Part shown: piece by piece, positions 1 to 57,944 of the stretch
Layout: each line of letters begins with the position of its first letter
How positions within the stretch are numbered: the stretch's first letter is position 1
NCBI GenBank assembly: GCA_018062105.1
Contig: JAGOSV010000011.1
Location: forward strand, 1-57,944
DNA from: Sterolibacterium sp.
GTDB lineage: Bacteria; Pseudomonadota; Gammaproteobacteria; Burkholderiales; Rhodocyclaceae
Length of the DNA: 57,944 bases
Reading direction: 5' to 3'
The notes under the pieces: generated by a model
Seen by the model: only the letters and a program-made list of their open reading frames with translations
The model's database searches: none
Told to the model about the DNA's origin: nothing
Position numbers and translations under genes: made by a program

Positions 1-2142
1 GAGATTTCCAGCAAGAAGCCGCCCGAGGCGCGCGTGGAATTCGAGCAGAAGCTGGCGGGCGGCAACATCAAGCGCGTGGTGAAGAAGCTGGGCAAGGGCG
101 ACAACCTGTTCGATCTGTCGAGTGGGTTGGATCAGTACCGCGACTACGTGGTGGCGGACATCAACGCCAACACCGACACCCTGAGCTTTACCAATGGCGT
201 GGAGCTGACGGTCGGCGACGCCACTGGCGACGTGACTGAAGCGGCGCTGCGTCGCATCCAGATTCGGGAAGCCATCAAGGCGCACTTCGACAAGGAGCAG
301 GCGCTGTTCCAACAGGGCATCAAGGTCTTGACCTTGTTCTTCATCGACGAGGTGGTGAAGTACCGCGACTACGCGCAGGCGGACGAGAAAGGTGACTACG
401 CACGCATCTTTGAAGAGGAATACACGCAGTACCTGAACGAGATGCTCGACTTGGACGAGACGGCCTACGTCAAGTACCTGAAGGGCATTGTGGCGGACAA
501 GACCCACAGCGGCTACTTCTCCATCGACAAGAAAACCAAGCGACAGGTGGATTCGGATGCGGCAGCACGAGGCGAAAACGCGGGGCTGTCCGACGACGTG
601 GACGCTTACGACCTGATCCTGAAGGGCAAGGAGCGCCTGCTGTCGCTCACCGAGCCGGTACGCTTCATCTTCTCGCACTCGGCGTTGCGCGAAGGCTGGG
701 ACAACCCGAACGTGTTCGTCATCTGCGCGCTCAAGCACAGCGACAACACCATTTCGCGCCGCCAAGAGGTGGGGCGTGGCTTGCGACTGTCGGTCAACCA
801 GACGGGTGACCGAATGGATCACCCGTCCATCGTGCACGATGTGAACGTGCTGACGGTGGTGGCCAGCGAGAGCTACAAGGACTTCGTTGCCGCGCTGCAG
901 AAGGACATCAGCGATTCGCTGTCCGCCCGGCCAAAGGTGGCCAACGAGGAATACTTTACCGGCAAGGTGCTGAAAACAGCGACCGGCGACGTGCCTGTCA
1001 CGCAGCAACTGGCGAAGCAGATCTACCGCTATCTGGTCAAGAACGACTACACCGACGACGCGGATGGGATCACTGGCGCATATCACGATGCCAAGAAGGC
1101 TGGCACGCTGGCTGATCTGCCGCCGGAGCTTGCGCCGCACGCAGAGCAGGTGTTCCAACTGATCAACAGTGTTTTCAGCGCCAGCCAGTTGCCCGAGATC
1201 GGCGACGACCGCCGCCCCAAGAAAAACCCGCTCAACGCCAACTTCGACAAGCAGGAGTTCAAGGCGCTGTGGAGCCGCATCAACCGCAAGGCGGCGTACA
1301 GCGTCGAATTCGACTCTGACGAACTGGTGCAGAAAGCGGTGAAGGAATTGGACGCGGCCCTGCGCGTGACCCCGCTGCAATACACCATCCAGCACGGTGA
1401 GCAGGCTGCCGCCGTCACCTACGACGGCATCAAGGGCGGCAGTGCCTTCGCCCTGAAAGCCACGGAAACGGAAACCAGCCATGCCTCGATCCACTCAGTG
1501 GTCAAGTACGACTTGATCGGCAAGCTGGCCGAAGGCACGCAACTGACACGCCGGACGGTGGCGGAAGTCCTCAAGGGCATCAACGTCGCGGTCTTTGCGC
1601 AGTTCAAGACCAACCCGGAGAGCTTCATCGCCGAGGCCATACGGCTCATCAACGAACAGAAGGCGACGGTCATCATCGAGCATCTGGCCTACGACCCGGT
1701 CGAGGACAAGTTCGATCTGGACATCTTCACCGCCGGACAGACCAAGCAGGATTTCAGCAAGGCCGGTGACAAGCTGCAACGGCACATCTACGACTACGTG
1801 CTGACCGACTCCAACATCGAGCGCGAGTTCGTGAAGGAGCTGGACACAGCCAATGAAGTGGTGGTCTACGCCAAGCTGCCGCGCGGCTTCCTGATTCCCA
1901 CGCCCGTTGGCGACTACAACCCGGACTGGGCCATCACCTTCAAGGAAGGCACGGTCAAGCACATCTACTTCGTGGCCGAAACCAAGGGGTCGATGTCCTC
2001 GATGGATCTGCGCGAGATCGAGAAAACCAAGATCAAATGCGCCCGAAAGTTCTTCGACGAGATGAACCGCCGCTTCGCCCCGGAGAACGTAAGGTACGAC
2101 GTGGTGGACAGCTTCGGCAGGTTGATGGAAATCGTGAAGTAA
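1..2142 (+). CDS. Type III restriction enzyme Res subunit, C-terminal part
   Basis: The frame is open from base 1, so the gene starts upstream of the window; 713 codons are visible. Residues about 215-270 carry the last superfamily 2 helicase motifs: [13 protein letters not shown] and then the arginine-finger motif QEVGRGLRL, both typical of type III restriction subunits. Near the end, NPDWA followed by VAETKG reads as the PD...(D/E)xK nuclease core of Res. The family couples ATP-dependent translocation to cleavage and needs a Mod methyltransferase, which would lie to the left and is not seen. The gene ends cleanly with TAA. It is probably cargo of the element inserted at ssrA. Confidence 0.93.
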
Positions 2143-2296
2143 TCATTTCCCGACCACCGCCAACTCATCGATCCACGCCTGCTGTAAAACAGCGTGCAAA
2201 ACTTTCCAGATTTCCGGGGTGATCAGCGTCCAAAAGTTGCCACCCTGGGTTGTGTAACCTACCGGCGTTTTTGCTGGGGAATCTGGGGTGTTATCC

Positions 2297-2647
2297 ATGG
2301 AAGTCATAGCCGAAATCCGGCGTCGTCATTTGGTTAGCGGTGAGAGCATCAGCTCGATTGCACGCGACCTGAAGCTGTCCCGTCCGACGGTGCGCAAGCA
2401 CCTGTAAACCGAGAGCGAAGCGGTTTATCTTCGTGAGCATCAGCCGGCGCCGAAGCTTGGTGCCTTCCAGTCTGTGCTGGAAAGTTGGCTGAGCACGGAA
2501 CGTCATCTTCCCAAAGCGCAGCGCCGTACGGCCCAGCGGCTCTTTGAAGGCTTGCAGACCGAAGGCTACCGCGGTGCTTACGATAGCGTGCAACGCTTCG
2601 TGAAGCAGTGGAAGTCGGCACAAATGGCCGCGATCTTGGCGATCTGA
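2297..2647 (+). pseudogene. IS21-family IstA transposase, N-terminal remnant
   Basis: An ATG opens a helix-turn-helix segment (ISSIARDLKLSRPTVRKHL) typical of the IstA N-terminus, broken by an in-frame TAA at 2405-2407. The same frame continues to about 2620 with IstA-like sequence (for example EGYRGAYDSVQRFVKQW). The DDE catalytic domain and the IstB ATPase gene are missing. The last nine codons before the stop at 2645-2647 do not look like IstA and overlap a different gene fragment on the other strand, so the IS was truncated by a rearrangement. It is inactive. Confidence 0.78.
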
Positions 2648-2730
2648 CCCTCGGCGTGCGTGCGCGGATTGCGGGCGTAGGGAATCAGCGCCTCGACCTT
2701 GCGGTACTCGACGTTGAGCGTGTTCAAAGT
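2626..2730 (-). pseudogene. ParB-domain DNA methylase, N-terminal fragment
   Basis: Read leftwards from 2730, this encodes LNVEYRKVEALIPYARNP followed by RTHAEGQIAKIAA, the opening of the ParB-like nuclease/partition domain that heads many phage DNA methyltransferases (the NPRxHxxxQ pattern). Only about 33 codons remain and the reading meets the IstA remnant at about 2625. No methylase domain follows. It is most simply a relic of a prophage interrupted by IS21 and then deleted. No start codon can be fixed: TTG in the segment is one option. Confidence 0.6.
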
Positions 2731-2739
2731 GGAAATCCC

Positions 2740-2778
2740 AAAAGCAAAACCCGCCGAGCGTTGCCGCCGGGCGGGTTG
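2740..2778 (-). terminator. Rho-independent terminator, minus strand
   Basis: Arms AACCCGCC (2748-2755) and GGCGGGTT (2770-2777) form an 8-bp stem. On the minus strand the stem is followed by TTTTGCTTTT. It precedes the ParB fragment, so it would have served a gene further right that is no longer recognisable. Confidence 0.5.
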
Positions 2779-3114
2779 AGTGAATGAAGATTCTGGTGGG
2801 GTGGTAACCGCGCCTTGGTGTGGTAACCGGGGCCGGTAACCTGACCGACTGGTAACCTTGCCCGCGCCCTGACGCTAAAAAAGCGTCGCGCTCGCGCCCC
2901 CCGCATGGGACTTTCGGCAGGAAGGACCCCTTTCGCCTCGGGCCGCTCCCCGAACCGTCACCGCTGTCCAGAAGATAGCTGAAATACTACCCTCGACCGG
3001 GCTGTTTTGTTGCAGGCTCGACGGGCGTCAAAAGGGACAAACGCAAGAAACAAAGGACAAACGCGGCAAGCGTTACCTTGCGTGGCCTACGATTTTGGAA
3101 GGCGGTCGCGTCAG
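2779..3114. other. Non-coding accessory DNA with GGTAACC repeats
   Basis: I see no credible gene here. Four copies of GGTAACC lie at 2803, 2822, 2835 and 2851. A hairpin (GACGCT/AGCGTC, 2871-2887) has no T-tract. The 10-mer GGACAAACGC occurs twice shortly before the ParDE module. The function is unknown. Confidence 0.5.
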
Positions 3115-3414
3115 CTATTCGACGTCCGTACTGAACACGGCAGACAGGTCACGTGCGCCGTGCAGGATGCGCACGATCAGCACGGCATCGGGATCGAATT
3201 CGAAGAAGATGACGTAGTGGCCGTGGGCACAGGAGCGGATGCCATCACCCAGCTCGGGACGCAGGCGATAGCCGGGTGGGTTGAGGGTGATGCGCTGGCA
3301 CTGCGCGCGCAGCTCGCGCACGAAGCTCAGGGCGCGTGCGGGGTTGTCCGCCGCGATGTAGTCGGCGATGGCTTCGAGGTCTTGCTCGGCCAGCGGGGTG
3401 AAGGCCAGACGCAT
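3115..3414 (-). CDS. parE: ParE/RelE-superfamily toxin
   Basis: This is a 99-residue protein of the ParE/RelE fold. It opens MRLAFTPLAEQDLEAIADYI, carries the characteristic RSCAHGHYVIFFEFD strand pair and ends with ILHGARDLSAVF, all typical of ParE toxins, which poison DNA gyrase. The ATG at 3414 overlaps the antitoxin stop by one base (TGATG), indicating translational coupling; a TTG one codon earlier is a less likely start. It is transcribed after the antitoxin, the usual order for parDE. The target is inferred from the family only. Confidence 0.88.
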   Translation of the reverse strand: MRLAFTPLAEQDLEAIADYIAADNPARALSFVRELRAQCQRITLNPPGYRLRPELGDGIRSCAHGHYVIFFEFDPDAVLIVRILHGARDLSAVFSTDVE

Positions 3415-3671
3415 CAACGATCAGCTTGTGCCGCGTACTTGGCTTCGAGGCGGTCGAACACCGCATCGGCGGCCTTGCCAGGGCCACTGGCCCGGCCAGC
3501 CGCGATCTCGGCACGCAGGGCGTCGAGTTCGAGCTGCTTGCGCTCCTCGCGTTCCTCCAGCATACGCAGGCCCGCCCGCACGACCTCGCTGACGTTGTTG
3601 AAGCGACCTCTTTGCACCTGATCGCGGATGAAGGTTTCGAAGTGATTGCCAAGGGCGACGCTGGTGGGCAT
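3414..3671 (-). CDS. parD: ParD-family ribbon-helix-helix antitoxin
   Basis: This is an 85-residue protein. It has an N-terminal ribbon-helix-helix DNA-binding segment (SVALGNHFETFIRDQVQRG then FNNVSEVVRAGLRML) and a charged C-terminal tail that would wrap the toxin. The start has a good ribosome site (TTAGGAG, about 6 bases before the ATG). A palindrome at 3692-3705 lies just upstream and probably serves as the autoregulatory operator. It pairs with the ParE gene downstream. Confidence 0.9.
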   Translation of the reverse strand: MPTSVALGNHFETFIRDQVQRGRFNNVSEVVRAGLRMLEEREERKQLELDALRAEIAAGRASGPGKAADAVFDRLEAKYAAQADR

Positions 3672-3691
3672 GGCAGTTCTCCTAACTGTTA

Positions 3692-3705
3692 ATAATAGAT
3701 ATTAT
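3692..3705 (-). promoter_or_regulatory. Probable parDE operator/promoter
   Basis: ATAATA-GA-TATTAT is an inverted repeat 21-34 bases upstream of the antitoxin start. Its AT-rich arms also provide a plausible -10 on the minus strand. RHH antitoxins usually bind such palindromes to repress their own operon. Confidence 0.5.
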
Positions 3706-3726
3706 GCACCACGGTCGCCAGCGTGG

Positions 3727-3942
3727 TCAATGTGCGGGTGCGTTCAGTCTTGCCGCCACGATCTCCAGTGCCCGTTGCCAGCGTCGCCACGCCGTGGTGC
3801 GGTCGCAGGCGAAGCGGATCGTGATGTCACGCCAGCCGTAGCGCTTGGCCCGCATCCACACGAGGTGGCGTTGCTCGATCTCCAGCCACTGTACCCAGCG
3901 CATTGTCTCCAGCATCCGGTCGACGGCGTCGGGTGTCCTCGG
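3727..3942 (-). pseudogene. DUF6362-like phage protein, C-terminal fragment
   Basis: Reading leftwards from 3942, the frame gives RTPDAVDRMLETMRWVQWLE followed by an HTH-like end with ACDRTTAWRRWQRALEI. This matches the C-terminal half of the small HTH proteins (DUF6362 type) found in prophages. The frame has no start of its own beyond an internal ATG at 3915, and at about 3937-3942 it runs into serine recombinase sequence on the opposite strand. It is a gene fragment at a rearrangement point. Confidence 0.55.
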
Positions 3943-4498
3943 ACGAGCGCCTTGACCAGGAGTTCAACTCCATCGACGCGCAGAAGGAGGCTGGCCACGC
4001 CTACGTTGCCAGCCAACGCGCCGAGGGCTGCTGTACGCGCCGTCAGGCGAGCGCATGTACCCGACCTACTCGCGCAAGAACGGGCGCAAGTACCACTACT
4101 ACGTGTCCAAGTCGGAGGCCCGCTTCGGCGCGCCGGGCAAGAGCTACGAGCGCCTGCCCGCGCCCGAGATCGAGGGGGCCGTGGTGGCGCAGATCCGGAC
4201 GGTGCTGACCAGTCCGGAATCCGTGGCCTCGGTGGTGCGGCACATCCAACGCAACGGCGCGCAGATCGACGAGGCGGCGACCGTGATGGCGATGGCGCGG
4301 CTCAACAACGTGTGGGATCAACTGTTCCCGGTCGAGCGGCATCGCATCGCCAACCTGATGATCGAGCGCATCGACCTCGTCCACGCGGGCGAGGTGCAGG
4401 GGATCAAGGTGAAGTGGCGGGAGGTCGGCTGGAACGCGCTGATCGAGGAATTCGCTCCAGGCAGCATCGGTGCCGAACTGCTGGAGGTCGAAGCCTGA
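3936..4498 (+). pseudogene. Large serine recombinase with deleted core
   Basis: Codons 3936-4030 read SSDERLDQEFNSIDAQKEAG and on to VASQRAEG, the N-terminal piece of phage-type large serine recombinases, but the start and the first residues including the catalytic serine region are gone. At about 4030 the sequence jumps to another frame (LLYAPSGERMYPTYSRKNG), the zinc-ribbon region far downstream in such proteins, and runs to a normal C-terminus (HRIANLMIERIDLV, stop 4496-4498). The whole middle of the protein is missing. An internal ATG at 4055 could express 147 residues, but they would be catalytically dead. Confidence 0.75.
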
Positions 4499-4869
4499 TG
4501 GACGAGTCGATGGAAACCTTTGTGCCCCTGACGTTCCGACGCCGGGGCGTCCAGCGAGTGGCCACCGACGAGCGCAGCGTCCATGACGTGACGCTGATCG
4601 ACGGACTGGCTCGCGCCTTCTACTGGCAGCATCTGCTGGACACCGGGGCGATGAAGAGCGGGTCGGCCATCGCCCGCGCCGAGAAACTGCACCACTCGGT
4701 GGTCAACGAACTGCTGCGCCTGACCCTGCTGGCCCCCGACATCATCGAGCAGTTCATCGCGGGCAGGCAGCCGCGCCGCCTGACGTTGATGTGGTTCCAG
4801 CGCAACCGCTTGATGGTCGACTGGCAGGCCCAGCGCGAGCTCATGGCCAGCTTCGAGGAGGACTCGTGA
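4498..4869 (+). CDS. Small protein with ParB/KorB-like HTH, paralogue 1
   Basis: This is a 123-residue protein of unrecognised family whose ATG overlaps the recombinase stop (TGATG). The N-terminus METFVPLTFRRRGVQR is followed by an HTH-like block at residues about 45-95 (SAIARAEKLHHSVVNELLRL then LAPDIIEQFIAG) resembling the ParB/KorB helix-turn-helix. The next gene has the same block order (ARAFYWQHLLDTG, EIA-like helix, LAPDIIE, WQAQREL), so the two are paralogues. Placement directly behind a phage-type recombinase suggests an accessory or directionality role, but that is inference. The recombinase itself is broken while this frame is intact. Confidence 0.72.
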   Translation: MDESMETFVPLTFRRRGVQRVATDERSVHDVTLIDGLARAFYWQHLLDTGAMKSGSAIARAEKLHHSVVNELLRLTLLAPDIIEQFIAGRQPRRLTLMWFQRNRLMVDWQAQRELMASFEEDS

Positions 4870-5345
4870 GTCTCAGGCATCGCGGCCGGGCCAAGGGCGA
4901 CCCGGTGACCTACCAGACACCGTTGCTCGCAGGTGGCGTGCAGATGGAAACCTTCCTGCCCTGGACTCTGGTGCGCCGTGGACTCAAGAAGCAGGTCATC
5001 ACGCCGCTCGACGCGCCGCAGGAGTTCCTGGACGAGGCCCAGCGCGAGCGGCAGATGCGGGACATGGCGCAGGACACCCCCTTGCTGCGGGCGCTCGGCC
5101 TCGCGCACCACTGGCAGCGCCTGCTGGACGAGGGACGGTTCAGTTCCATGACCGAGATCGCGGCGGCGGAAGACATCGACCTCGGCCAAGCGAGCAAGAT
5201 GAGTCGACTGGCGCAATTGGCCCCCGACCTGATCGAAGCCATCGCCCTGGGACGCCTCGATGTGGGCGTCAGCCAGTTGCTGCGCGGCAGGATGTCGGCG
5301 TCCTGGCTGGCGCAACGTGAGGCGCTGGTGGCGGCTAGTCGCTGA
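4866..5345 (+). CDS. Small protein with ParB/KorB-like HTH, paralogue 2
   Basis: This is a 159-residue protein of unrecognised family starting at GTG and overlapping the previous stop by four bases (GTGA). After an extra N-terminal segment it repeats the pattern of the upstream gene: METFLPWTLVRRGLKKQV, then LGLAHHWQRLLDEG, EIAAAEDIDLGQASKMSRL and LAPDLIEAIALGRL, ending SWLAQREALVA. The HTH-like core is at residues about 90-140. A terminator follows at 5367, so recombinase, paralogue 1 and paralogue 2 formed one transcription unit. Confidence 0.72.
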   Translation: MSLRHRGRAKGDPVTYQTPLLAGGVQMETFLPWTLVRRGLKKQVITPLDAPQEFLDEAQRERQMRDMAQDTPLLRALGLAHHWQRLLDEGRFSSMTEIAAAEDIDLGQASKMSRLAQLAPDLIEAIALGRLDVGVSQLLRGRMSASWLAQREALVAASR

Positions 5346-5366
5346 CGAGCGCACCGCACGCGACGC

Positions 5367-5387
5367 CGCCGAAAGGCGATTTTTTTT
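5367..5387 (+). terminator. Rho-independent terminator after the HTH pair
   Basis: A CGCC-GAAA-GGCG tetraloop hairpin (5367-5378) is followed by A and eight T residues. It closes the recombinase-associated unit. Confidence 0.7.
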
Positions 5388-5609
5388 ACGTCTTTCGCTG
5401 TCTCGGTCGCGCGCTCCCGAGCAGGCGAAGATGCAAACCTGTGGCCCGCAAACCCGCGCCAATGCACGACGTCCCGCCTTGAATGCTCAAGAGGGCAGCA
5501 GAGAACAGAGAGAGAAAAACGGCGGAATCTGCGCCGGAAACGGCGACTTTGGCAGGGGCGTGCTCAAGGGGCCAAGGCCGGAAACCGCGCCAACACTGGG
5601 GGAACGGGC

Positions 5610-5643
5610 AAAAAAAATCCCAACCGGATAAGGGTTGGGATTT
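5610..5643 (-). terminator. Rho-independent terminator of ssrA
   Basis: On the minus strand, AAATCCCAACC and GGTTGGGATTT form an 11-bp stem with a short loop followed by a run of T, just downstream of the tmRNA 3' end. It is a strong intrinsic terminator. Confidence 0.88.
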
Positions 5644-5650
5644 CACACTA

Positions 5651-6013
5651 TGGTGGAGCTGGCGGGAATTGAACCCGCGTCCGCAAGTCCTCCACAGACA
5701 GTACTACATGCTTAGTCACGTCATTTGATTTAACGCACGACCCGCCGCCGGACAGGCTGGTCGCTTGCGATCCGCTGGATTTTCGAGACGTACCATGCGG
5801 CGGGGCACATCCTTATCTCACGTAAATGACACTGCTGTCGGTGTTACCCGGCCCGGCCCGTGAGCAGTCCGGTGCAGCGCCCGCAGGGTTTAAGCTGCGA
5901 GAGCGAAACGCTCGTCGTTGGCGTTTGTGGTTTTCCAGATGGATTTGCGAGGTCACTGGTCCTCGGCATGCACTGCACTGCTTTGCAACCCACGTCGAAG
6001 CCATGTCAGCCCC
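5651..6013 (-). ncRNA. ssrA: tmRNA (transfer-messenger RNA)
   Basis: The 5' end GGGGCUG (6013 downwards) pairs with CAGCUCC just before the encoded 3' ACCA at 5651. The 3' tRNA-like arm has the expected T-arm sequence. The tag frame runs from 5922 to the UAA at 5890 and encodes ANDERFALAA, a normal betaproteobacterial proteolysis tag. The RNA rescues stalled ribosomes by adding this tag with SmpB. It is about 363 nt including CCA. Its 3' end borders the accessory DNA to the left, so it is a plausible attachment site. Confidence 0.97.
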
Positions 6014-6048
6014 GGCTGGTACTACGAGTGAAACCGTGAAGAGACTTC

Positions 6049-6077
6049 ATCTTACGGTGGATTCCTGCAGCCGACAA
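6049..6077 (-). promoter_or_regulatory. Probable ssrA promoter
   Basis: On the minus strand, TTGTCG (6077-6072), a 17-base spacer and TAAGAT (6054-6049) fit sigma-70. Transcription would begin about 30 bases before the mature 5' end, leaving a short leader for RNase P to remove. Confidence 0.6.
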
Positions 6078-6119
6078 GGGGTTGGGCAGGATTTTTTTGT
6101 GGCGTGGTAAATTGGCGGG

Positions 6120-7807
<1,688 letters not shown>

Positions 7808-7808
7808 G

Positions 7809-8723
7809 ATGCGGATATTCATCAGCCTGCCGGCGCAGACGCTGGAATTGTTCGATGATGCGGGTACCTTGTTGTGTCGTTACCGCGTATCGACGGCCCG
7901 GCGTGGTGCGGGCGAGGTTTCGGGTAGCTTCAGGACGCCCCGTGGGCGGCATCTGATTCGGGCCAGGATCGGTGGCGGCTGCCCGGAAAATACCGTGTTC
8001 GTCCGCCGTCGTCCGACCGGGGAGCAGTGGACGCCCGAACTGGCGGCGCAGCAGCCGCAGCGGGACTGGATTTTGACGCGCATCCTGTGGCTGTCGGGCT
8101 GTCAGCCCGGCTTCAATCGTCTGGGTGAGGTCGATACCATGCGCCGCTACATCTATCTGCATGGCTGCACGGATACGGCAGACATGGGGATACCTGGCTC
8201 GATTGGTTGTGTACGCATGCGCAACCGGGACATCATCGAGTTGTTCGACCGGGTGCCGGTCTATACGCCGGTCAATATTGGTGAGTACAGCGTGGCTGGG
8301 GAGGATTGGTTATCTCCCGGAGGAACAGCGTTGCGTCTGGTGCGACAGGCGGTGTTCGTCGAGGAGCAGGGCATTGATGCGGCGCTCGAATGGGATGCTC
8401 TGGATGCCGGGGCGCAGCATGCCCTGGCGCGGGAGACTACGGGGGCGGCGGTAGGTACTGGCCGTCTGCTGGCGGATGGGCGCATTGGCCGTTTATCGGT
8501 GCTGCCGGCCTGGCGAGGCAAGGGAGTTGGTGTGGCGCTGCTGTGCCATCTGCTGGAACGGGCAGGGCAGGCCGGGTTGCCGCAGGTTTATCTGCACGCC
8601 CGTAGTGCGGCGGCCGGTTTTTACCGGCGACTGGGCTTTGTGGCGGACGGGGCACCATTCCTCGAAACGGGGACATCTCATGTCCGGATGGTGCGCAGGC
8701 TGCAGGGAGTGCAGGCACCGTAG
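7809..8723 (+). CDS. L,D-transpeptidase (YkuD) fused to GNAT acetyltransferase
   Basis: This 304-residue protein carries two domains in one uninterrupted frame. Residues 1-160 are a YkuD-type domain: it opens MRIFISLPAQTLELFDD and has IYLHGCTD with His118 and SIGCVRMRN with the nucleophile Cys134. Residues about 170-300 are a GNAT domain of the VFVEEQG type, with the acetyl-CoA loop in RLSVLPAWRGKGVG (228-241) and the GFYRRLGF motif. YkuD domains act on peptidoglycan peptides or Lpp attachment, usually outside the membrane, yet no signal peptide is visible. It starts one base after the tadA stop, so it is part of the gt8-tadA unit. Confidence 0.9.
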   Translation: MRIFISLPAQTLELFDDAGTLLCRYRVSTARRGAGEVSGSFRTPRGRHLIRARIGGGCPENTVFVRRRPTGEQWTPELAAQQPQRDWILTRILWLSGCQPGFNRLGEVDTMRRYIYLHGCTDTADMGIPGSIGCVRMRNRDIIELFDRVPVYTPVNIGEYSVAGEDWLSPGGTALRLVRQAVFVEEQGIDAALEWDALDAGAQHALARETTGAAVGTGRLLADGRIGRLSVLPAWRGKGVGVALLCHLLERAGQAGLPQVYLHARSAAAGFYRRLGFVADGAPFLETGTSHVRMVRRLQGVQAP

Positions 8724-8739
8724 CGCGATGATGGCTGAT

Positions 8740-9546
8740 TCAGGCTGATTCGGACTCGATCCGGAAGCGGTAGCGGCGACGTGATCCCGGGAAGAGCTCT
8801 GTGGGGCCTGGGCCTGGGATTGGCACGGTCCATTCATCGAGGCTGCAATAGCCTGCCGCATCGAGCAGCAGGACGGTCGAGCAGCGGGTGCCATAGCCGG
8901 GGCTGCGGATGAAACCGGCCGACAGCAGACGCTCTCGCGCCAGGCCGATACCGGTGTCGGGCAGTTGTTCGTCTGGATAGGTCTGCGGATTGTGCAGCAG
9001 GGCATGTAACGCGGATTCTTCGGGCAGATGTTCCAGGGCGCGGGTCAGTGCGGCACGTCCCGTGACGACCTTGGGCCAGGGCGTATTCAGCAGGTGATTG
9101 CTCAGGCCGTGTACCCCCGGGGATAGGGGCTCGGGCGGGTGGTGGCTGCGGTTCGAGCCGTACCACAGTCCGTCGGCCAGCGTGCCGCACAGGAGGTTGA
9201 AGCCCCGGTAGGCTGCGCAGGTCTTGTCCCTAAGAATTTGCCTCAGGTAGTCCGCAGGGGCTTGCTGGCCAAGCAGGAAATCGCGAACCAGAGCCCCGCG
9301 CGTGGGCTGGCCGGGCGGGAGTGGTGCGGGTTCTGGCTGGCGGTAATTGGTCAGTGCGGCAAAGCGGCCGTCACGGGTCATACCCAGCCAGGTTCCGCCG
9401 CCCTCCAGATCACGTCCGGCAAGAAGTTTCGTCTGTGGCCAAAAATGGACGGCTGCCGCCGGCCGGTCGTAGAACTCGTCGCGGTTGGCTGCCACGACGA
9501 GCGGATAGCGAGGATGGGCCTGCCAGGCCAGCAGGATCAGACACAT
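8740..9546 (-). CDS. NRDE/TANGO2 family protein
   Basis: This is a 268-residue protein opening MCLILLAWQAHPRYPLVVAA and NRDEFYDRP, the hallmark of the NRDE (TANGO2, DUF833) family. An invariant N-terminal Cys2 and the Asn-Arg-Asp-Glu segment are visible, followed by GGTWLGMTRDGRFAALTNYR. The bacterial function is not settled; HemA-like or trafficking roles have been proposed for eukaryotic members, and some bacterial members are implicated in haem handling. It lies just left of ygfZ on the same strand (19-bp gap) and is probably co-transcribed with it. Confidence 0.88.
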   Translation of the reverse strand: MCLILLAWQAHPRYPLVVAANRDEFYDRPAAAVHFWPQTKLLAGRDLEGGGTWLGMTRDGRFAALTNYRQPEPAPLPPGQPTRGALVRDFLLGQQAPADYLRQILRDKTCAAYRGFNLLCGTLADGLWYGSNRSHHPPEPLSPGVHGLSNHLLNTPWPKVVTGRAALTRALEHLPEESALHALLHNPQTYPDEQLPDTGIGLARERLLSAGFIRSPGYGTRCSTVLLLDAAGYCSLDEWTVPIPGPGPTELFPGSRRRYRFRIESESA

Positions 9547-9565
9547 GGGACGGGGGGGAAGTGTG

Positions 9566-10603
9566 TCAGGTGACGGCGTAAGGCAGGGGTTGCAGCAGCA
9601 GGGTCGGGCCCTGGGGTGTTCCTAGATGCAGCACCCCGGCTTCGGCACAATGGGCCAGCAGGACCGCCAGCAGGTCATGCCCGCCTTGCGGGGCGGTGGC
9701 GGCACTGACCACCAGGCCGCAGGGCTGGTCGGCAGTTTCCGGGGCGAAGACCGGCATGCCAGGGGTGGGCTGGCCGGTTTCGCTGTGCAGCCGGTACATG
9801 CGCCGTTTGACCTTGCCAAGATATTGGGTACGCGCCACGATTTCCTGGCCGGGGTAACAGCCTTTTTTGAAGCTGACACCGCCGATGAGTTCGTAATTGA
9901 TCATCTGGGGCACGAACGCTTCCTGGGTGGCGGCGCAGATATGGGGCAGCCCGGCCATGATGTCCAGCCAGTGCCAGGCTTCGGGGCCCGCCGGGGTGAG
10001 ACAGGGGCGCAGAGTTTGCCAGACGGCTGCCGCAACCGTTGTCTGGAGCGCCAGCAGGTAGCGCTGTTCTGCCAAGCGCAGGATTTGGCCGTGTGCGCAA
10101 CGGCTGGTGTGCATGGGGGCAGCCGGCAGTGCGCCAGGAGCCAGGGCCGTCAAAGCCTCTTCGGCACGCGGGCCGCTGATGCCCAGCAAGACGAGTTCCG
10201 TACTGGCATCGCAGAGTTTGGCCTTGCTGCGCAGGAGGTACATCGACAGCCGTTTGAGGATGGCCGCCTGCTGGTCGGCCGACAGGGCCAGCAGCAGGTC
10301 GGCTTCGTCGCGCCAGATCAGGAAGTTGGCCAGCAACCGGCCTTTGGGAGTGCACAGACCGGCGCGCAGGGTGGCGGTCGGAGCCAGTCCCTCGATGTCG
10401 TTGGTCAGCAGGTTATGCAGGAAGGTGGTGGCATCAGCACCTGTGGCGCGTATCAGCGCCAGATCGGCCAGCGGAACCATGATGCTGCCTTCTTGTGCCG
10501 CGTTACGTTCGGCCTGGGGTGTGCCAAAATTCAGGCTTTCTCCTTCGTGCCGGGCACCCTGTTGTACCAGAAATTCTGTCCATTCTGTCCATTGCGGGTT
10601 CAT
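9566..10603 (-). CDS. ygfZ: Folate-binding Fe-S cluster assembly protein YgfZ
   Basis: This is a 345-residue GcvT-like protein. The signature KGCYPGQEIVARTQYLGKVK lies at about 240-260 with its conserved Cys. The N-terminal half (PLADLALIRATGADATTFLH) resembles the aminomethyltransferase fold. YgfZ uses tetrahydrofolate to support certain iron-sulphur enzymes such as MiaB. It is divergent from mltG, the usual arrangement in betaproteobacteria. The 155-bp intergenic region should hold both promoters. Confidence 0.92.
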   Translation of the reverse strand: MNPQWTEWTEFLVQQGARHEGESLNFGTPQAERNAAQEGSIMVPLADLALIRATGADATTFLHNLLTNDIEGLAPTATLRAGLCTPKGRLLANFLIWRDEADLLLALSADQQAAILKRLSMYLLRSKAKLCDASTELVLLGISGPRAEEALTALAPGALPAAPMHTSRCAHGQILRLAEQRYLLALQTTVAAAVWQTLRPCLTPAGPEAWHWLDIMAGLPHICAATQEAFVPQMINYELIGGVSFKKGCYPGQEIVARTQYLGKVKRRMYRLHSETGQPTPGMPVFAPETADQPCGLVVSAATAPQGGHDLLAVLLAHCAEAGVLHLGTPQGPTLLLQPLPYAVT

Positions 10604-10758
10604 GATCGGGCTTTCCTTGGCAAGAGCGTGGAGAGGGGGCGGAACGGAGAGTCATTATACTGCTTTTGCCATACTGCTTTCGGCCGTGGCGGGGGTTGTG
10701 CTGGCGGAGGCTGCCTCAACCGGGGGGGGTAGAACCCGGGTCTGTGACACATATTTTC

Positions 10759-11763
10759 ATGAAATTCATAAAAAAGCTGTTGATTTTTCTGCTGATTTGC
10801 GTGTTGGCCGGGACGGGGTGGATGCTCTGGTTTGCCACCCGGCCGGTGCCTCTGAACGGCACCACGCCGGCGGCCCTGCTGGATTTCATTATTCCGCCCG
10901 GTTTGTCGATGCGCGGGGTTTCACAGCAGATGGCCGAGGCAGGCGTGGATTTTTATCCCTGGCAATTCACCCTGTTGGCGCGTCTGCTGGGCAAGGCCAC
11001 CTTGATCAAGGCGGGCAGCTATGAAGTAGCGCCGGGAGTAACACCGCTGGCCCTGCTCGACAAACTGACCCGTGGCGATGTCAGCCAGGGTGAGGTGTTT
11101 TTCGTGGAAGGTGCCACCTTCCGCCAGATTCGTGCCGTGCTCGATGCCAGCAGCGATCTGCGCCATGACACGCGCGGTCTGGCGGCGCAGGAAATCCTGC
11201 AGCGTATCGGAGCCCGGGAACAGTACCCGGAGGGCCTGTTCTTTCCGGATACTTACCTATTTACCCGGCAGTCCAGTGATCTCGATGTACTGCGGCGGGC
11301 TTATCGCGGGATGCAGCAGCAACTCGATCGGGCGTGGCAGCAGCGGGCGGATGGTCTGTTGCTGAAAACGCCTTACGAAGCCCTGATCCTGGCATCCATC
11401 GTCGAGAAGGAAACCGGGCAGGCCCAGGATCGGGCATTGATTGCCGCCGTGTTCCTGAACCGACTGCGCATTGGTATGCCGCTACAGACTGATCCTACGG
11501 TCATCTATGGTATCGGGCCGGGGTTCAATGGTAACCTGACCCGCCGCGACTTGCGTACCGACAGCCCCTACAACACCTATTTGCACACCGGTCTGCCGCC
11601 GACACCCATCGCCATGCCTGGACGCGCTGCCTTGCAGGCGGCGCTGCATCCGGCCAGCTCGGATCATCTCTACTTTGTGGCGCGGGGCGATGGTTCGAGC
11701 GCGTTTTCGCGTAATCTCGACGAGCATAACCGGGCGGTAGCCCGCTATCAGAAAGGAAAGTGA
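10759..11763 (+). CDS. mltG: Endolytic murein transglycosylase
   Basis: This is a 334-residue membrane-anchored lytic transglycosylase. It has one N-terminal membrane helix (FIKKLLIFLLICVLAG), a LysM-like region, then the YceG domain with the catalytic glutamate in LILASIVEKETG (about residue 220). The C-terminal landmarks are LQTDPTVIYG, DSPYNTY and GLPPTPI. MltG cuts nascent glycan strands and sets their length. I chose the ATG at 10759 because it places the membrane helix at the N-terminus; the frame is open further upstream. It begins the operon with tmk, holB and tatD. Confidence 0.93.
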   Translation: MKFIKKLLIFLLICVLAGTGWMLWFATRPVPLNGTTPAALLDFIIPPGLSMRGVSQQMAEAGVDFYPWQFTLLARLLGKATLIKAGSYEVAPGVTPLALLDKLTRGDVSQGEVFFVEGATFRQIRAVLDASSDLRHDTRGLAAQEILQRIGAREQYPEGLFFPDTYLFTRQSSDLDVLRRAYRGMQQQLDRAWQQRADGLLLKTPYEALILASIVEKETGQAQDRALIAAVFLNRLRIGMPLQTDPTVIYGIGPGFNGNLTRRDLRTDSPYNTYLHTGLPPTPIAMPGRAALQAALHPASSDHLYFVARGDGSSAFSRNLDEHNRAVARYQKGK

Positions 11764-12381
11764 ATGTCGCGCGGCAGATTCATCACCCTGGAGGGCATCG
11801 ATGGTGCCGGCAAAAGCACGCACCTCGATGGGCTGGTGGCTGCCTTGCGCGCCCGTGGCAAGACAGTCGTGGCAACACGTGAACCCGGGGGCACCGAGCT
11901 TGGTGAGCGGCTGCGCGCCTTGCTGCTGGGGCAGCCCATGCATCTGGAAACCGAGGCGCTGCTGATGTTTGCGGCGCGCCGGGAACATCTGGACAAGGTC
12001 ATCCTGCCGGCACTCGAAGAGGGCACCTGGGTGGTTTCCGACCGCTTTACCGATGCCAGCTTTGCCTATCAAGGGGGGGGGCGGGGGCTGGCTTACGAGA
12101 AGCTGGCCAGCCTCGAGCAGTGGGTGCAAGGAGGGCTGCAACCCGATCAGACCTTGTTGTTCGATGTGCCAACCGAAGTTGCCCAGGCACGTCTGGCGGC
12201 TACTGGCCATGCTCCCGACCGTTTCGAGCAGGAGCAGCAGGATTTTTTTGAACGTGTGCGACAGGCTTATCTGGAACGTGCCACCCGGGAGCCTGGCCGG
12301 TTTATCCGTATCGATGGCACACGCAGCATTGATGAAATAAAGAAATTACTTGAAGAAAAAGTTTTAACACATTGTTTATAA
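11764..12381 (+). CDS. tmk: Thymidylate kinase
   Basis: This 205-residue enzyme phosphorylates dTMP to dTDP. The P-loop is GIDGAGKST at about 10-18. The DR-containing segment is [18 protein letters not shown] and the LID region is [11 protein letters not shown]. Length and motif order are normal. It starts immediately after the mltG stop (TGA ATG), in the conserved mltG-tmk-holB order. Confidence 0.97.
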
Positions 12382-12391
12382 AATTTTATAA

Positions 12392-13543
12392 ATGAACATC
12401 TACCCTTGGCAGGAATCTCTCTGGCAGCAGCTTCTGGGCGAGGCGCGCGGCCTGCCGCATGCCTTGTTGCTGACGGGGGACAGCGGGCTTGGGAAATTCG
12501 CCTTTGCCCAGGCACTGGCGGCTCGTTTGCTGTGCGAGCAGGCTGTTGCTGCCACGACAATCCCGCAGGCTTGTGGACGTTGCAGTGCCTGCACCTGGTT
12601 TGCCGCTGGAAGCCATCCGGATTTCCGCCTGGTTCGCCCGAAGTCCGAGGAAGATGCCCAGGCTTCGGGTGGGGCGGCAGAGGAAGTGGCCGAAGGTATG
12701 TCGGGAGGTACGTCGGAAAGTGTGGCCAAGGGTGGCAAAGGGAGCAAGACGGGCAAATCCGGCAAGTCAGATACCAAACCTGCCGCACGATTGTCGCAGA
12801 ACATCCGGATCGACCAGATTCGTGGGCTGACGGATTTCGTTTATACGGGCAGCCATCGTCAGGGCAATCGGGTCATCCTCCTGGAGCCGGCAGAGTCTAT
12901 GACCACGGAGGCTGCCAATTCACTTCTTAAAATGCTTGAAGAGCCTCCACCATCTGTTTGTTTTTTAATGGTTTCACACGCATGGAGAAAACTCTTGCCA
13001 ACGATACGCAGCCGTTGTCGCACGGTTGCCCTGGCTTGTCCGGAGTCTGAGCTGGCCTTGCCCTGGCTGCGTTCCGAAGGGGTGGCCGAGGCCGGCTCCT
13101 TGCTGCGTCTGGCCGGTGGTGCGCCCCTGCTGGCCCGGGACTGGGGGAGCCAGGGCTATCTGGAGTGGTATCGCAAAGTCATCGCCGGCCTGACAGAGGC
13201 CGCAACAGACCCTGTGGCGATGGCCGGGCAGTGGGGCGTGTTGCTGAAAAGTGCCCAGGACAGCGGCCTGCCCCAGCTGGTGGCGGCGATTCAGAAATGG
13301 GTACAGGATCTGGTACAGCTCAAGCTGGCAGGGAGTGTGCGTTATCACGTTGATTGGCAAATAAAACTACAGGCTGTTGCAGAGCGGGCGGCAACCCCGG
13401 CCTTGCTGAAATACCAAACCGAGTTGTTGCAGATTCAGAGGATGGCCCGCCACCCCTTGAACCCCCAGCTTTTCCTCGAAGACATGGCTGCGCGTTACAT
13501 TCGCGCTGTTGCCCCGGTATCTGCGGTATCCGCATCACGCTGA
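12392..13543 (+). CDS. holB: DNA polymerase III subunit delta prime, with insertion
   Basis: This 383-residue clamp-loader subunit has the modified P-loop LLTGDSGLGKFAFA (27-40), zinc-module cysteines around 48-67 (CGRCSAC) and LLKMLEEPPPSVCFLMVS. It lacks nothing expected, but residues about 84-136 form a Gly/Ser/Lys/Ala-rich low-complexity insertion (for example KGGKGSKTGKSGKSD) between SHPDFRLVRP and NIRIDQIRGL, where relatives have only a short linker. That explains its length above the usual 330-345. It works with DnaX and HolA to load the sliding clamp. The usual betaproteobacterial pilZ gene is absent downstream. Confidence 0.94.
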   Translation: MNIYPWQESLWQQLLGEARGLPHALLLTGDSGLGKFAFAQALAARLLCEQAVAATTIPQACGRCSACTWFAAGSHPDFRLVRPKSEEDAQASGGAAEEVAEGMSGGTSESVAKGGKGSKTGKSGKSDTKPAARLSQNIRIDQIRGLTDFVYTGSHRQGNRVILLEPAESMTTEAANSLLKMLEEPPPSVCFLMVSHAWRKLLPTIRSRCRTVALACPESELALPWLRSEGVAEAGSLLRLAGGAPLLARDWGSQGYLEWYRKVIAGLTEAATDPVAMAGQWGVLLKSAQDSGLPQLVAAIQKWVQDLVQLKLAGSVRYHVDWQIKLQAVAERAATPALLKYQTELLQIQRMARHPLNPQLFLEDMAARYIRAVAPVSAVSASR

Positions 13544-13632
13544 TCCGGCTGGCCATGAAACATGCAGAGCATATAGAGCACATAGAGCATATAGAGCGAG
13601 ATCGCACAGAACACGCTCAGGACAGGAATACC

Positions 13633-14457
13633 ATGTACGCAGATTCACATTGTCATCTTGATTTTCCCGAGTTGAGCGGGCGTATGCCGGAGATTTTGTC
13701 GGCCATGCGGCAACGCCGGGTATGCCATGCGCTATGCGCTGGTGTAACCCTAGAGCGCTTTCCCGCGATACGGGCACTGGCCGAGGCACATGCCGGGATT
13801 TTTGCGGCTGTAGGGGTGCATCCGGACACGGACGAGGCGGCGCGGGAGCCGGATGTGGCGACCCTGGTTGAACTGGCGCAGCATCCGAAAGTGGTGGCCA
13901 TCGGCGAGACCGGGCTGGATTATTACCGGCTGACGGGTGATCTCGAATGGCAGCGCGAGCGCTTTCGGGTGCATATCCGGGCCGCCCGGCAGGTTGGCAA
14001 GCCTTTGATTATTCACACCCGCTCGGCTGCCGAAGATACCTTGCGCCTGATGCGCGAGGAACGGGCAGACGAAGTGGGTGGGGTGATGCACTGCTTCACC
14101 GAGTCGCAGGCCGTGGCGGACGAGGCGCTGGCGCTAGGGTTTCATATCTCCTTTTCCGGCATCGTGACCTTCAAGAATGCGCTGGCATTGAAGGAAGTGG
14201 CACGTCAGGTGCCGCTGGATCGCCTGCTGATTGAGACCGATGCACCCTACCTGGCGCCGGTGCCATATCGTGGCAAGCTCAATGAGCCGTCGTATGTCGT
14301 TCATGTGGCAGAAGAAATTTCCCGGTTGCGGGGGCTGGATGTGGAACAGGTTGGCCAGGCCAGTACGGAAAATTTCCTGCGCCTGTTCCGGATCGACGGG
14401 CAGGGCGCGGGGCAGGACGTAAAGCAAAATATTCTGGCGGCCGGGAAGGAGGGGTAA
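13633..14457 (+). CDS. tatD: TatD-family metal-dependent nuclease
   Basis: This is a 274-residue TIM-barrel hydrolase of the TatD/YcfH type. Metal ligands are in DSHCHLDFPE at the start, the glutamate in GETGLDYY, the histidines in PLIIHTRSA and MHCFTES, and the aspartate in LIETDAPYLAP. Members are 3'-5' DNases or D-aminoacyl-tRNA-related hydrolases. I chose the ATG at 13633. An in-frame ATG at 13552 would add a 27-residue leader made of EHI repeats, which looks non-native. It is followed with overlap by the ankyrin gene. Confidence 0.93.
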   Translation: MYADSHCHLDFPELSGRMPEILSAMRQRRVCHALCAGVTLERFPAIRALAEAHAGIFAAVGVHPDTDEAAREPDVATLVELAQHPKVVAIGETGLDYYRLTGDLEWQRERFRVHIRAARQVGKPLIIHTRSAAEDTLRLMREERADEVGGVMHCFTESQAVADEALALGFHISFSGIVTFKNALALKEVARQVPLDRLLIETDAPYLAPVPYRGKLNEPSYVVHVAEEISRLRGLDVEQVGQASTENFLRLFRIDGQGAGQDVKQNILAAGKEG

Positions 14458-15311
14458 TGATGCCTTTATCTTTTGTGTCTTCACCTTTTGTGCCGCTACC
14501 TTTTTGTGCGGCGGGAATGCGGAAGGGACTGATCCGGCTCGTGGCTCTGTGGCTTCTTGCCGTGCCCGTCGGAGCTTCGGCAGGTGCTTACGATGACATG
14601 TTGAATGCCATGAAACAGAACGATACCGAGAGGATCATGGCACTGTTGCAATTGGGTATGGACGTGAATACTTCGGATCGTGCTGGCAATACCCTGTTGA
14701 TGATGGCAGCACGCAACGGACAACAACAACTGGTGGTGTTTCTGCTGAAGAACAACGCCAATGTATTGAGCAGGAACAAGTATGGTGATACGGCCCTGAT
14801 GCTGGCTGCGCTGGAGGGTCGGGCATCTGCGGTGCGGGCATTGTTGCAGGCCGGCAGCGACATCGATCCGAAAGGGGGCTGGACACCGCTGACCTATGCT
14901 GCCTTCAATGGCCACGAGGAAGTTTTAGGCATTTTGCTGGCAGCAGGGGCGGCGGTGGATGCCCCGGCAGCCAATGGCACGACGGCCCTGATGGCGGCTT
15001 GTCGTAATGGCCATATCGAGATCGTCAAGCGGTTGTTGACCCATGGTGCGAACCTGGCCTTGCAGGATCAGAAAGGGCGCACCGCGCGGGATATTGCCGT
15101 ATCGTCACGCAACGATGATATTGCGGCAGTGTTGCAGCAGTTACAACAACCACAACTACAACTGCAACTGCAACCATCGCAACCGTCCGGCGCAACGGCA
15201 GAACCGGAGAGCAGATCGGAGCCGGAGAGCAGATCGGAGCCGGAACCGGAACCGGCGCTGGGGTCGGGGTCGGAACCCGACGAGATCATCCTGCCGGTGT
15301 TCCGGCGCTGA
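14457..15311 (+). CDS. Exported ankyrin-repeat protein
   Basis: The protein has 284 residues from the ATG overlapping the tatD stop (TAATG). A better signal peptide starts at the ATG at 14517 (MRKGLIRLVALWLLAVPVGA then ASAG). Five or six ankyrin repeats follow (AGNTLLMMAARNGQQQLVVF, GDTALMLAALEGRASAVRAL, GWTPLTYAAFNGHEEVLGIL and so on). The C-terminal tail is low complexity: a Gln/Leu run and acidic EPESRS repeats encoded by an 18-bp tandem duplication near 15203-15238. Such proteins often end the mltG-tmk-holB-tatD operon in betaproteobacteria. It is probably periplasmic and its partner is unknown. Confidence 0.88.
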   Translation: MMPLSFVSSPFVPLPFCAAGMRKGLIRLVALWLLAVPVGASAGAYDDMLNAMKQNDTERIMALLQLGMDVNTSDRAGNTLLMMAARNGQQQLVVFLLKNNANVLSRNKYGDTALMLAALEGRASAVRALLQAGSDIDPKGGWTPLTYAAFNGHEEVLGILLAAGAAVDAPAANGTTALMAACRNGHIEIVKRLLTHGANLALQDQKGRTARDIAVSSRNDDIAAVLQQLQQPQLQLQLQPSQPSGATAEPESRSEPESRSEPEPEPALGSGSEPDEIILPVFRR

Positions 15312-15347
15312 TCGTGCGCCGAAACACCATTTTGGGACTGGCCGGTT

Positions 15348-16415
15348 TTATTGTTGCAAGACTGCGACGACCTGGTCGCCCATTTCCGAGCAGGAAACTT
15401 TCTTCATACCGGGCTCAAAAATATCGCCAGTGCGGTAGCCGGCTGCCAGCACCTTCTTGACGGCGGCTTCGATGCGGCCAGCGGAGGTTTCGTCGTTGAA
15501 GGTGTAGCGCAGCATCATCGCCGCCGAGAGAATGGTAGCGAGCGGGTTGGCGAGATTCTTGCCGGCGATGTCAGGAGCCGAGCCGTGGCAGGGCTCGTAC
15601 ATGCCCTTGTTGTTCTCGTCGAGCGAGGCAGAAGGCAGCATGCCGATGGAGCCTGTCAGCATCGAGGCCTCGTCGGAGAGAATGTCACCAAAAATGTTGC
15701 CGGTCACCATGACATCAAACTGCTTGGGATTACGCACGAGCTGCATGGCGGCGTTATCGACCAGCATGTGGGAGAGCTCGACATCCGGGTATTCCGGCGC
15801 GAGTTCGTTCATCACATCGCGCCACAGCTGGGTGGTTTCCAGCACGTTCATCTTGTCGACCGAGCAGACTTTCTTGTTACGACGCTGGGCGGATTTGAAG
15901 GCGACACGGCCAATACGACGAATTTCATCTTCGTTGTAAATCATGGTGTTACGGCCAACACGCTGGCCATTTTCGGTGGTGATGCCGCGCGGTTCGCCGA
16001 AGTAGATGTCGCCGGTCAGCTCGCGCACGATCATGATGTCGAGCCCCGAGACGATTTCTGGCTTGAGCGAGGAGGCGTTGGCCAGCTCGGCGTAGAGGAT
16101 GGCCGGGCGCAGGTTGGCGAACAAGTTAAGGTCTTTCCGGATGCCCAGCAAGCCGCGTTCCGGACGCTGCGGACGGGGCAGGTTATCCCACTGCGGGCCG
16201 CCGACGGCTCCGAGCAGCACGGCGTCTGAGGCGCGAGCCAGCTTCTGGGTGGCTTCCGGGTAGGGAGAGCCGGTGGCGTCGACCGCACCGCCGCCAAGGA
16301 GAGCCTCCTCGGTTTCGATTTTCATGCCTTCTTTCTTGAAGACGTCGAGCACACGCAGGGCTTGCTTGATGATTTCCGGGCCGATACCATCACCGGGTAA
16401 AACTGCAATTTTCAT
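15348..16415 (-). CDS. leuB: 3-isopropylmalate dehydrogenase
   Basis: This 355-residue beta-decarboxylating dehydrogenase is for leucine synthesis. It opens [20 protein letters not shown]. Substrate-binding arginines are in the [18 protein letters not shown] region, with [29 protein letters not shown] and the metal/NAD region [20 protein letters not shown]. The NAD-binding tail is [20 protein letters not shown]. It is the last gene of leuC-leuD-leuB. Confidence 0.98.
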
Positions 16416-16450
16416 TTGAATTCCTTTGGTTATTCGGTTTTGTTAATGTT

Positions 16451-17089
16451 TTAGTTAAAAAGCCATGGCTGCGCTGCCTGATGTTTTTTCTCGAAGGCGC
16501 GAATCTCGTCGGCGTGTTGCAGCGTCAGGCCGATTTCATCCAGGCCGTTGAGCAGGCAGTGCTTGCGGTGTGGTGTGATGTCAAACTGGAAAGACCAGCC
16601 GTTCGGGCTGGTGACCGTCTGGGTTTCGAGATTGACATCGAGGCGATAGCCTTCGGTTGCTTCACATTCTTTGAACAGCTTTTCGACGGTTTCGGCGGAA
16701 GCGACGATGGGGAGGATGCCGTTTTTGTAGCAGTTGCTGAAGAAAATGTCGGCAAACGAGGGGGCGATGATGACCTGGAAGCCGTAATCTTCGATGGCCC
16801 AGGGCGCGTGTTCGCGGCTGGAACCACAACCGAAGTTGTCGCGGGCCAGCAGCACCTGGGCATTCTGATAGCGTGGCAGGTTCAGGACAAAGTCCTTGTT
16901 CAGTGGCCGTTTGCTGCAGTCCATGCCGACATCGCCATAATCCTGATAACGCCATTCGTCGAACAGGTAGGGGCCAAAGCCGGAGCGGCTGATGGATTTG
17001 AGGAATTGCTTGGGGATGATAGCGTCGGTATCGACGTTGGCGCGGTCGAGTGGGCAGGCCAGGCCGTTGATTTGCTTGAAGGCTTTCAT
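16451..17089 (-). CDS. leuD: 3-isopropylmalate dehydratase small subunit
   Basis: This 212-residue small subunit forms isopropylmalate isomerase with LeuC. It has the swivel domain of the aconitase family: [12 protein letters not shown] near the start and [20 protein letters not shown] in the middle. The start is chosen at the ATG preceded by AAGGAGA. It lies 11 bp after the leuC stop and 35 bp before leuB, so all three are clearly one operon. Confidence 0.98.
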
Positions 17090-17100
17090 GAGGATTCTCC

Positions 17101-18510
17101 TTAAATCTGGCGGCGGACGTCGACGAAATGACCGGCGATGGCGGCGGCGGCGGCCATTTCTGGGCTGACGAGATGGGTGCGTCCGCCGGGGCCTTGGCGG
17201 CCCTCGAAATTGCGGTTGGAGGTCGAGGCGCAACGCTCACCGGCTTTCAGACGGTCGTTGTTCATGGCCAGACACATCGAGCAGCCCGGCTCGCGCCATT
17301 CAAAACCGGCTTCGATGAAAATCTTGTCGAGCCCTTCGGCTTCCGCCTGGCGCTTGACCTGCCCGGAACCGGGGACGATCAGCACCTGATTGACATTGGC
17401 CGCTTTCTTCTTGCCCTTTGCCACCTTGGCGGCGGCACGCAGATCTTCGATGCGGGAATTGGTGCAGGAGCCGATGAAGACCTTGTCGATTTTGATGTCC
17501 TCGATCGGCATGTCGGCGGTCAGCCCCATGTATTGCAGGGCACGTTCAACGCCGCTGCGCTTGACGGGGTCGCTGATGCTGGCCGGATTGGGGACGCGGC
17601 CGGTGACGGGCAGCACCTGCTCGGGTGAGGTGCCCCAGGTGACTTGCGGAACGATTTCTGCGCCATTCAATTCGACGATGGCATCGAACTGGGCGTCGGC
17701 ATCGGAGTGCAGGGTGTTCCAGTAGGCTACGGCTTTGTCCCAGTCGCCGCCCTTGGGCGCGTACTGGCGGCCTTTGAGATAGGCGATGGTTTTGTCATCA
17801 CAGGCGATGATGCCGGCACGCGCGCCACCTTCGATGGCCAGGTTGCAGACCGTCATGCGGCCTTCCATCGACAGGTTGCGGATCACTTCGCCGCCGAATT
17901 CGATGGCATAGCCTGTTCCACCCGCCGTGCCGATCTTGCCGATGATGGCCAGGGCGACATCCTTGGCGGTCACGCCCTGACCCAGTTTTCCGTCGATTTT
18001 CACCAGCATGCGCTTCGATTTCTTGGCGATCAGTGTTTGTGTGGCCAGTACATGTTCGACTTCGGAGGTACCGATACCATGCGCCAGCGCCGCGAAGGCA
18101 CCATGGGTGGAGGTGTGGCTGTCGCCGCAGACGACGGTCATGCCGGGCAGGGTGGTGCCATTTTCCGGGCCAATGACGTGGATGATGCCCTGGTTGGCGT
18201 GCTTGAAGGGAAAATACACCAGTGCGCCGAATTCCTTCATGTTGGCATCCAGTGTTTCCACCTGCAGGCGGGCGACGGGCTCTTCGATGCCGCGCTCCCA
18301 GTGGTCGGTCGGCGTGTTGTGGTCAGGATTGGCGACAATGGTGGTATTGCGCCACGGCTTGCGGCCGGCCAGACGCAGACCTTCGAAGGCCTGCGGGCTG
18401 GTGACTTCATGCACCAGGTGACGGTCGATGTAGATCAGGCAGGTGCCGTCTGCCTCTTCGCGGGCGACATGCGACTCCCAGAGCTTGTCGTAAAGTGTCT
18501 TGCCAGCCAT
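17101..18510 (-). CDS. leuC: 3-isopropylmalate dehydratase large subunit
   Basis: This 469-residue 4Fe-4S dehydratase opens [19 protein letters not shown]. It has the family segments [37 protein letters not shown] and [11 protein letters not shown], which supply the three cluster cysteines. The start is set by a strong ribosome site (AAAAAGGAGG, five bases before the ATG); an upstream open frame to 18639 has no such support. It is the first gene of the leucine operon. leuA is not in the window. Confidence 0.98.
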
Positions 18511-18584
18511 AGTGCCTCCTTTTTGTGGAACGAAAATAGGGCGGGTTACCAGAAATGGTGGATTCAGGAACCCATGAGCCGCGT

Positions 18585-18613
18585 ATGGTAGAAGTGATTG
18601 GGTGCTGGAACAA
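18585..18613 (-). promoter_or_regulatory. Possible leuCDB promoter
   Basis: On the minus strand, TTGTTC (18613-18608), a 17-base spacer and TACCAT (18590-18585) lie about 75 bases before leuC. An inverted repeat TATAC-TG-GTATA at 18624-18635 sits between the divergent genes and could be an operator for the XRE regulator. No leader-peptide attenuator is obvious. Confidence 0.4.
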
Positions 18614-18680
18614 GGCGACCAGTTATACTGGTATATCAACTAACAGGCAGAGCACTGCCTTAGTGCCTTGGGGGGAGAAT

Positions 18681-19478
18681 ATGGATTCCCGGCGTCAGGA
18701 ATTGGCGGAATTTCTGCTGGCTGTGCGTCAGCGCTGTGTACCGGAATCTTTTGGTTTCCCAGCCGGGCAGCGGCGGCGCACACGCGGCTTGCGTCGTGAA
18801 GAAGTGGCGCAGCTGGCTGGTATCAGCCCGACCTGGTACACCTGGATCGAGCAGGGACGTGAGGTGATGGTCTCGGCGGAAGTGCTCGATCGTCTGGCGG
18901 CAGCCTTGCGGATGACGGCGACCGAGCGGCTGTACCTGTTTGAAATGGCCGGGCGGCGCGATCCCCAGGCGGGTGCGACTGAAGAAGATACGGCACCGCA
19001 AGCTTTGGTTGAGACACTGGCGGACATGCGGATGCCGGCCTACATCATGGGACGTTACTGGGACATGCTGGCCTGGAACCCTCCCGCCGCCGAGCTGTTT
19101 GGCGGCTGGCTCGATCAGGGGAGGGCGGGCAGCGAGCCACTCCCCAATCTGCTGCGCTTCGTCTTTCTTCGGGCGCAAGCGCGTGAGTTTGTGGTCGATT
19201 GGGAGGCGCGCGCCCGTCGGCTGTGCGCCGAGTTCCGTGCGGATTGCCGCACCCGCCTTGAAGAACCGGGGCTGCGGTGTCTGGTCGAGGAACTGCAACA
19301 GGGCAGCCCGGAGTTTGCCCGTTACTGGAAACAGCATGATGTGCTGGAGCGACAGGGGGGGGAACGTAGTTTCCGTCATCTGCGGCTGGGACTGGTGCGC
19401 TATCAGCAGCTCACCTTGCGCCCGGTCGAGCTGGAACATTTGAAGCTGGTGCTGCTCAAACCCGTGCTGGCCGGATGA
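18681..19478 (+). CDS. XRE-family regulator with MmyB-like ligand domain
   Basis: This is a 265-residue transcription factor. The N-terminal HTH is at about 12-70 (RTRGLRREEVAQLAGISPTW then YTWIEQGREVMVS), typical of MmyB-type regulators. The C-terminal PAS-like ligand domain (MPAYIMGRYWDMLAWNPPAA, then LRFVFL and the RYWKQHDV region) is thought to bind fatty acids or similar ligands in family members. The start is chosen at the ATG preceded by GGGGGGAG. It is divergent from leuC across 170 bp. Its targets are unknown: it may regulate itself or leuCDB. Confidence 0.88.
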   Translation: MDSRRQELAEFLLAVRQRCVPESFGFPAGQRRRTRGLRREEVAQLAGISPTWYTWIEQGREVMVSAEVLDRLAAALRMTATERLYLFEMAGRRDPQAGATEEDTAPQALVETLADMRMPAYIMGRYWDMLAWNPPAAELFGGWLDQGRAGSEPLPNLLRFVFLRAQAREFVVDWEARARRLCAEFRADCRTRLEEPGLRCLVEELQQGSPEFARYWKQHDVLERQGGERSFRHLRLGLVRYQQLTLRPVELEHLKLVLLKPVLAG

Positions 19479-19603
19479 ATGTATAAGGTCGTGTCCACGA
19501 AGCCGGTGCTGGTGCGTTAATGCTCAAGGTACCTGGTTCCTGGTACCTGGATATCAGGAAAACCCGTGACCTCCCGAAATTTCAACTGATGGATGATGAG
19601 AAC

Positions 19604-20155
19604 ATGAACCGATCCGTATCTGTACCGATACCTGCCTGCGCACTGTTGGCCGCGACCCTGCTGCTGGGCTCTGCGTTGCCGCTGACCGCTCAGGCGCAGG
19701 TGGCAATCATTCAGGACAGCACCGAATTTGCCCGGGTGCTGAATTACTCCGCCCTTCCGGGGCCACAGATGGCACGTCAGGTCTGCAATCCGGTGACAGT
19801 GGTGCATGAACGCGAGCGTGAACGTTCCTCCGGCAGCAATGTCGGGGCGCAAATTGCCGGCGGGGTCCTGGGTGCGGTCGTCGGTTCACGCTTCGGTGGC
19901 GGCCGGGGCAGCGATGTGGCCACGGTCGTTGGTGCCATCGGCGGCGCGATGGCAGGAGATGCTCTGGCCTCGGGTAATGGCAGTAACTACGGCCCGGTTA
20001 CCACGACACAGCAGCAATGCTCCACGGTCTATGAGCCCGGCCCGCCTTCCGGCTATCAGGTGACGTATGACTACAAGGGCAAGCTCTACACGACGACGTT
20101 GCGTACCCCGCCGGGGGAGTATCTGCGGGTACGCAGCCGGATTACGGTGGAATAA
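19604..20155 (+). CDS. Glycine-zipper envelope protein
   Basis: This 183-residue exported protein has a signal peptide (residues about 1-31, cleaved near AQAQ) and a central glycine-zipper segment (VGAQIAGGVLGAVVGSRFGG then VVGAIGGAMAGDALASG) like SlyB/Rcp-type proteins. The C-terminal half (SGYQVTYDYKGKLYTTTLRT) is typical of this family in betaproteobacteria. There is no lipobox cysteine at the cleavage site. It is likely a periplasmic or outer-membrane-associated protein with an envelope-integrity role. An ATG at 19589 is an alternative start. The upstream 125 bp contain the duplicated GGTACCTGG. Confidence 0.85.
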   Translation: MNRSVSVPIPACALLAATLLLGSALPLTAQAQVAIIQDSTEFARVLNYSALPGPQMARQVCNPVTVVHERERERSSGSNVGAQIAGGVLGAVVGSRFGGGRGSDVATVVGAIGGAMAGDALASGNGSNYGPVTTTQQQCSTVYEPGPPSGYQVTYDYKGKLYTTTLRTPPGEYLRVRSRITVE

Positions 20156-20259
20156 GTTCAATTGACCTGAACCTGAATCCGCGCTTTTTATCCAAAACCA
20201 ATCACAAGTTTCTTCGACCGATTACCGGTTTTACTGGTTTCCAACTGCGGTTTCTAGGT

Positions 20260-20679
20260 TCAAAGCGTCTCGGCGCAGAAGACGGCGGGCGTGACGATGC
20301 GTGTGCAGCCAATGTTGCCGCGTTGCAGCAACCCGGCACGGCGGTCACCTGTTACCAGGTAGTCAGCCTCGCCAGCCAAGGCCATCGCTAGCAGGAAAGC
20401 ATCGTTTGGGTCGTCCGCGTCAATGCCATCCGACAGCGGTGGCAATTGCGTCAGAACGATGGCGCGCTGCATATTATTGACCATTGTGCCGACGCGGTGC
20501 GCGGGCAGGATGGTCTTGAGCCTGGGGTAGCGGCTCACCCGCCGCAGCTCATCAAGCTGCGCCGCCGATGTGACCAGCTCGAAGCGCGCCGCGCGCCAGG
20601 CGCGATAGATTGCATCGGGCGGTCCGTGTGGCGAAATCAGCGCGCCGAGCAGCACGTTGGTGTCGAGGATGACACGCAT
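20260..20679 (-). CDS. PIN-domain ribonuclease toxin
   Basis: This is a 139-residue PIN domain. The first acidic residue is in MRVILDTNVLLGAL, the central one in SAAQLDELRRVS, and the last cluster in DADDPNDAFLLAMALAGEAD followed by YLVTGDRRAGLL. Such VapC/PIN_3-type proteins are Mg-dependent RNases. The ATG at 20679 overlaps the antitoxin stop by one base (TGATG). It is the second gene of a two-gene TA operon. Confidence 0.9.
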   Translation of the reverse strand: MRVILDTNVLLGALISPHGPPDAIYRAWRAARFELVTSAAQLDELRRVSRYPRLKTILPAHRVGTMVNNMQRAIVLTQLPPLSDGIDADDPNDAFLLAMALAGEADYLVTGDRRAGLLQRGNIGCTRIVTPAVFCAETL

Positions 20680-20918
20680 CAATGCTCGCGTGCCCATTGC
20701 ACAGCCTCGTCAATGAGGTCGGTCAGTTCGGTTTCGCTCATGCCGGCGGCGGCCGTCTTGGCTTGATCGACGGCGCGCTCCAGCAGGTAGGCGCGTACGG
20801 CCTCTTCGATGAAGCGCGACAAGTCACCCTTGCGGCCACCGCCCTGCGCGGCGATGAACATGCGCACGGACTGATCTACGTCCGGCGATACGGCGATGTT
20901 CCAGCGAACGGTGTTCAT
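20679..20918 (-). CDS. Ribbon-helix-helix antitoxin
   Basis: This 79-residue CopG/RHH-like protein opens MNTVRWNIAVSPDVDQSVRM. The RHH is followed by KGDLSRFIEEAVRAYLLERA and an acidic C-terminal tail that should bind the PIN toxin. I chose the internal ATG at 20918 because family members start MNTVRWNI; an ATG-like upstream extension overlaps the operator-like repeat. Confidence 0.87.
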   Translation of the reverse strand: MNTVRWNIAVSPDVDQSVRMFIAAQGGGRKGDLSRFIEEAVRAYLLERAVDQAKTAAAGMSETELTDLIDEAVQWAREH

Positions 20919-20942
20919 GATGATCTCCACGATCAGTGTTTG

Positions 20943-20964
20943 GGTGTATCGGTGTTTATACACC
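20943..20964 (-). promoter_or_regulatory. Inverted repeat, probable TA operator
   Basis: GGTGTAT (20943-20949) and ATACACC (20958-20964) form a 7-bp inverted repeat 25-46 bases before the antitoxin start, where an RHH autorepressor would bind. Confidence 0.5.
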
Positions 20965-21073
20965 TTATCGCCGCTACCGACAAAGGCTTGATAACAGGCG
21001 CTCTCTGTGCCCTGCTTTGTTTTACTGGGGCTTCATTGGCAGAATGTGCCAATACGTACCCTGGGAGATCGCC

Positions 21074-21136
21074 ATGCCCACCCGCAATGTCGTACTGACG
21101 GGCAGCTGGGCAAAAGTAGCCCGAGATCAGGGATAA
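21074..21136 (+). pseudogene. Truncated ParD-like antitoxin remnant
   Basis: A 20-codon frame with a reasonable ribosome site (GGGAGA) encodes MPTRNVVLTGSWAKVARDQG. Its first nine residues match the start of ParD-type antitoxins, after which the sequence loses similarity and stops. The rest of 20965-21357 holds no gene I can support. The piece looks like a dead toxin-antitoxin copy beside the live RHH/PIN pair. Confidence 0.4.
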
Positions 21137-21357
21137 CGCCACGATCAAGGTGAAGACCGGTATTTATCGTATCCGGGTCATGGGCGGCTTTCGTCTGCCA
21201 ACGCGTCAGCAGGATGAGGGGCGCGAAATGTATGGTGACATACAGTGACATACGGCGATGCGTGATGATGCACGGCGTATAGCGAGCGATCCCGACGCCG
21301 GAGTGAATGCTTCTGAAGCTTTCTGAGGATTTCTGCGGTTTAGTGAGACCGAGACCG

Positions 21358-22176
21358 TCACCAGAGCTTCCACCAGGGGTCTGAGTTTTCCAGGCCCTTG
21401 GCGTAGAAGCGGCTGTTCGGGAAGTTGCGGCGCATGACGCGCTCGGTATCATCGCGCAGGTCTTTCATGCCCAGGGCATCGTAGCCACGGATGACGATGG
21501 CTAGCGCGTCTTCGGTGGCGGGGGTGCCAGCGTAGTTCTTGAGGACATCCTGGGCGCGGTTGACGGCGGCAATATAAGCACCGCGCCGCAGGTAGTAGTC
21601 GGCAACATGGACTTCATGGGTGGCCAGGGTGTTGACCAGGTATTTCATGCGTGCCGTAGCGTCACCAGCGTATTTGCTGGTGGGGAATTTGGTGACCAGT
21701 TCCTTGAAGGCTTCGAAGGATTCGCGGGCGGATTTCGGATCGCGCTCGGTGACATCCTGCTGGCTGACGTAGCCGAACAGGCCAAGGTCTTCGTTGAAGT
21801 TGGCCAGGCCTTTCAGGTAATAGGCGTAATCGACGTTGGGATGGTTCGGGTGCAGGCGGATGAAGCGGTCACAGGCGGCAATGGCGGCGATGGGCTCGGA
21901 TTGCTTGAAGTTGGCATAGGCGATTTCCAGTTGGGCCTGCTGGGCATGGCGACCATAGGGGAAACGTGATTCCAGCTTTTCGAAGAGCTTGATGGCCTTG
22001 TCCCAGGCCCCGTCGCTGGCGGCTTCGCGGGCTTCATCGTAGAGCTTCTGAGCCGACCAACCGCTGGTTTCATCGGATTGCTCGGGTGTCGAGCTGCAGC
22101 CGATGAGCAGCGTCAGGGGGCTGGCGGTAATCAGGAAAAGGGCTGTCAGAGCCGCTAAACTACGCATGATGAGCAT
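21358..22176 (-). CDS. bamD: Outer membrane assembly lipoprotein BamD
   Basis: This is a 272-residue lipoprotein (269 if the ATG at 22167 is used, which has the better ribosome-site spacing). The signal peptide ends in the lipobox LLIGC. TPR repeats follow (WSAQKLYDEAREAASDGAWD, RFPYGRHAQQAQLEIAYANF, RFIRLHPNHPNVDYAYYLKG). BamD is an essential part of the BAM complex that inserts outer-membrane beta-barrels. It is divergent from rluD with the two starts overlapping or nearly so, a common arrangement in betaproteobacteria. Confidence 0.95.
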   Translation of the reverse strand: MLIMRSLAALTALFLITASPLTLLIGCSSTPEQSDETSGWSAQKLYDEAREAASDGAWDKAIKLFEKLESRFPYGRHAQQAQLEIAYANFKQSEPIAAIAACDRFIRLHPNHPNVDYAYYLKGLANFNEDLGLFGYVSQQDVTERDPKSARESFEAFKELVTKFPTSKYAGDATARMKYLVNTLATHEVHVADYYLRRGAYIAAVNRAQDVLKNYAGTPATEDALAIVIRGYDALGMKDLRDDTERVMRRNFPNSRFYAKGLENSDPWWKLW

Positions 22177-23224
22177 TCCGCAAAAAAATCTGCGCGATTA
22201 TAGCGTAAGCCTTGAGGCCGTCCCGGGTGATGAAGAGGGGTACGACGATGAAGGAGGGGGGGCGGCCACGGAGCGTGTGTCAGCCTTCAGTGTGCCGGCG
22301 GATTGTGCCGGCATGCGTCTCGATCAGGCTCTGGCGCGTTTGCTGCCGCAGCATTCACGCAGCCGCCTGCAAGGGTGGCTGCGTGAGGGACGGATATTGC
22401 TGGCCGGGCAGGCCGGGCTGGATGCCAAGCACAAGGTGTGGGGCGGCGAGCCGGTCGAATTGTTGACGGCCTTGTTCGACCCGCGCACACAGCCGGCACA
22501 GGCGGAGGATATTCCGCTGACGATCGTCCATGAAGATGATGACCTGCTCGTCATCGACAAGCCGGCCGGTCTGGTCGTGCATCCGGGCAGCGGCAACTGG
22601 CAGGGCACGCTGCTCAATGCCTTGTTGCACCACGCGCCTTCCCTGGCCGAAATTCCGCGTGCCGGGATCGTCCATCGGCTCGACAAGGACACCACCGGGC
22701 TGATGGTCGTCGCCAAAACCTTGGCCGCACAGACGGATCTGGTGCGCCAGCTGCAGGCACGCAGTGTCCAGCGTCGTTATCTGGCGCTGGTGCATGGCGT
22801 CGCACCGCAGGAGGGGCGGGTGGAGGCGCCGATTGGCCGTCATCCGACGCAGCGCACCCGGATGGCTGTCGTTCCGCTCGAGCGTCATGGCAAGGAAGCT
22901 CGCACGCAGTACCGTGTGCTGGAACGTTTTGCCCGGCTGGCGCTGAGTCTGGTCGAGTGTCGTCTGGAAACCGGGCGCACCCACCAGATTCGCGTTCATC
23001 TGTCGTCCATCGGCCATCCCCTGGTGGGCGATCCAGTGTATGGCCGCGCTCCCTCATCACGTCTGCCGCCGCTGCTGGCGGATTTTCCACGGCAGGCGCT
23101 GCATGCCTGGCAGCTTTGCCTGCGCCATCCGCGACAGCAGGTGGACTCATGCTGGCAGGCACCGCTGGCGGCAGACTTCGCCAGGCTGTTGGAGGAAATC
23201 CGTGCGCTGGAGGCCGCGGCATGA
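22169..23224 (+). CDS. rluD: 23S rRNA pseudouridine synthase
   Basis: This is a 351-residue RluD-type enzyme that makes pseudouridines 1911/1915/1917 in helix 69. The S4-like domain comes first (GMRLDQALARLLPQHSRSRL). The catalytic aspartate follows in AGIVHRLDKDTTGLMVVAKT. Family motifs are RRYLALVHGV, TGRTHQIRVHL and GHPLVGDPVYG. The N-terminal 45 residues are acidic and poorly conserved, so the true start could be ATG 22169 or the GTG at 22277. Its stop overlaps the pgeF start (ATGA). Confidence 0.93.
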   Translation: MSIPQKNLRDYSVSLEAVPGDEEGYDDEGGGAATERVSAFSVPADCAGMRLDQALARLLPQHSRSRLQGWLREGRILLAGQAGLDAKHKVWGGEPVELLTALFDPRTQPAQAEDIPLTIVHEDDDLLVIDKPAGLVVHPGSGNWQGTLLNALLHHAPSLAEIPRAGIVHRLDKDTTGLMVVAKTLAAQTDLVRQLQARSVQRRYLALVHGVAPQEGRVEAPIGRHPTQRTRMAVVPLERHGKEARTQYRVLERFARLALSLVECRLETGRTHQIRVHLSSIGHPLVGDPVYGRAPSSRLPPLLADFPRQALHAWQLCLRHPRQQVDSCWQAPLAADFARLLEEIRALEAAA

Positions 23225-24057
23225 GCGAGGCTGGAAACGAGAACGATAACGGCTGGATGACGCCGGACTGGTCGGCCTGCGGTGCCGTGCCGCACGGGGT
23301 TGGTGCGCTGCAGACGACACGCCAGAGCCTGAACGGGGTGAGTGCTGCGCCTTATGATGCCTTCAATCTGGCGCTGCATGTCGATGATGATCCGGCGGCC
23401 GTGCAGGCCAATCGCCGGCAATTGCGCCAACATCTGCCGGCCGAGCCGTTATGGCTGGAACAGGTGCATGGCATCGGAGTGGTTGATGCCGACGACGACA
23501 ACGCACTCGTGCCGGCGGTCATGCCGCCACGCGCCGATGCCAGTTTCAGCCGTCGTCCGGGGCGGGTGTGTGCGGTCATGACGGCGGATTGTCTGCCACT
23601 GCTGCTGGCTGCCCGCGATGGTTCCGTTGTGGCTGCAGCCCATGCCGGCTGGCGTGGTCTGGCGGCCGGGGTGATCGAGGCGACCGTGGCGGCGATGACT
23701 GCGATCACAAAGGTGTCAGCAACGACAAAGGCGCTGCCTGCGGAGGAACTGGTGGTGTGGCTCGGCCCTGCCATCGGTACCCGGGCGTTTGAAGTCGGTG
23801 CCGAAGTGCGGACAGCCTTCTGCCGCCAGGACGAGCTGGCAGAACAGGCGTTCGTTGCGCTGCCCTCACGGGACGGGCAGGAAAAATGGCACTGCGATCT
23901 GGCACTGCTGGCACGGCAACGTCTGATGGCTTTGGGCGTGCGCTTCATCGGTGGCGGGCAGTGGTGTACCTTCAGCGATCCACAGCATTTTTATTCCCAC
24001 CGGCGCGATGGAACGAGCGGGCGCATGGCGACACTGATCTGGAAGAAAGAGGGTTGA
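23221..24057 (+). CDS. pgeF: Purine nucleoside phosphorylase/laccase-domain protein
   Basis: This is a 278-residue multicopper-like YfiH/PgeF family protein. The zinc/copper-binding histidine and cysteine are visible in LEQVHG, MTADCLPLLLAARDG, AAHAGWRGLAAGVIE and WLGPAIG, with the C-terminal CTFSDPQHFYSHRRDG. Members phosphorolyse purine nucleosides and edit peptidoglycan precursors. It is coupled to rluD by a four-base overlap, a widely conserved pairing. Confidence 0.93.
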   Translation: MSEAGNENDNGWMTPDWSACGAVPHGVGALQTTRQSLNGVSAAPYDAFNLALHVDDDPAAVQANRRQLRQHLPAEPLWLEQVHGIGVVDADDDNALVPAVMPPRADASFSRRPGRVCAVMTADCLPLLLAARDGSVVAAAHAGWRGLAAGVIEATVAAMTAITKVSATTKALPAEELVVWLGPAIGTRAFEVGAEVRTAFCRQDELAEQAFVALPSRDGQEKWHCDLALLARQRLMALGVRFIGGGQWCTFSDPQHFYSHRRDGTSGRMATLIWKKEG

Positions 24058-24096
24058 GCCTGAGGTGAAGCCTGAGGAGATACTGAACAGATCAAA

Positions 24097-24168
24097 TCCG
24101 TTCGGGCTGAACCTGTCGAAGCCTTTGTTTTCATGAGAATGCCCTTCGACAAGCCCAGGGCGAACGGA
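24097..24168. repeat. Dispersed inverted-repeat element
   Basis: Two 27-base arms (24097-24123 and 24142-24168) form an imperfect hairpin around an 18-base centre. Each arm resembles the sequence family with a TTCG...CTGTCGAAG core that occurs as scattered intergenic copies in many proteobacteria. It lies between pgeF and the ZIP transporter. The flanking 24058-24325 has no gene. Confidence 0.65.
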
Positions 24169-24265
24169 GCGAATCAGTATTTCCCTGAGGTCGGAATTGA
24201 AGGAAGAAGGTGGTTTGTCATTTTCATCCCGCAGGGAAACCGGCTGGTGGCGCTGACCTGCGGCG

Positions 24266-24271
24266 TATAAT
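24266..24271 (+). promoter_or_regulatory. TATAAT -10 element before the ZIP gene
   Basis: A perfect TATAAT lies 54 bases before the ATG; the best -35 (CTGGTG at 24244) is weak. It is followed by two direct copies of GCGCACTTTTCT (24273-24296) and a third partial one, a possible regulatory repeat. Confidence 0.45.
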
Positions 24272-24325
24272 CGCGCACTTTTCTGCGCACTTTTCTCGCG
24301 CACCTTCACCCCGGCGGCCTTGCTC

Positions 24326-25210
24326 ATGTCTTCTCTTTCGTGGATTCTGCTGATGACCTTTGCCGGTGGGCTGGTTTCCGTGCTGGCGGCGGCATTGTTT
24401 GCCATCACGGCCAGTCAGCGGTGGCTCAATCATCTGGTCAGCTATGCCATCGGTGCCTTGCTGGGCGCGGCTTTTCTCGAAGTTTTGCCGCATGCAGTGG
24501 TCTCCAGTGGTGATGCCAGCTCGACTTCGGCCATTGTGCTGGCGGGAATTTTGGGGTTTTTCGTGCTGGAAAAGCTGGTGCTCTGGCGGCATTGCCACAT
24601 GGAGCATTGCGAGGGGCATGAGCCACATAGTCATAGTCATAGTCATAGTCATGGACATGCGCATGCCCATGCTCATACACATGGCCACTCGTCACATGAA
24701 GGCGGGCGTAGCGGCCTGCTCATCATGGTGGGCGACACTTTTCACAATTTCGTCGATGGCGTGCTGATTGCCGCAGCGTTCATGGAGAGTACGCAACTGG
24801 GCATTGTGACTTCACTGGCCATCATTGCCCACGAGATTCCGCAGGAAGTGGGGGATTTCGCCATCCTGCTGCATTCGGGCTACAGCCGCGTCAAGGCCTT
24901 GTGGTTCAACGTATTGTCGACCATGGCAACCCTGGTCGGCGGGTTGCTGGCGTACTTTGCCCTGTCGGCGATGCAAGGGGCGGTGCCGGTGTTCCTGGCG
25001 CTGGCAGCGGCCAGCATGATCTATGTCGCCGTGGCTGATCTCATCCCCGGTCTGCACAAACGCACCGAACTGCGTGCCACCGTACAGCAGGTGCTGCTGA
25101 TCGGCTGTGGCATCTTCACCATTTATACCGCGCATCATCTGGTCGAGCATGTGCTGGAAGATGGTCTGGGGGGCGTATCCGTGGAATCACCGGCGCTCAT
25201 TGCGCATTGA
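24326..25210 (+). CDS. ZIP-family metal transporter
   Basis: This is a 294-residue ZIP (ZupT-like) transporter for zinc or other divalent metals. About eight membrane segments are predicted. A His-rich cytoplasmic loop at about 95-130 (HSHSHSHSHGHAHAHAH) is encoded partly by a 6-bp microsatellite. The transport motif is IAAFMESTQ... to AHEIPQEVGDFAILLHSGYS, with the paired His/Glu metal site. The start is the ATG of MSSLSWILLM; a TTG two codons earlier is possible. Confidence 0.93.
   Translation: MSSLSWILLMTFAGGLVSVLAAALFAITASQRWLNHLVSYAIGALLGAAFLEVLPHAVVSSGDASSTSAIVLAGILGFFVLEKLVLWRHCHMEHCEGHEPHSHSHSHSHGHAHAHAHTHGHSSHEGGRSGLLIMVGDTFHNFVDGVLIAAAFMESTQLGIVTSLAIIAHEIPQEVGDFAILLHSGYSRVKALWFNVLSTMATLVGGLLAYFALSAMQGAVPVFLALAAASMIYVAVADLIPGLHKRTELRATVQQVLLIGCGIFTIYTAHHLVEHVLEDGLGGVSVESPALIAH
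24627..24652 (+). repeat. AGTCAT hexamer microsatellite
   Basis: Four tandem AGTCAT units encode His-Ser pairs in the transporter's metal-binding loop. Unit loss or gain would keep the frame and change the number of histidines. Confidence 0.75.
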
Positions 25211-25237
25211 TTGCATTGCATTGACCCGAGTGCCGTC

Positions 25238-26572
25238 ATGAAACATCAGCAACTTTTGCAGCGTAGCCGGCAGGCCGTCTGGCATCCCTGTACCCAGATG
25301 AAGGCGCATGAGGCGCTGCCGCTGGTGCCCATCGCGCGGGGGCAGGGGGTCTGGCTGTTTGATCCGGACGGGCGGCGCTATCTCGATGCCATCAGCTCCT
25401 GGTGGGTAAATCTGTTTGGTCACGCCCATCCCCGCATCAACGCGGCGCTGCGCGAGCAACTCGACACCCTGGAGCATGTCATGCTGGCTGGCTTCACGCA
25501 TGCGCCGGTGGTTGAGCTCTCCGAGCGTCTGGCGGCGCTGACTGGCGGGGCATTAGGGCATTGCTTTTACGCATCCGACGGGGCTTCGGCTGTCGAAATC
25601 GCGATGAAGATGAGCCTGCACTACTGGCGTAACGTTGGCCGGCCGCAAAAGACCCGCTATCTCAATCTCGCCGGCAGCTATCACGGCGAGACGGTCGGTG
25701 CGCTGTCGGTCACCGATGTTGCCCTGTTCCGTGATGCCTACGCGCCCTTGCTGCGTGCCGGCACGAGCGTGCCCAGCCCCGATGCACGTCTGGCTGTTCC
25801 GGGTGAGGATGCCATCGAATATGCACGGCGCTGTGCGCGGGCGGTGGAGGAATTGCTGGCACAGCATCACCAGGAGATTGCTGCCCTGATCGTCGAGCCG
25901 CTGGTGCAGTGTGCCGCCGGCATGGCCATGCATGATCCGGAGTACCTGCGTCTGGTGCGGGACAGCTGCGCCCGCCATCAGGTGCATTTCATCGCCGACG
26001 AGATTGCCGTCGGTTGTGGTCGCAGCGGGACTTTTTTTGCCTGCGAACAGGCTGGCCGCTGGCCCGATTTCCTGTGCCTGTCCAAGGGCATCAGTGGCGG
26101 TTATCTGCCCTTGTCGCTGGTGATGACGACGGACGATGTCTACCAGGCCTTTTATGCCGACGAGGTGGCACGCGGTTTTCTGCACTCCCATTCCTACACC
26201 GGCAACCCGCTGGCCTGCCGTGCCGCACTGGCTACGCTCGATATTTTCCGTGATGACGATGTGCTGGTTGCCAATCGCCAGCGCACGGACTGGGTGGCGC
26301 AAAGCGGGGAGATGGCCGCTTTGCGCGATCATTCGCACGTGCGTCACTTCCGCAACCGCGGCATGATCTGGGCGTTCGATGTCGACACCCAGGATCCCCG
26401 CTTTGCCCATCGTGCCTTTGCCCATGCGCTGCGCCATGAACTGTTGTTGCGGCCCATTGGCAACACCGTATATTTCATGCCGCCCTATGTGATTAGTGAG
26501 GACGAGATGCGGCAATTGTTGCAAGGCACACGACAGGTCATCGATGAAACGCTTGATGAGTTATCGACATGA
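25238..26572 (+). CDS. bioA: Adenosylmethionine-8-amino-7-oxononanoate transaminase
   Basis: This 444-residue class III aminotransferase makes 7,8-diaminopelargonate from KAPA. It shows [20 protein letters not shown] near the start, [48 protein letters not shown] and the PLP lysine in [14 protein letters not shown]. These are specific to BioA. The start at 25238 removes an unlikely nine-residue upstream extension. It is coupled to bioF by a four-base overlap (ATGA). Confidence 0.97.
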
Positions 26573-27768
26573 GGGATGAGGAGCATCTCTTTGCAACAGA
26601 CCTCGAGCGGCTGCGCGAACAGGCGTTGCTGCGCGTGCGCCGGATTGTCGGGACGGCTTGTCGCCCGGAAGTTGTCGTCGATGGCCGCCCGTTGCTGGCA
26701 TTTTGCAGCAACGACTACCTGGGTCTGGCCAGCGATCCGCAGCTCGTTGCGGCGGCCAAGGAGGGGGCCGATCTTTACGGTGTCGGCTCCGGGGCCTCGC
26801 ACCTGATCAGCGGGCATTACCAGGCCCATCATCAGCTCGAGGAGCGTCTGGCGGCCTTTGTCGGCATGGCGCGTGCGCTGTATTTTTCGACCGGTTATCT
26901 GGCCAACATCGGTGCCTTGACCGCACTGGTGCAGGGAAGTCAGATGGAGCCGGGCGATCAGGCACCCTCCGCAGCGGTATTCTCCGATGCCCTTAATCAT
27001 GCCTCGCTGATCGATGGCATCCGCCTGTCCGGGGCGGAAAAGCATATCTATCCGCATGTCGATCTGGCGGCGCTGGAGGCGGCGCTGGCCGCCAGTACGG
27101 CGCAGCGCAAGCTGGTGGTCAGCGATGCCGTGTTCAGCATGGATGGGGATATCGCGCCCCTGCCGGAGCTGCTGGCCCTGTGTGCACGCCACGATGCTTT
27201 CCTGCTGGTCGATGATGCCCACGGATTGGGCGTGCTTGGTACGCAAGGGGGGGGCAGTCTGGCGCACTTTGGCATCTGCCCGGAGGAACATCCACGGCTG
27301 GTCTATATCGGCACGCTGGGCAAGGCCGCTGGCGTGGCCGGGGCATTCGTTGCTGCGGCAGAGGGGATCATCGAATGGCTGCTGCAACGGGCGCGTACCT
27401 ACATCTACACCACGGGTGCGCCGCCGCTGCTAGCTCACGCGCTGCTGACCAGCCTGACATTGATGGCCGCGGGCGATGAGCGTCGCGCTCATCTGGCGGC
27501 ACGAATCCAGCAACTGCACGATGGGTTGCGGCTGCGCCGCTGGCGGCTGCTGGATTCCGCCAGTCCCATCCAGCCCCTGATCCTGGGTGAAAACAGCGAA
27601 GCCCTGCGCGTCGGTCAGGCATTGCTCGACGCCGGCCTGTGGGTGCCGGCAATCCGCCCGCCGACGGTGCCGGTGGGCACGGCACGATTGCGCATCACCC
27701 TGTCGGCCGCACACACTGCAACACAGGTGCAAAGGCTGATCGACACGCTGAATGCCCTAGAGACATAG
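26569..27768 (+). CDS. bioF: 8-amino-7-oxononanoate synthase
   Basis: This 399-residue alpha-oxoamine synthase condenses pimeloyl-ACP/CoA with alanine. It has [64 protein letters not shown] and the PLP lysine in [15 protein letters not shown]. Length is slightly above E. coli because of a loop near 120-130 ([14 protein letters not shown]). Confidence 0.97.
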
Positions 27769-27778
27769 AAGCCCGGCC

Positions 27779-28531
27779 ATGACGCTGAAGCTTTCCTGTT
27801 TTGTCACCGGCACCGATACCGATGTCGGCAAGACGCTGGTGGCGGCTGCCTTACTGCACAAATGCGTTGAGCGTGGCTGGCGCAGCATCGGCATGAAGCC
27901 GGTAGCCGCCGGTGGCACGCAGGAAGCCGCTGGGCAGTGGCGCAATGCCGATGCCGATGCCCTCATGGCTGCGGCGAACGTGACGGCTGCGCTCGAGGAC
28001 ATCAATCCCTACTGCTTTCCCGAAGCCATCGCTCCGCATCTGGCCGCGGCACACGCCGGTCGCCGCATCGAACCGGAATGCATCCTGGACAGCTTCCGTC
28101 GCTTGCAAGCCCGGGCGGAAGCCATCGTCGTCGAGGGAGCCGGGGGATTTCTGATTCCGCTCAACGAACGGAACGACAGTGCTGCGCTGGTGTCCATGCT
28201 GGAGCTGCCGGTGGTGTTAGTGGTGGGCATGCGCCTGGGCTGCATCAATCATGCACTGCTGACGCAGGAGGCCATACTGGCGCGGGGCTTGTCGTTGGTG
28301 GGCTGGGTGGCCAATGTGATCGATCCGCAGATGGCGGAGTTGGAGGACAATCTGGCCACCCTGCGAGCACACCTGTCTGCACCGCTGCTGGGTGTCGTGC
28401 CCTGGCTAGATCATCCGGATCCGCTGCGGGTGGCGGCCTGCCTGTCGCTGCCGGCGGATGGCGCGGTCGTGCTGGCAAAATCCGGGAATGTTCGTAACGG
28501 CAGACAGGGTAACGGTAGACAAAAACAATGA
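27779..28531 (+). CDS. bioD: Dethiobiotin synthetase
   Basis: This 250-residue P-loop carboxylase forms the ureido ring of dethiobiotin. It shows CFVTGTDTDVGKTLVAAALL (P-loop), GMKPVAAGG and VEGAGGFLIPLNE. It lies ten bases after bioF in bioA-bioF-bioD. bioB, bioC and bioH are not in this window. The last codons overlap the next gene. Confidence 0.97.
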   Translation: MTLKLSCFVTGTDTDVGKTLVAAALLHKCVERGWRSIGMKPVAAGGTQEAAGQWRNADADALMAAANVTAALEDINPYCFPEAIAPHLAAAHAGRRIEPECILDSFRRLQARAEAIVVEGAGGFLIPLNERNDSAALVSMLELPVVLVVGMRLGCINHALLTQEAILARGLSLVGWVANVIDPQMAELEDNLATLRAHLSAPLLGVVPWLDHPDPLRVAACLSLPADGAVVLAKSGNVRNGRQGNGRQKQ

Positions 28532-28977
28532 CGATGTTGGCGACGATAACCATGAGGCCGGTGTACTTTGAAATGCATCTCTTGCTGCTCATCCTGGCAT
28601 CCATCGTACTGCCGCTGGGAATCTACGGGTTTTTATATAGCAGCAGTGTCATCGGGCGGGGCACGGTCATGGTGTTCGCCCTAGTGCTGCTGGTCATTGC
28701 CGGGGCGGATGTAGCCTTGCTGCATGGCCTGAATGGGCGTATCCAGGAAGGGCCGCTGTTGCTGTATGGCTATCTCTTTTCGGAACAGTTGGCCACGGCC
28801 CTGTATGTCCTGCCGGCGGTGCTGGCCGGTCTGGGGATCAATCTCATGTCGCATGTGTTGATTCACCACCTGAACGAGGCGGAGCAGCGGTTTGATTACG
28901 AGCGGCAGAAAGCGGCGCAGAACCGGCAGCAGCAGGCAGCAGGCAGCATCCTCACGACACTGGCTCAGCCTGTTTGA
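28528..28977 (+). CDS. Small integral membrane protein
   Basis: This 149-residue protein is not assignable to a family. Four hydrophobic segments are visible (LLLLILASIVLPLGIYGFLY, VMVFALVLLVIAGADVALL, a third at about 80-95 and ALYVLPAVLAGLGINL), followed by a charged, Gln-rich cytoplasmic tail (HLNEAEQRFDYERQKAAQNR). The start overlaps the bioD stop (ATGA), implying read-through from the biotin operon. The tail overlaps the next frame. Confidence 0.7.
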   Translation: MTMLATITMRPVYFEMHLLLLILASIVLPLGIYGFLYSSSVIGRGTVMVFALVLLVIAGADVALLHGLNGRIQEGPLLLYGYLFSEQLATALYVLPAVLAGLGINLMSHVLIHHLNEAEQRFDYERQKAAQNRQQQAAGSILTTLAQPV

Positions 28978-29374
28978 AGGCTGGTCGGAAGGGCAGATCC
29001 TGCTGTTCTGTTTTTTGTGCGCAGCCGTGGTTTTCACGCTGGATATCCTGACAGGAGAACATATCCGTTTGCATGTGCTGTATCTGTTTCCTCTGGCCGT
29101 GGTGGCGCGTTACTGCGTCCGCCGTAGCGTAGTGCTGGCGACAGCGCTGGTGGTGACAATGGCACAGATCGTGACTTTTACGCTGGATGTCGTTCGACTC
29201 GATGTTTTTTTGACGGATATTCTGGTGTCGCTGGCAGCCACCGGGCTGACCCTGTTCATGGTGCGCGAAAACCGCCGGGCTCAGTTCAGATTGCAGGAGC
29301 TTGCCCATGACCTCTCAGTGGTAAAGGTATCCGCAACCCTGCGCCTGATGCGCAGCGAGGACGCCATGGCGTGA
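28892..29374 (+). CDS. Membrane protein resembling a MASE/sensor input region
   Basis: The open frame has 160 codons, but only a TTG supports a start at 28892 and the true start may be later. From about residue 28 (LFEGWSEGQILLFCFLCAAV) there are four hydrophobic segments, then a basic, coiled-coil-like end (VRENRRAQFRLQELAHDLSV). Segments such as LHVLYLFPLAVVARYC resemble the membrane domains that precede diguanylate cyclases or histidine kinases, but no catalytic domain follows. It overlaps the upstream gene by 86 bp in another frame, which could also mean a frameshift joining the two. Confidence 0.55.
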   Translation: MITSGRKRRRTGSSRQQAASSRHWLSLFEGWSEGQILLFCFLCAAVVFTLDILTGEHIRLHVLYLFPLAVVARYCVRRSVVLATALVVTMAQIVTFTLDVVRLDVFLTDILVSLAATGLTLFMVRENRRAQFRLQELAHDLSVVKVSATLRLMRSEDAMA

Positions 29375-29387
29375 CGGCTCACGTGGA

Positions 29388-31118
29388 TCAAGCCGAGGTG
29401 GACGCTGTAGCTTGGTCGTGGGCGTGCGGTGCGAAACGCTCCAGTACGTGCCCGGTCATGCCTTTGGCTAGCTCTTCCTCGCCAAAGAAGACCGTACCAA
29501 TACTGTCCTTGCGCAGCATCACCGATTCCTCTTCGCTGTGCGTATGCAAGACGATTTCAATGCCGGGATTCAGGGTGCGCGCAGTGTCCGCCATCTGACG
29601 CACGTTGAGTGGGTCGGGGGTCGCCACCACCAACATGGCAGCGTCGGCAATGTGGGCCTGAATCAGCACCGCAGGATCGGCGGCATTGCCCGATACGGCC
29701 ACCATGCCTTTCTTGCGTAGGTCTTCGACCAGTTCGCGGTTCTGTTCGGCCACCACGTAGGGAATGCCGCGCGCATCCAGCGCGCTGGCAATGCGCCTGC
29801 CAACCCGGCCATAGCCCACCAGCACGACCTGCCCTTGCAGGTACTTGCGCTCGGTGCTCATCGGCAGTTCAGTATACGGATCAGTGCGTTGTTCCAGCCG
29901 ACGAGCCATTTCCGAGCGTGCAAGAATCCAACGCCGTACTGGCTCGATGGCCGCAAACAGTACCGGATTCAGCGCAATGGAGATAAGCGCCCCGGCCAGC
30001 ACCAGGCTCATGCCTTCAGCAGGCAGCAGACCCAGCGACAAGCCCAGGCCGGCCAGGATGAAAGAGAACTCGCCGATCTGCGCCAGACTGGCCGAGACGG
30101 TCAGCGCGGTGTTCAACGGATAGCGGAAAGCCAGCACGATGGCCAAAGCCGCTATCGATTTGCCGAACATGATGATGGCGACCACGCCCAGGACGTGCAC
30201 CGGCTGCTCTATCAGGATGGTGGGCTCGAACAGCATACCCACCGACACAAAGAAGATCACCGAGAAAGCGTCGCGTAGGGGCAAGGACTCTTCGGCTGCC
30301 CGGTGACTGAACTCAGACTCGCGCATCACCATCCCGGCAAAGAACGCACCGAGAGCAAACGAGACGCTGAACAGTTGGGCTGCGCCGTAGGCAATGCCGA
30401 TAGCCGCCACGACCACCGATAGCGTAAAAAGCTCGCGCGAGCCGGTACGGGAAATCTGCCACAACAGCCAAGGCAACACCCGACGACCCGCGACCAGCAT
30501 GATGGCGATGAAGGCCGTCACCTGGAGCAAGGTCTTTCCGATGGTGATCCATAGCGGTTGTTGGCTGCCCGTTACTTCGGTCGTCGATCCCCCTAGAACA
30601 CCCGCGAGCGGTGGCAGCAAAACCAGCACCAGAACGGTGGCCAGGTCTTCGACCACCAGCCAGCCAACCGCAATGCGGCCATTCATGCTTTCCAGCACGC
30701 CACGAGCTTCCAGCGCCTTGAGCAACACGACAGTACTCGCGCACGACAATGACAGCCCGAAAATCAGACCAGCGCCCCAACTCCATCCCCACCACCAAGC
30801 CACGGCCATGCCGAGAACGGTGGCCAGGCTCATCTGTACGACGGCGCCGGGTACTGCAATACGTTTTACCGCCAGCAAGTCATTGAGCGAAAAATGCAGA
30901 CCGACGCCAAACATCAGCAGCATGACACCGATTTCGGAGAGCTGGGAGGCCAGATGCACATCCGCCACGAATCCCGGCGTGCCCGGCCCGATGATGATGC
31001 CAGCTACAAGATAACCCACCAAGGCCGGAACCTTGATACGCTCGGCGAGGAAGCCAAGAATAAGCGCAACACTGAAGCCGGCCGCAAGCGTGGTGATCAG
31101 GGATATGTTGTGTTCCAT
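29388..31118 (-). CDS. ybaL: Monovalent cation:proton antiporter with RCK domain
   Basis: This is a 576-residue CPA2-type antiporter of the YbaL/Kef class. About 12 membrane segments occupy residues 1-390 (VALILGFLAERIKVPALVGY, GLSLSCASTVVLLKALE, VGWLVVEDLATVLVLVLLPP). A TrkA-N/RCK domain at about 415-540 contains VVLVGYGRVGRRIASALDAR. Family members exchange K+ or Na+ for protons, gated by nucleotide binding to the RCK. It is followed on the same strand by nothing and is flanked on its right by an IS3 remnant. Confidence 0.9.
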   Translation of the reverse strand: MEHNISLITTLAAGFSVALILGFLAERIKVPALVGYLVAGIIIGPGTPGFVADVHLASQLSEIGVMLLMFGVGLHFSLNDLLAVKRIAVPGAVVQMSLATVLGMAVAWWWGWSWGAGLIFGLSLSCASTVVLLKALEARGVLESMNGRIAVGWLVVEDLATVLVLVLLPPLAGVLGGSTTEVTGSQQPLWITIGKTLLQVTAFIAIMLVAGRRVLPWLLWQISRTGSRELFTLSVVVAAIGIAYGAAQLFSVSFALGAFFAGMVMRESEFSHRAAEESLPLRDAFSVIFFVSVGMLFEPTILIEQPVHVLGVVAIIMFGKSIAALAIVLAFRYPLNTALTVSASLAQIGEFSFILAGLGLSLGLLPAEGMSLVLAGALISIALNPVLFAAIEPVRRWILARSEMARRLEQRTDPYTELPMSTERKYLQGQVVLVGYGRVGRRIASALDARGIPYVVAEQNRELVEDLRKKGMVAVSGNAADPAVLIQAHIADAAMLVVATPDPLNVRQMADTARTLNPGIEIVLHTHSEEESVMLRKDSIGTVFFGEEELAKGMTGHVLERFAPHAHDQATASTSA

Positions 31119-31218
31119 TCAGGTGTTATTTCTTTCAGATTGAAAACAAGATCAGGTATGTGCCGAAGCGGGCACACAGCGATACTGAAGTAGGTCGAAA
31201 TCCGTGGAGTCCAACGGA

Positions 31219-31482
31219 TTAAGCAGCCCTGCGGTTGAGATGGTAGCGCTGGCTGAAGACAATGGGGGAAAGGAAGCCCAGTCGAGCCTGCTTTCTTACC
31301 CGGTTGTATAAGACCTCGATGTACTCTGTGATGACGCGCTTTGCCTGCTCGCGACTGATGAAGCGGCAGTGATAGACGAGCTTCGTCTTGAGCGTGCCCC
31401 AGAAACTTTCCATCGGCGCGTTGTCCCAGGATTCAGCCAATCCATAGGTCAGCCGATGCTCGTCAATCCAGGCATACTTCAC
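31219..31482 (-). pseudogene. IS3-family OrfB with internal deletion
   Basis: The frame starts like a normal OrfB (MKYAWIDEHR) but after about 13 residues jumps to the extreme C-terminal part (SWDNAPMESFWGTLKTKLVY and IEVLYNRVRKQARLGFLSP). The DDE core is therefore gone except the last region including the final Glu. The join (HRLTYG-LAESW) is in frame, so the residual 87-residue protein may still be made. It overlaps orfA by four bases as in a complete element. Confidence 0.85.
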
Positions 31483-31772
31483 AGCGCATCCCTCGCGAAG
31501 TATGCCGTCGCTTTTTTTAGGATTTCATTCTCCCGCTTCAGCCGGATGTTCTCCGCCCGCACCCGGGAGAGTTCCATCTGCTCCGGGGTGACCACCTTGC
31601 TGCCCGGCCCATTCAGCTTGCCGGCCGCCGACGCCTTTACCCAGTTGCGCAGCATCTGCTCGATCAGCCCCAGCTCCCGGGCCACGGCTCCAACACTCTG
31701 GCCCGCCTTCACGCGCTTCACCGACAGTTCCCTGAACTCCGGTGTGTATCCCTGCTTCGGTATCTTCTTCAA
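31479..31772 (-). CDS. IS3-family OrfA transposase component
   Basis: This is a 97-residue HTH protein of the IS3 (IS2/IS51-like) type. It has YTPEFRELSVKRVKAGQSVG, AVARELGLIEQMLRNWVKA and a leucine zipper (SRVRAENIRLKRENEILKKA). It looks intact, with a GGAAGGAGGGG ribosome site. OrfA alone cannot transpose; it could inhibit or assist related full copies elsewhere. Clear terminal inverted repeats could not be fixed at either end. Confidence 0.88.
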   Translation of the reverse strand: MKKIPKQGYTPEFRELSVKRVKAGQSVGAVARELGLIEQMLRNWVKASAAGKLNGPGSKVVTPEQMELSRVRAENIRLKRENEILKKATAYFARDAL

Positions 31773-31979
31773 CTTCGCCCCTCCTTCCCATTTACCGGGG
31801 CGTTATACCCCATCTCTTGGAAGACGAAATTTCGGGGGAAGCTCACATGAGGTGGAGGTCATGAATCTGGAAACCATCAATGGAGTTGTCTATCCATGCC
31901 ACACACCGTCATTGCTCATTCCACAGGCTGGGGCGGGAAGGTAGCGCTCATGACTGCCGGAGAACCGGCAGGGTGGGCA
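31773..31979. other. Intergenic stretch with strong hairpin
   Basis: No gene is visible. A 7-bp hairpin CTGCCGG-AGAA-CCGGCAG (31954-31971) lies just past the FecR gene's stop codon on the minus strand. It lacks a T-tract but could still end that operon or protect the mRNA 3' end. Confidence 0.4.
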
Positions 31980-32603
31980 TCATGGTGTAACGGTGGCAAA
32001 GGCTTGCTGCTTTTTGGCTTCTCCCCAGGCTTTGGCCGGAGTGGGTGCGGCACCATCGGGAACGGTCGTGCCCAGGCCAGGTTGATCCAGGATGACCTGG
32101 CCATAATCATTTTTGACATAGACACCCCGACCATCGAGCATGAGGACATCCAGGCTGTTTTCGGTCAGGCCATAGCCTCCCCAGAAATCTGTTCCCCGCA
32201 CCCCGATGGTGGCGGTAGCGGTACGGACTTCAAAACGATGTGGACGCTGGGTTATGGCACCTGTGATGCTGCGAAAAGCCCCCTTGGCCAGTTCAAACAG
32301 GGCGATGTTCTGTTTTTTGCGGTTGATCTGGTAGTGATGGATGGTGAAATCGCTGTCCTTGCCTACGGTGATCCGTGTGCCATCGCGCAGGCTCAGTTGT
32401 GCCAGGCTCGCTGCGGCCGTCACCAGACGATCACCCTGGCACAGGGATGCCCCTGGGGTTGGCTGGCTGACCTGGCCACGGCGGTGTAATTGCACCTGTC
32501 CCGAGAGCGATTCCAGCCGTCCCGTTGCACAGGACTCGGCCAGGGCAATGCTGGCCAGTGATGTCAGGATCAGGGTCAGGAGCAGTTTTTGCAGTTTTTG
32601 CAT
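31980..32603 (-). CDS. FecR-domain exported protein
   Basis: This is a 207-residue protein with a signal peptide (LQKLLLTLILTSLASIALA). A FecR domain (GQVQLHRRGQ...LCQGDRLVTA, SLAQLSLRDGTRITVGKDSD, FRSITGAITQRP, ATIGVRGTDFWGGY) covers most of the length. Unlike classic FecR it has no cytoplasmic tail or membrane anchor and no sigma factor beside it, so a signalling role is doubtful; such stand-alone FecR proteins are thought to bind cell-wall or surface partners. It is the last gene of the minus-strand lipid cluster, 83 bp after OmpW. Confidence 0.87.
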   Translation of the reverse strand: MQKLQKLLLTLILTSLASIALAESCATGRLESLSGQVQLHRRGQVSQPTPGASLCQGDRLVTAAASLAQLSLRDGTRITVGKDSDFTIHHYQINRKKQNIALFELAKGAFRSITGAITQRPHRFEVRTATATIGVRGTDFWGGYGLTENSLDVLMLDGRGVYVKNDYGQVILDQPGLGTTVPDGAAPTPAKAWGEAKKQQAFATVTP

Positions 32604-32686
32604 GATGATTCCTGTCCGGAAAAGCAAAGGGATTCAAACGGGTATTTGCGGCCTTGCCCGTTTGCTATGGGGTCAGTGCTATGGGG

Positions 32687-33514
32687 TCAGAAGCGATAGC
32701 CGAGGGTCAGCGAGGTGGCGACGGTGGGGATGTCCATCTTGGCGGAGCTGGTGAGGATGACATTGCCGGTCTTGTCCTTGATGCGGATGGTCGAGACGGT
32801 TTTGGTCGGGACGTAGCTGACGGCTACTCCGGCCACCCATTTAGGATGCGGATAGTAGGCCAGACCGACGTTGTACAGTGGTGCCCATGCGGAGGAGGCA
32901 TCGGCTTCGACGGTTGTCTGGGTCGATAGGGTGGAGGCCATGGCCATGAAGCCGCCGGCTTGCTTGAGGTTCTTTTCGAAATTCGGCGATACCTTGACGT
33001 CGCGGAAGAAGCTGTAACCGAGACCGAGGCTGACGAAGGGGCGGAAGGTGTCGTTGCGACTGCCGAAATAGTACTGCACCATCGCCGACGGATACCAGTG
33101 GACGGCGGTGGCTACGGGGTTGTTGGCTGGGTCACCCATGAATACCGGAGGGACAACCTTGTTGAGCAGGCCTGGTGTGGTGACGCTGCCTTTGCCCAGC
33201 ACATCGATCTTGGGCGGGGTGCCGAGATTGAGCGAGATGGCCCAGTTGTCGGTCATGAAATAAGCCAGACGAAGGATAAGGCTGGTGGCATTGCCGGAGG
33301 TTTGTTCCGTTCCTGGAGAGTCGAACTGCGTTGGTACCAGCCCGCTCTGGGTGGCGATTGAGGGCGCCAGCACGTTATGTTGCGGTGTGCTGCTGCTGCG
33401 GTCGTTGTTGAGGTAGGCAATGCCCGGCGAGAGGATCCATTCGCCGGCAGTGGCGTGCGCCAGATTACTGGCCATGAGGAGGGTGCAGGTGGCGAGGCAT
33501 CGTGCAGCAATCAT
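32687..33514 (-). CDS. OmpW-family outer membrane protein
   Basis: This is a 275-residue eight-stranded outer-membrane beta-barrel. It has a signal peptide (residues 1-23), GEWILSPGIAYLNND, NWAISLNLGTPPKID, FRPFVSLGLGYSFF, YPHPKWVAGVAVSYVPTKT and the C-terminal aromatic LTLGYRF for BAM recognition. OmpW/AlkL-type barrels admit small hydrophobic molecules across the outer membrane. It is longer than E. coli OmpW (about 210) because of extracellular-loop insertions near 35-75 and 170-210. Its place among acyl-CoA genes supports a role in lipid uptake. Confidence 0.9.
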   Translation of the reverse strand: MIAARCLATCTLLMASNLAHATAGEWILSPGIAYLNNDRSSSTPQHNVLAPSIATQSGLVPTQFDSPGTEQTSGNATSLILRLAYFMTDNWAISLNLGTPPKIDVLGKGSVTTPGLLNKVVPPVFMGDPANNPVATAVHWYPSAMVQYYFGSRNDTFRPFVSLGLGYSFFRDVKVSPNFEKNLKQAGGFMAMASTLSTQTTVEADASSAWAPLYNVGLAYYPHPKWVAGVAVSYVPTKTVSTIRIKDKTGNVILTSSAKMDIPTVATSLTLGYRF

Positions 33515-33572
33515 GGGAATTCCTCTGTCGTTGTATCAAACAAGGTGTTGATGAGGTATGGCATTTCAGGCG

Positions 33573-34421
33573 TTATTTGAGCGATCCCTGTCGCAGGGCT
33601 TCTTCGACCCAGCGGGCGTATTTTGAGGTCTTGCTGGCATCAAGGTATTTCTTGCTCTTGGCCATTTTCATCATGCCTTCCATGCTGCGCAGGGGAATCT
33701 TGCGAATGTTGGCATTGGTCAGGGTGATCGGTAGACCGGGGCCGAGATCCGGATCGATCAGGTAGGTGACCCGGGTATGTTCCCGGTCTATCCATTCCAG
33801 CTTGTATTGGGCATAGAAGGACGGCATGCGCAGCACATCCTTGCCGGAGTCGTGTTTCAGGTCGTCGGTTGAACGGGCTTCGATGATGCGGATGCCATTG
33901 GCGTGATCGGAGAGCACTGTCGAACGGAGCAGCATGTCGCGATCCCGCAGGATGGGAATGTGCTGGTGCAGCCAGAAGACGATGGTGTCGTTTTCGTCGT
34001 CTTCGATCTTGAGGATTTTGCTGCCGCTGCAATCGTACATCCAGGAAGGGAAGGCCTCGATGTCACGCAGGATGGTGCCGAGCACCTCGATGCGTGCCGA
34101 TACGTCGCAGACGGCCTTGGCAGCGACGTAATCGCGGCCGGCCACGACGCTGCTGTAGCTCTTGCAGGGGGTATCGCTGCGGTCCAGTTCCCAGGTGTAT
34201 TTGTGTGGTTCGCTGGCCTGGGGCGGGGGGCTGCCGGCCTGGGCTGGGCGGATCATGGGGGGCAGGCTCAGCAGCAGGGGGAGCAGCACACAGGATAGGG
34301 TGCGGCGGGCTATGGAGCGTATGGGGAATATGGAGGCTACGGGAGCCATAGGGGCAACGGCCGCCGCTGTGGTCATGTTTTGCTGCAGTCTCCTGGCAAC
34401 CATCACTTCTCCTGTCGTCAC
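33573..34421 (-). CDS. Exported START-domain lipid-binding protein
   Basis: This is a 282-residue protein, or 276 from the ATG at 34403. A hydrophobic segment at about 39-62 (LSCVLLPLLLSLPPMIRPAQ then AGS) reads as a signal peptide. The START fold follows (YTWELDRSDTPCKSYSSVVA, IEVLGTILRDIEAFPSWMYD, FWLHQHIPILRDRDM, YAQYKLEWIDREHTRVTYLI, IPLRSMEGMMKMAKSKKYL). START domains enclose a single lipid or sterol, so a periplasmic carrier between OmpW and the inner membrane is plausible. It lies 32 bp after the fadD stop in the same run. Confidence 0.83.
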   Translation of the reverse strand: MTTGEVMVARRLQQNMTTAAAVAPMAPVASIFPIRSIARRTLSCVLLPLLLSLPPMIRPAQAGSPPPQASEPHKYTWELDRSDTPCKSYSSVVAGRDYVAAKAVCDVSARIEVLGTILRDIEAFPSWMYDCSGSKILKIEDDENDTIVFWLHQHIPILRDRDMLLRSTVLSDHANGIRIIEARSTDDLKHDSGKDVLRMPSFYAQYKLEWIDREHTRVTYLIDPDLGPGLPITLTNANIRKIPLRSMEGMMKMAKSKKYLDASKTSKYARWVEEALRQGSLK

Positions 34422-34453
34422 GGGGCAAAGCGGTTGATCCGGCCAGCGGCGTA

Positions 34454-36187
34454 CTATACCGGACGTGCTGGTTCCGGCGTATCCCGCAGCGCGCGCCGCA
34501 GGATTTTGCCGACGATGGTTTTTGGCAGTTCGTCGCGGAACTCGACTTGGCGCGGAATCTTGTAGCCGGTCAGGTTTTCGCGGCAGTGGCGGAGGACTTC
34601 CTCCCGGGTCAGCGCGGGGCTGCGCGGCACGATGAAGACTTTGATGCGTTCGCCGGCCACCTCGTCCGGGATGCCGATGGCGGCAGCTTCGAGCACCTCG
34701 GGATGGCTGAGCAGCACTTCCTCGATTTCATTGGGGAAGACATTGAAGCCCGAGACAAGGATCATGTCTTTTTTGCGGTCGATGAGGCGGATGTAGCCGT
34801 CTTCGTCCATGATGCCGATATCGCCGGTGGCCAGCCAGCCAGCCTCATCGAGGACGCGGGCGGTTTCTTCTGGCCGCTGCCAGTAGCCTTGCATCACCTG
34901 CGGGCCGAAGACGCACAGTTCGCCGGCTTCTCCCGTGTCTGCCCAACTGCCGTCTTCCCGCCGCATGCGCACCCAGGTGGAGGGTACGGGCAGACCGATG
35001 GAACCATTGAAGACGACGGGGCGGGAAATATCGACCGGGTTGATGGTGACGATGGGGGAACATTCCGTCAGGCCGTAGCCTTCGACGATATCGACACCGG
35101 TCACTTTTTTCCATTTTTCGGCCACGCTGCGCGACATCGCCATGCCACCGGCCAGCGCCAGCTTGAGCGGGCGAAAATCGCGCCGGCAGAATTCCTCGTT
35201 TTCGAGGAAGGACGAGAATAGGGTGCTGACGGCGGTGATGCCGGAGAATTGCTCTTTTCTCAGGATACGTGTCATGCGCCGGGTGTCGCGCGGGTTGGCG
35301 ATCAGGATGTTGCGTCCGCCCAGGCCGAGGAAAATCAGGCAATTTACCGTCAGCGAGTAGATGTGGTACATCGGCAACGGTGTCAGGATGGTCTCGGTGG
35401 CAGCGGTCATCTGGCCAGCGGCCCAGGCCTTGGCTTGCAGCAGGTTGGCGAGGATGTTGCGGTGTGTGAGCATGGCCCCCTTGGCCACGCCGGTGGTGCC
35501 GCCGGTGTATTGCAGGAAGGCCAGGTCGGTTTGTGCCATAGCCACCGGGGTGAAAGGCAGGTGCGTTCCCTGTTTCAGGGCAGTCCGCAGCCGGGTGACC
35601 CGTTCGCGCGGCAGATGGTGGGGCGGCACCATTTTCTGGAAGTAGCGGACGGCCAGGTTGAGTGCCCGTCCCTTGAGGTTGAGCTTGCCGCCCAGCAGGT
35701 CGCCCAGTTCGGTCAGGAGGATGCGGCGCACGGCGGTTTCCGGCAGGGCTTTTTCTAGCGTATGGGCAAAGTTTTCGAGGATGACGATGGTTTGGGCGCC
35801 GCTGTCCTTGAGCTGGTGCGCCAGCTCGCGGGCGGTGTAGAGCGGGTTCACGTTGACCACGATGGCGCCGGCCTTGAGGGTGCCGAACAGTGCCACCGGG
35901 TACTGGAACAGGTTAGGCAGCATCAGGGCCACACGATCACCCTTGGTGACTCCCGCTGCTTGCAGCCAGGCGGCAAATGCCGTGGCCTGACGGTCGAGCG
36001 CGGCATAGCTCAGCTGGCTGCCGATGCTGATGAAGGCGGTGCGGTCGCGGAACTTGTCGATGCACTCGTCAAAATAGTGATTGATCGAGGCATAGGCTTC
36101 CAGGTCGATGTCGGCCGGTACGCCGGCCACATAGGATTTCAGCCAGATGCGTTCTGGCAGGTCAGATGGGGAATGAGGCGGCATCAT
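34454..36187 (-). CDS. fadD: Long-chain acyl-CoA ligase
   Basis: This is a 577-residue ANL-superfamily enzyme that activates fatty acids (or other lipophilic carboxylic acids) with ATP and CoA. Signature motifs are FLQYTGGTTGVAKGAMLTHR (P-loop-like), YGLTECSPIV, TGDIGIMDEDGYI and the C-terminal lysine region in LPKTIVGKILRR. It resembles FadD most; exact chain preference cannot be read. It is downstream of the thiolase by 31 bp. Confidence 0.93.
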   Translation of the reverse strand: MMPPHSPSDLPERIWLKSYVAGVPADIDLEAYASINHYFDECIDKFRDRTAFISIGSQLSYAALDRQATAFAAWLQAAGVTKGDRVALMLPNLFQYPVALFGTLKAGAIVVNVNPLYTARELAHQLKDSGAQTIVILENFAHTLEKALPETAVRRILLTELGDLLGGKLNLKGRALNLAVRYFQKMVPPHHLPRERVTRLRTALKQGTHLPFTPVAMAQTDLAFLQYTGGTTGVAKGAMLTHRNILANLLQAKAWAAGQMTAATETILTPLPMYHIYSLTVNCLIFLGLGGRNILIANPRDTRRMTRILRKEQFSGITAVSTLFSSFLENEEFCRRDFRPLKLALAGGMAMSRSVAEKWKKVTGVDIVEGYGLTECSPIVTINPVDISRPVVFNGSIGLPVPSTWVRMRREDGSWADTGEAGELCVFGPQVMQGYWQRPEETARVLDEAGWLATGDIGIMDEDGYIRLIDRKKDMILVSGFNVFPNEIEEVLLSHPEVLEAAAIGIPDEVAGERIKVFIVPRSPALTREEVLRHCRENLTGYKIPRQVEFRDELPKTIVGKILRRALRDTPEPARPV

Positions 36188-36218
36188 GAAGGGTCTCCGC
36201 AGCCGTATGACCTGCAGT

Positions 36219-37502
36219 TTATCGTTCGAGGATGGCGACGATGCCCTGACCGCCGGCTGCGCAAATGGAGATCAGGCCGCGGCCGCTACCTTTTTCGGCC
36301 AGCATCTTGGCCAGCGTGGCGATGATGCGCCCGCCGGTGGCGGCAAAGGGGTGGCCGGTGGCCAGCGAACTGCCGTTGAGGTTGAACTTCGCGGGATCGA
36401 TGGCACCCAGCGGGGCAGATAACCCCAGCCGTTCGCGGCAGAAGGCGGGATCCTGCCAGGCTTTCAGGGTGCACAACACCTGGGCAGCGAAGGCTTCGTG
36501 GATTTCGTAGAAGTCGAAGTCCTGCAAGGTCAGCCCGGCGCGGGCCAGCATGCGCGGCACGGCATAGGCCGGTGCCATCAGCAGACCTTCTTTCTTGTGC
36601 ACGAAATCGACGGCAGCAACTTCGGAAAAACTCAGCCAGGCCTGCACCGGTAGTCCCTTGGCACGCGCCCAGTCTTCGCTAGCCAGGAGCACACAGGAGG
36701 CACCATCGGTCAGGGTGGTCGAGTTGGCGGCAGTCAGGGTGCCGTGGGCACGGTCAAAGGCGGGTCTGAGGGTGGCGAGCTTTTCTGTGGTGATGTCCGG
36801 ACGCAGGTTGTTGTCGCGATTGAGCCCTTGAAACGGTGTCACCAGGTCGGTGAAAAAGCCGCGCTCAAAGGCAGCAGCCAGTTTGCGGTGGCTCTCGACC
36901 GCCATCTGATCCTGTTCATCGCGCGGAATCTGCCATTCCTTGGCCATCAGCTCGCAGTGTTCGCCCATCGACAGGCCAGTACGTGGCTCGGTGTTGCGTG
37001 GCAGGAGCAGCTTGAAGAACATGTCGGGGCGTAGTTTCATGGCCTTGGCGACACGCTGCCCGGTTCCCTTGCTGCGGTTGATGTCGAGCAGTATCTTGCG
37101 CATCCGTTCGTTGACACCGATCGGGGCATCCGAGGTGGTATCTACACCACCGGCGATGCCGACATCGATCTGCCCCAGGGCTATCTTGTTGGCGACCAGA
37201 ATGGCAGCTTCCAGCCCCGTGCCGCAGGCTTGTTGCAGATCGTAGGCCGGTGTTTCCGGTGCCAGGGTGGTCGACAGGACGGCTTCGCGCGTCAGGTTGA
37301 AATCGCGCGAATGCTTGATGACCGCACCGGCGGCGACTTCGCCTAGGCGTTCGTGATGCAGGTGATAGCGGTCGATGAGTCCTTGCAGGGCGGCCGTCAG
37401 CATCTGCTGGTTGGAGGCTTCGGCATAGGCCGTGTTGGAACGGGCAAAGGGGATACGATTCCCGCCGAGGATGGCGACGCGGCGGATGCTGGCGATGCTC
37501 AT
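36219..37502 (-). CDS. Acetyl-CoA C-acyltransferase (FadI/FadA2-type thiolase)
   Basis: This 427-residue thiolase is on the long side, as for FadI and mycobacterial FadA2. The active cysteine is in LQQACGTGLEAAILVANK (about 92), the histidine in NGSSLATGHPFAATGGR and the second cysteine in SICAAGGQG. I start it at the ATG at 37502 (MSIASIRRVAILGGNRIPFA). It cleaves 3-ketoacyl-CoA in beta-oxidation or runs in reverse. In this cluster it sits with a MaoC hydratase and a high-molecular-weight FabG, the same trio as fadA2-htdX-fabG4 in mycobacteria. Confidence 0.93.
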   Translation of the reverse strand: MSIASIRRVAILGGNRIPFARSNTAYAEASNQQMLTAALQGLIDRYHLHHERLGEVAAGAVIKHSRDFNLTREAVLSTTLAPETPAYDLQQACGTGLEAAILVANKIALGQIDVGIAGGVDTTSDAPIGVNERMRKILLDINRSKGTGQRVAKAMKLRPDMFFKLLLPRNTEPRTGLSMGEHCELMAKEWQIPRDEQDQMAVESHRKLAAAFERGFFTDLVTPFQGLNRDNNLRPDITTEKLATLRPAFDRAHGTLTAANSTTLTDGASCVLLASEDWARAKGLPVQAWLSFSEVAAVDFVHKKEGLLMAPAYAVPRMLARAGLTLQDFDFYEIHEAFAAQVLCTLKAWQDPAFCRERLGLSAPLGAIDPAKFNLNGSSLATGHPFAATGGRIIATLAKMLAEKGSGRGLISICAAGGQGIVAILER

Positions 37503-37580
37503 GGACTGTCCTCCGAAAATGTGATGCAACAGGCGATGCAACAGACTGGGTGCTGAGGCTTGTATCGGGGCGGTGTTCCT

Positions 37581-38468
37581 TCAGTCAGCTTGCCAAAAAC
37601 CGCGTAGATGGGGTTTCTCCCCGCGCCCGTCACGGACTTCAAAACATTGTCCGTGATCCTGTGTGTATGGGTCGGCCCATAGGGTGGCCTTGCCGGGCAG
37701 TAGCAGAGGCGTCTTGAATTCCACCCGAATCTGGGCGGTATCGACAGGCTGTGCGGGCATCAGAGCCGCCAGGGCGCGTGCTTTGGTCCACATGCCGTGG
37801 GCGATGGCACGCGGGAAGCCGAAAGCCAGGGCCGTCAGGCGGTGCAGATGGATGGGGTTGAGGTCGCCGGAGAGTCGTCCATAACGCTGCCCCAGACGGC
37901 CATCGAGCAACCATTCCTGGCTTGGCTGGTGGGCGTGAACCTCGGTCAGCCGGCTTTGACAGGGCGTGCCATGCGGCGTGTGGATGCCGCTACGCAGATA
38001 GGCGCTGTCGCTTTCCCAGAGGCATTCGTGTTGCGGGCTGCGGGTATCCAGGATGCGGCTGGTCAGGCTGAAGACCTGGCCCTTTTCATGTGCCTGAGGG
38101 TGTTCCAGACAGACTTCGACGCGCACCTGCTGGCCGGGTTCGATGCGCTGGTGCTGATGGATCGTATTGCTCAGATGCACCATGCCCATCATCGACCAGG
38201 GAAAAGCTGGGTCGGCCATCAGCAGCATATGTAGCGGAAAGGCCAGCATGTGCGGGTAAGTCAGCGGCACGCCGTGTGCCGGCAGGAAGCCGCATATTTC
38301 GGCGTAACGGGCAATGTGCGCGGTGTCCAGAGTCACTTCCGGGCGTGCCAGTGAGAGGGCGGGCAGCGGTGCCGGACGGTTTTTCTTGCGTGCTGTCAGC
38401 AGCGCCGCGCCATACAGGCGTAGCGGCGAGGGCAGGGGGGGGTACTCATGCGGCAGCGGCAGCGACAT
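37581..38468 (-). CDS. HtdX-type MaoC double-hotdog hydratase
   Basis: This is a 295-residue protein with two hotdog halves, close to the 280 residues of mycobacterial HtdX. The hydratase signature with catalytic Asp and His is in the C-terminal half: RYGRLSGDLNPIHLHRLTAL then AFGFPRAIAHGMWTKA. The N-terminal half (PLTYPHMLAFPLHMLLMADP) lacks catalytic residues and shapes the acyl tunnel in relatives. The reaction is R-specific hydration/dehydration of enoyl-CoA. It is 11 bp after fabG. Confidence 0.9.
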   Translation of the reverse strand: MSLPLPHEYPPLPSPLRLYGAALLTARKKNRPAPLPALSLARPEVTLDTAHIARYAEICGFLPAHGVPLTYPHMLAFPLHMLLMADPAFPWSMMGMVHLSNTIHQHQRIEPGQQVRVEVCLEHPQAHEKGQVFSLTSRILDTRSPQHECLWESDSAYLRSGIHTPHGTPCQSRLTEVHAHQPSQEWLLDGRLGQRYGRLSGDLNPIHLHRLTALAFGFPRAIAHGMWTKARALAALMPAQPVDTAQIRVEFKTPLLLPGKATLWADPYTQDHGQCFEVRDGRGEKPHLRGFWQAD

Positions 38469-38479
38469 GGCTTTCAGGC

Positions 38480-39904
38480 TCAGGCGCCAATCATGCTCTG
38501 GCCGCAGACCCGCACGATGTTGCCGGTGATGCCGGCAGAAGCGGGGCAGGCGAACCAGGCGATGGTCTCGGCCACATCGACGGTCTGCCCGCCCTGATTC
38601 ATCGAATTCATCAGCCGTGCCGCCGTGCGAATGGTGAAGGGGATGGCATCCGTCATCTGTGTTTCGATGAAGCCCGGAGCGACGGCATTGATGGCGATAG
38701 CGTGTTCGCGCAGCCGTGGTGCCATGCTGTGCACCATGCCGATGACGCCGGCCTTGGAGACAGCATAGTTGGTTTGCCCCATGTTGCCGGCGATGCCGCT
38801 GATCGAGGAAACACAGACGATGCGCCCGCCGCGTTTGATGGCCTGTGCGGCAAGCAGGGCATCGTTGATGCGCTCCTGGGCACTCAGGTTGACCTCGATC
38901 ACCAGTGCCCAGTTGGCCTCTTTCATGTTGGCGATGGTCTTGTCGCGGGTGATGCCGGCGTTATGCACGAGGATGTCGATGCCCCCGTGAACCTGGGCTG
39001 CGGCTACCATTTTCTGCGGTGCATCGGCAGCCGTGACATCGAGAGGCAGGGCGATGCCATCGAGTTTTTTTGCCACTTCATGCAAGGCGGCCTCGGCCTG
39101 CGGCACATCGACGCAAATGACTTTTGCGCCGTCGCGCGCCAGTACTTCGGCAATCGAGGCACCAATGCCGCGCGATACGCCGGTCACCAGCGCCGTCTGC
39201 CCTTGCAAGGGGCGGCTCCAGTCGGCAACCTTGCTGGCCGTAGCCACAGCACCGATACGGATAACCTGGCCGGATACATAGGCGGAACGGGGCGAGAGCA
39301 GGAAACGCAAGGTCGAATCGATGCCGCCTTCGGCACCTTCGGCGACATAGACCAGTTGTGCCGTGCAACCGCGCCGTACTTCCTTGCCCAGCGAGCGCGT
39401 CATACCTTCCAGGGCACGCTGCGCCGTGGCCTGGCGCGGCGTGGCGCAGGATTCCGGTGGGCGGCCAAGGATGAGGATGCGGGCACATTTGCCCAGCGAA
39501 CGCACCGTGTCATGGAAGAAGTGATAGAGACTGCCCAGCTGGGCACTGTCCGTGATGTTGCTGGCATCGAATACCAGTGCTTTGACCGGACGTGCCGTGC
39601 TGCCCTTGGCTGGCGGCGTGAAACGCCCGACCATCAGACCGGCACGGTTGGCCTCGGCCACCCAGGAAGGCGCGGCACCATGGCTCAGTACCGTGGCCTT
39701 CATGTCGGCCAGGGCTTGCAATACGGACGACAGCAGCGGCTGCCCGGCGTGACACTCCTGCGCCGTACCCAGGATGACTTCTCCTTCGATCACGGCCTGG
39801 CCTGGACGATAACGTTCCAGCCGTGGCGGCTTGGGCAGTCCCAATGTGCCGGCGAGCTTGCCGCCCAGGGCAGAGTTGGCAAAGCGCAGATAGGGATCGG
39901 TCAT
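38480..39904 (-). CDS. FabG4-type high-molecular-weight 3-ketoacyl reductase
   Basis: This 474-residue protein is about twice the length of ordinary FabG. Residues about 1-215 form an extra flavodoxin-like N-terminal domain (SSVLQALADMKATVLSHGAA, KALVFDASNITDSAQL), as in FabG4 of mycobacteria. Residues 225-470 are a complete SDR domain: TGVSRGIGASIAEVL (cofactor loop), HNAGITRDKTIANM, catalytic Ser and Tyr/Lys in VSSISGIAGNMGQTNYAVSK and NAVAPGFIETQMT. FabG4 proteins reduce 3-ketoacyl-CoA to the R-hydroxy form. It is first in the seven-gene run. Confidence 0.93.
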   Translation of the reverse strand: MTDPYLRFANSALGGKLAGTLGLPKPPRLERYRPGQAVIEGEVILGTAQECHAGQPLLSSVLQALADMKATVLSHGAAPSWVAEANRAGLMVGRFTPPAKGSTARPVKALVFDASNITDSAQLGSLYHFFHDTVRSLGKCARILILGRPPESCATPRQATAQRALEGMTRSLGKEVRRGCTAQLVYVAEGAEGGIDSTLRFLLSPRSAYVSGQVIRIGAVATASKVADWSRPLQGQTALVTGVSRGIGASIAEVLARDGAKVICVDVPQAEAALHEVAKKLDGIALPLDVTAADAPQKMVAAAQVHGGIDILVHNAGITRDKTIANMKEANWALVIEVNLSAQERINDALLAAQAIKRGGRIVCVSSISGIAGNMGQTNYAVSKAGVIGMVHSMAPRLREHAIAINAVAPGFIETQMTDAIPFTIRTAARLMNSMNQGGQTVDVAETIAWFACPASAGITGNIVRVCGQSMIGA

Positions 39905-39959
39905 TGCAGAAACTCCATGGATAGACGAGCCGACAAAAAATGATTATGGGCACGGGTTA

Positions 39960-39972
39960 AAACAATCGTTTG
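39960..39972. promoter_or_regulatory. PsrA-like operator before the lipid operon
   Basis: AAAC-AATC-GTTTG fits the AAAC-N(2-4)-GTTT core bound by the fatty-acid-sensing TetR regulator PsrA. It lies directly downstream of the proposed -10, over the expected transcription start, 56-68 bases before the fabG-like gene. Confidence 0.42.
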
Positions 39973-40001
39973 AATTTATCATTATTTCATTTTGTGGGCA
40001 A
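39973..40001 (-). promoter_or_regulatory. Possible promoter of the lipid operon
   Basis: On the minus strand, TTGCCC (40001-39996), a 17-base spacer and TAAATT (39978-39973) match sigma-70 reasonably. The region 39905-40082 holds no gene. Confidence 0.45.
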
Positions 40002-40082
40002 TGTCTGTCATGGAACATGAGCCTGGGCAGAGGGCAGCAATACCGATACCGAATACGTTCCCGCAGGAAGTGTCATGGTCAG

Positions 40083-40120
40083 AAAAAAAGCCACCACCAT
40101 GAAAGTCATGATGATGGCTT
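40083..40120 (-). terminator. Intrinsic terminator of the amtB operon
   Basis: On the minus strand a fully paired 15-bp stem (40120-40106 with 40102-40088, including G-U pairs) with a 3-base loop is followed by seven T. It lies about 50 bp past the amtB stop. Confidence 0.85.
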
Positions 40121-40167
40121 GTTGCATGTTTGCAGAACCCGGAACACACCGGCTGGAGGTGGGTACT

Positions 40168-41670
40168 TCAGCTGTAGCGGTAGGCCTGTTCGCCATGCGA
40201 CGAGATGTCCAGCCCTTCGCGTTCTTCATCTTCTGCCACGCGCAGGCCGATGAAGGTGTCTACCAGCTTGTAGGCGATGAAGGAAACGGCACCGGACCAG
40301 AGGACGGTGATGCCGACACCGCCTGCCTGGATGATCAGCTGGTCGAGGATGGAGTAGTTGCCGGCGACCTTGTTGGCAACATAGTCGTAGATCCCTGAAC
40401 CACCAAGGGCAGGGTCTGCGAAGACGGCGGTCAGCAGGGCGCCGAGGATGCCGCCGACACCATGGACACCAAACACGTCGAGGCTGTCATCGGCACCAAG
40501 CAGGCGCTTCAGGCCATGAACGCCCCACAGGCAGAGCGCACCAGCCAGCAGGCCGATCACCAGGCCGCCGCCGAGACCGACGAAACCGCAGGCTGGCGTG
40601 ATGGCGACGAGGCCAGCGACAGCGCCCGAGGTAACTCCCAGCAGCGAGGGTTTCCCTTTCAGCAACCATTCCATGAACATCCAGGAAAGTGCAGCGGCAG
40701 CGGTGGCCAGCCAGGTGTTGACGAAGGCCAGGGCGGCGGTGCCGTTGGCTTCGAGTGCCGAGCCGGCGTTGAAACCGAACCAGCCGACCCACAATAGCGA
40801 GGCACCGATCATGGTCATGGGCAGGTTGTGGGGTGCCATCGAGTCACGGCCATAGCCGACTCGTTTGCCGATGACATAGGCACCAACCAGACCTGCTACG
40901 GCAGCGTTGATGTGAACAACCGTGCCACCAGCGAAGTCGAGCGCACCTTTCTGGAACAGGAAGCCGGCAGTGGCAGTCAGTTTTTCAGCGGCGGCGGCAT
41001 CGAGGTAGCCATCCGGGCCGGCCCAGTACCAGACCATGTGGGCAATGGGCAGGTAGCTGAAACTGAACCACAGCACGGCAAAGGCCAGCAGCGCCGAGAA
41101 CTTGATGCGTTCGGCGAAGGAGCCGACGATCAGGCCGGTTGCGATGGCGGCGAAAGCACCCTGGAAGGCGACATAGATCAGCTCTGGAACGACCACACCC
41201 TTGCTGAAGGTGGCGGCCATGGATTCGACGGTCACCCCCTTCAGCAGCACTTTGTCGAGGCCACCCAGGAAGGCGTTGCCTTCGGTGAAGGCCAGGCTGT
41301 AGCCGTATAGCGCCCACAACACACTGATGAGAGAGAAGATGGCAAACACCTGCATCAGCACCGACAGCATGTTTTTGCTGCGTACCAGGCCGCCATAAAA
41401 CAATGCTAGACCGGGGATCGACATGAGGATGACGAGGGCGGTGGCAACAAACAGCCAGGCGCTGTCTCCTTTGTTGGGTACCGGCACTGGTGCTGGTGCT
41501 GCGGTGGCAGTAGCAGTAGCAGTGGCCGTAGCCGTAGTTGTCGCTACCGCTGCCGCTGCTGTTGTCATCGTCGCTGTGGCGGCGGTTGCCGCCTCTTCGG
41601 CATGAACAGGAGCGGCCAGACCCAGCATGAACAGCCAGAGTGTCAGAAAGAACAACAGAGATTTTTTCAT
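40168..41670 (-). CDS. amtB: Ammonium transporter AmtB
   Basis: This is a 500-residue Amt channel. A signal-like first helix (LLFFLTLWLFMLGLAAPVHA) is followed by an unusually long Ala/Thr/Pro linker (residues about 25-68, TATATATATATA then APAPVPVPNKGD) before the first conserved helix, WLFVATALVILMSIPGLALF. The pore landmarks are YGGLVRSKN, GGTVVHINAAVAGLVGAYV with the first pore His, and VFGVHGVGGILGALLTAVFA with the second. It imports ammonium and is blocked by GlnK. The gene is ten bases after glnK. Confidence 0.96.
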   Translation of the reverse strand: MKKSLLFFLTLWLFMLGLAAPVHAEEAATAATATMTTAAAAVATTTATATATATATAAPAPVPVPNKGDSAWLFVATALVILMSIPGLALFYGGLVRSKNMLSVLMQVFAIFSLISVLWALYGYSLAFTEGNAFLGGLDKVLLKGVTVESMAATFSKGVVVPELIYVAFQGAFAAIATGLIVGSFAERIKFSALLAFAVLWFSFSYLPIAHMVWYWAGPDGYLDAAAAEKLTATAGFLFQKGALDFAGGTVVHINAAVAGLVGAYVIGKRVGYGRDSMAPHNLPMTMIGASLLWVGWFGFNAGSALEANGTAALAFVNTWLATAAAALSWMFMEWLLKGKPSLLGVTSGAVAGLVAITPACGFVGLGGGLVIGLLAGALCLWGVHGLKRLLGADDSLDVFGVHGVGGILGALLTAVFADPALGGSGIYDYVANKVAGNYSILDQLIIQAGGVGITVLWSGAVSFIAYKLVDTFIGLRVAEDEEREGLDISSHGEQAYRYS

Positions 41671-41680
41671 GATGCGTTCC

Positions 41681-42827
<1,147 letters not shown>

Positions 42828-42884
42828 CGAGATTCTCCAGAGGGTTGATTTTTGGGATAGCAGGAAATGCCCGCATAGGTCTAT

Positions 42885-42900
42885 AGCAGGATGTATGCCA
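42885..42900 (-). promoter_or_regulatory. Sigma-54 promoter of porin-glnK-amtB
   Basis: On the minus strand TGGCATACATCCTGCT has GG and GC exactly ten bases apart, the -24/-12 signature. Transcription should start about 45 bases before the porin ATG. Confidence 0.8.
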
Positions 42901-43004
42901 AAAATAAAATCATTTGAAATCAAATGACTACAAGATGCATTCAGTATTTTTGCGGTGAAATGGTGCCGGGATTGCACCATTTTTCAATGGCCAATACGCA
43001 CCAC

Positions 43005-43019
43005 GCACCAGAGGGGTGC
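43005..43019. promoter_or_regulatory. NtrC-type enhancer site
   Basis: GCACC-AGAGG-GGTGC is a perfect match to the NtrC palindrome core GCACC-N5-GGTGC and lies about 105 bp upstream of the sigma-54 promoter. A second set of half-sites (GGTGC at 42962 and GCACC at 42974) lies between the two. Confidence 0.75.
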
Positions 43020-43101
43020 GGCGGGGGCAGTCCTCGGAAAACCACAGCCTTGATGACATCTGTCAGCCACAAACCCCCAACGGGGCCTGGCCCCCGGCGC
43101 T

Positions 43102-43269
43102 TCAGCTTGTAAAATTCCGGGAGCGAAAGCCTGAATATCCGCCGGGGTCCACAAGCAGGACACGCAACCCCATATCAGCCACCAACGCAGCCACCAACGC
43201 ACCGATATTCGCGTTCAACGTCGTTTTTTCGATACCACCTTTGGTGGCAATCACTCCCAATGTGGCCAC
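43102..43269 (-). pseudogene. ParA-like ATPase remnant
   Basis: From a GTG at 43269 the frame reads VATLGVIATKGGIEKTTLNA and on to GLRVLLVDPGG, the N-terminal Walker A and following strand of ParA/MinD-type ATPases. The expected KGGxGKTT is KGGIEKTT, with Glu replacing a structural Gly. The frame stops after about 55 codons; no Walker B or C-terminal part follows. It is probably left by an integrative element. The rest of 42901-43443 shows no gene. Confidence 0.65.
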
Positions 43270-43443
43270 AGGACACCTCGTATTAAGGTTGCACAAGTTC
43301 TGCGTCGCATCTGGGTCTGGATAGACGGGGGCTACTGGATCACTTGGGGCACTTTCACCACCCTGTGACTTCGCATAATGTGGATTATGTCAATAAACAT
43401 TCAAGAAAATGCCGTGCCCTGGTCGGGGCCACCAAGTATGACT

Positions 43444-44370
43444 CTATGCTTCAGATGGTTGTCGGCGGGATGTGGCGAATACTTCATCACGTGCCGTATT
43501 GCGTATGGCAACGATGGCTGGATGAGTCAAGCGGCGCTCGGTGGTGATGGCATACAACTGTTCGTGCAGGCCGTTTAGCTGGCCCAAGACCTGTACGCCG
43601 TGTTGTTGCCGGATCGCTTCGGCGATGGCGCTGGGGGCGATAAAGAGGCCAGCCCCGGCTTCACCAAATGCGGTCAGCAAGGCGCTGTCGTCGAATTCTC
43701 CAATGATGTCCGGACGTAGATCGTGCTGAACGAACCACTGTTCCAGCCGGGCACGGATAGCCACATCCTCTCCCGGCAGCAGGAATGGTGCTCCGTTCAG
43801 CAAAGACGGGAAATTCCCACTCAAGCGGGGAACCAGTGCTGTTGCGGCGAATACGGTCAATTCGCTTTCACCCAGCAGATGACTGTAGCCACGCACGTTG
43901 AGGTGTGACGGGATCGGCCGGTCGGCGATAACCATGTCCAGACGGTGGATGGCCAACTCTGCCAGCAGCCAGGTCAACCGCCCTTCGCGGCAGATCAGGC
44001 GTACTGGCTCGGTCAATTGCATGGCCGGGGCAATGACACGCTGGACAACGGATTTGGCAACAGAATCCGCAATGCCGACACAAAATGGCTGCTTGATGTT
44101 GTGCGACTCATCACGCACCACCTCCAGCAGTTCATCCCCTAGTGTGAAAATCTGTTCGGCATAGCTCATGATGCGCTGCCCGGCCTCACTTAGGACGAGC
44201 CCGCGCCCGGCACGGTGAAACAGGCTCACGCCCAGGGACGCTTCCAGCTCGTGCAGTTGGCCACTGATCGATTGCGGCGTCAAGTGCAGCTGCTCAGCTG
44301 CCCGGGCGATGGAGCCGGACTGGGCCACCATCCAAAAATAGCGCAGATGCTTGAAATTCAGTTGATTCAT
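43444..44370 (-). CDS. LysR-family regulator, NhaR-like
   Basis: This is a 308-residue LysR protein. The winged HTH is at 1-60 (HLRYFWMVAQSGSIARAAEQ then LHLTPQSISGQLHELE). The effector domain runs from about 90. The opening MNQLNFKHLRYFWMVAQSGS and the absence of other subtype marks are closest to NhaR, the sodium/pH-responsive activator. No nhaA is adjacent; the divergent neighbour is htpX. Inverted ATTCGA/TCGAAT half-sites (44454-44478) lie in the shared promoter region. Confidence 0.87.
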   Translation of the reverse strand: MNQLNFKHLRYFWMVAQSGSIARAAEQLHLTPQSISGQLHELEASLGVSLFHRAGRGLVLSEAGQRIMSYAEQIFTLGDELLEVVRDESHNIKQPFCVGIADSVAKSVVQRVIAPAMQLTEPVRLICREGRLTWLLAELAIHRLDMVIADRPIPSHLNVRGYSHLLGESELTVFAATALVPRLSGNFPSLLNGAPFLLPGEDVAIRARLEQWFVQHDLRPDIIGEFDDSALLTAFGEAGAGLFIAPSAIAEAIRQQHGVQVLGQLNGLHEQLYAITTERRLTHPAIVAIRNTARDEVFATSRRQPSEA

Positions 44371-44460
44371 GTGATTGACAGCCCACAGAAGATGGCTGGA
44401 GCTCCGTCTTTTATCATGATTGCTCCATTTTTTTCGATGATAGTTTAAATAATATTCGAA

Positions 44461-44489
44461 TTGTTCGATGTGTCGAATTTACGTACACT
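44461..44489 (+). promoter_or_regulatory. Possible htpX promoter with inverted half-sites
   Basis: TTGTTC (44461-44466), 17 bases and TACACT (44484-44489) fit sigma-70. ATTCGA (44454) and TCGAAT (44473) flank the -35, a likely binding place for the divergent LysR protein. Confidence 0.45.
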
Positions 44490-44523
44490 GCCTGCTTTGC
44501 AACAACCTCGGGGGTTCTCCATC

Positions 44524-45405
44524 ATGAAGCGCATCCTGTTATTTCTAGCCACCAACTTGGCGGTCATGATCGTCCTGGGCGTGGTCACCACACTGACTGG
44601 AGCCAACCGCTATTTTTCGAGCTCTGGCCTTGATCTGGGCAAGCTGTTGCTGTTTGCCGGCATCATGGGCTTTGGTGGCGCATTCATTTCCCTGTGGATG
44701 TCCAAGCCTCTGGCCAAATGGAGCACCGGGGCTCGCATTATCGAAACGCCGGCCAATTCAACGGAATACTGGCTGATGGAGCGCGTCGGGCAGTTGGCCC
44801 AGAAGGCTGGCCTAGCCATGCCGGAAGTCGCTATCTATGACGGCGAACCCAATGCCTTCGCAACAGGCGCCACCCGCAACAGCTCGCTGGTGGCTGTCTC
44901 GACCGGCCTGCTCCAGTCGATGACCCGTGAAGAAGCCGAAGCCGTGCTGGCACATGAAGTGGCGCACATCGCCAATGGCGACATGGTGACCCTGACCCTG
45001 ATCCAGGGCGTGGTCAACACCTTCGTCACCTTCCTGTCCCGGATCATTGGCTGGTTTGTCGATTCGGCGCTACGCAAGGACGAAGAAAGCAGCGGCCCGG
45101 GGATCGGCTACACCATTACGGTAATTGTTTGCGACATCGTGTTTGGCATTTTGGCCAGCGTCATCGTCATGTACTTCTCCCGGCAGCGCGAGTTCCGCGC
45201 CGATGCTGGTGCTGCCCAACTGCTCGGTACACCGACACCCATGATTGCCGCCTTGCAACGACTCGGCTCTCTGCAGCCTGGTGCCCTGCCACAGAACGTG
45301 GCGACTTCCGGCATCAGTGGCACGCAGGGCTGGATGAGCCTGTTTTCCAGTCATCCGCCGCTGGAAGAGCGCATTGCGGCGCTGGCTGGCCGGCGTGCCG
45401 GCTAA
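44524..45405 (+). CDS. htpX: Membrane zinc protease HtpX
   Basis: This is a 293-residue M48 metalloprotease of the inner membrane. Two N-terminal helices ([20 protein letters not shown] and [20 protein letters not shown]) are followed by HEVAH at 144-148 (zinc ligands and catalytic Glu), two more hydrophobic segments, and the third ligand in [10 protein letters not shown]. It degrades misfolded membrane proteins and is usually under envelope or heat stress control. The start is at MKRILLFL; an upstream in-frame start at 44461 is unlikely because it covers the promoter. Confidence 0.96.
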
Positions 45406-45513
45406 ATCCCCCAAGCCCAGTCACCAGTCACCAGTCCACGCCCCACCCTGCCCTGCTCTTCCTGCCCCCCCCTGTTCCACGATTGACGACCCTCTCACTG
45501 TCCCCTACCCTCC

Positions 45514-46494
45514 ATGATTGCCATGACCCCACCTCCGGATTACACCTATGCCAGCAGCCTGTTATGGGGCGGGTTCATTATCTTCGTGCTATTCATGTTG
45601 GCGCTGGATCTGTTCGTGCTGGGCGGCCGGCGGGCTCACCGCGTCAGCGTGCGCGAGGCAGCACTCTGGTCCTGTGTGTGGGTCTGTCTGGCTCTGCTCT
45701 TTTGCGCACTGCTGTGGTGGTATCTCGTCCCACTCATCGGGCCGGAGCTGGCACGTGCCAAAGCGCTCGACTTCCTCACCGGCTATGTCATCGAAAAGTC
45801 TCTGTCGGTCGATAACATCTTTGTATTCCTGCTGATTTTCTCGTCTTTTCACATTGCTCCCGAGCATCAGCGGCGGGTGCTGCTCTACGGCGTGCTGGGT
45901 GCCATTGTCCTGCGTGCCATCCTGATCCTGGCCGGTGCCTGGATTGTGCATGAATTCAGCTGGGTGCTGTACTTGTTTGGAGCCTTCCTCGTGGTTACCG
46001 GGATGCGCATGCTGGTCATGGCCGAAGCGTCGCCAGATATAGAGAAGAACCCTGTTCTGCGGCTGGCCCGCCGCTATCTGCGGGTTGCCGAGCATGAGCG
46101 CAGCGAACGGTTTTTTGTCCTGCGTGACGGAGTTCGTTACGTCACCCCGCTCTTTCTCGTCCTGATCCTGGTGGAGGCCTCGGATGTCATCTTTGCCGTC
46201 GACTCCATTCCGGCGATTTTCGCCATCACCACTGATCCATTCATCGTCTTCACTTCCAACATCTTCGCCATCATGGGACTGCGCGCCCTTTATTTCCTGC
46301 TGGCGGACATGGCAGACCGCTTCCATCTGCTCAAATACGGCCTAGCCATGGTGCTGACCTTCATCGGAGCAAAAATGCTGATTGTCCCGTGGTACCACAT
46401 CCCGACCCCGGCTTCGCTGGCCATCGTCGCCATCCTGATCCTGGCATCCATCACGGCCAGCCTGTTCGCCAGCCGCAAGCATCACGGCGGCTGA
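45514..46494 (+). CDS. TerC-family membrane protein
   Basis: This is a 326-residue protein with about nine membrane helices. The family's conserved acidic motifs are in EKSLSVDNIFVFLLIFSSF and VEASDVIFAVDSIPAIFAIT. TerC/Alx proteins export or handle Mn2+ and are linked to tellurite resistance and metalation of exocytoplasmic proteins. The ATG at 45523 is an alternative start. It ends just before a bidirectional terminator. Confidence 0.93.
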   Translation: MIAMTPPPDYTYASSLLWGGFIIFVLFMLALDLFVLGGRRAHRVSVREAALWSCVWVCLALLFCALLWWYLVPLIGPELARAKALDFLTGYVIEKSLSVDNIFVFLLIFSSFHIAPEHQRRVLLYGVLGAIVLRAILILAGAWIVHEFSWVLYLFGAFLVVTGMRMLVMAEASPDIEKNPVLRLARRYLRVAEHERSERFFVLRDGVRYVTPLFLVLILVEASDVIFAVDSIPAIFAITTDPFIVFTSNIFAIMGLRALYFLLADMADRFHLLKYGLAMVLTFIGAKMLIVPWYHIPTPASLAIVAILILASITASLFASRKHHGG

Positions 46495-46498
46495 AGCC

Positions 46499-46560
46499 GT
46501 AACGCCCGGCGGCGTGCTGGCGGCTACCGGGCGTTACTGAGCGTTACTGAGCGTTACTGG
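46499..46560. terminator. Terminator hairpin plus 10-bp direct repeats
   Basis: GTAACGCCCGG (46499-46509) pairs with CCGGGCGTTAC (46527-46537) between the convergent terC and yceI genes. The right arm continues as three copies of GCGTTACTGA/G (46531-46560), the last of which contains the yceI stop. No strong T-tract is present. Confidence 0.55.
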
Positions 46561-47141
46561 GCCATGGCCTCAACCGCCAGCGACAGGCTCACTTCATCCG
46601 GTACAGCAGCCGGGTATTTGCCGAGATTGAATTCGGAGCGCTTGATCTTTGCCACGGCGTTGGCGCCCAGAGCGTCTTTTTTCGTCATGGGATGCGGCTT
46701 GATCAGGAAACTGGTGATCATCAATGTTACCGGGCGAGTCACCCCCTTGATGGTCAGATGACCCTCGACAGCGACCGGCTTGTCTCCTTCAAAACGCACT
46801 GCGGTGGATTTGAAGGTAATGTCCGGAAATTGCGCAGTGTTGAAAAACCCCTCGCCCTGCATGTGCTCGTTGAAGGCCGAAAAACCGGTGTTGATCGACT
46901 TGGCGTCGATGCGCACATCGACCGAAGCGGTTTTGGCGGCACGATCGAGCACAATCTGGCCGCTTGTCCGATCGAAACGGTGAATCTGGCTCGACAGTCC
47001 TTGATGGGTGTATTCAAAGCGCGGGGCGGTGTGGGTCGGGTCGATGGCAAAGGTTTCCGGGGCGGCTTTGGCCAGGCCGGAAAGCGACACCAGTGAAGCA
47101 AACAGGGTCGTCATCGTCATTGCTGCAACAGTCTTGCGCAT
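46554..47141 (-). CDS. YceI-family periplasmic lipid-binding protein
   Basis: This is a 195-residue protein with a signal peptide (residues 1-26). The YceI lipocalin-like domain follows: FAIDPTHTAPRFEYTHQGLS, VDVRIDAKSINTGFSAFNEH, PDITFKSTAVRFEGDKPVAV, GHLTIKGVTRPVTL and FNLGKYPAAVPDEVSLSLAV. Family members bind isoprenoid chains or other amphiphiles in the periplasm. It appears monocistronic. Confidence 0.94.
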   Translation of the reverse strand: MRKTVAAMTMTTLFASLVSLSGLAKAAPETFAIDPTHTAPRFEYTHQGLSSQIHRFDRTSGQIVLDRAAKTASVDVRIDAKSINTGFSAFNEHMQGEGFFNTAQFPDITFKSTAVRFEGDKPVAVEGHLTIKGVTRPVTLMITSFLIKPHPMTKKDALGANAVAKIKRSEFNLGKYPAAVPDEVSLSLAVEAMAQ

Positions 47142-47250
47142 GGGGAAGCTCCTTGATTGAAAAAAAACGTGAAAATGGACGAGGGGTGTGAGATGCAGGA
47201 TGTGCGAGGGGGGCTGGTGATCACCGCACTTTTACCATGACTGAAAAAGA

Positions 47251-47940
47251 TCACGGGTAACGCAATCCCGGCGGAGGGGGTATCTGCGGTGCGGGCGCGG
47301 GAACAGGCACATAGGCCGGGGCAGAACCGGTTGGAGGAACGGCGGCAACCTTTTCCCAGCCCGTGGCACATTCCTGGACGTAAGGGTAATACCCTGATGG
47401 CTGCCGACAGGCATACCACCACTGTGCCCCGGAATCTCCTGGCCCGGGCTGGGCGTAAGCAGGTGCGGAGGGGGAAGGTGAGCCAGCAGGTGCCACCGTG
47501 TAGGACTCCGACACGAAGGTGCCCGACCCGACCGGCACCGGCCCAGGCAGCATATAAGTGGTGGTGGAATAAGTCGTTACCGATGGCGGCGCGGCATACA
47601 ACGTGATGGGTGGCGGATAGATGATGCGGGATTCGCGATACACCGTGCGTGGCTGCACGGCGGCATAAAGTGCGGAGGCTCCGATCACCACACCCAGCGT
47701 ACCCCAGAAGCGGCGGTCACCGCTGCCGTACACATGACCATGAATGTGGCTGCCGCGGTTGTAGGATGGCGCACCATAGCCACCATAGCCACCATAGCCA
47801 CCGTAGCCACCGTAGCGGTATCCGGAACGCCAGTCCATCCGCTCTGCCCAGGCCGTGGTTGCGGGGACAATGCCGGCTACGGTTGCAGCCATGGCAGCCA
47901 GGATCATGGCATACCTGTTGAGGTTCCTCTTGCGTTTCAT
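47251..47940 (-). CDS. Exported Gly/Tyr- and Pro-rich protein
   Basis: This 229-residue protein has a signal peptide (NRYAMILAAMAATVAGIVPA then TTAWA). A Gly-Tyr tract (YRYGGYGGYGGYGGYG) is encoded by five near-identical 9-bp units at about 47771-47815. A glycine-rich hydrophobic segment follows (FWGTLGVVIGASALYAAV), then a Pro/Ser-rich tail with WWYACRQPSGYYPYVQECAT, a two-cysteine motif also seen in other betaproteobacterial envelope proteins. The start is at MKRKRNLNRY with GAGGAGGGAGGG ahead. The function is unknown. Confidence 0.75.
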   Translation of the reverse strand: MKRKRNLNRYAMILAAMAATVAGIVPATTAWAERMDWRSGYRYGGYGGYGGYGGYGAPSYNRGSHIHGHVYGSGDRRFWGTLGVVIGASALYAAVQPRTVYRESRIIYPPPITLYAAPPSVTTYSTTTYMLPGPVPVGSGTFVSESYTVAPAGSPSPSAPAYAQPGPGDSGAQWWYACRQPSGYYPYVQECATGWEKVAAVPPTGSAPAYVPVPAPAPQIPPPPGLRYP

Positions 47941-48065
47941 GATTCCCTCCCTCCTCTCTTCAACAGGGCTATGAACGATGAACAACGAACAACAAATGGA
48001 TGGTAGAGGCTTGATGCATGCCCGCACAAGATAGCCCGGATACCTCTGATACCTCGCCCCCCCCT

Positions 48066-49376
48066 TTACCTGCACTGCTTTGTCGCTCTCACCCTCGTGT
48101 GCGGGGCAAAGAGACGCACCACGCGAATACGCTTGTCCTGAGCCTGCACGATCTCCATGGCTGTCTGGCCGATTTTCACGCTCAACCCGGCTTCCGGAAT
48201 TTCCTGAAGATATTCAAGCAGCAGGCCATTCAACGTTTTCGGCCCGTCGAGCGGAAAATCCAGTCCCAGCGCCCGGTTCAGGTCGCGCAGGGAGCGTGCC
48301 CCATCGACCAGGACACTTTCCTGGCCACCGCTACCCTGCTGCCAGGAAAGCTCTTCGTTGCCCGGGACGCTGGTCGTGAATTTGCCGATGATTTCCTCGA
48401 TGATGTCTTCCAGTGTCATCAGCCCCATGATTTCGCCATATTCGTCGACAACCAGGGCGATGCGCTGCCGGTTTTCGAGGAAAAACTGCAGCTGCGTATA
48501 AAGTGAGGTACCCACCGGGACGAAATACGGTGCGCCGAGTTGCTCGCGCAAGGATTGCTGGTTGAGCTCAAATTCACCCGTGATGGCTGCAGACAGTAGC
48601 CGCCGGTGATGCAGGATGCCGACCATGTTGCCCGGATCGCCGTCATACACCGGCAGGCGTGAATGGAAACAGGTGGCAATCTGCTGGCGGATTTCATCCA
48701 GCGGCTGAGCAAGATCGATCCCCTCGATTTCTCCACGCGGGGTCATGACATCTTCGACCGAAGCCTTTTCCAGATCGAACAGGTTGAGCAGCATGCCCTG
48801 ATGCTGCTGCGGAATGAAATGCCCGGCTTCCAGCACCATGACCCGTATATCTTCCGGAGAGATTCGTGCGGCCTCACGCCCGGCCTCGGGTTTCAGACGA
48901 ATGAGCTTGAGCAACGCCGTGACAAACAGATTGACGAACCAGATGATTGGGTAGCTGATGCGCAATAGGGGTGCCAGGATGAAACCGATGCGCCGGGTGA
49001 TGGTATCTGGATAGGTGGCGCCAATGACCTTGGGGGTGATCTCGGAAAAGACCAGCAGGCAGAAGGTGACAAATAGCGTACCGGCCTCCAGCGCCCACTT
49101 TTCTGCACCGAACAGGGCCAGGGTGATATGCCCGGTCAACATGGCGGCTGCCGCATTGATGAGGGTGTTGCCGAGCAGGATGATGCCCAGCAGCCGATCG
49201 ACCTTGTCAAGCAGCTGCACGGCCAGTTGCGCGCCACGGTTACCCTCCTTGGCCAGGTGGTGCAGGCGATGGCGGTTGCTGGCCATCATGGCGGTCTCGG
49301 ACATCGAGAAAAACCCGGAAAACAGCAGCAGCAATGCCAGAATCAAAAACTGGCTCGTCAGAGACATTTCATCCAT
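48066..49376 (-). CDS. CNNM/CorC-family (HlyC/CorC) transporter
   Basis: This is a 436-residue protein. An N-terminal CNNM membrane domain with four helices contains FSGFFSMSETAMMASNRHRL and LVFSEITPKVIGATYPDTI. A CBS pair follows at about 205-330 (ASVEDVMTPRGEIEGIDL, IALVVDEYGEIMGLMTLEDI). A C-terminal CorC_HlyC domain covers about 350-425. Members transport or regulate Mg2+/Co2+. It is followed upstream on the same strand by the CcsA-like gene, 35 bp away. Confidence 0.93.
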   Translation of the reverse strand: MDEMSLTSQFLILALLLLFSGFFSMSETAMMASNRHRLHHLAKEGNRGAQLAVQLLDKVDRLLGIILLGNTLINAAAAMLTGHITLALFGAEKWALEAGTLFVTFCLLVFSEITPKVIGATYPDTITRRIGFILAPLLRISYPIIWFVNLFVTALLKLIRLKPEAGREAARISPEDIRVMVLEAGHFIPQQHQGMLLNLFDLEKASVEDVMTPRGEIEGIDLAQPLDEIRQQIATCFHSRLPVYDGDPGNMVGILHHRRLLSAAITGEFELNQQSLREQLGAPYFVPVGTSLYTQLQFFLENRQRIALVVDEYGEIMGLMTLEDIIEEIIGKFTTSVPGNEELSWQQGSGGQESVLVDGARSLRDLNRALGLDFPLDGPKTLNGLLLEYLQEIPEAGLSVKIGQTAMEIVQAQDKRIRVVRLFAPHTRVRATKQCR

Positions 49377-49411
49377 GGGGTAACAAGAGAACGAAGGAGG
49401 GATGCGGCAGC

Positions 49412-50239
49412 TTAGATGCTGCGATGCAGGATTACCTCAACAACGAAATGACTGCCGACATAGGCCAGCAACAACGTAGCAAACCCGGCCAACGTCCAGC
49501 GCAGGGCTACCTTGCCCCGCCAGCCACGTAGATACCGCCCGAGCAGCAAGGCGGCAAAAATGAGCCAGGAGACGAGGGCAAAGACCGTTTTGTGATCGAA
49601 AGCCATCGGCTTGCCGAACATGTCTTCGGAAAAGAGGATACCCGTCAACAGAGTCAAGGTCAGCAGGACGAAGGCCATGTGGATCAGCCGAAACAACAAG
49701 GCTTCCATTGTCAGCAGCGGCGGCAGGCCAGCCAGCAAGGGCGGCAGCCGTCCTTTGTGCAAGCTGCGTTCGGCCGCGGCCATCAGCAGGGAATGCAGTG
49801 CAGCCAGCGTAAACAGGCTGTAGGACAGCATGGCCATGATGAAATGGGCACGAAACCCGGGGCTGTCGGTATCCGCCTGCAAATGTGGGCTGGGCATGAC
49901 CAGTGGCAGCAGGATGCACAGCGCGGCCAGTGGAAAGCCGAAAATCTGCAGCCCCTCCATGCGGGCGTAAAAGCTTTCGATCCAGTACAGCGCAATCGCC
50001 AGCCAGAACATCATCGACAGGGAAACGGCAAAGCCGAAACGCATGCTGCCGTCGGTGAAGATATCCTGGGCCAATGCGATGCCATGCGCGGTCAGTGTTG
50101 CCAGCAGCACCCCGCGCTCCCAGTAACACAGGCCGACCGAGGGCTGGTCGAGAGCCGGCCCTTGCCAGCGGGTGCGCCAGAAATGCGCGGCCAACCCCAG
50201 ATACGCGGCAGCAGCGAGCAGATGCAGTAAAATCGACAT
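49412..50239 (-). CDS. CcsA/YpjD-like cytochrome c assembly protein
   Basis: This is a 275-residue membrane protein with eight hydrophobic segments of the CcsA/HemX superfamily (LLHLLAAAAYLGLAAHFWRT, FRAHFIMAMLSYSLFTLAAL, LIHMAFVLLTLTLLTGILFS, KTVFALVSWLIFAALLLGRY). Conserved histidines in RAHF, RLIHM and DHKTVF suit haem handling. It is smaller than true CcsA and lacks its WWD segment, so it is better called YpjD-like. It is divergent from ffh, the standard betaproteobacterial neighbourhood. Confidence 0.88.
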   Translation of the reverse strand: MSILLHLLAAAAYLGLAAHFWRTRWQGPALDQPSVGLCYWERGVLLATLTAHGIALAQDIFTDGSMRFGFAVSLSMMFWLAIALYWIESFYARMEGLQIFGFPLAALCILLPLVMPSPHLQADTDSPGFRAHFIMAMLSYSLFTLAALHSLLMAAAERSLHKGRLPPLLAGLPPLLTMEALLFRLIHMAFVLLTLTLLTGILFSEDMFGKPMAFDHKTVFALVSWLIFAALLLGRYLRGWRGKVALRWTLAGFATLLLAYVGSHFVVEVILHRSI

Positions 50240-50275
50240 TCCGCGAGTTTACCCCATCCTCCAGCGATTCCTGCC

Positions 50276-51631
50276 ATGCTCGACAACCTCACCCAGCGCC
50301 TTGCCAAAGTCGTCAAAACCATCCGTGGCCAGGCTCGCCTGACGGAAGACAACATCACCGACATGCTGCGTGAAGTACGCATGGCTTTGCTTGAAGCCGA
50401 CGTCGCCTTGCCGGTTGTCAAGGAATTCATCAGCCGCGTCAAGGAAAAGGCGGTTGGCCAGGAAGTCATCGGCTCGCTGACCCCAGGCCAGGCGCTGGTC
50501 GGTGTGGTGCATCGCGAATTGACCGAATTGATGGGCGGAGCCAGCAGCAGCCTGAATTTCGCCACTCAGCCCCCTGCCGTCATCCTCATGGCCGGCCTGC
50601 AGGGGGCAGGCAAAACCACCACCACGGCCAAGCTTGGCAAATGGTTGCGTGAGCGGCAGAAAAAGAAGATTCTGGCCGTCTCTTGCGACGTTTACCGCCC
50701 GGCGGCCATCGAACAATTGAAGGCCGTATCCGCCCAGGCCGGCATGGATTTCTTCCCTTCGTCCGGCGCGCAAAAGCCGGCTGACATCGCTGCCGCTGCC
50801 CTGGATTACGCCCGGAAACATTATTACGACATCCTCTTCGTCGATACCGCCGGCCGCCTGGCCATCGACGAAGCGATGATGACCGAGATCAAACAGCTGC
50901 ATGCCCAGCTCAACCCCATCGAAACACTGTTCGTCGTCGATGCCATGCTGGGGCAGGATGCCGTCAATACTGCCAAGGCGTTCAACGATGCCCTGCCCCT
51001 GAGCGGGATCATCCTGACCAAGCTCGACGGCGATGCACGCGGCGGGGCGGCACTCTCGGTACGCCACATCACCGGCAAGCCCATCAAATTTTCAGGGGTG
51101 GGTGAAAAGCTCACCGGGCTGGAAGAATTTCATCCCGAGCGCATGGCTGCCCGCATTCTCGGCATGGGCGACATCCTCGGCCTGGTCGAAGAAGCCCAGC
51201 GCGGCGTCGACCACGAAAAAGCCCAGCAACTGGCGCAGAAACTCAAATCCGGCAAGGGCTTCGATCTGGAAGACTTCAAGGAGCAGATCAGCCAGATGCG
51301 CAAGATGGGTGGTGTGTCATCCCTGCTCGAAAAACTGCCAGCGCAATTCGCCCAGGCTGCCCAGCAGGCCGGCAATGGTGTCGAAGATCAGGCCATCCGC
51401 CGTATCGAAGGCATCATCAATGCCATGACACCGACCGAACGAGCCCGCCCCGAGCTCATCAAGGCCAGCCGCAAACGCCGTATTGCCGCCGGTTCCGGCG
51501 TGCAGGTGCAAGAGGTCAATCGCCTGCTCAACCAGTTCGAACAGACCCAGAAAGTCATGAAGCAGTTCAGCAAGGGCGGGCTGCAAAAAATGATGCGCAA
51601 CATGAAAGGTATGATGCCGGGCATGCGCTGA
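50276..51631 (+). CDS. ffh: Signal recognition particle protein Ffh
   Basis: This is a 451-residue SRP54 GTPase. The N domain is first, the P-loop is GLQGAGKTTTTAKLGKWL (about 105-120), then DVYRPAAIEQLK, the DTAGRL motif and TKLDGDARGGAALSVRHIT. The methionine-rich M domain from about 325 binds 4.5S RNA and signal peptides (SRKRRIAAGSGVQVQEVNRL, MMRNMKGMMPGMR). It is normal in length. Confidence 0.98.
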   Translation: MLDNLTQRLAKVVKTIRGQARLTEDNITDMLREVRMALLEADVALPVVKEFISRVKEKAVGQEVIGSLTPGQALVGVVHRELTELMGGASSSLNFATQPPAVILMAGLQGAGKTTTTAKLGKWLRERQKKKILAVSCDVYRPAAIEQLKAVSAQAGMDFFPSSGAQKPADIAAAALDYARKHYYDILFVDTAGRLAIDEAMMTEIKQLHAQLNPIETLFVVDAMLGQDAVNTAKAFNDALPLSGIILTKLDGDARGGAALSVRHITGKPIKFSGVGEKLTGLEEFHPERMAARILGMGDILGLVEEAQRGVDHEKAQQLAQKLKSGKGFDLEDFKEQISQMRKMGGVSSLLEKLPAQFAQAAQQAGNGVEDQAIRRIEGIINAMTPTERARPELIKASRKRRIAAGSGVQVQEVNRLLNQFEQTQKVMKQFSKGGLQKMMRNMKGMMPGMR

Positions 51632-51647
51632 GGCTTGGGGCCTCCAC

Positions 51648-52772
51648 TCATTGCAGTGGGAGTGCGCCCCCCTTCTGCCGGCTACGATACAGGCTCAAGG
51701 CGGCATCGAGACGGAGCTGTTCGGTGGGGGTGAATTGCGTACTGCGCATTTTTTGCTGGGTCGTCGGGTCGGCGGCGGCCAGACGGGCGATGCGCTGCTG
51801 CCATTCGGCTTCCTGACGATCGACTTGCGCCATGCGTGTGGCGGCTTCGGCACCGAATTGTGCCGTGCGTTCCTTCAGACGCTGCTCTGCTGTGGCGGCG
51901 GATTGGGTTAAATCAGCATTCTGGCGGGTGATGCGCAGCGGCAGCAGGGCGGTCTGGCGAGCCTCCCGCTGTTCTTGCGTCAACAAAGCCGCTGAGCGCT
52001 CGTCGATCAGGCCGGCTTTTTGCTGGTCGTTCATGTCCGTGCGTTCGGTAATGCGCAGGCGCTCCACGGTAAAACCGTCGTAGCGGTTGTCATCACCAAA
52101 CAAGCCGGCGATTTCCGGGCCGCTGAAGAGCTGCTGCTGGATGGCCATGCGCGCGGCCAGTATGTCTGCCAGCCTTTGCGAAGAGGTGCCGTCAAAATCG
52201 GCCGGCCGCAGCCCGGCCAGCTGGCTGCGATATTGCTGATATTGGGTTAGCAGGCGCTGCGCCTGGGCCAGATATTCTGCCGGTACCTGTTCGGCCAGCA
52301 GGCGCTCCGGATGTTCGGAATGGCGCCCGAGAATCTGTTCGAAAATACGCAACAGGTCTGGATTCAGCAAAGGGTCGTGCCCCCGCGCCAGCCATGCCGT
52401 GACATCGAGCTTTTGGCGCTCGATGTCGGCGGGGAATATCGTCGTCCTCCCGTCCTCTTCCCCCTGCCCTGCCTTGCCCTGGGCGGCCGTGTGTGAGGAG
52501 GCCGGTTCACCAGGCACCCGATCTGCGGCGGGTAGTGATATGGCAGGAGCATCCGGCGGTGCTGTTTGGTTCCCGGAGCGTCCAAATAACCCGTTTAGCC
52601 CGCCTGTGCTGCCCATGCCTATCAGTCCTGCCAGGGCGGCAAGCAGCAGCAATCCGACAGCGACTGTGGCAACAGGGGTGGGAGCGGGAGTGGCTGAACC
52701 GGAGACAAAGCCGGGGCCGGGCGTGGACGTGGATATACCCTCCCCTGCCTTCTGCCCGCCGTTATTGGTCAC
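51648..52772 (-). CDS. lifO: Lipase-specific foldase (lipase chaperone)
   Basis: This is a 374-residue steric chaperone for the neighbouring lipase. One membrane anchor is at about 35-55 (VATVAVGLLLLAALAGLIGM), then a Pro/Ala-rich linker, then an all-helical foldase domain from about 115 with many AEQRLKERTAQFGAEAATRM-type segments typical of Lif. The conserved RxxFDY motif is replaced by RIFEQIL (about residue 142). It starts at GTG, overlapping the lipase stop (GTGA), so the two are made together. Confidence 0.88.
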   Translation of the reverse strand: MTNNGGQKAGEGISTSTPGPGFVSGSATPAPTPVATVAVGLLLLAALAGLIGMGSTGGLNGLFGRSGNQTAPPDAPAISLPAADRVPGEPASSHTAAQGKAGQGEEDGRTTIFPADIERQKLDVTAWLARGHDPLLNPDLLRIFEQILGRHSEHPERLLAEQVPAEYLAQAQRLLTQYQQYRSQLAGLRPADFDGTSSQRLADILAARMAIQQQLFSGPEIAGLFGDDNRYDGFTVERLRITERTDMNDQQKAGLIDERSAALLTQEQREARQTALLPLRITRQNADLTQSAATAEQRLKERTAQFGAEAATRMAQVDRQEAEWQQRIARLAAADPTTQQKMRSTQFTPTEQLRLDAALSLYRSRQKGGALPLQ

Positions 52773-53770
52773 AGCCCCAGGTTCTTCAGGCGGTTGGCGT
52801 GTTCGCGATAGACCATGACCGGGCTGATATCGAAGGGCGAAACCAGACCCCAGAAATTGTTGATCTCGTCCAGATGGTTCTGCTTATAGACCCCCAGCTG
52901 ACGTCCCAGGCGTGAGGCGCACACCGTGACCAAACCATCGTTGGCCGTCTTGTCTTCCGGATCGAACAGACGAGTCATGCTGCCAGTCAGGGCAAAGACG
53001 TAATCGATGGGATCGATCCCGCTGGTCAATGTGGCATTCCCTGTCCAGGAGTAATAGCGGATATTGCCGACCAGTTCCGGGCCGTGCAGTTCGCCGCAGT
53101 CGGCAGGCGGCAGGCCGGCCGGAAAACGGGCATTGAAGTCGGCCATGCCCTTGACACTCAGCGCGCCAAAGGCCTTGAAGGCATCTTCCGGGGTATTTTT
53201 CTTGCCGGAGAGCAGGTCCTCGAGCTTGGCCAGTCCTTCGGCAAAGGTCTTAACCACGCCCCCCAGCAAGGTGCCTTGCATCGGTACGGCAATATCCGTC
53301 AGCGGCTGGCCACGGGCATTGAGCCCGGCTACCGTGGTCACGGAAGCCACGGCCTCCGGCATGATACCGGCCACATAACGAATGGTTGGCCCACCGTGTG
53401 AATGACCGATGAGATGCACTTTGGGCGTGCCGGTGGCGGCCATGATGTAACGCACCTGGCTGGCCAACTGCTCACCCCGTTCTTCCGAGGTATTGAGGCC
53501 GGATACCGCTGTGACATAGACCGGTGCCCCGCCGGCACGCAGGTCGGGGACGATTTTGTACCAGTAATCGAGCACTCCGTTGAGGATGCTATCAAAGCCC
53601 AGCAGGCCATGCACCAGCACGATCGGATAGCGGACTGCGGTGTAGCCCGGAGCCGGCTGCCCCACTCCGGCGGCGGTAGCAACAGGTATCTGTATCCCGC
53701 CCATCAGAGTCGTCAGGATCAACGACCAGAACAGCAACATCCGTAAAGACCAGCGATTGAGCAGATACAT
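52769..53770 (-). CDS. Secreted triacylglycerol lipase (family I.1/I.2-like)
   Basis: This is a 333-residue alpha/beta hydrolase with a signal peptide (residues 1-34). The oxyanion segment is YPIVLVHGLLGFDSI, the nucleophile is Ser124 in GHSHGG, the acid Asp278 in NDGLV and the base His299 in NHLDEINNFWG. Cys225 and Cys283/284 can form the family disulphide. Lipases of this type fold in the periplasm with Lif and leave by type II secretion. The start is the ATG at 53770 (MYLLNRWSLRM). Confidence 0.93.
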   Translation of the reverse strand: MYLLNRWSLRMLLFWSLILTTLMGGIQIPVATAAGVGQPAPGYTAVRYPIVLVHGLLGFDSILNGVLDYWYKIVPDLRAGGAPVYVTAVSGLNTSEERGEQLASQVRYIMAATGTPKVHLIGHSHGGPTIRYVAGIMPEAVASVTTVAGLNARGQPLTDIAVPMQGTLLGGVVKTFAEGLAKLEDLLSGKKNTPEDAFKAFGALSVKGMADFNARFPAGLPPADCGELHGPELVGNIRYYSWTGNATLTSGIDPIDYVFALTGSMTRLFDPEDKTANDGLVTVCASRLGRQLGVYKQNHLDEINNFWGLVSPFDISPVMVYREHANRLKNLGL

Positions 53771-53857
53771 GTTTCTACCTCCCCCGATGTTTATGTCTCC
53801 ATGCCTCTGCCCATTGAGCACCGGCAACCCTGGTACCTTAGCAGATTGTTGGCAGAT

Positions 53858-54910
53858 TTAAAGCACCGTGGTCTGCGCCTGCCCGGAGGCACGGGATTCG
53901 ATACGGCCAATGACGTTGACTTCTTCCCCGGAGGCCCGCAGACAATCCACGGCACGCTGTTGCTGTTCCGCCGCGACGATGACGACCATGCCGATGCCAC
54001 AATTGAAGACACGGTGCATTTCAGCATCCTGCACCTGCCCTTCCTGTTGCAGCCAGTCAAACAACGGCGGCCGGGGCCAGCTATGGCTGTCCAGCGTGGC
54101 TGTCAGGTCATCAGCCAGGATGCGCGGGACATTTTCTGTCAGCCCGCCGCCGGTGATGTGTGCCATGCCTTTCACGCCGCCTAAGCCCAGCGTTTCCATC
54201 AGCTTCAGCAGCGGTTTGACGTAGATCCGGGTGGGTGCCAGCAGCGTGTCTTCCAGTGAACGACCATGAAAAGCGGCCTGCAGGTCTGGCTTGCGGCGCT
54301 CGATGATCTTGCGGATCAGCGAATAGCCATTGGAATGTGCGCCGCTGGACGCCAGGCCGAGTACGACATCGCCCGGGCGGATACTCTTGCCGTCGATGAT
54401 GTGTGATTTCTCGACAGCACCGACGGCAAAGCCTGCCAGGTCATATTCACCGGCCGGATACATGCCGGGCATCTCGGCCGTTTCACCACCAATCAGGGCA
54501 CAGCCGGCCAGCTCGCAGCCCCGGGCAATCCCTTCGATGACCGTGGCTGCGGTGTCGACATCGAGCTGGCCACAGGCAAAGTAGTCGAGAAAAAACAACG
54601 GCTCGGCACCTTGCACCAGAATGTCATTGACGCTCATCGCCACCAGATCCTGTCCCACGGTGTCGTGGCGGTTGAGCTGGAAGGCCAGCTTGAGCTTGGT
54701 GCCCACGCCATCAGTACCCGAAACCAGCACGGGTTCACGAAATTTCTTCGACATTTCGAACAATGCACCGAAACCACCGATGCCGCCCATGACTTCAGGG
54801 CGCAAGGTGCGTTTGGCATGGGGCTTGATCCGCTCGACGAGGGCATCCCCCGCCTCGATATCGACGCCGGCATCGCGGTACGTCAGGGAAATATCCTTGG
54901 AATGTGTCAT
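53858..54910 (-). CDS. purM: Phosphoribosylformylglycinamidine cyclo-ligase
   Basis: This 350-residue AIR synthetase closes the imidazole ring in purine synthesis. It shows [68 protein letters not shown] and [16 protein letters not shown] use the ATG at 54910; a TTG two codons earlier exists. It is divergent from perM with a small hairpin (54950-54965) between them. Confidence 0.98.
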
Positions 54911-54994
54911 GTTCAAGTTGAGTTCCTGCGGGCCGACCGCTAAAGTAACGGGTTGCTGCCAACCCTTGAAAACAAGCCGACAATTTTACCGGAA

Positions 54995-56086
54995 ATGTCC
55001 TCTGCGCGCGCCGATCGCCTGCAAACCCTGCTCTGGGGCGGGCTGGGTCTTGCCCTGCTGTGGCTCATGTACCAACTGGGCCCCATCCTGACCCCTTTTC
55101 TGCTGGCCGGAATCCTCGCCTACATCTGTGCCCCACCGGTCGAGGTGCTGGTGCGCCGCCGTGTGCCGCGTTTCGTGGCGGTGGTACTGGTTATGCTGCT
55201 GTTCATCCTCCTGCTGGTGACCTTGGCCCTGATCCTCGTTCCCCTGGTGCGTGAAGAATCCCGGCAGCTGATGGAGCGCCTGCCGGAAGGGCTGGCCCTC
55301 TGGAATCAGCAATGTGCCCCCTGGCTGAAAGCCCATTTTGGCTTGAATTCCGTCGTCACGCTCGACCCGGAAACCCTCAAGAAATTCCTTGCTGAACATC
55401 GCGACAGTGCCCACGGCCTGCTGCATTCCCTGCTGCCCTCGCTCAAGGTCGGCGGGCTGGCCGTGCTGGGCCTGCTGACCAACCTGATGCTGACGCCGGT
55501 GGTGATGTTCTACCTGCTGCTCGACGGGCGCGGCATCTTGCAGCGTGTCGAAGCCCTCGTCCCGCGCGACTGGCACGGCCACACCCTGCGCATTCTCACC
55601 AACATCGATGCCGTGCTGGCCGAATTCCTGCGCGGCCAGATTGCCGTAATGCTGAGCCTGGCGGTGTATTACAGCCTTGGCCTGTGGCTGGCTGGCGTGA
55701 ATTTCGCCTTGCCCGTCGGCATCCTCACCGGGCTGCTGATCTTCATTCCCTATCTCGGTTATGCCCTCGGCCTGATCCTGGCCCTGCTGGTGGCCCTGCT
55801 GCAATTCGACGGACTCGCCCCGATCCTCGGTGTGGCCGTGGTCTATGGGCTCGGACAAGGATTGGAGAGCTTCGCCCTGACGCCCTGGCTGGTCGGCAAG
55901 CGGATTGGTCTGCATCCACTGGCCGTCATCTTCGCCCTGCTGGCCTTCGGCCAGCTGTTTGGCTTCTTCGGTATTCTGCTGGCCCTGCCCGCCTCGGCCG
56001 CCCTGCTCGTCGCCCTGCGCGAGCTGGGCGGCGTCTATTTCGCCAGCAGCTTCTACCAGGGCAGCACGCCCCCGGCAGATTCCTGA
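54995..56086 (+). CDS. perM: AI-2E/PerM family transporter
   Basis: This is a 363-residue membrane protein with about eight helices (TLLWGGLGLALLWLMYQLGP, VVLVMLLFILLLVTLALILV, LMLTPVVMFYLLLDGRG, LTGLLIFIPYLGYALGLILA). The C-terminal PxLVGxxxxLxP-like motif reads TPWLVGKRIGLHPLAVI, typical of PerM. Its substrate is uncertain (permease for small molecules, ion antiport or autoinducer export in different members). Its stop overlaps the hda start by one base. Confidence 0.93.
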   Translation: MSSARADRLQTLLWGGLGLALLWLMYQLGPILTPFLLAGILAYICAPPVEVLVRRRVPRFVAVVLVMLLFILLLVTLALILVPLVREESRQLMERLPEGLALWNQQCAPWLKAHFGLNSVVTLDPETLKKFLAEHRDSAHGLLHSLLPSLKVGGLAVLGLLTNLMLTPVVMFYLLLDGRGILQRVEALVPRDWHGHTLRILTNIDAVLAEFLRGQIAVMLSLAVYYSLGLWLAGVNFALPVGILTGLLIFIPYLGYALGLILALLVALLQFDGLAPILGVAVVYGLGQGLESFALTPWLVGKRIGLHPLAVIFALLAFGQLFGFFGILLALPASAALLVALRELGGVYFASSFYQGSTPPADS

Positions 56087-56880
56087 TGGTGTCCGTCCCT
56101 CAGCAACTGCTGCTCGATTTTGGTCACGAGGCCACCTTGCCGACCCTCGACAATTTCGTCGTCGGCAAAAATCTGGAAGTCGTCGCTCGCCTGTGTACCC
56201 TGGGAGAGCCCACCGTATTTGACCAGATCTATCTGTGGGGCACGCCCAGCTGCGGCCGCACCCATCTGCTGTCCGGAGCACGAGCCGTGGCCGAAGCTCG
56301 CGGACGTCCGGTGGTTTTCGTCCCGGCCCGTGAAATCGGCCCCGAACTGGCCACGCCCCCGGGTTGCCTGATCATCGTCGATGACGTGGAAACACTGGAC
56401 CCCATCGCCCAGATCACCCTGTTTCGTATCTTCAACACCGCCCGTCTGGTCGGTCTGGCCCTGCTGCTGGCCGGCAGCGCCCCGCCCATGCAACTGGCAG
56501 ACCACCTGCGTGAAGACCTGCGCACCCGGATCGGGGCTGCGCTGATTTACGAAGTGCATCCCCTGGGCGATGAAGAAAAGCTCGAGCTGCTGCGCCAGCA
56601 TGCCCACCAGAATGGTTTGCGCGTCCCAGATGATCTTTTCGCCTGGCTGCTGCAGCATAGCCGGCGTGATCTGCCCTCACTGCTGGCGACATTCGACCGC
56701 GCCGCCCAGTCCGCACTCGAAAGCCGGCGTCCCCTGACACTTGCCCTGCTGCGCAAGGTGCTGGAAGAACGGGAGCTCATTCCCAACGTGCTGTCTCCGG
56801 TGGCGGTCACCAGCCACGGCGGCATCACTCTCCCCTCATCCCACGGACAAGACGACAACCATGAGACTGGCCCTGTTTGA
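56086..56880 (+). CDS. hda: DnaA regulatory inactivator Hda
   Basis: This is a 264-residue DnaA-related AAA+ protein. The N-terminal clamp-binding motif is PQQLLLDFG. The P-loop variant is WGTPSCGRTHLL with Arg in place of Lys, as in other Hda proteins. Walker B is CLIIVDDVE and the sensor 2 region lies at about 200-225. With the loaded clamp it stimulates ATP hydrolysis by DnaA and so limits re-initiation. purM/perM/hda is a conserved neighbourhood. The C-terminal 25 residues extend past most relatives and overlap the next gene. Confidence 0.93.
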   Translation: MVSVPQQLLLDFGHEATLPTLDNFVVGKNLEVVARLCTLGEPTVFDQIYLWGTPSCGRTHLLSGARAVAEARGRPVVFVPAREIGPELATPPGCLIIVDDVETLDPIAQITLFRIFNTARLVGLALLLAGSAPPMQLADHLREDLRTRIGAALIYEVHPLGDEEKLELLRQHAHQNGLRVPDDLFAWLLQHSRRDLPSLLATFDRAAQSALESRRPLTLALLRKVLEERELIPNVLSPVAVTSHGGITLPSSHGQDDNHETGPV

Positions 56881-57529
56881 CCTCGACAACACCCTGCTGG
56901 CCACCGACAGCGACTACGAATGGGGGCAGTTTCTCGCCCACCTCGGTGTTGTCGACCGCGCCTTGCAAGAGGCCAAAAACGAAGAGTTCTACGCCCACTA
57001 CAAGGCCGGCACCCTCGACATCCAGGCCTTCCTCGATTTTCAGCTGGCACCACTCGCCCGCCACGAACGCGCACAGCTCGACCGCTGGCACAGCGAATTC
57101 ATGCACAGCCGCATCCTGCCCAACATCCGCCCCGCCGCCCGTGCACTGGTCGAAGAACACCGCCAGGCTGGCGACCTGATGGCCATCGTCACCGCCACCA
57201 ACAGCTTCGTCACTGCCCCGATCGCCCGCGAATTCGGCATCCCCCACCTGATCGCCACCATCCCCGCCCAGGACTACCGCAGCGGACGCTACACCGGCAA
57301 ACCCAGCGGCCAGCCTGCCTTTCGCGAAGGCAAGGTACAACGTGTCGAAGAATGGCTGGAAAGCCTCGGGCTATGGCAAGGCAGCTTCGACACCCGCTTC
57401 TTCTACAGCGACTCCTTCAACGACCTGCCCCTCCTGTCCTGGGCCTCCCGGCCGGTTGCCATCGACCCCGACGAGCGGCTGCAGCAGCACGCCCGGCAAC
57501 ACGGCTGGCCGATCCGTTCCCTGCGCTGA
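56861..57529 (+). CDS. HAD-IB family phosphatase (SerB-like)
   Basis: This is a 222-residue haloacid dehalogenase-type hydrolase. The nucleophile motif is LALFDLDNTLLATDSD, motif II is AIVTATNSFVTAPIA, and motif IV is FYSDSFNDLPLLSWA. The cap (YEWGQFLAHLG... ILPNIRPAARALVEEHR) fits the SerB/histidinol-phosphate phosphatase subgroup; members follow hda in many betaproteobacteria. Substrate is unknown. The start overlaps the hda end by 20 bp. Confidence 0.92.
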   Translation: MRLALFDLDNTLLATDSDYEWGQFLAHLGVVDRALQEAKNEEFYAHYKAGTLDIQAFLDFQLAPLARHERAQLDRWHSEFMHSRILPNIRPAARALVEEHRQAGDLMAIVTATNSFVTAPIAREFGIPHLIATIPAQDYRSGRYTGKPSGQPAFREGKVQRVEEWLESLGLWQGSFDTRFFYSDSFNDLPLLSWASRPVAIDPDERLQQHARQHGWPIRSLR

Positions 57530-57610
57530 TGCCAGACATGCCGCCGCATCCCGCGGACGTTCTTCATCACCCATCTCACACCACCCAGTCATTCGGGATA
57601 AGATGCCCTC

Positions 57611-57820
57611 ATGCTGAACCACGAATCTCCGAACTACCTGCAAACCCGGCTGCAAGTCCTGACCGTCGAACACCGCGACCTGGACGAAGCCATTGCCCTC
57701 CTCGCTGCCACACCAGGCAAGGACGAGCTGCAACTGCGCCGCATGAAAAAACGCAAGCTGGTACTGAAGGACTGCATTGCCGAACTCGAACGGCAGCTGC
57801 AGCCAGATGAGCCGGCATAA
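57611..57820 (+). CDS. YdcH/DUF465 family small protein
   Basis: This 69-residue helical protein matches the DUF465 pattern: LQVLTVEHRDLDEAIALLAA and ELQLRRMKKRKLVLKDCIAE, ending in LERQLQPDEPA. The family is a short coiled coil of unknown role, widespread in proteobacteria. The downstream 124 bp to the window end contain only the short repeats CCTAGCGGC and ATAAACCA. Confidence 0.88.
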   Translation: MLNHESPNYLQTRLQVLTVEHRDLDEAIALLAATPGKDELQLRRMKKRKLVLKDCIAELERQLQPDEPA

Positions 57821-57944
57821 TCCATTCCTAGCGGCTTCCTAGCGGCCGGTGTGAACGTCATAAACCATCATAAACCACTGGTAAGACAAGAATAAAACGC
57901 TCATTCGTGCAGTGTTGCATGCTGGGTCGTCTGCAGGGTCGCAC

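Follow-up and report, generated by a model that had tools for sequence, protein, structure and literature searches.

Seven genes lie in a row on the minus strand of a 57,944-nucleotide stretch of Sterolibacterium DNA, the whole of which is called the window here. An earlier note on this DNA had described the cluster, and our ORF check and family searches agree with it in coordinates, gap lengths and domain matches. From 5' to 3' along the cluster the gaps are 11, 78, 31, 32, 58 and 83 bp, the fourth widening from 32 to 50 bp if the START gene begins at its ATG. Six of the seven products exceed the cut-off of their Pfam family, the exception being the START protein (21.5 against 22 bits).

The first gene (38480..39904) encodes a FabG4-type two-domain 3-oxoacyl-CoA/ACP reductase of 474 amino acids, which scores 659.5 bits over residues 1-474 against NF006110 (PRK08261; cut-off 410) and carries the SDR Ser-Tyr-Lys motif and the Asp in VICVD. 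It is followed by an HtdX-type MaoC (R)-hydratase (37581..38468, 295 amino acids; PF01575 42.3 bits, cut-off 27), with the Asp and His of the hydratase-2 motif, YGRLSGDLNPIH, and by a FadA2-type thiolase (36219..37502, 427 amino acids from an ATG start) that reaches 765.4 bits against NF006740 (PRK09268; cut-off 539) and has the Cys, GHP and C-terminal Cys motifs. The proposed assignment to the FabG4-HtdX-FadA2 types is thus borne out. The fourth gene (34454..36187) encodes an AMP-forming acyl-CoA ligase of 577 amino acids with the AMP-binding domains PF00501 and PF13193; its best NCBIfam match is FadD (NF006523), at 768.8 bits below the equivalog cut-off of 884, and we call it FadD-like. Catalytic motifs, in the patterns that we take to mark these four enzymes, the hydratase-2 pattern included, are intact in every copy examined here and in the related loci described below (FabG4 4/4; HtdX, FadA2 and FadD 5/5 each).

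The fifth product (33573..34403) is 276 amino acids long from the ATG at 34403, or 282 from a GTG at 34421. Its score against PF01852 falls just short of the cut-off, as given above; each of the 21 aligned proteins of its type, the window's own among them, gives a START match at E ≤ 0.01, the strongest at 3.6e-13, and a profile of them finds 3qsz, a solved bacterial START protein, at E 1.3e-11. We therefore call it START-like. Its N-terminus has a hydrophobic stretch and an AQA site, by hydropathy and by eye, and it is probably exported. Used as a single query against genome contigs the protein gave no match, whereas the alignment did; the START Pfam family matched neither the window genome nor any of 14 controls (0/14) and is uninformative. 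The sixth gene (32687..33514) encodes an OmpW-family outer membrane barrel of 275 amino acids (PF03922 49.8 bits, cut-off 24), whose profile matches the OmpW, AlkL and OprG structures and which, at 56 bits, comes nowhere near the cut-off of the OmpW equivalog (287 bits). Last comes a FecR-domain protein with an ATG start (31980..32603; PF04773 57.1 bits, cut-off 24), probably also exported.

A strong intrinsic terminator of the upstream amt gene (40088..40120, minus strand; a 15-pair stem and then a T run, z -3.07 for the folded stretch) forms the upstream boundary, and a minus-strand hairpin 3' of fecR (31954..31971; z -3.12 for the fold of 31930-31980), which has no T run, is a possible downstream end. 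The terminator scan of the window found no terminator-like site in the gaps, and the four of six gaps that were folded (those of 11 and 32 bp being excluded) have no clearly stable fold against shuffles (z -0.86 to 1.23). The two remaining minus-strand terminator-like sites of the window fall within genes. Over all its sites the scan hardly departs from chance, with 10 found against 7.0 expected. The sole promoter-like site inside the cluster precedes ompW (33539-33510) and is likewise within chance (2 found, 2.7 expected). No independent terminator or promoter signal stands out within the cluster, and the co-transcription implied by the single operon proposed earlier is putative. The same window also holds a hydrolase and lipase chaperone pair at 51648-53827.

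Conservation and distribution of the gene order

The order fabG4-htdX-fadA2-fadD-START-ompW is common to five loci from four Sterolibacterium genomes, namely the window and four further loci (L010, L011, L020 and L040) from three congeners. Three of the four hold all six genes and L040 the last five, its contig starting at htdX; the fourth genus member, G217, carries START and OmpW twice. Purifying selection acts on both proteins: pN/pS is 0.21-0.43 in START and 0.18-0.55 in OmpW, and synonymous divergence is high (pS 0.46-0.67). This conserved order in relatives makes a chance adjacency of START and OmpW unlikely, an argument that does not extend to FecR. The earlier claim that START, OmpW and FecR are all joined to the acyl-CoA genes accordingly stands for the first two, which follow fadD in all five loci, and fails for the third: fecR adjoins ompW in the window but not in L010, L011, L020 or L040, and we reject it as a functional member of the conserved unit.

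A gene for a DUF4442 thioesterase sits in the operon at all four of the other loci; it has no match in the assembly of the window genome, and the earlier note could not have been aware of it. The flanks after ompW differ between loci. In L020 a cholesterol oxidase gene (NF058674, 901 bits, cut-off 850) begins 35 bp past ompW on the same strand, and in L010 a homologue (921 bits) lies 3.7 kb downstream of ompW; none is present in the window, and none was seen in the 2.4 and 1.7 kb that follow ompW in L011 and L040. L010 and L040 have genes for a flavoenzyme, OYE/BaiCD-like but below the cut-offs of the OYE/BaiCD models, and an enoyl-CoA hydratase, convergent after ompW.

Across 101 genomes of the family, START was found in at least three (E ≤ 0.001) and this type of OmpW in at least three (E ≤ 1e-15), the matching genomes in both cases being all Sterolibacterium; these counts are lower bounds, since the best candidates per genome were scored (e.g., 13, 4, 6 or 8 by search). 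In the tree, the five Sterolibacterium START copies form one clade within a mostly deltaproteobacterial and syntrophic group, and 13 of the 18 START loci from the alignment search are titled Deltaproteobacteria, Smithella, Smithellaceae or Syntrophaceae, all of them known users of fatty acids and alkanes.

The co-occurrence of START with fabG4-htdX that had been proposed as a check holds in the Sterolibacterium loci and in none outside the genus among the loci read. Neither a two-domain FabG4 nor OmpW was found at nine START loci of the class search, with neighbours called at E ≤ 1e-3. The same holds for 15 START loci from other taxa, for which the neighbour threshold was E ≤ 1e-8; contig ends truncate several of these, and L048 is by its length the same contig as L031 of the class set. 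In a Spirochaetes MAG (L047) a thiolase and an acyl-CoA ligase converge on START, and weaker ligase matches occur in L056 and L057. Conversely, none of 27 loci outside the genus that bear FabG4 or FadA2 (L012-L016, L076, L107 and L108-L127, the class part being the best 20 of 34 other genomes with a match) has START or OmpW at E ≤ 1e-3 or 1e-5, some of these stretches being short (L076 and L111 below 5 kb). FabG4, HtdX and FadA2 occur together in four of the 27 (L012, L014, L108 and L125), and one of these, L125 from G277, has a strong FadD adjacent, making a FadD-FadA2-FabG4-HtdX cluster.

One could read FabG4-HtdX-FadA2-FadD and START-OmpW as functionally unrelated sets that common descent in a single genus has left side by side. 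The START relatives found elsewhere are not in such an operon, the 27 loci show neither envelope gene, and in two genomes, G224 and G255, START lies on one contig and the FadA2 type on another. However, the adjacency has been kept in five loci despite the synonymous divergence, the loss of DUF4442 and changed flanks, and we give this explanation very little chance.

Substrate and direction of the putative pathway

Sterolibacterium are anaerobic cholesterol degraders. Genes resembling steroid C25 dehydrogenase (S25DH-like) were found in at least 4 of the 101 genomes sampled from the family, of which three belong to the genus (E ≤ 1e-200, with the window genome's own copy as query). Two proteins of the window genome score 912 and 894 bits against the DMSO reductase type II alpha model TIGR03479 (C128), and G145 has eight full-length matches above 700 bits, equal in number to the eight such enzymes, S25DH1-4 and DH5-8, reported for S. 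denitrificans (PMC7411048). The cut-off of that model (984.75) is reached in none of the four genus genomes, and 11 of 14 controls match it at E ≤ 0.001, which counts against a sterol reading, as does a genome from another genus of the family (G199) with an S25DH-like gene of 74% identity, in which no START and no FadA2-type match passed the search thresholds.

We propose that the cluster is a transcription unit that takes a hydrophobic carboxylate across the envelope and shortens its chain in CoA-dependent steps. The most likely substrate is a side-chain acid derived from a sterol, and we put the probability of this reading at about 45%. We infer export, the substrate, the direction in which the enzymes run and each step of transport. 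OmpW would admit the hydrophobic molecule through the outer membrane, and the START protein would shield it across the periplasm, where the first sterol reactions of the genus take place; the early sterol steps have been proposed to alternate between periplasm and cytoplasm (PMC7411048). In the cytoplasm the FadD-like ligase would convert the 26-oic acid to its CoA ester. An AMP-forming ligase has been described that turns DDO-26-carboxylate, with its C24=C25 bond, into such an ester (PMC7411048). HtdX would then hydrate the 2-enoyl-CoA, FabG4 would act as an NAD-dependent (R)-3-hydroxyacyl-CoA dehydrogenase, and FadA2 would cleave, with propionyl-CoA leaving from the branched end. In loci that have the DUF4442 thioesterase, this enzyme may recover CoA from dead-end esters. 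The C24=C25 bond of the cholesterol-derived acid in this genus means that a first cycle would need no acyl-CoA dehydrogenase, and the operon has none.

The earlier guess of a sterol or terpenoid acid, made alongside that of a fatty acid, gains weight because the genome is that of a Sterolibacterium with S25DH-like genes and because a cholesterol oxidase follows ompW in a congener. Also in favour of the proposed reading are the order kept in five loci, the restriction of START and OmpW to the genus in the family sample, and the purifying selection. Other evidence runs against it. The operon ligase scores 768.8 bits to the FadD model against 255.5 to the steroid-24-oyl-CoA synthetase model, and is thus far nearer to long-chain fatty acid ligases. 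A legend (Fig. 5 of PMC7411048) omits reduction of the delta-24 bond for simplicity, so that its authors appear to expect the bond to be reduced, which argues against direct hydration. No cholesterol oxidase lies in the window, and the two found elsewhere have no signal peptide by eye. Sterol uptake has been credited to FadL-like proteins (PMC6208644, PMC6678751). Finally, no START relative outside the genus was found in an operon of this kind. A bolder version is a dedicated sterol line, in which a periplasmic START protein, acquired once, carries sterols from one membrane to the other. The four enzymes would then act directly on the delta-24 26-oic acid in a first side-chain cycle that is R-specific and dispenses with an acyl-CoA dehydrogenase; we consider this less likely than not.

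Long-chain fatty acids are the main rival substrate. The cluster could serve free long-chain fatty acids, derived for example from sterol esters or triglycerides, as a second and specialised route, with import by OmpW and START, activation by FadD, and R-specific beta-oxidation by HtdX, FabG4 and FadA2 together with acyl-CoA dehydrogenases encoded elsewhere. Such a route fits the likeness of the ligase to long-chain fatty acid ligases, the cluster in G277, in which START and OmpW were not found, the fatty acid and alkane users among the START loci, and the hydrolase and lipase chaperone pair. Set against it are the missing acyl-CoA dehydrogenase, the cholesterol oxidase neighbours in two congeners, and a second FadD in each of the four genus genomes, 55-59% identical to the operon copy; that of the window genome passes a fatty-acid ligase model (891 bits, cut-off 869) and the operon copy, at 768.8 bits, fails it. 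We hold this route to be a real possibility, though one we would not favour.

The enzymes might also run in the synthetic direction, with FabG4, HtdX and FadA2 elongating or modifying acyl chains for envelope or storage and START and OmpW placing the finished lipid in the outer membrane. For mycobacterial FabG4 and HtdX, a joint role in elongation at low energy has been put forward (PMC6008564), and outward movement of sterols has been proposed for the Bst proteins of a methanotroph (PMC10942540). However, the presence of a CoA ligase suggests that the unit acts on free acids, Pfam and NCBIfam searches found no enoyl reductase in it, and its distribution is in a genus of sterol degraders, and we consider this direction improbable.

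Under the proposed reading, the putative route from OmpW through START to FadD would matter because the uptake and movement of water-insoluble sterols in Gram-negative bacteria have been called elusive (PMC6208644, PMC6678751), and the cluster may close a gap in the understanding of sterol handling by these microbes. A conserved START protein, an outer membrane barrel and one cycle of beta-oxidation provide named candidate genes for sterol transport and for the side-chain enzymes. No paper joining Sterolibacterium with START, OmpW, SRPBCC or lipid transfer was among the matches listed.

Comparison with known systems

The cluster shares with the mycobacterial fabG4-htdX group, to which fadA2 presumably belongs, a two-domain FabG4 followed by an HtdX-type MaoC gene, and a FadA2-type thiolase. 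It differs in that Sterolibacterium adds FadD, START and OmpW, with a DUF4442 thioesterase in four of five loci, all on one strand. FabG4 homologues occur in many proteobacteria, and another protein has been found downstream of FabG4 (PMC6008564). The barrel resembles OmpW, AlkL and OprG in family and profile matches, but at 275-288 amino acids the Sterolibacterium proteins are longer than the solved chains (190-219) and miss the equivalog cut-off.

The BstA, BstB and BstC proteins of Methylococcus capsulatus are similarly Gram-negative envelope proteins encoded beside sterol genes, and include a periplasmic sterol binder; they belong to other families, such as MMPL/RND and periplasmic substrate-binding proteins, and to an organism that makes sterols, with an outward direction proposed (PMC10942540). 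A further parallel is the anaerobic cholesterol side-chain pathway of S. denitrificans (S25DH, 25-HSK, S26DH, C26-ALDH and a C26-carboxylate CoA ligase activity). In the extracts of PMC7411048 neither the CoA ligase nor the beta-oxidation enzymes are assigned to a gene, and START and OmpW proteins are not named; other papers assign uptake to the FadL-like proteins mentioned above (PMC6208644, PMC6678751); the pathway is nevertheless that of the same genus, and in it a delta-24 26-oic acid is activated by a ligase before beta-oxidation (PMC7411048).

Gene content and conservation of the putative lipid operon

The earlier note described seven minus-strand genes at 31980..40001 (fabG4, htdX, fadA2, fadD, a START gene, ompW and fecR), and our reading of the window bears out the genes, their strand, lengths and gaps. 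Pfam and NCBIfam likewise uphold the family assignments, with two limits: the START protein lies half a bit below its Pfam cut-off and FadD is under its equivalog cut-off. Upstream, amt has a strong terminator at its end. Six stretches were folded: both edges of the unit came out more stable than shuffled sequence (z about -3.1), unlike the internal gaps of 78, 31, 58 and 83 bp. A short HTH_Tnp_1 transposase ORF (31479-31772), about 200 bp past the end of fecR, could belong to an insertion sequence responsible for the altered downstream flank. A Gcw_chp protein gene (42054-42980) lies upstream of a PII-like gene and amt.

The collection holds four Sterolibacterium genomes, and three loci in the window's relatives (L010, L011 and L020) share the order fabG4-htdX-DUF4442-fadA2-fadD-START-ompW, with intergenic gaps of -4 to 119 bp in the relatives' loci. 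A fourth, L040, begins with its contig at htdX and has the same order from there on; it comes with L020 from one assembly, G217, whose 6% contamination means that the two copies may stem from two strains. In all four loci the DUF4442 gene shares 4 bp with htdX, and in two of them it shares another 4 bp with fadA2; three of the four genus genomes carry it, and the window genome (assembly 88.5% complete) gave no match. The fecR gene was seen in the window and in none of the other Sterolibacterium loci. As pS is high throughout (0.32-0.67) and pN/pS is 0.12-0.55, every gene compared, START and OmpW included, looks to be under purifying selection.

Distribution of the families and origin of START

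Counting the window genome, and scoring the best candidates per genome alone, so that counts can be low, the OmpW type occurs in 3/101 family genomes (E<=1e-15), the FadA2 type in 5/101 family and 35/369 class genomes, and FabG4 in 6/120 order genomes. Neither START nor OmpW was found in 27 FabG4- or FadA2-bearing loci read outside Sterolibacterium.

START relatives, counted in the same way, occur in 3/101 family genomes, all within Sterolibacterium, and in 10/369 class genomes. All 21 aligned proteins match START; the profile built on them retrieves 3qsz, a solved bacterial START protein, at E 1.3e-11, and at E 5e-4 it retrieves START domain-containing protein 10 (6ser). The contigs searched gave 18 START loci: three from Sterolibacterium, one each from Spirochaetes and Gammaproteobacteria, and 13 in records titled Deltaproteobacteria, Smithella, Smithellaceae or Syntrophaceae. 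In a 30-row tree, several outgroup branches of which are long and were flagged by the program's own warning, all five proteins from Sterolibacterium sit in a single clade (100/100), which joins a Spirochaetes MAG protein (96/96) inside this mostly syntrophic group, a nesting that fits a single acquisition of START by Sterolibacterium. Among these other loci, two MAGs titled Deltaproteobacteria carry tandem START pairs (L044, L050); genes named by eye recur, one vitamin K epoxide reductase-like and upstream of START (L045, L046, L050, L052, L056), the other for a small charged protein just before it (L043, L046, L050, L052, L056).

Sterol-related genes in the genus

All four genus genomes match the model for the alpha subunit of type II DMSO reductases, the class to which steroid C25 dehydrogenase belongs (best 903-958 bits, under the cut-off of 984.75); some match at E<=0.001 occurs in 11 of 14 controls. 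With at most eight candidates scored per genome, the window genome's C25 dehydrogenase-like gene found 4/101 family genomes at E<=1e-200: its own, G145 and G203 of the same genus, and G199 of another. In G145 the DMSO reductase model finds eight full-length matches scoring over 700 bits; S. denitrificans is reported to have the same number of such enzymes (PMC7411048), so that by this number G145 is probably S. denitrificans.

In L020, a 550-aa gene begins 35 bp past ompW on the same strand; NCBIfam identifies its product as cholesterol oxidase (901 bits against a cut-off of 850). L010 has a 77% identical homologue, also over the cut-off (921 bits), 3.7 kb downstream, beyond two convergent genes. 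The first encodes an enoyl-CoA hydratase that scores above cut-off with one model of the crotonase family; the other encodes an OYE-type flavoenzyme, for which a mycofactocin-system OYE and BaiCD, a bile-acid enzyme, are the best models, each under its cut-off. The oxidase is thus split from ompW in L010 (11320-17501) and directly adjoining in L020 (15300-17845), which suggests that insertion or rearrangement moved it. Hydratase and OYE-type genes likewise follow ompW in L040, the second running off the contig end, and the first 90 bases past ompW fold strongly in L010 and L040 (-27.8 and -41.8 kcal/mol, without shuffle control). In the window, tblastn (E<=1e-10) found none of these three downstream genes.

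Substrate, proposed mechanism and known systems

A second FadD, sharing 55-59% identity with the one in the operon, is encoded in all four genus genomes; in the window genome it scores above cut-off with one model of fatty-acid ligases, whereas the operon ligase does so with none among the best 25 of 107 models. This contrast speaks for a special substrate of the operon enzyme while leaving room for fatty acids, which we regard as the main but less likely alternative. At 51648-53827, an alpha/beta hydrolase gene (weak lipase C-terminal match) adjoins a proteobacterial lipase chaperone gene; the two are likely a secreted lipase pair, which could release fatty acids or cleave sterol esters.

We tentatively favour envelope passage and a first side-chain cycle of a sterol-derived acid. 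According to PMC7411048, the cholesterol side chain in Sterolibacterium is first hydroxylated at C25 in the periplasm, then dehydrated in the cytoplasm, in an ATP-dependent step, to a C24=C25 alkene, and hydroxylated at C26 back in the periplasm; oxidation to DDO-26-carboxylate and formation of its CoA ester follow. This ester is a 2-methyl-2-enoyl-CoA, for which hydratase, dehydrogenase and thiolase would suffice in the first cycle; the operon encodes these and a ligase, and no acyl-CoA dehydrogenase. We infer that its enzymes fit this route, the four together perhaps running the first cycle on DDO-26-carboxylate, while START and OmpW would serve passage across the envelope. Reduction of the delta-24 bond, mentioned in the same paper, would argue for a dehydrogenase step.

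The literature searched, which did not cover two central proteome papers, gave no instance of the FabG4-HtdX-FadA2 triad combined with START and OmpW and, as in one relative, with cholesterol oxidase; an earlier report may exist. The triad itself is already known, and the published proposals for sterol uptake favour FadL-like proteins (PMC6208644, PMC6678751).
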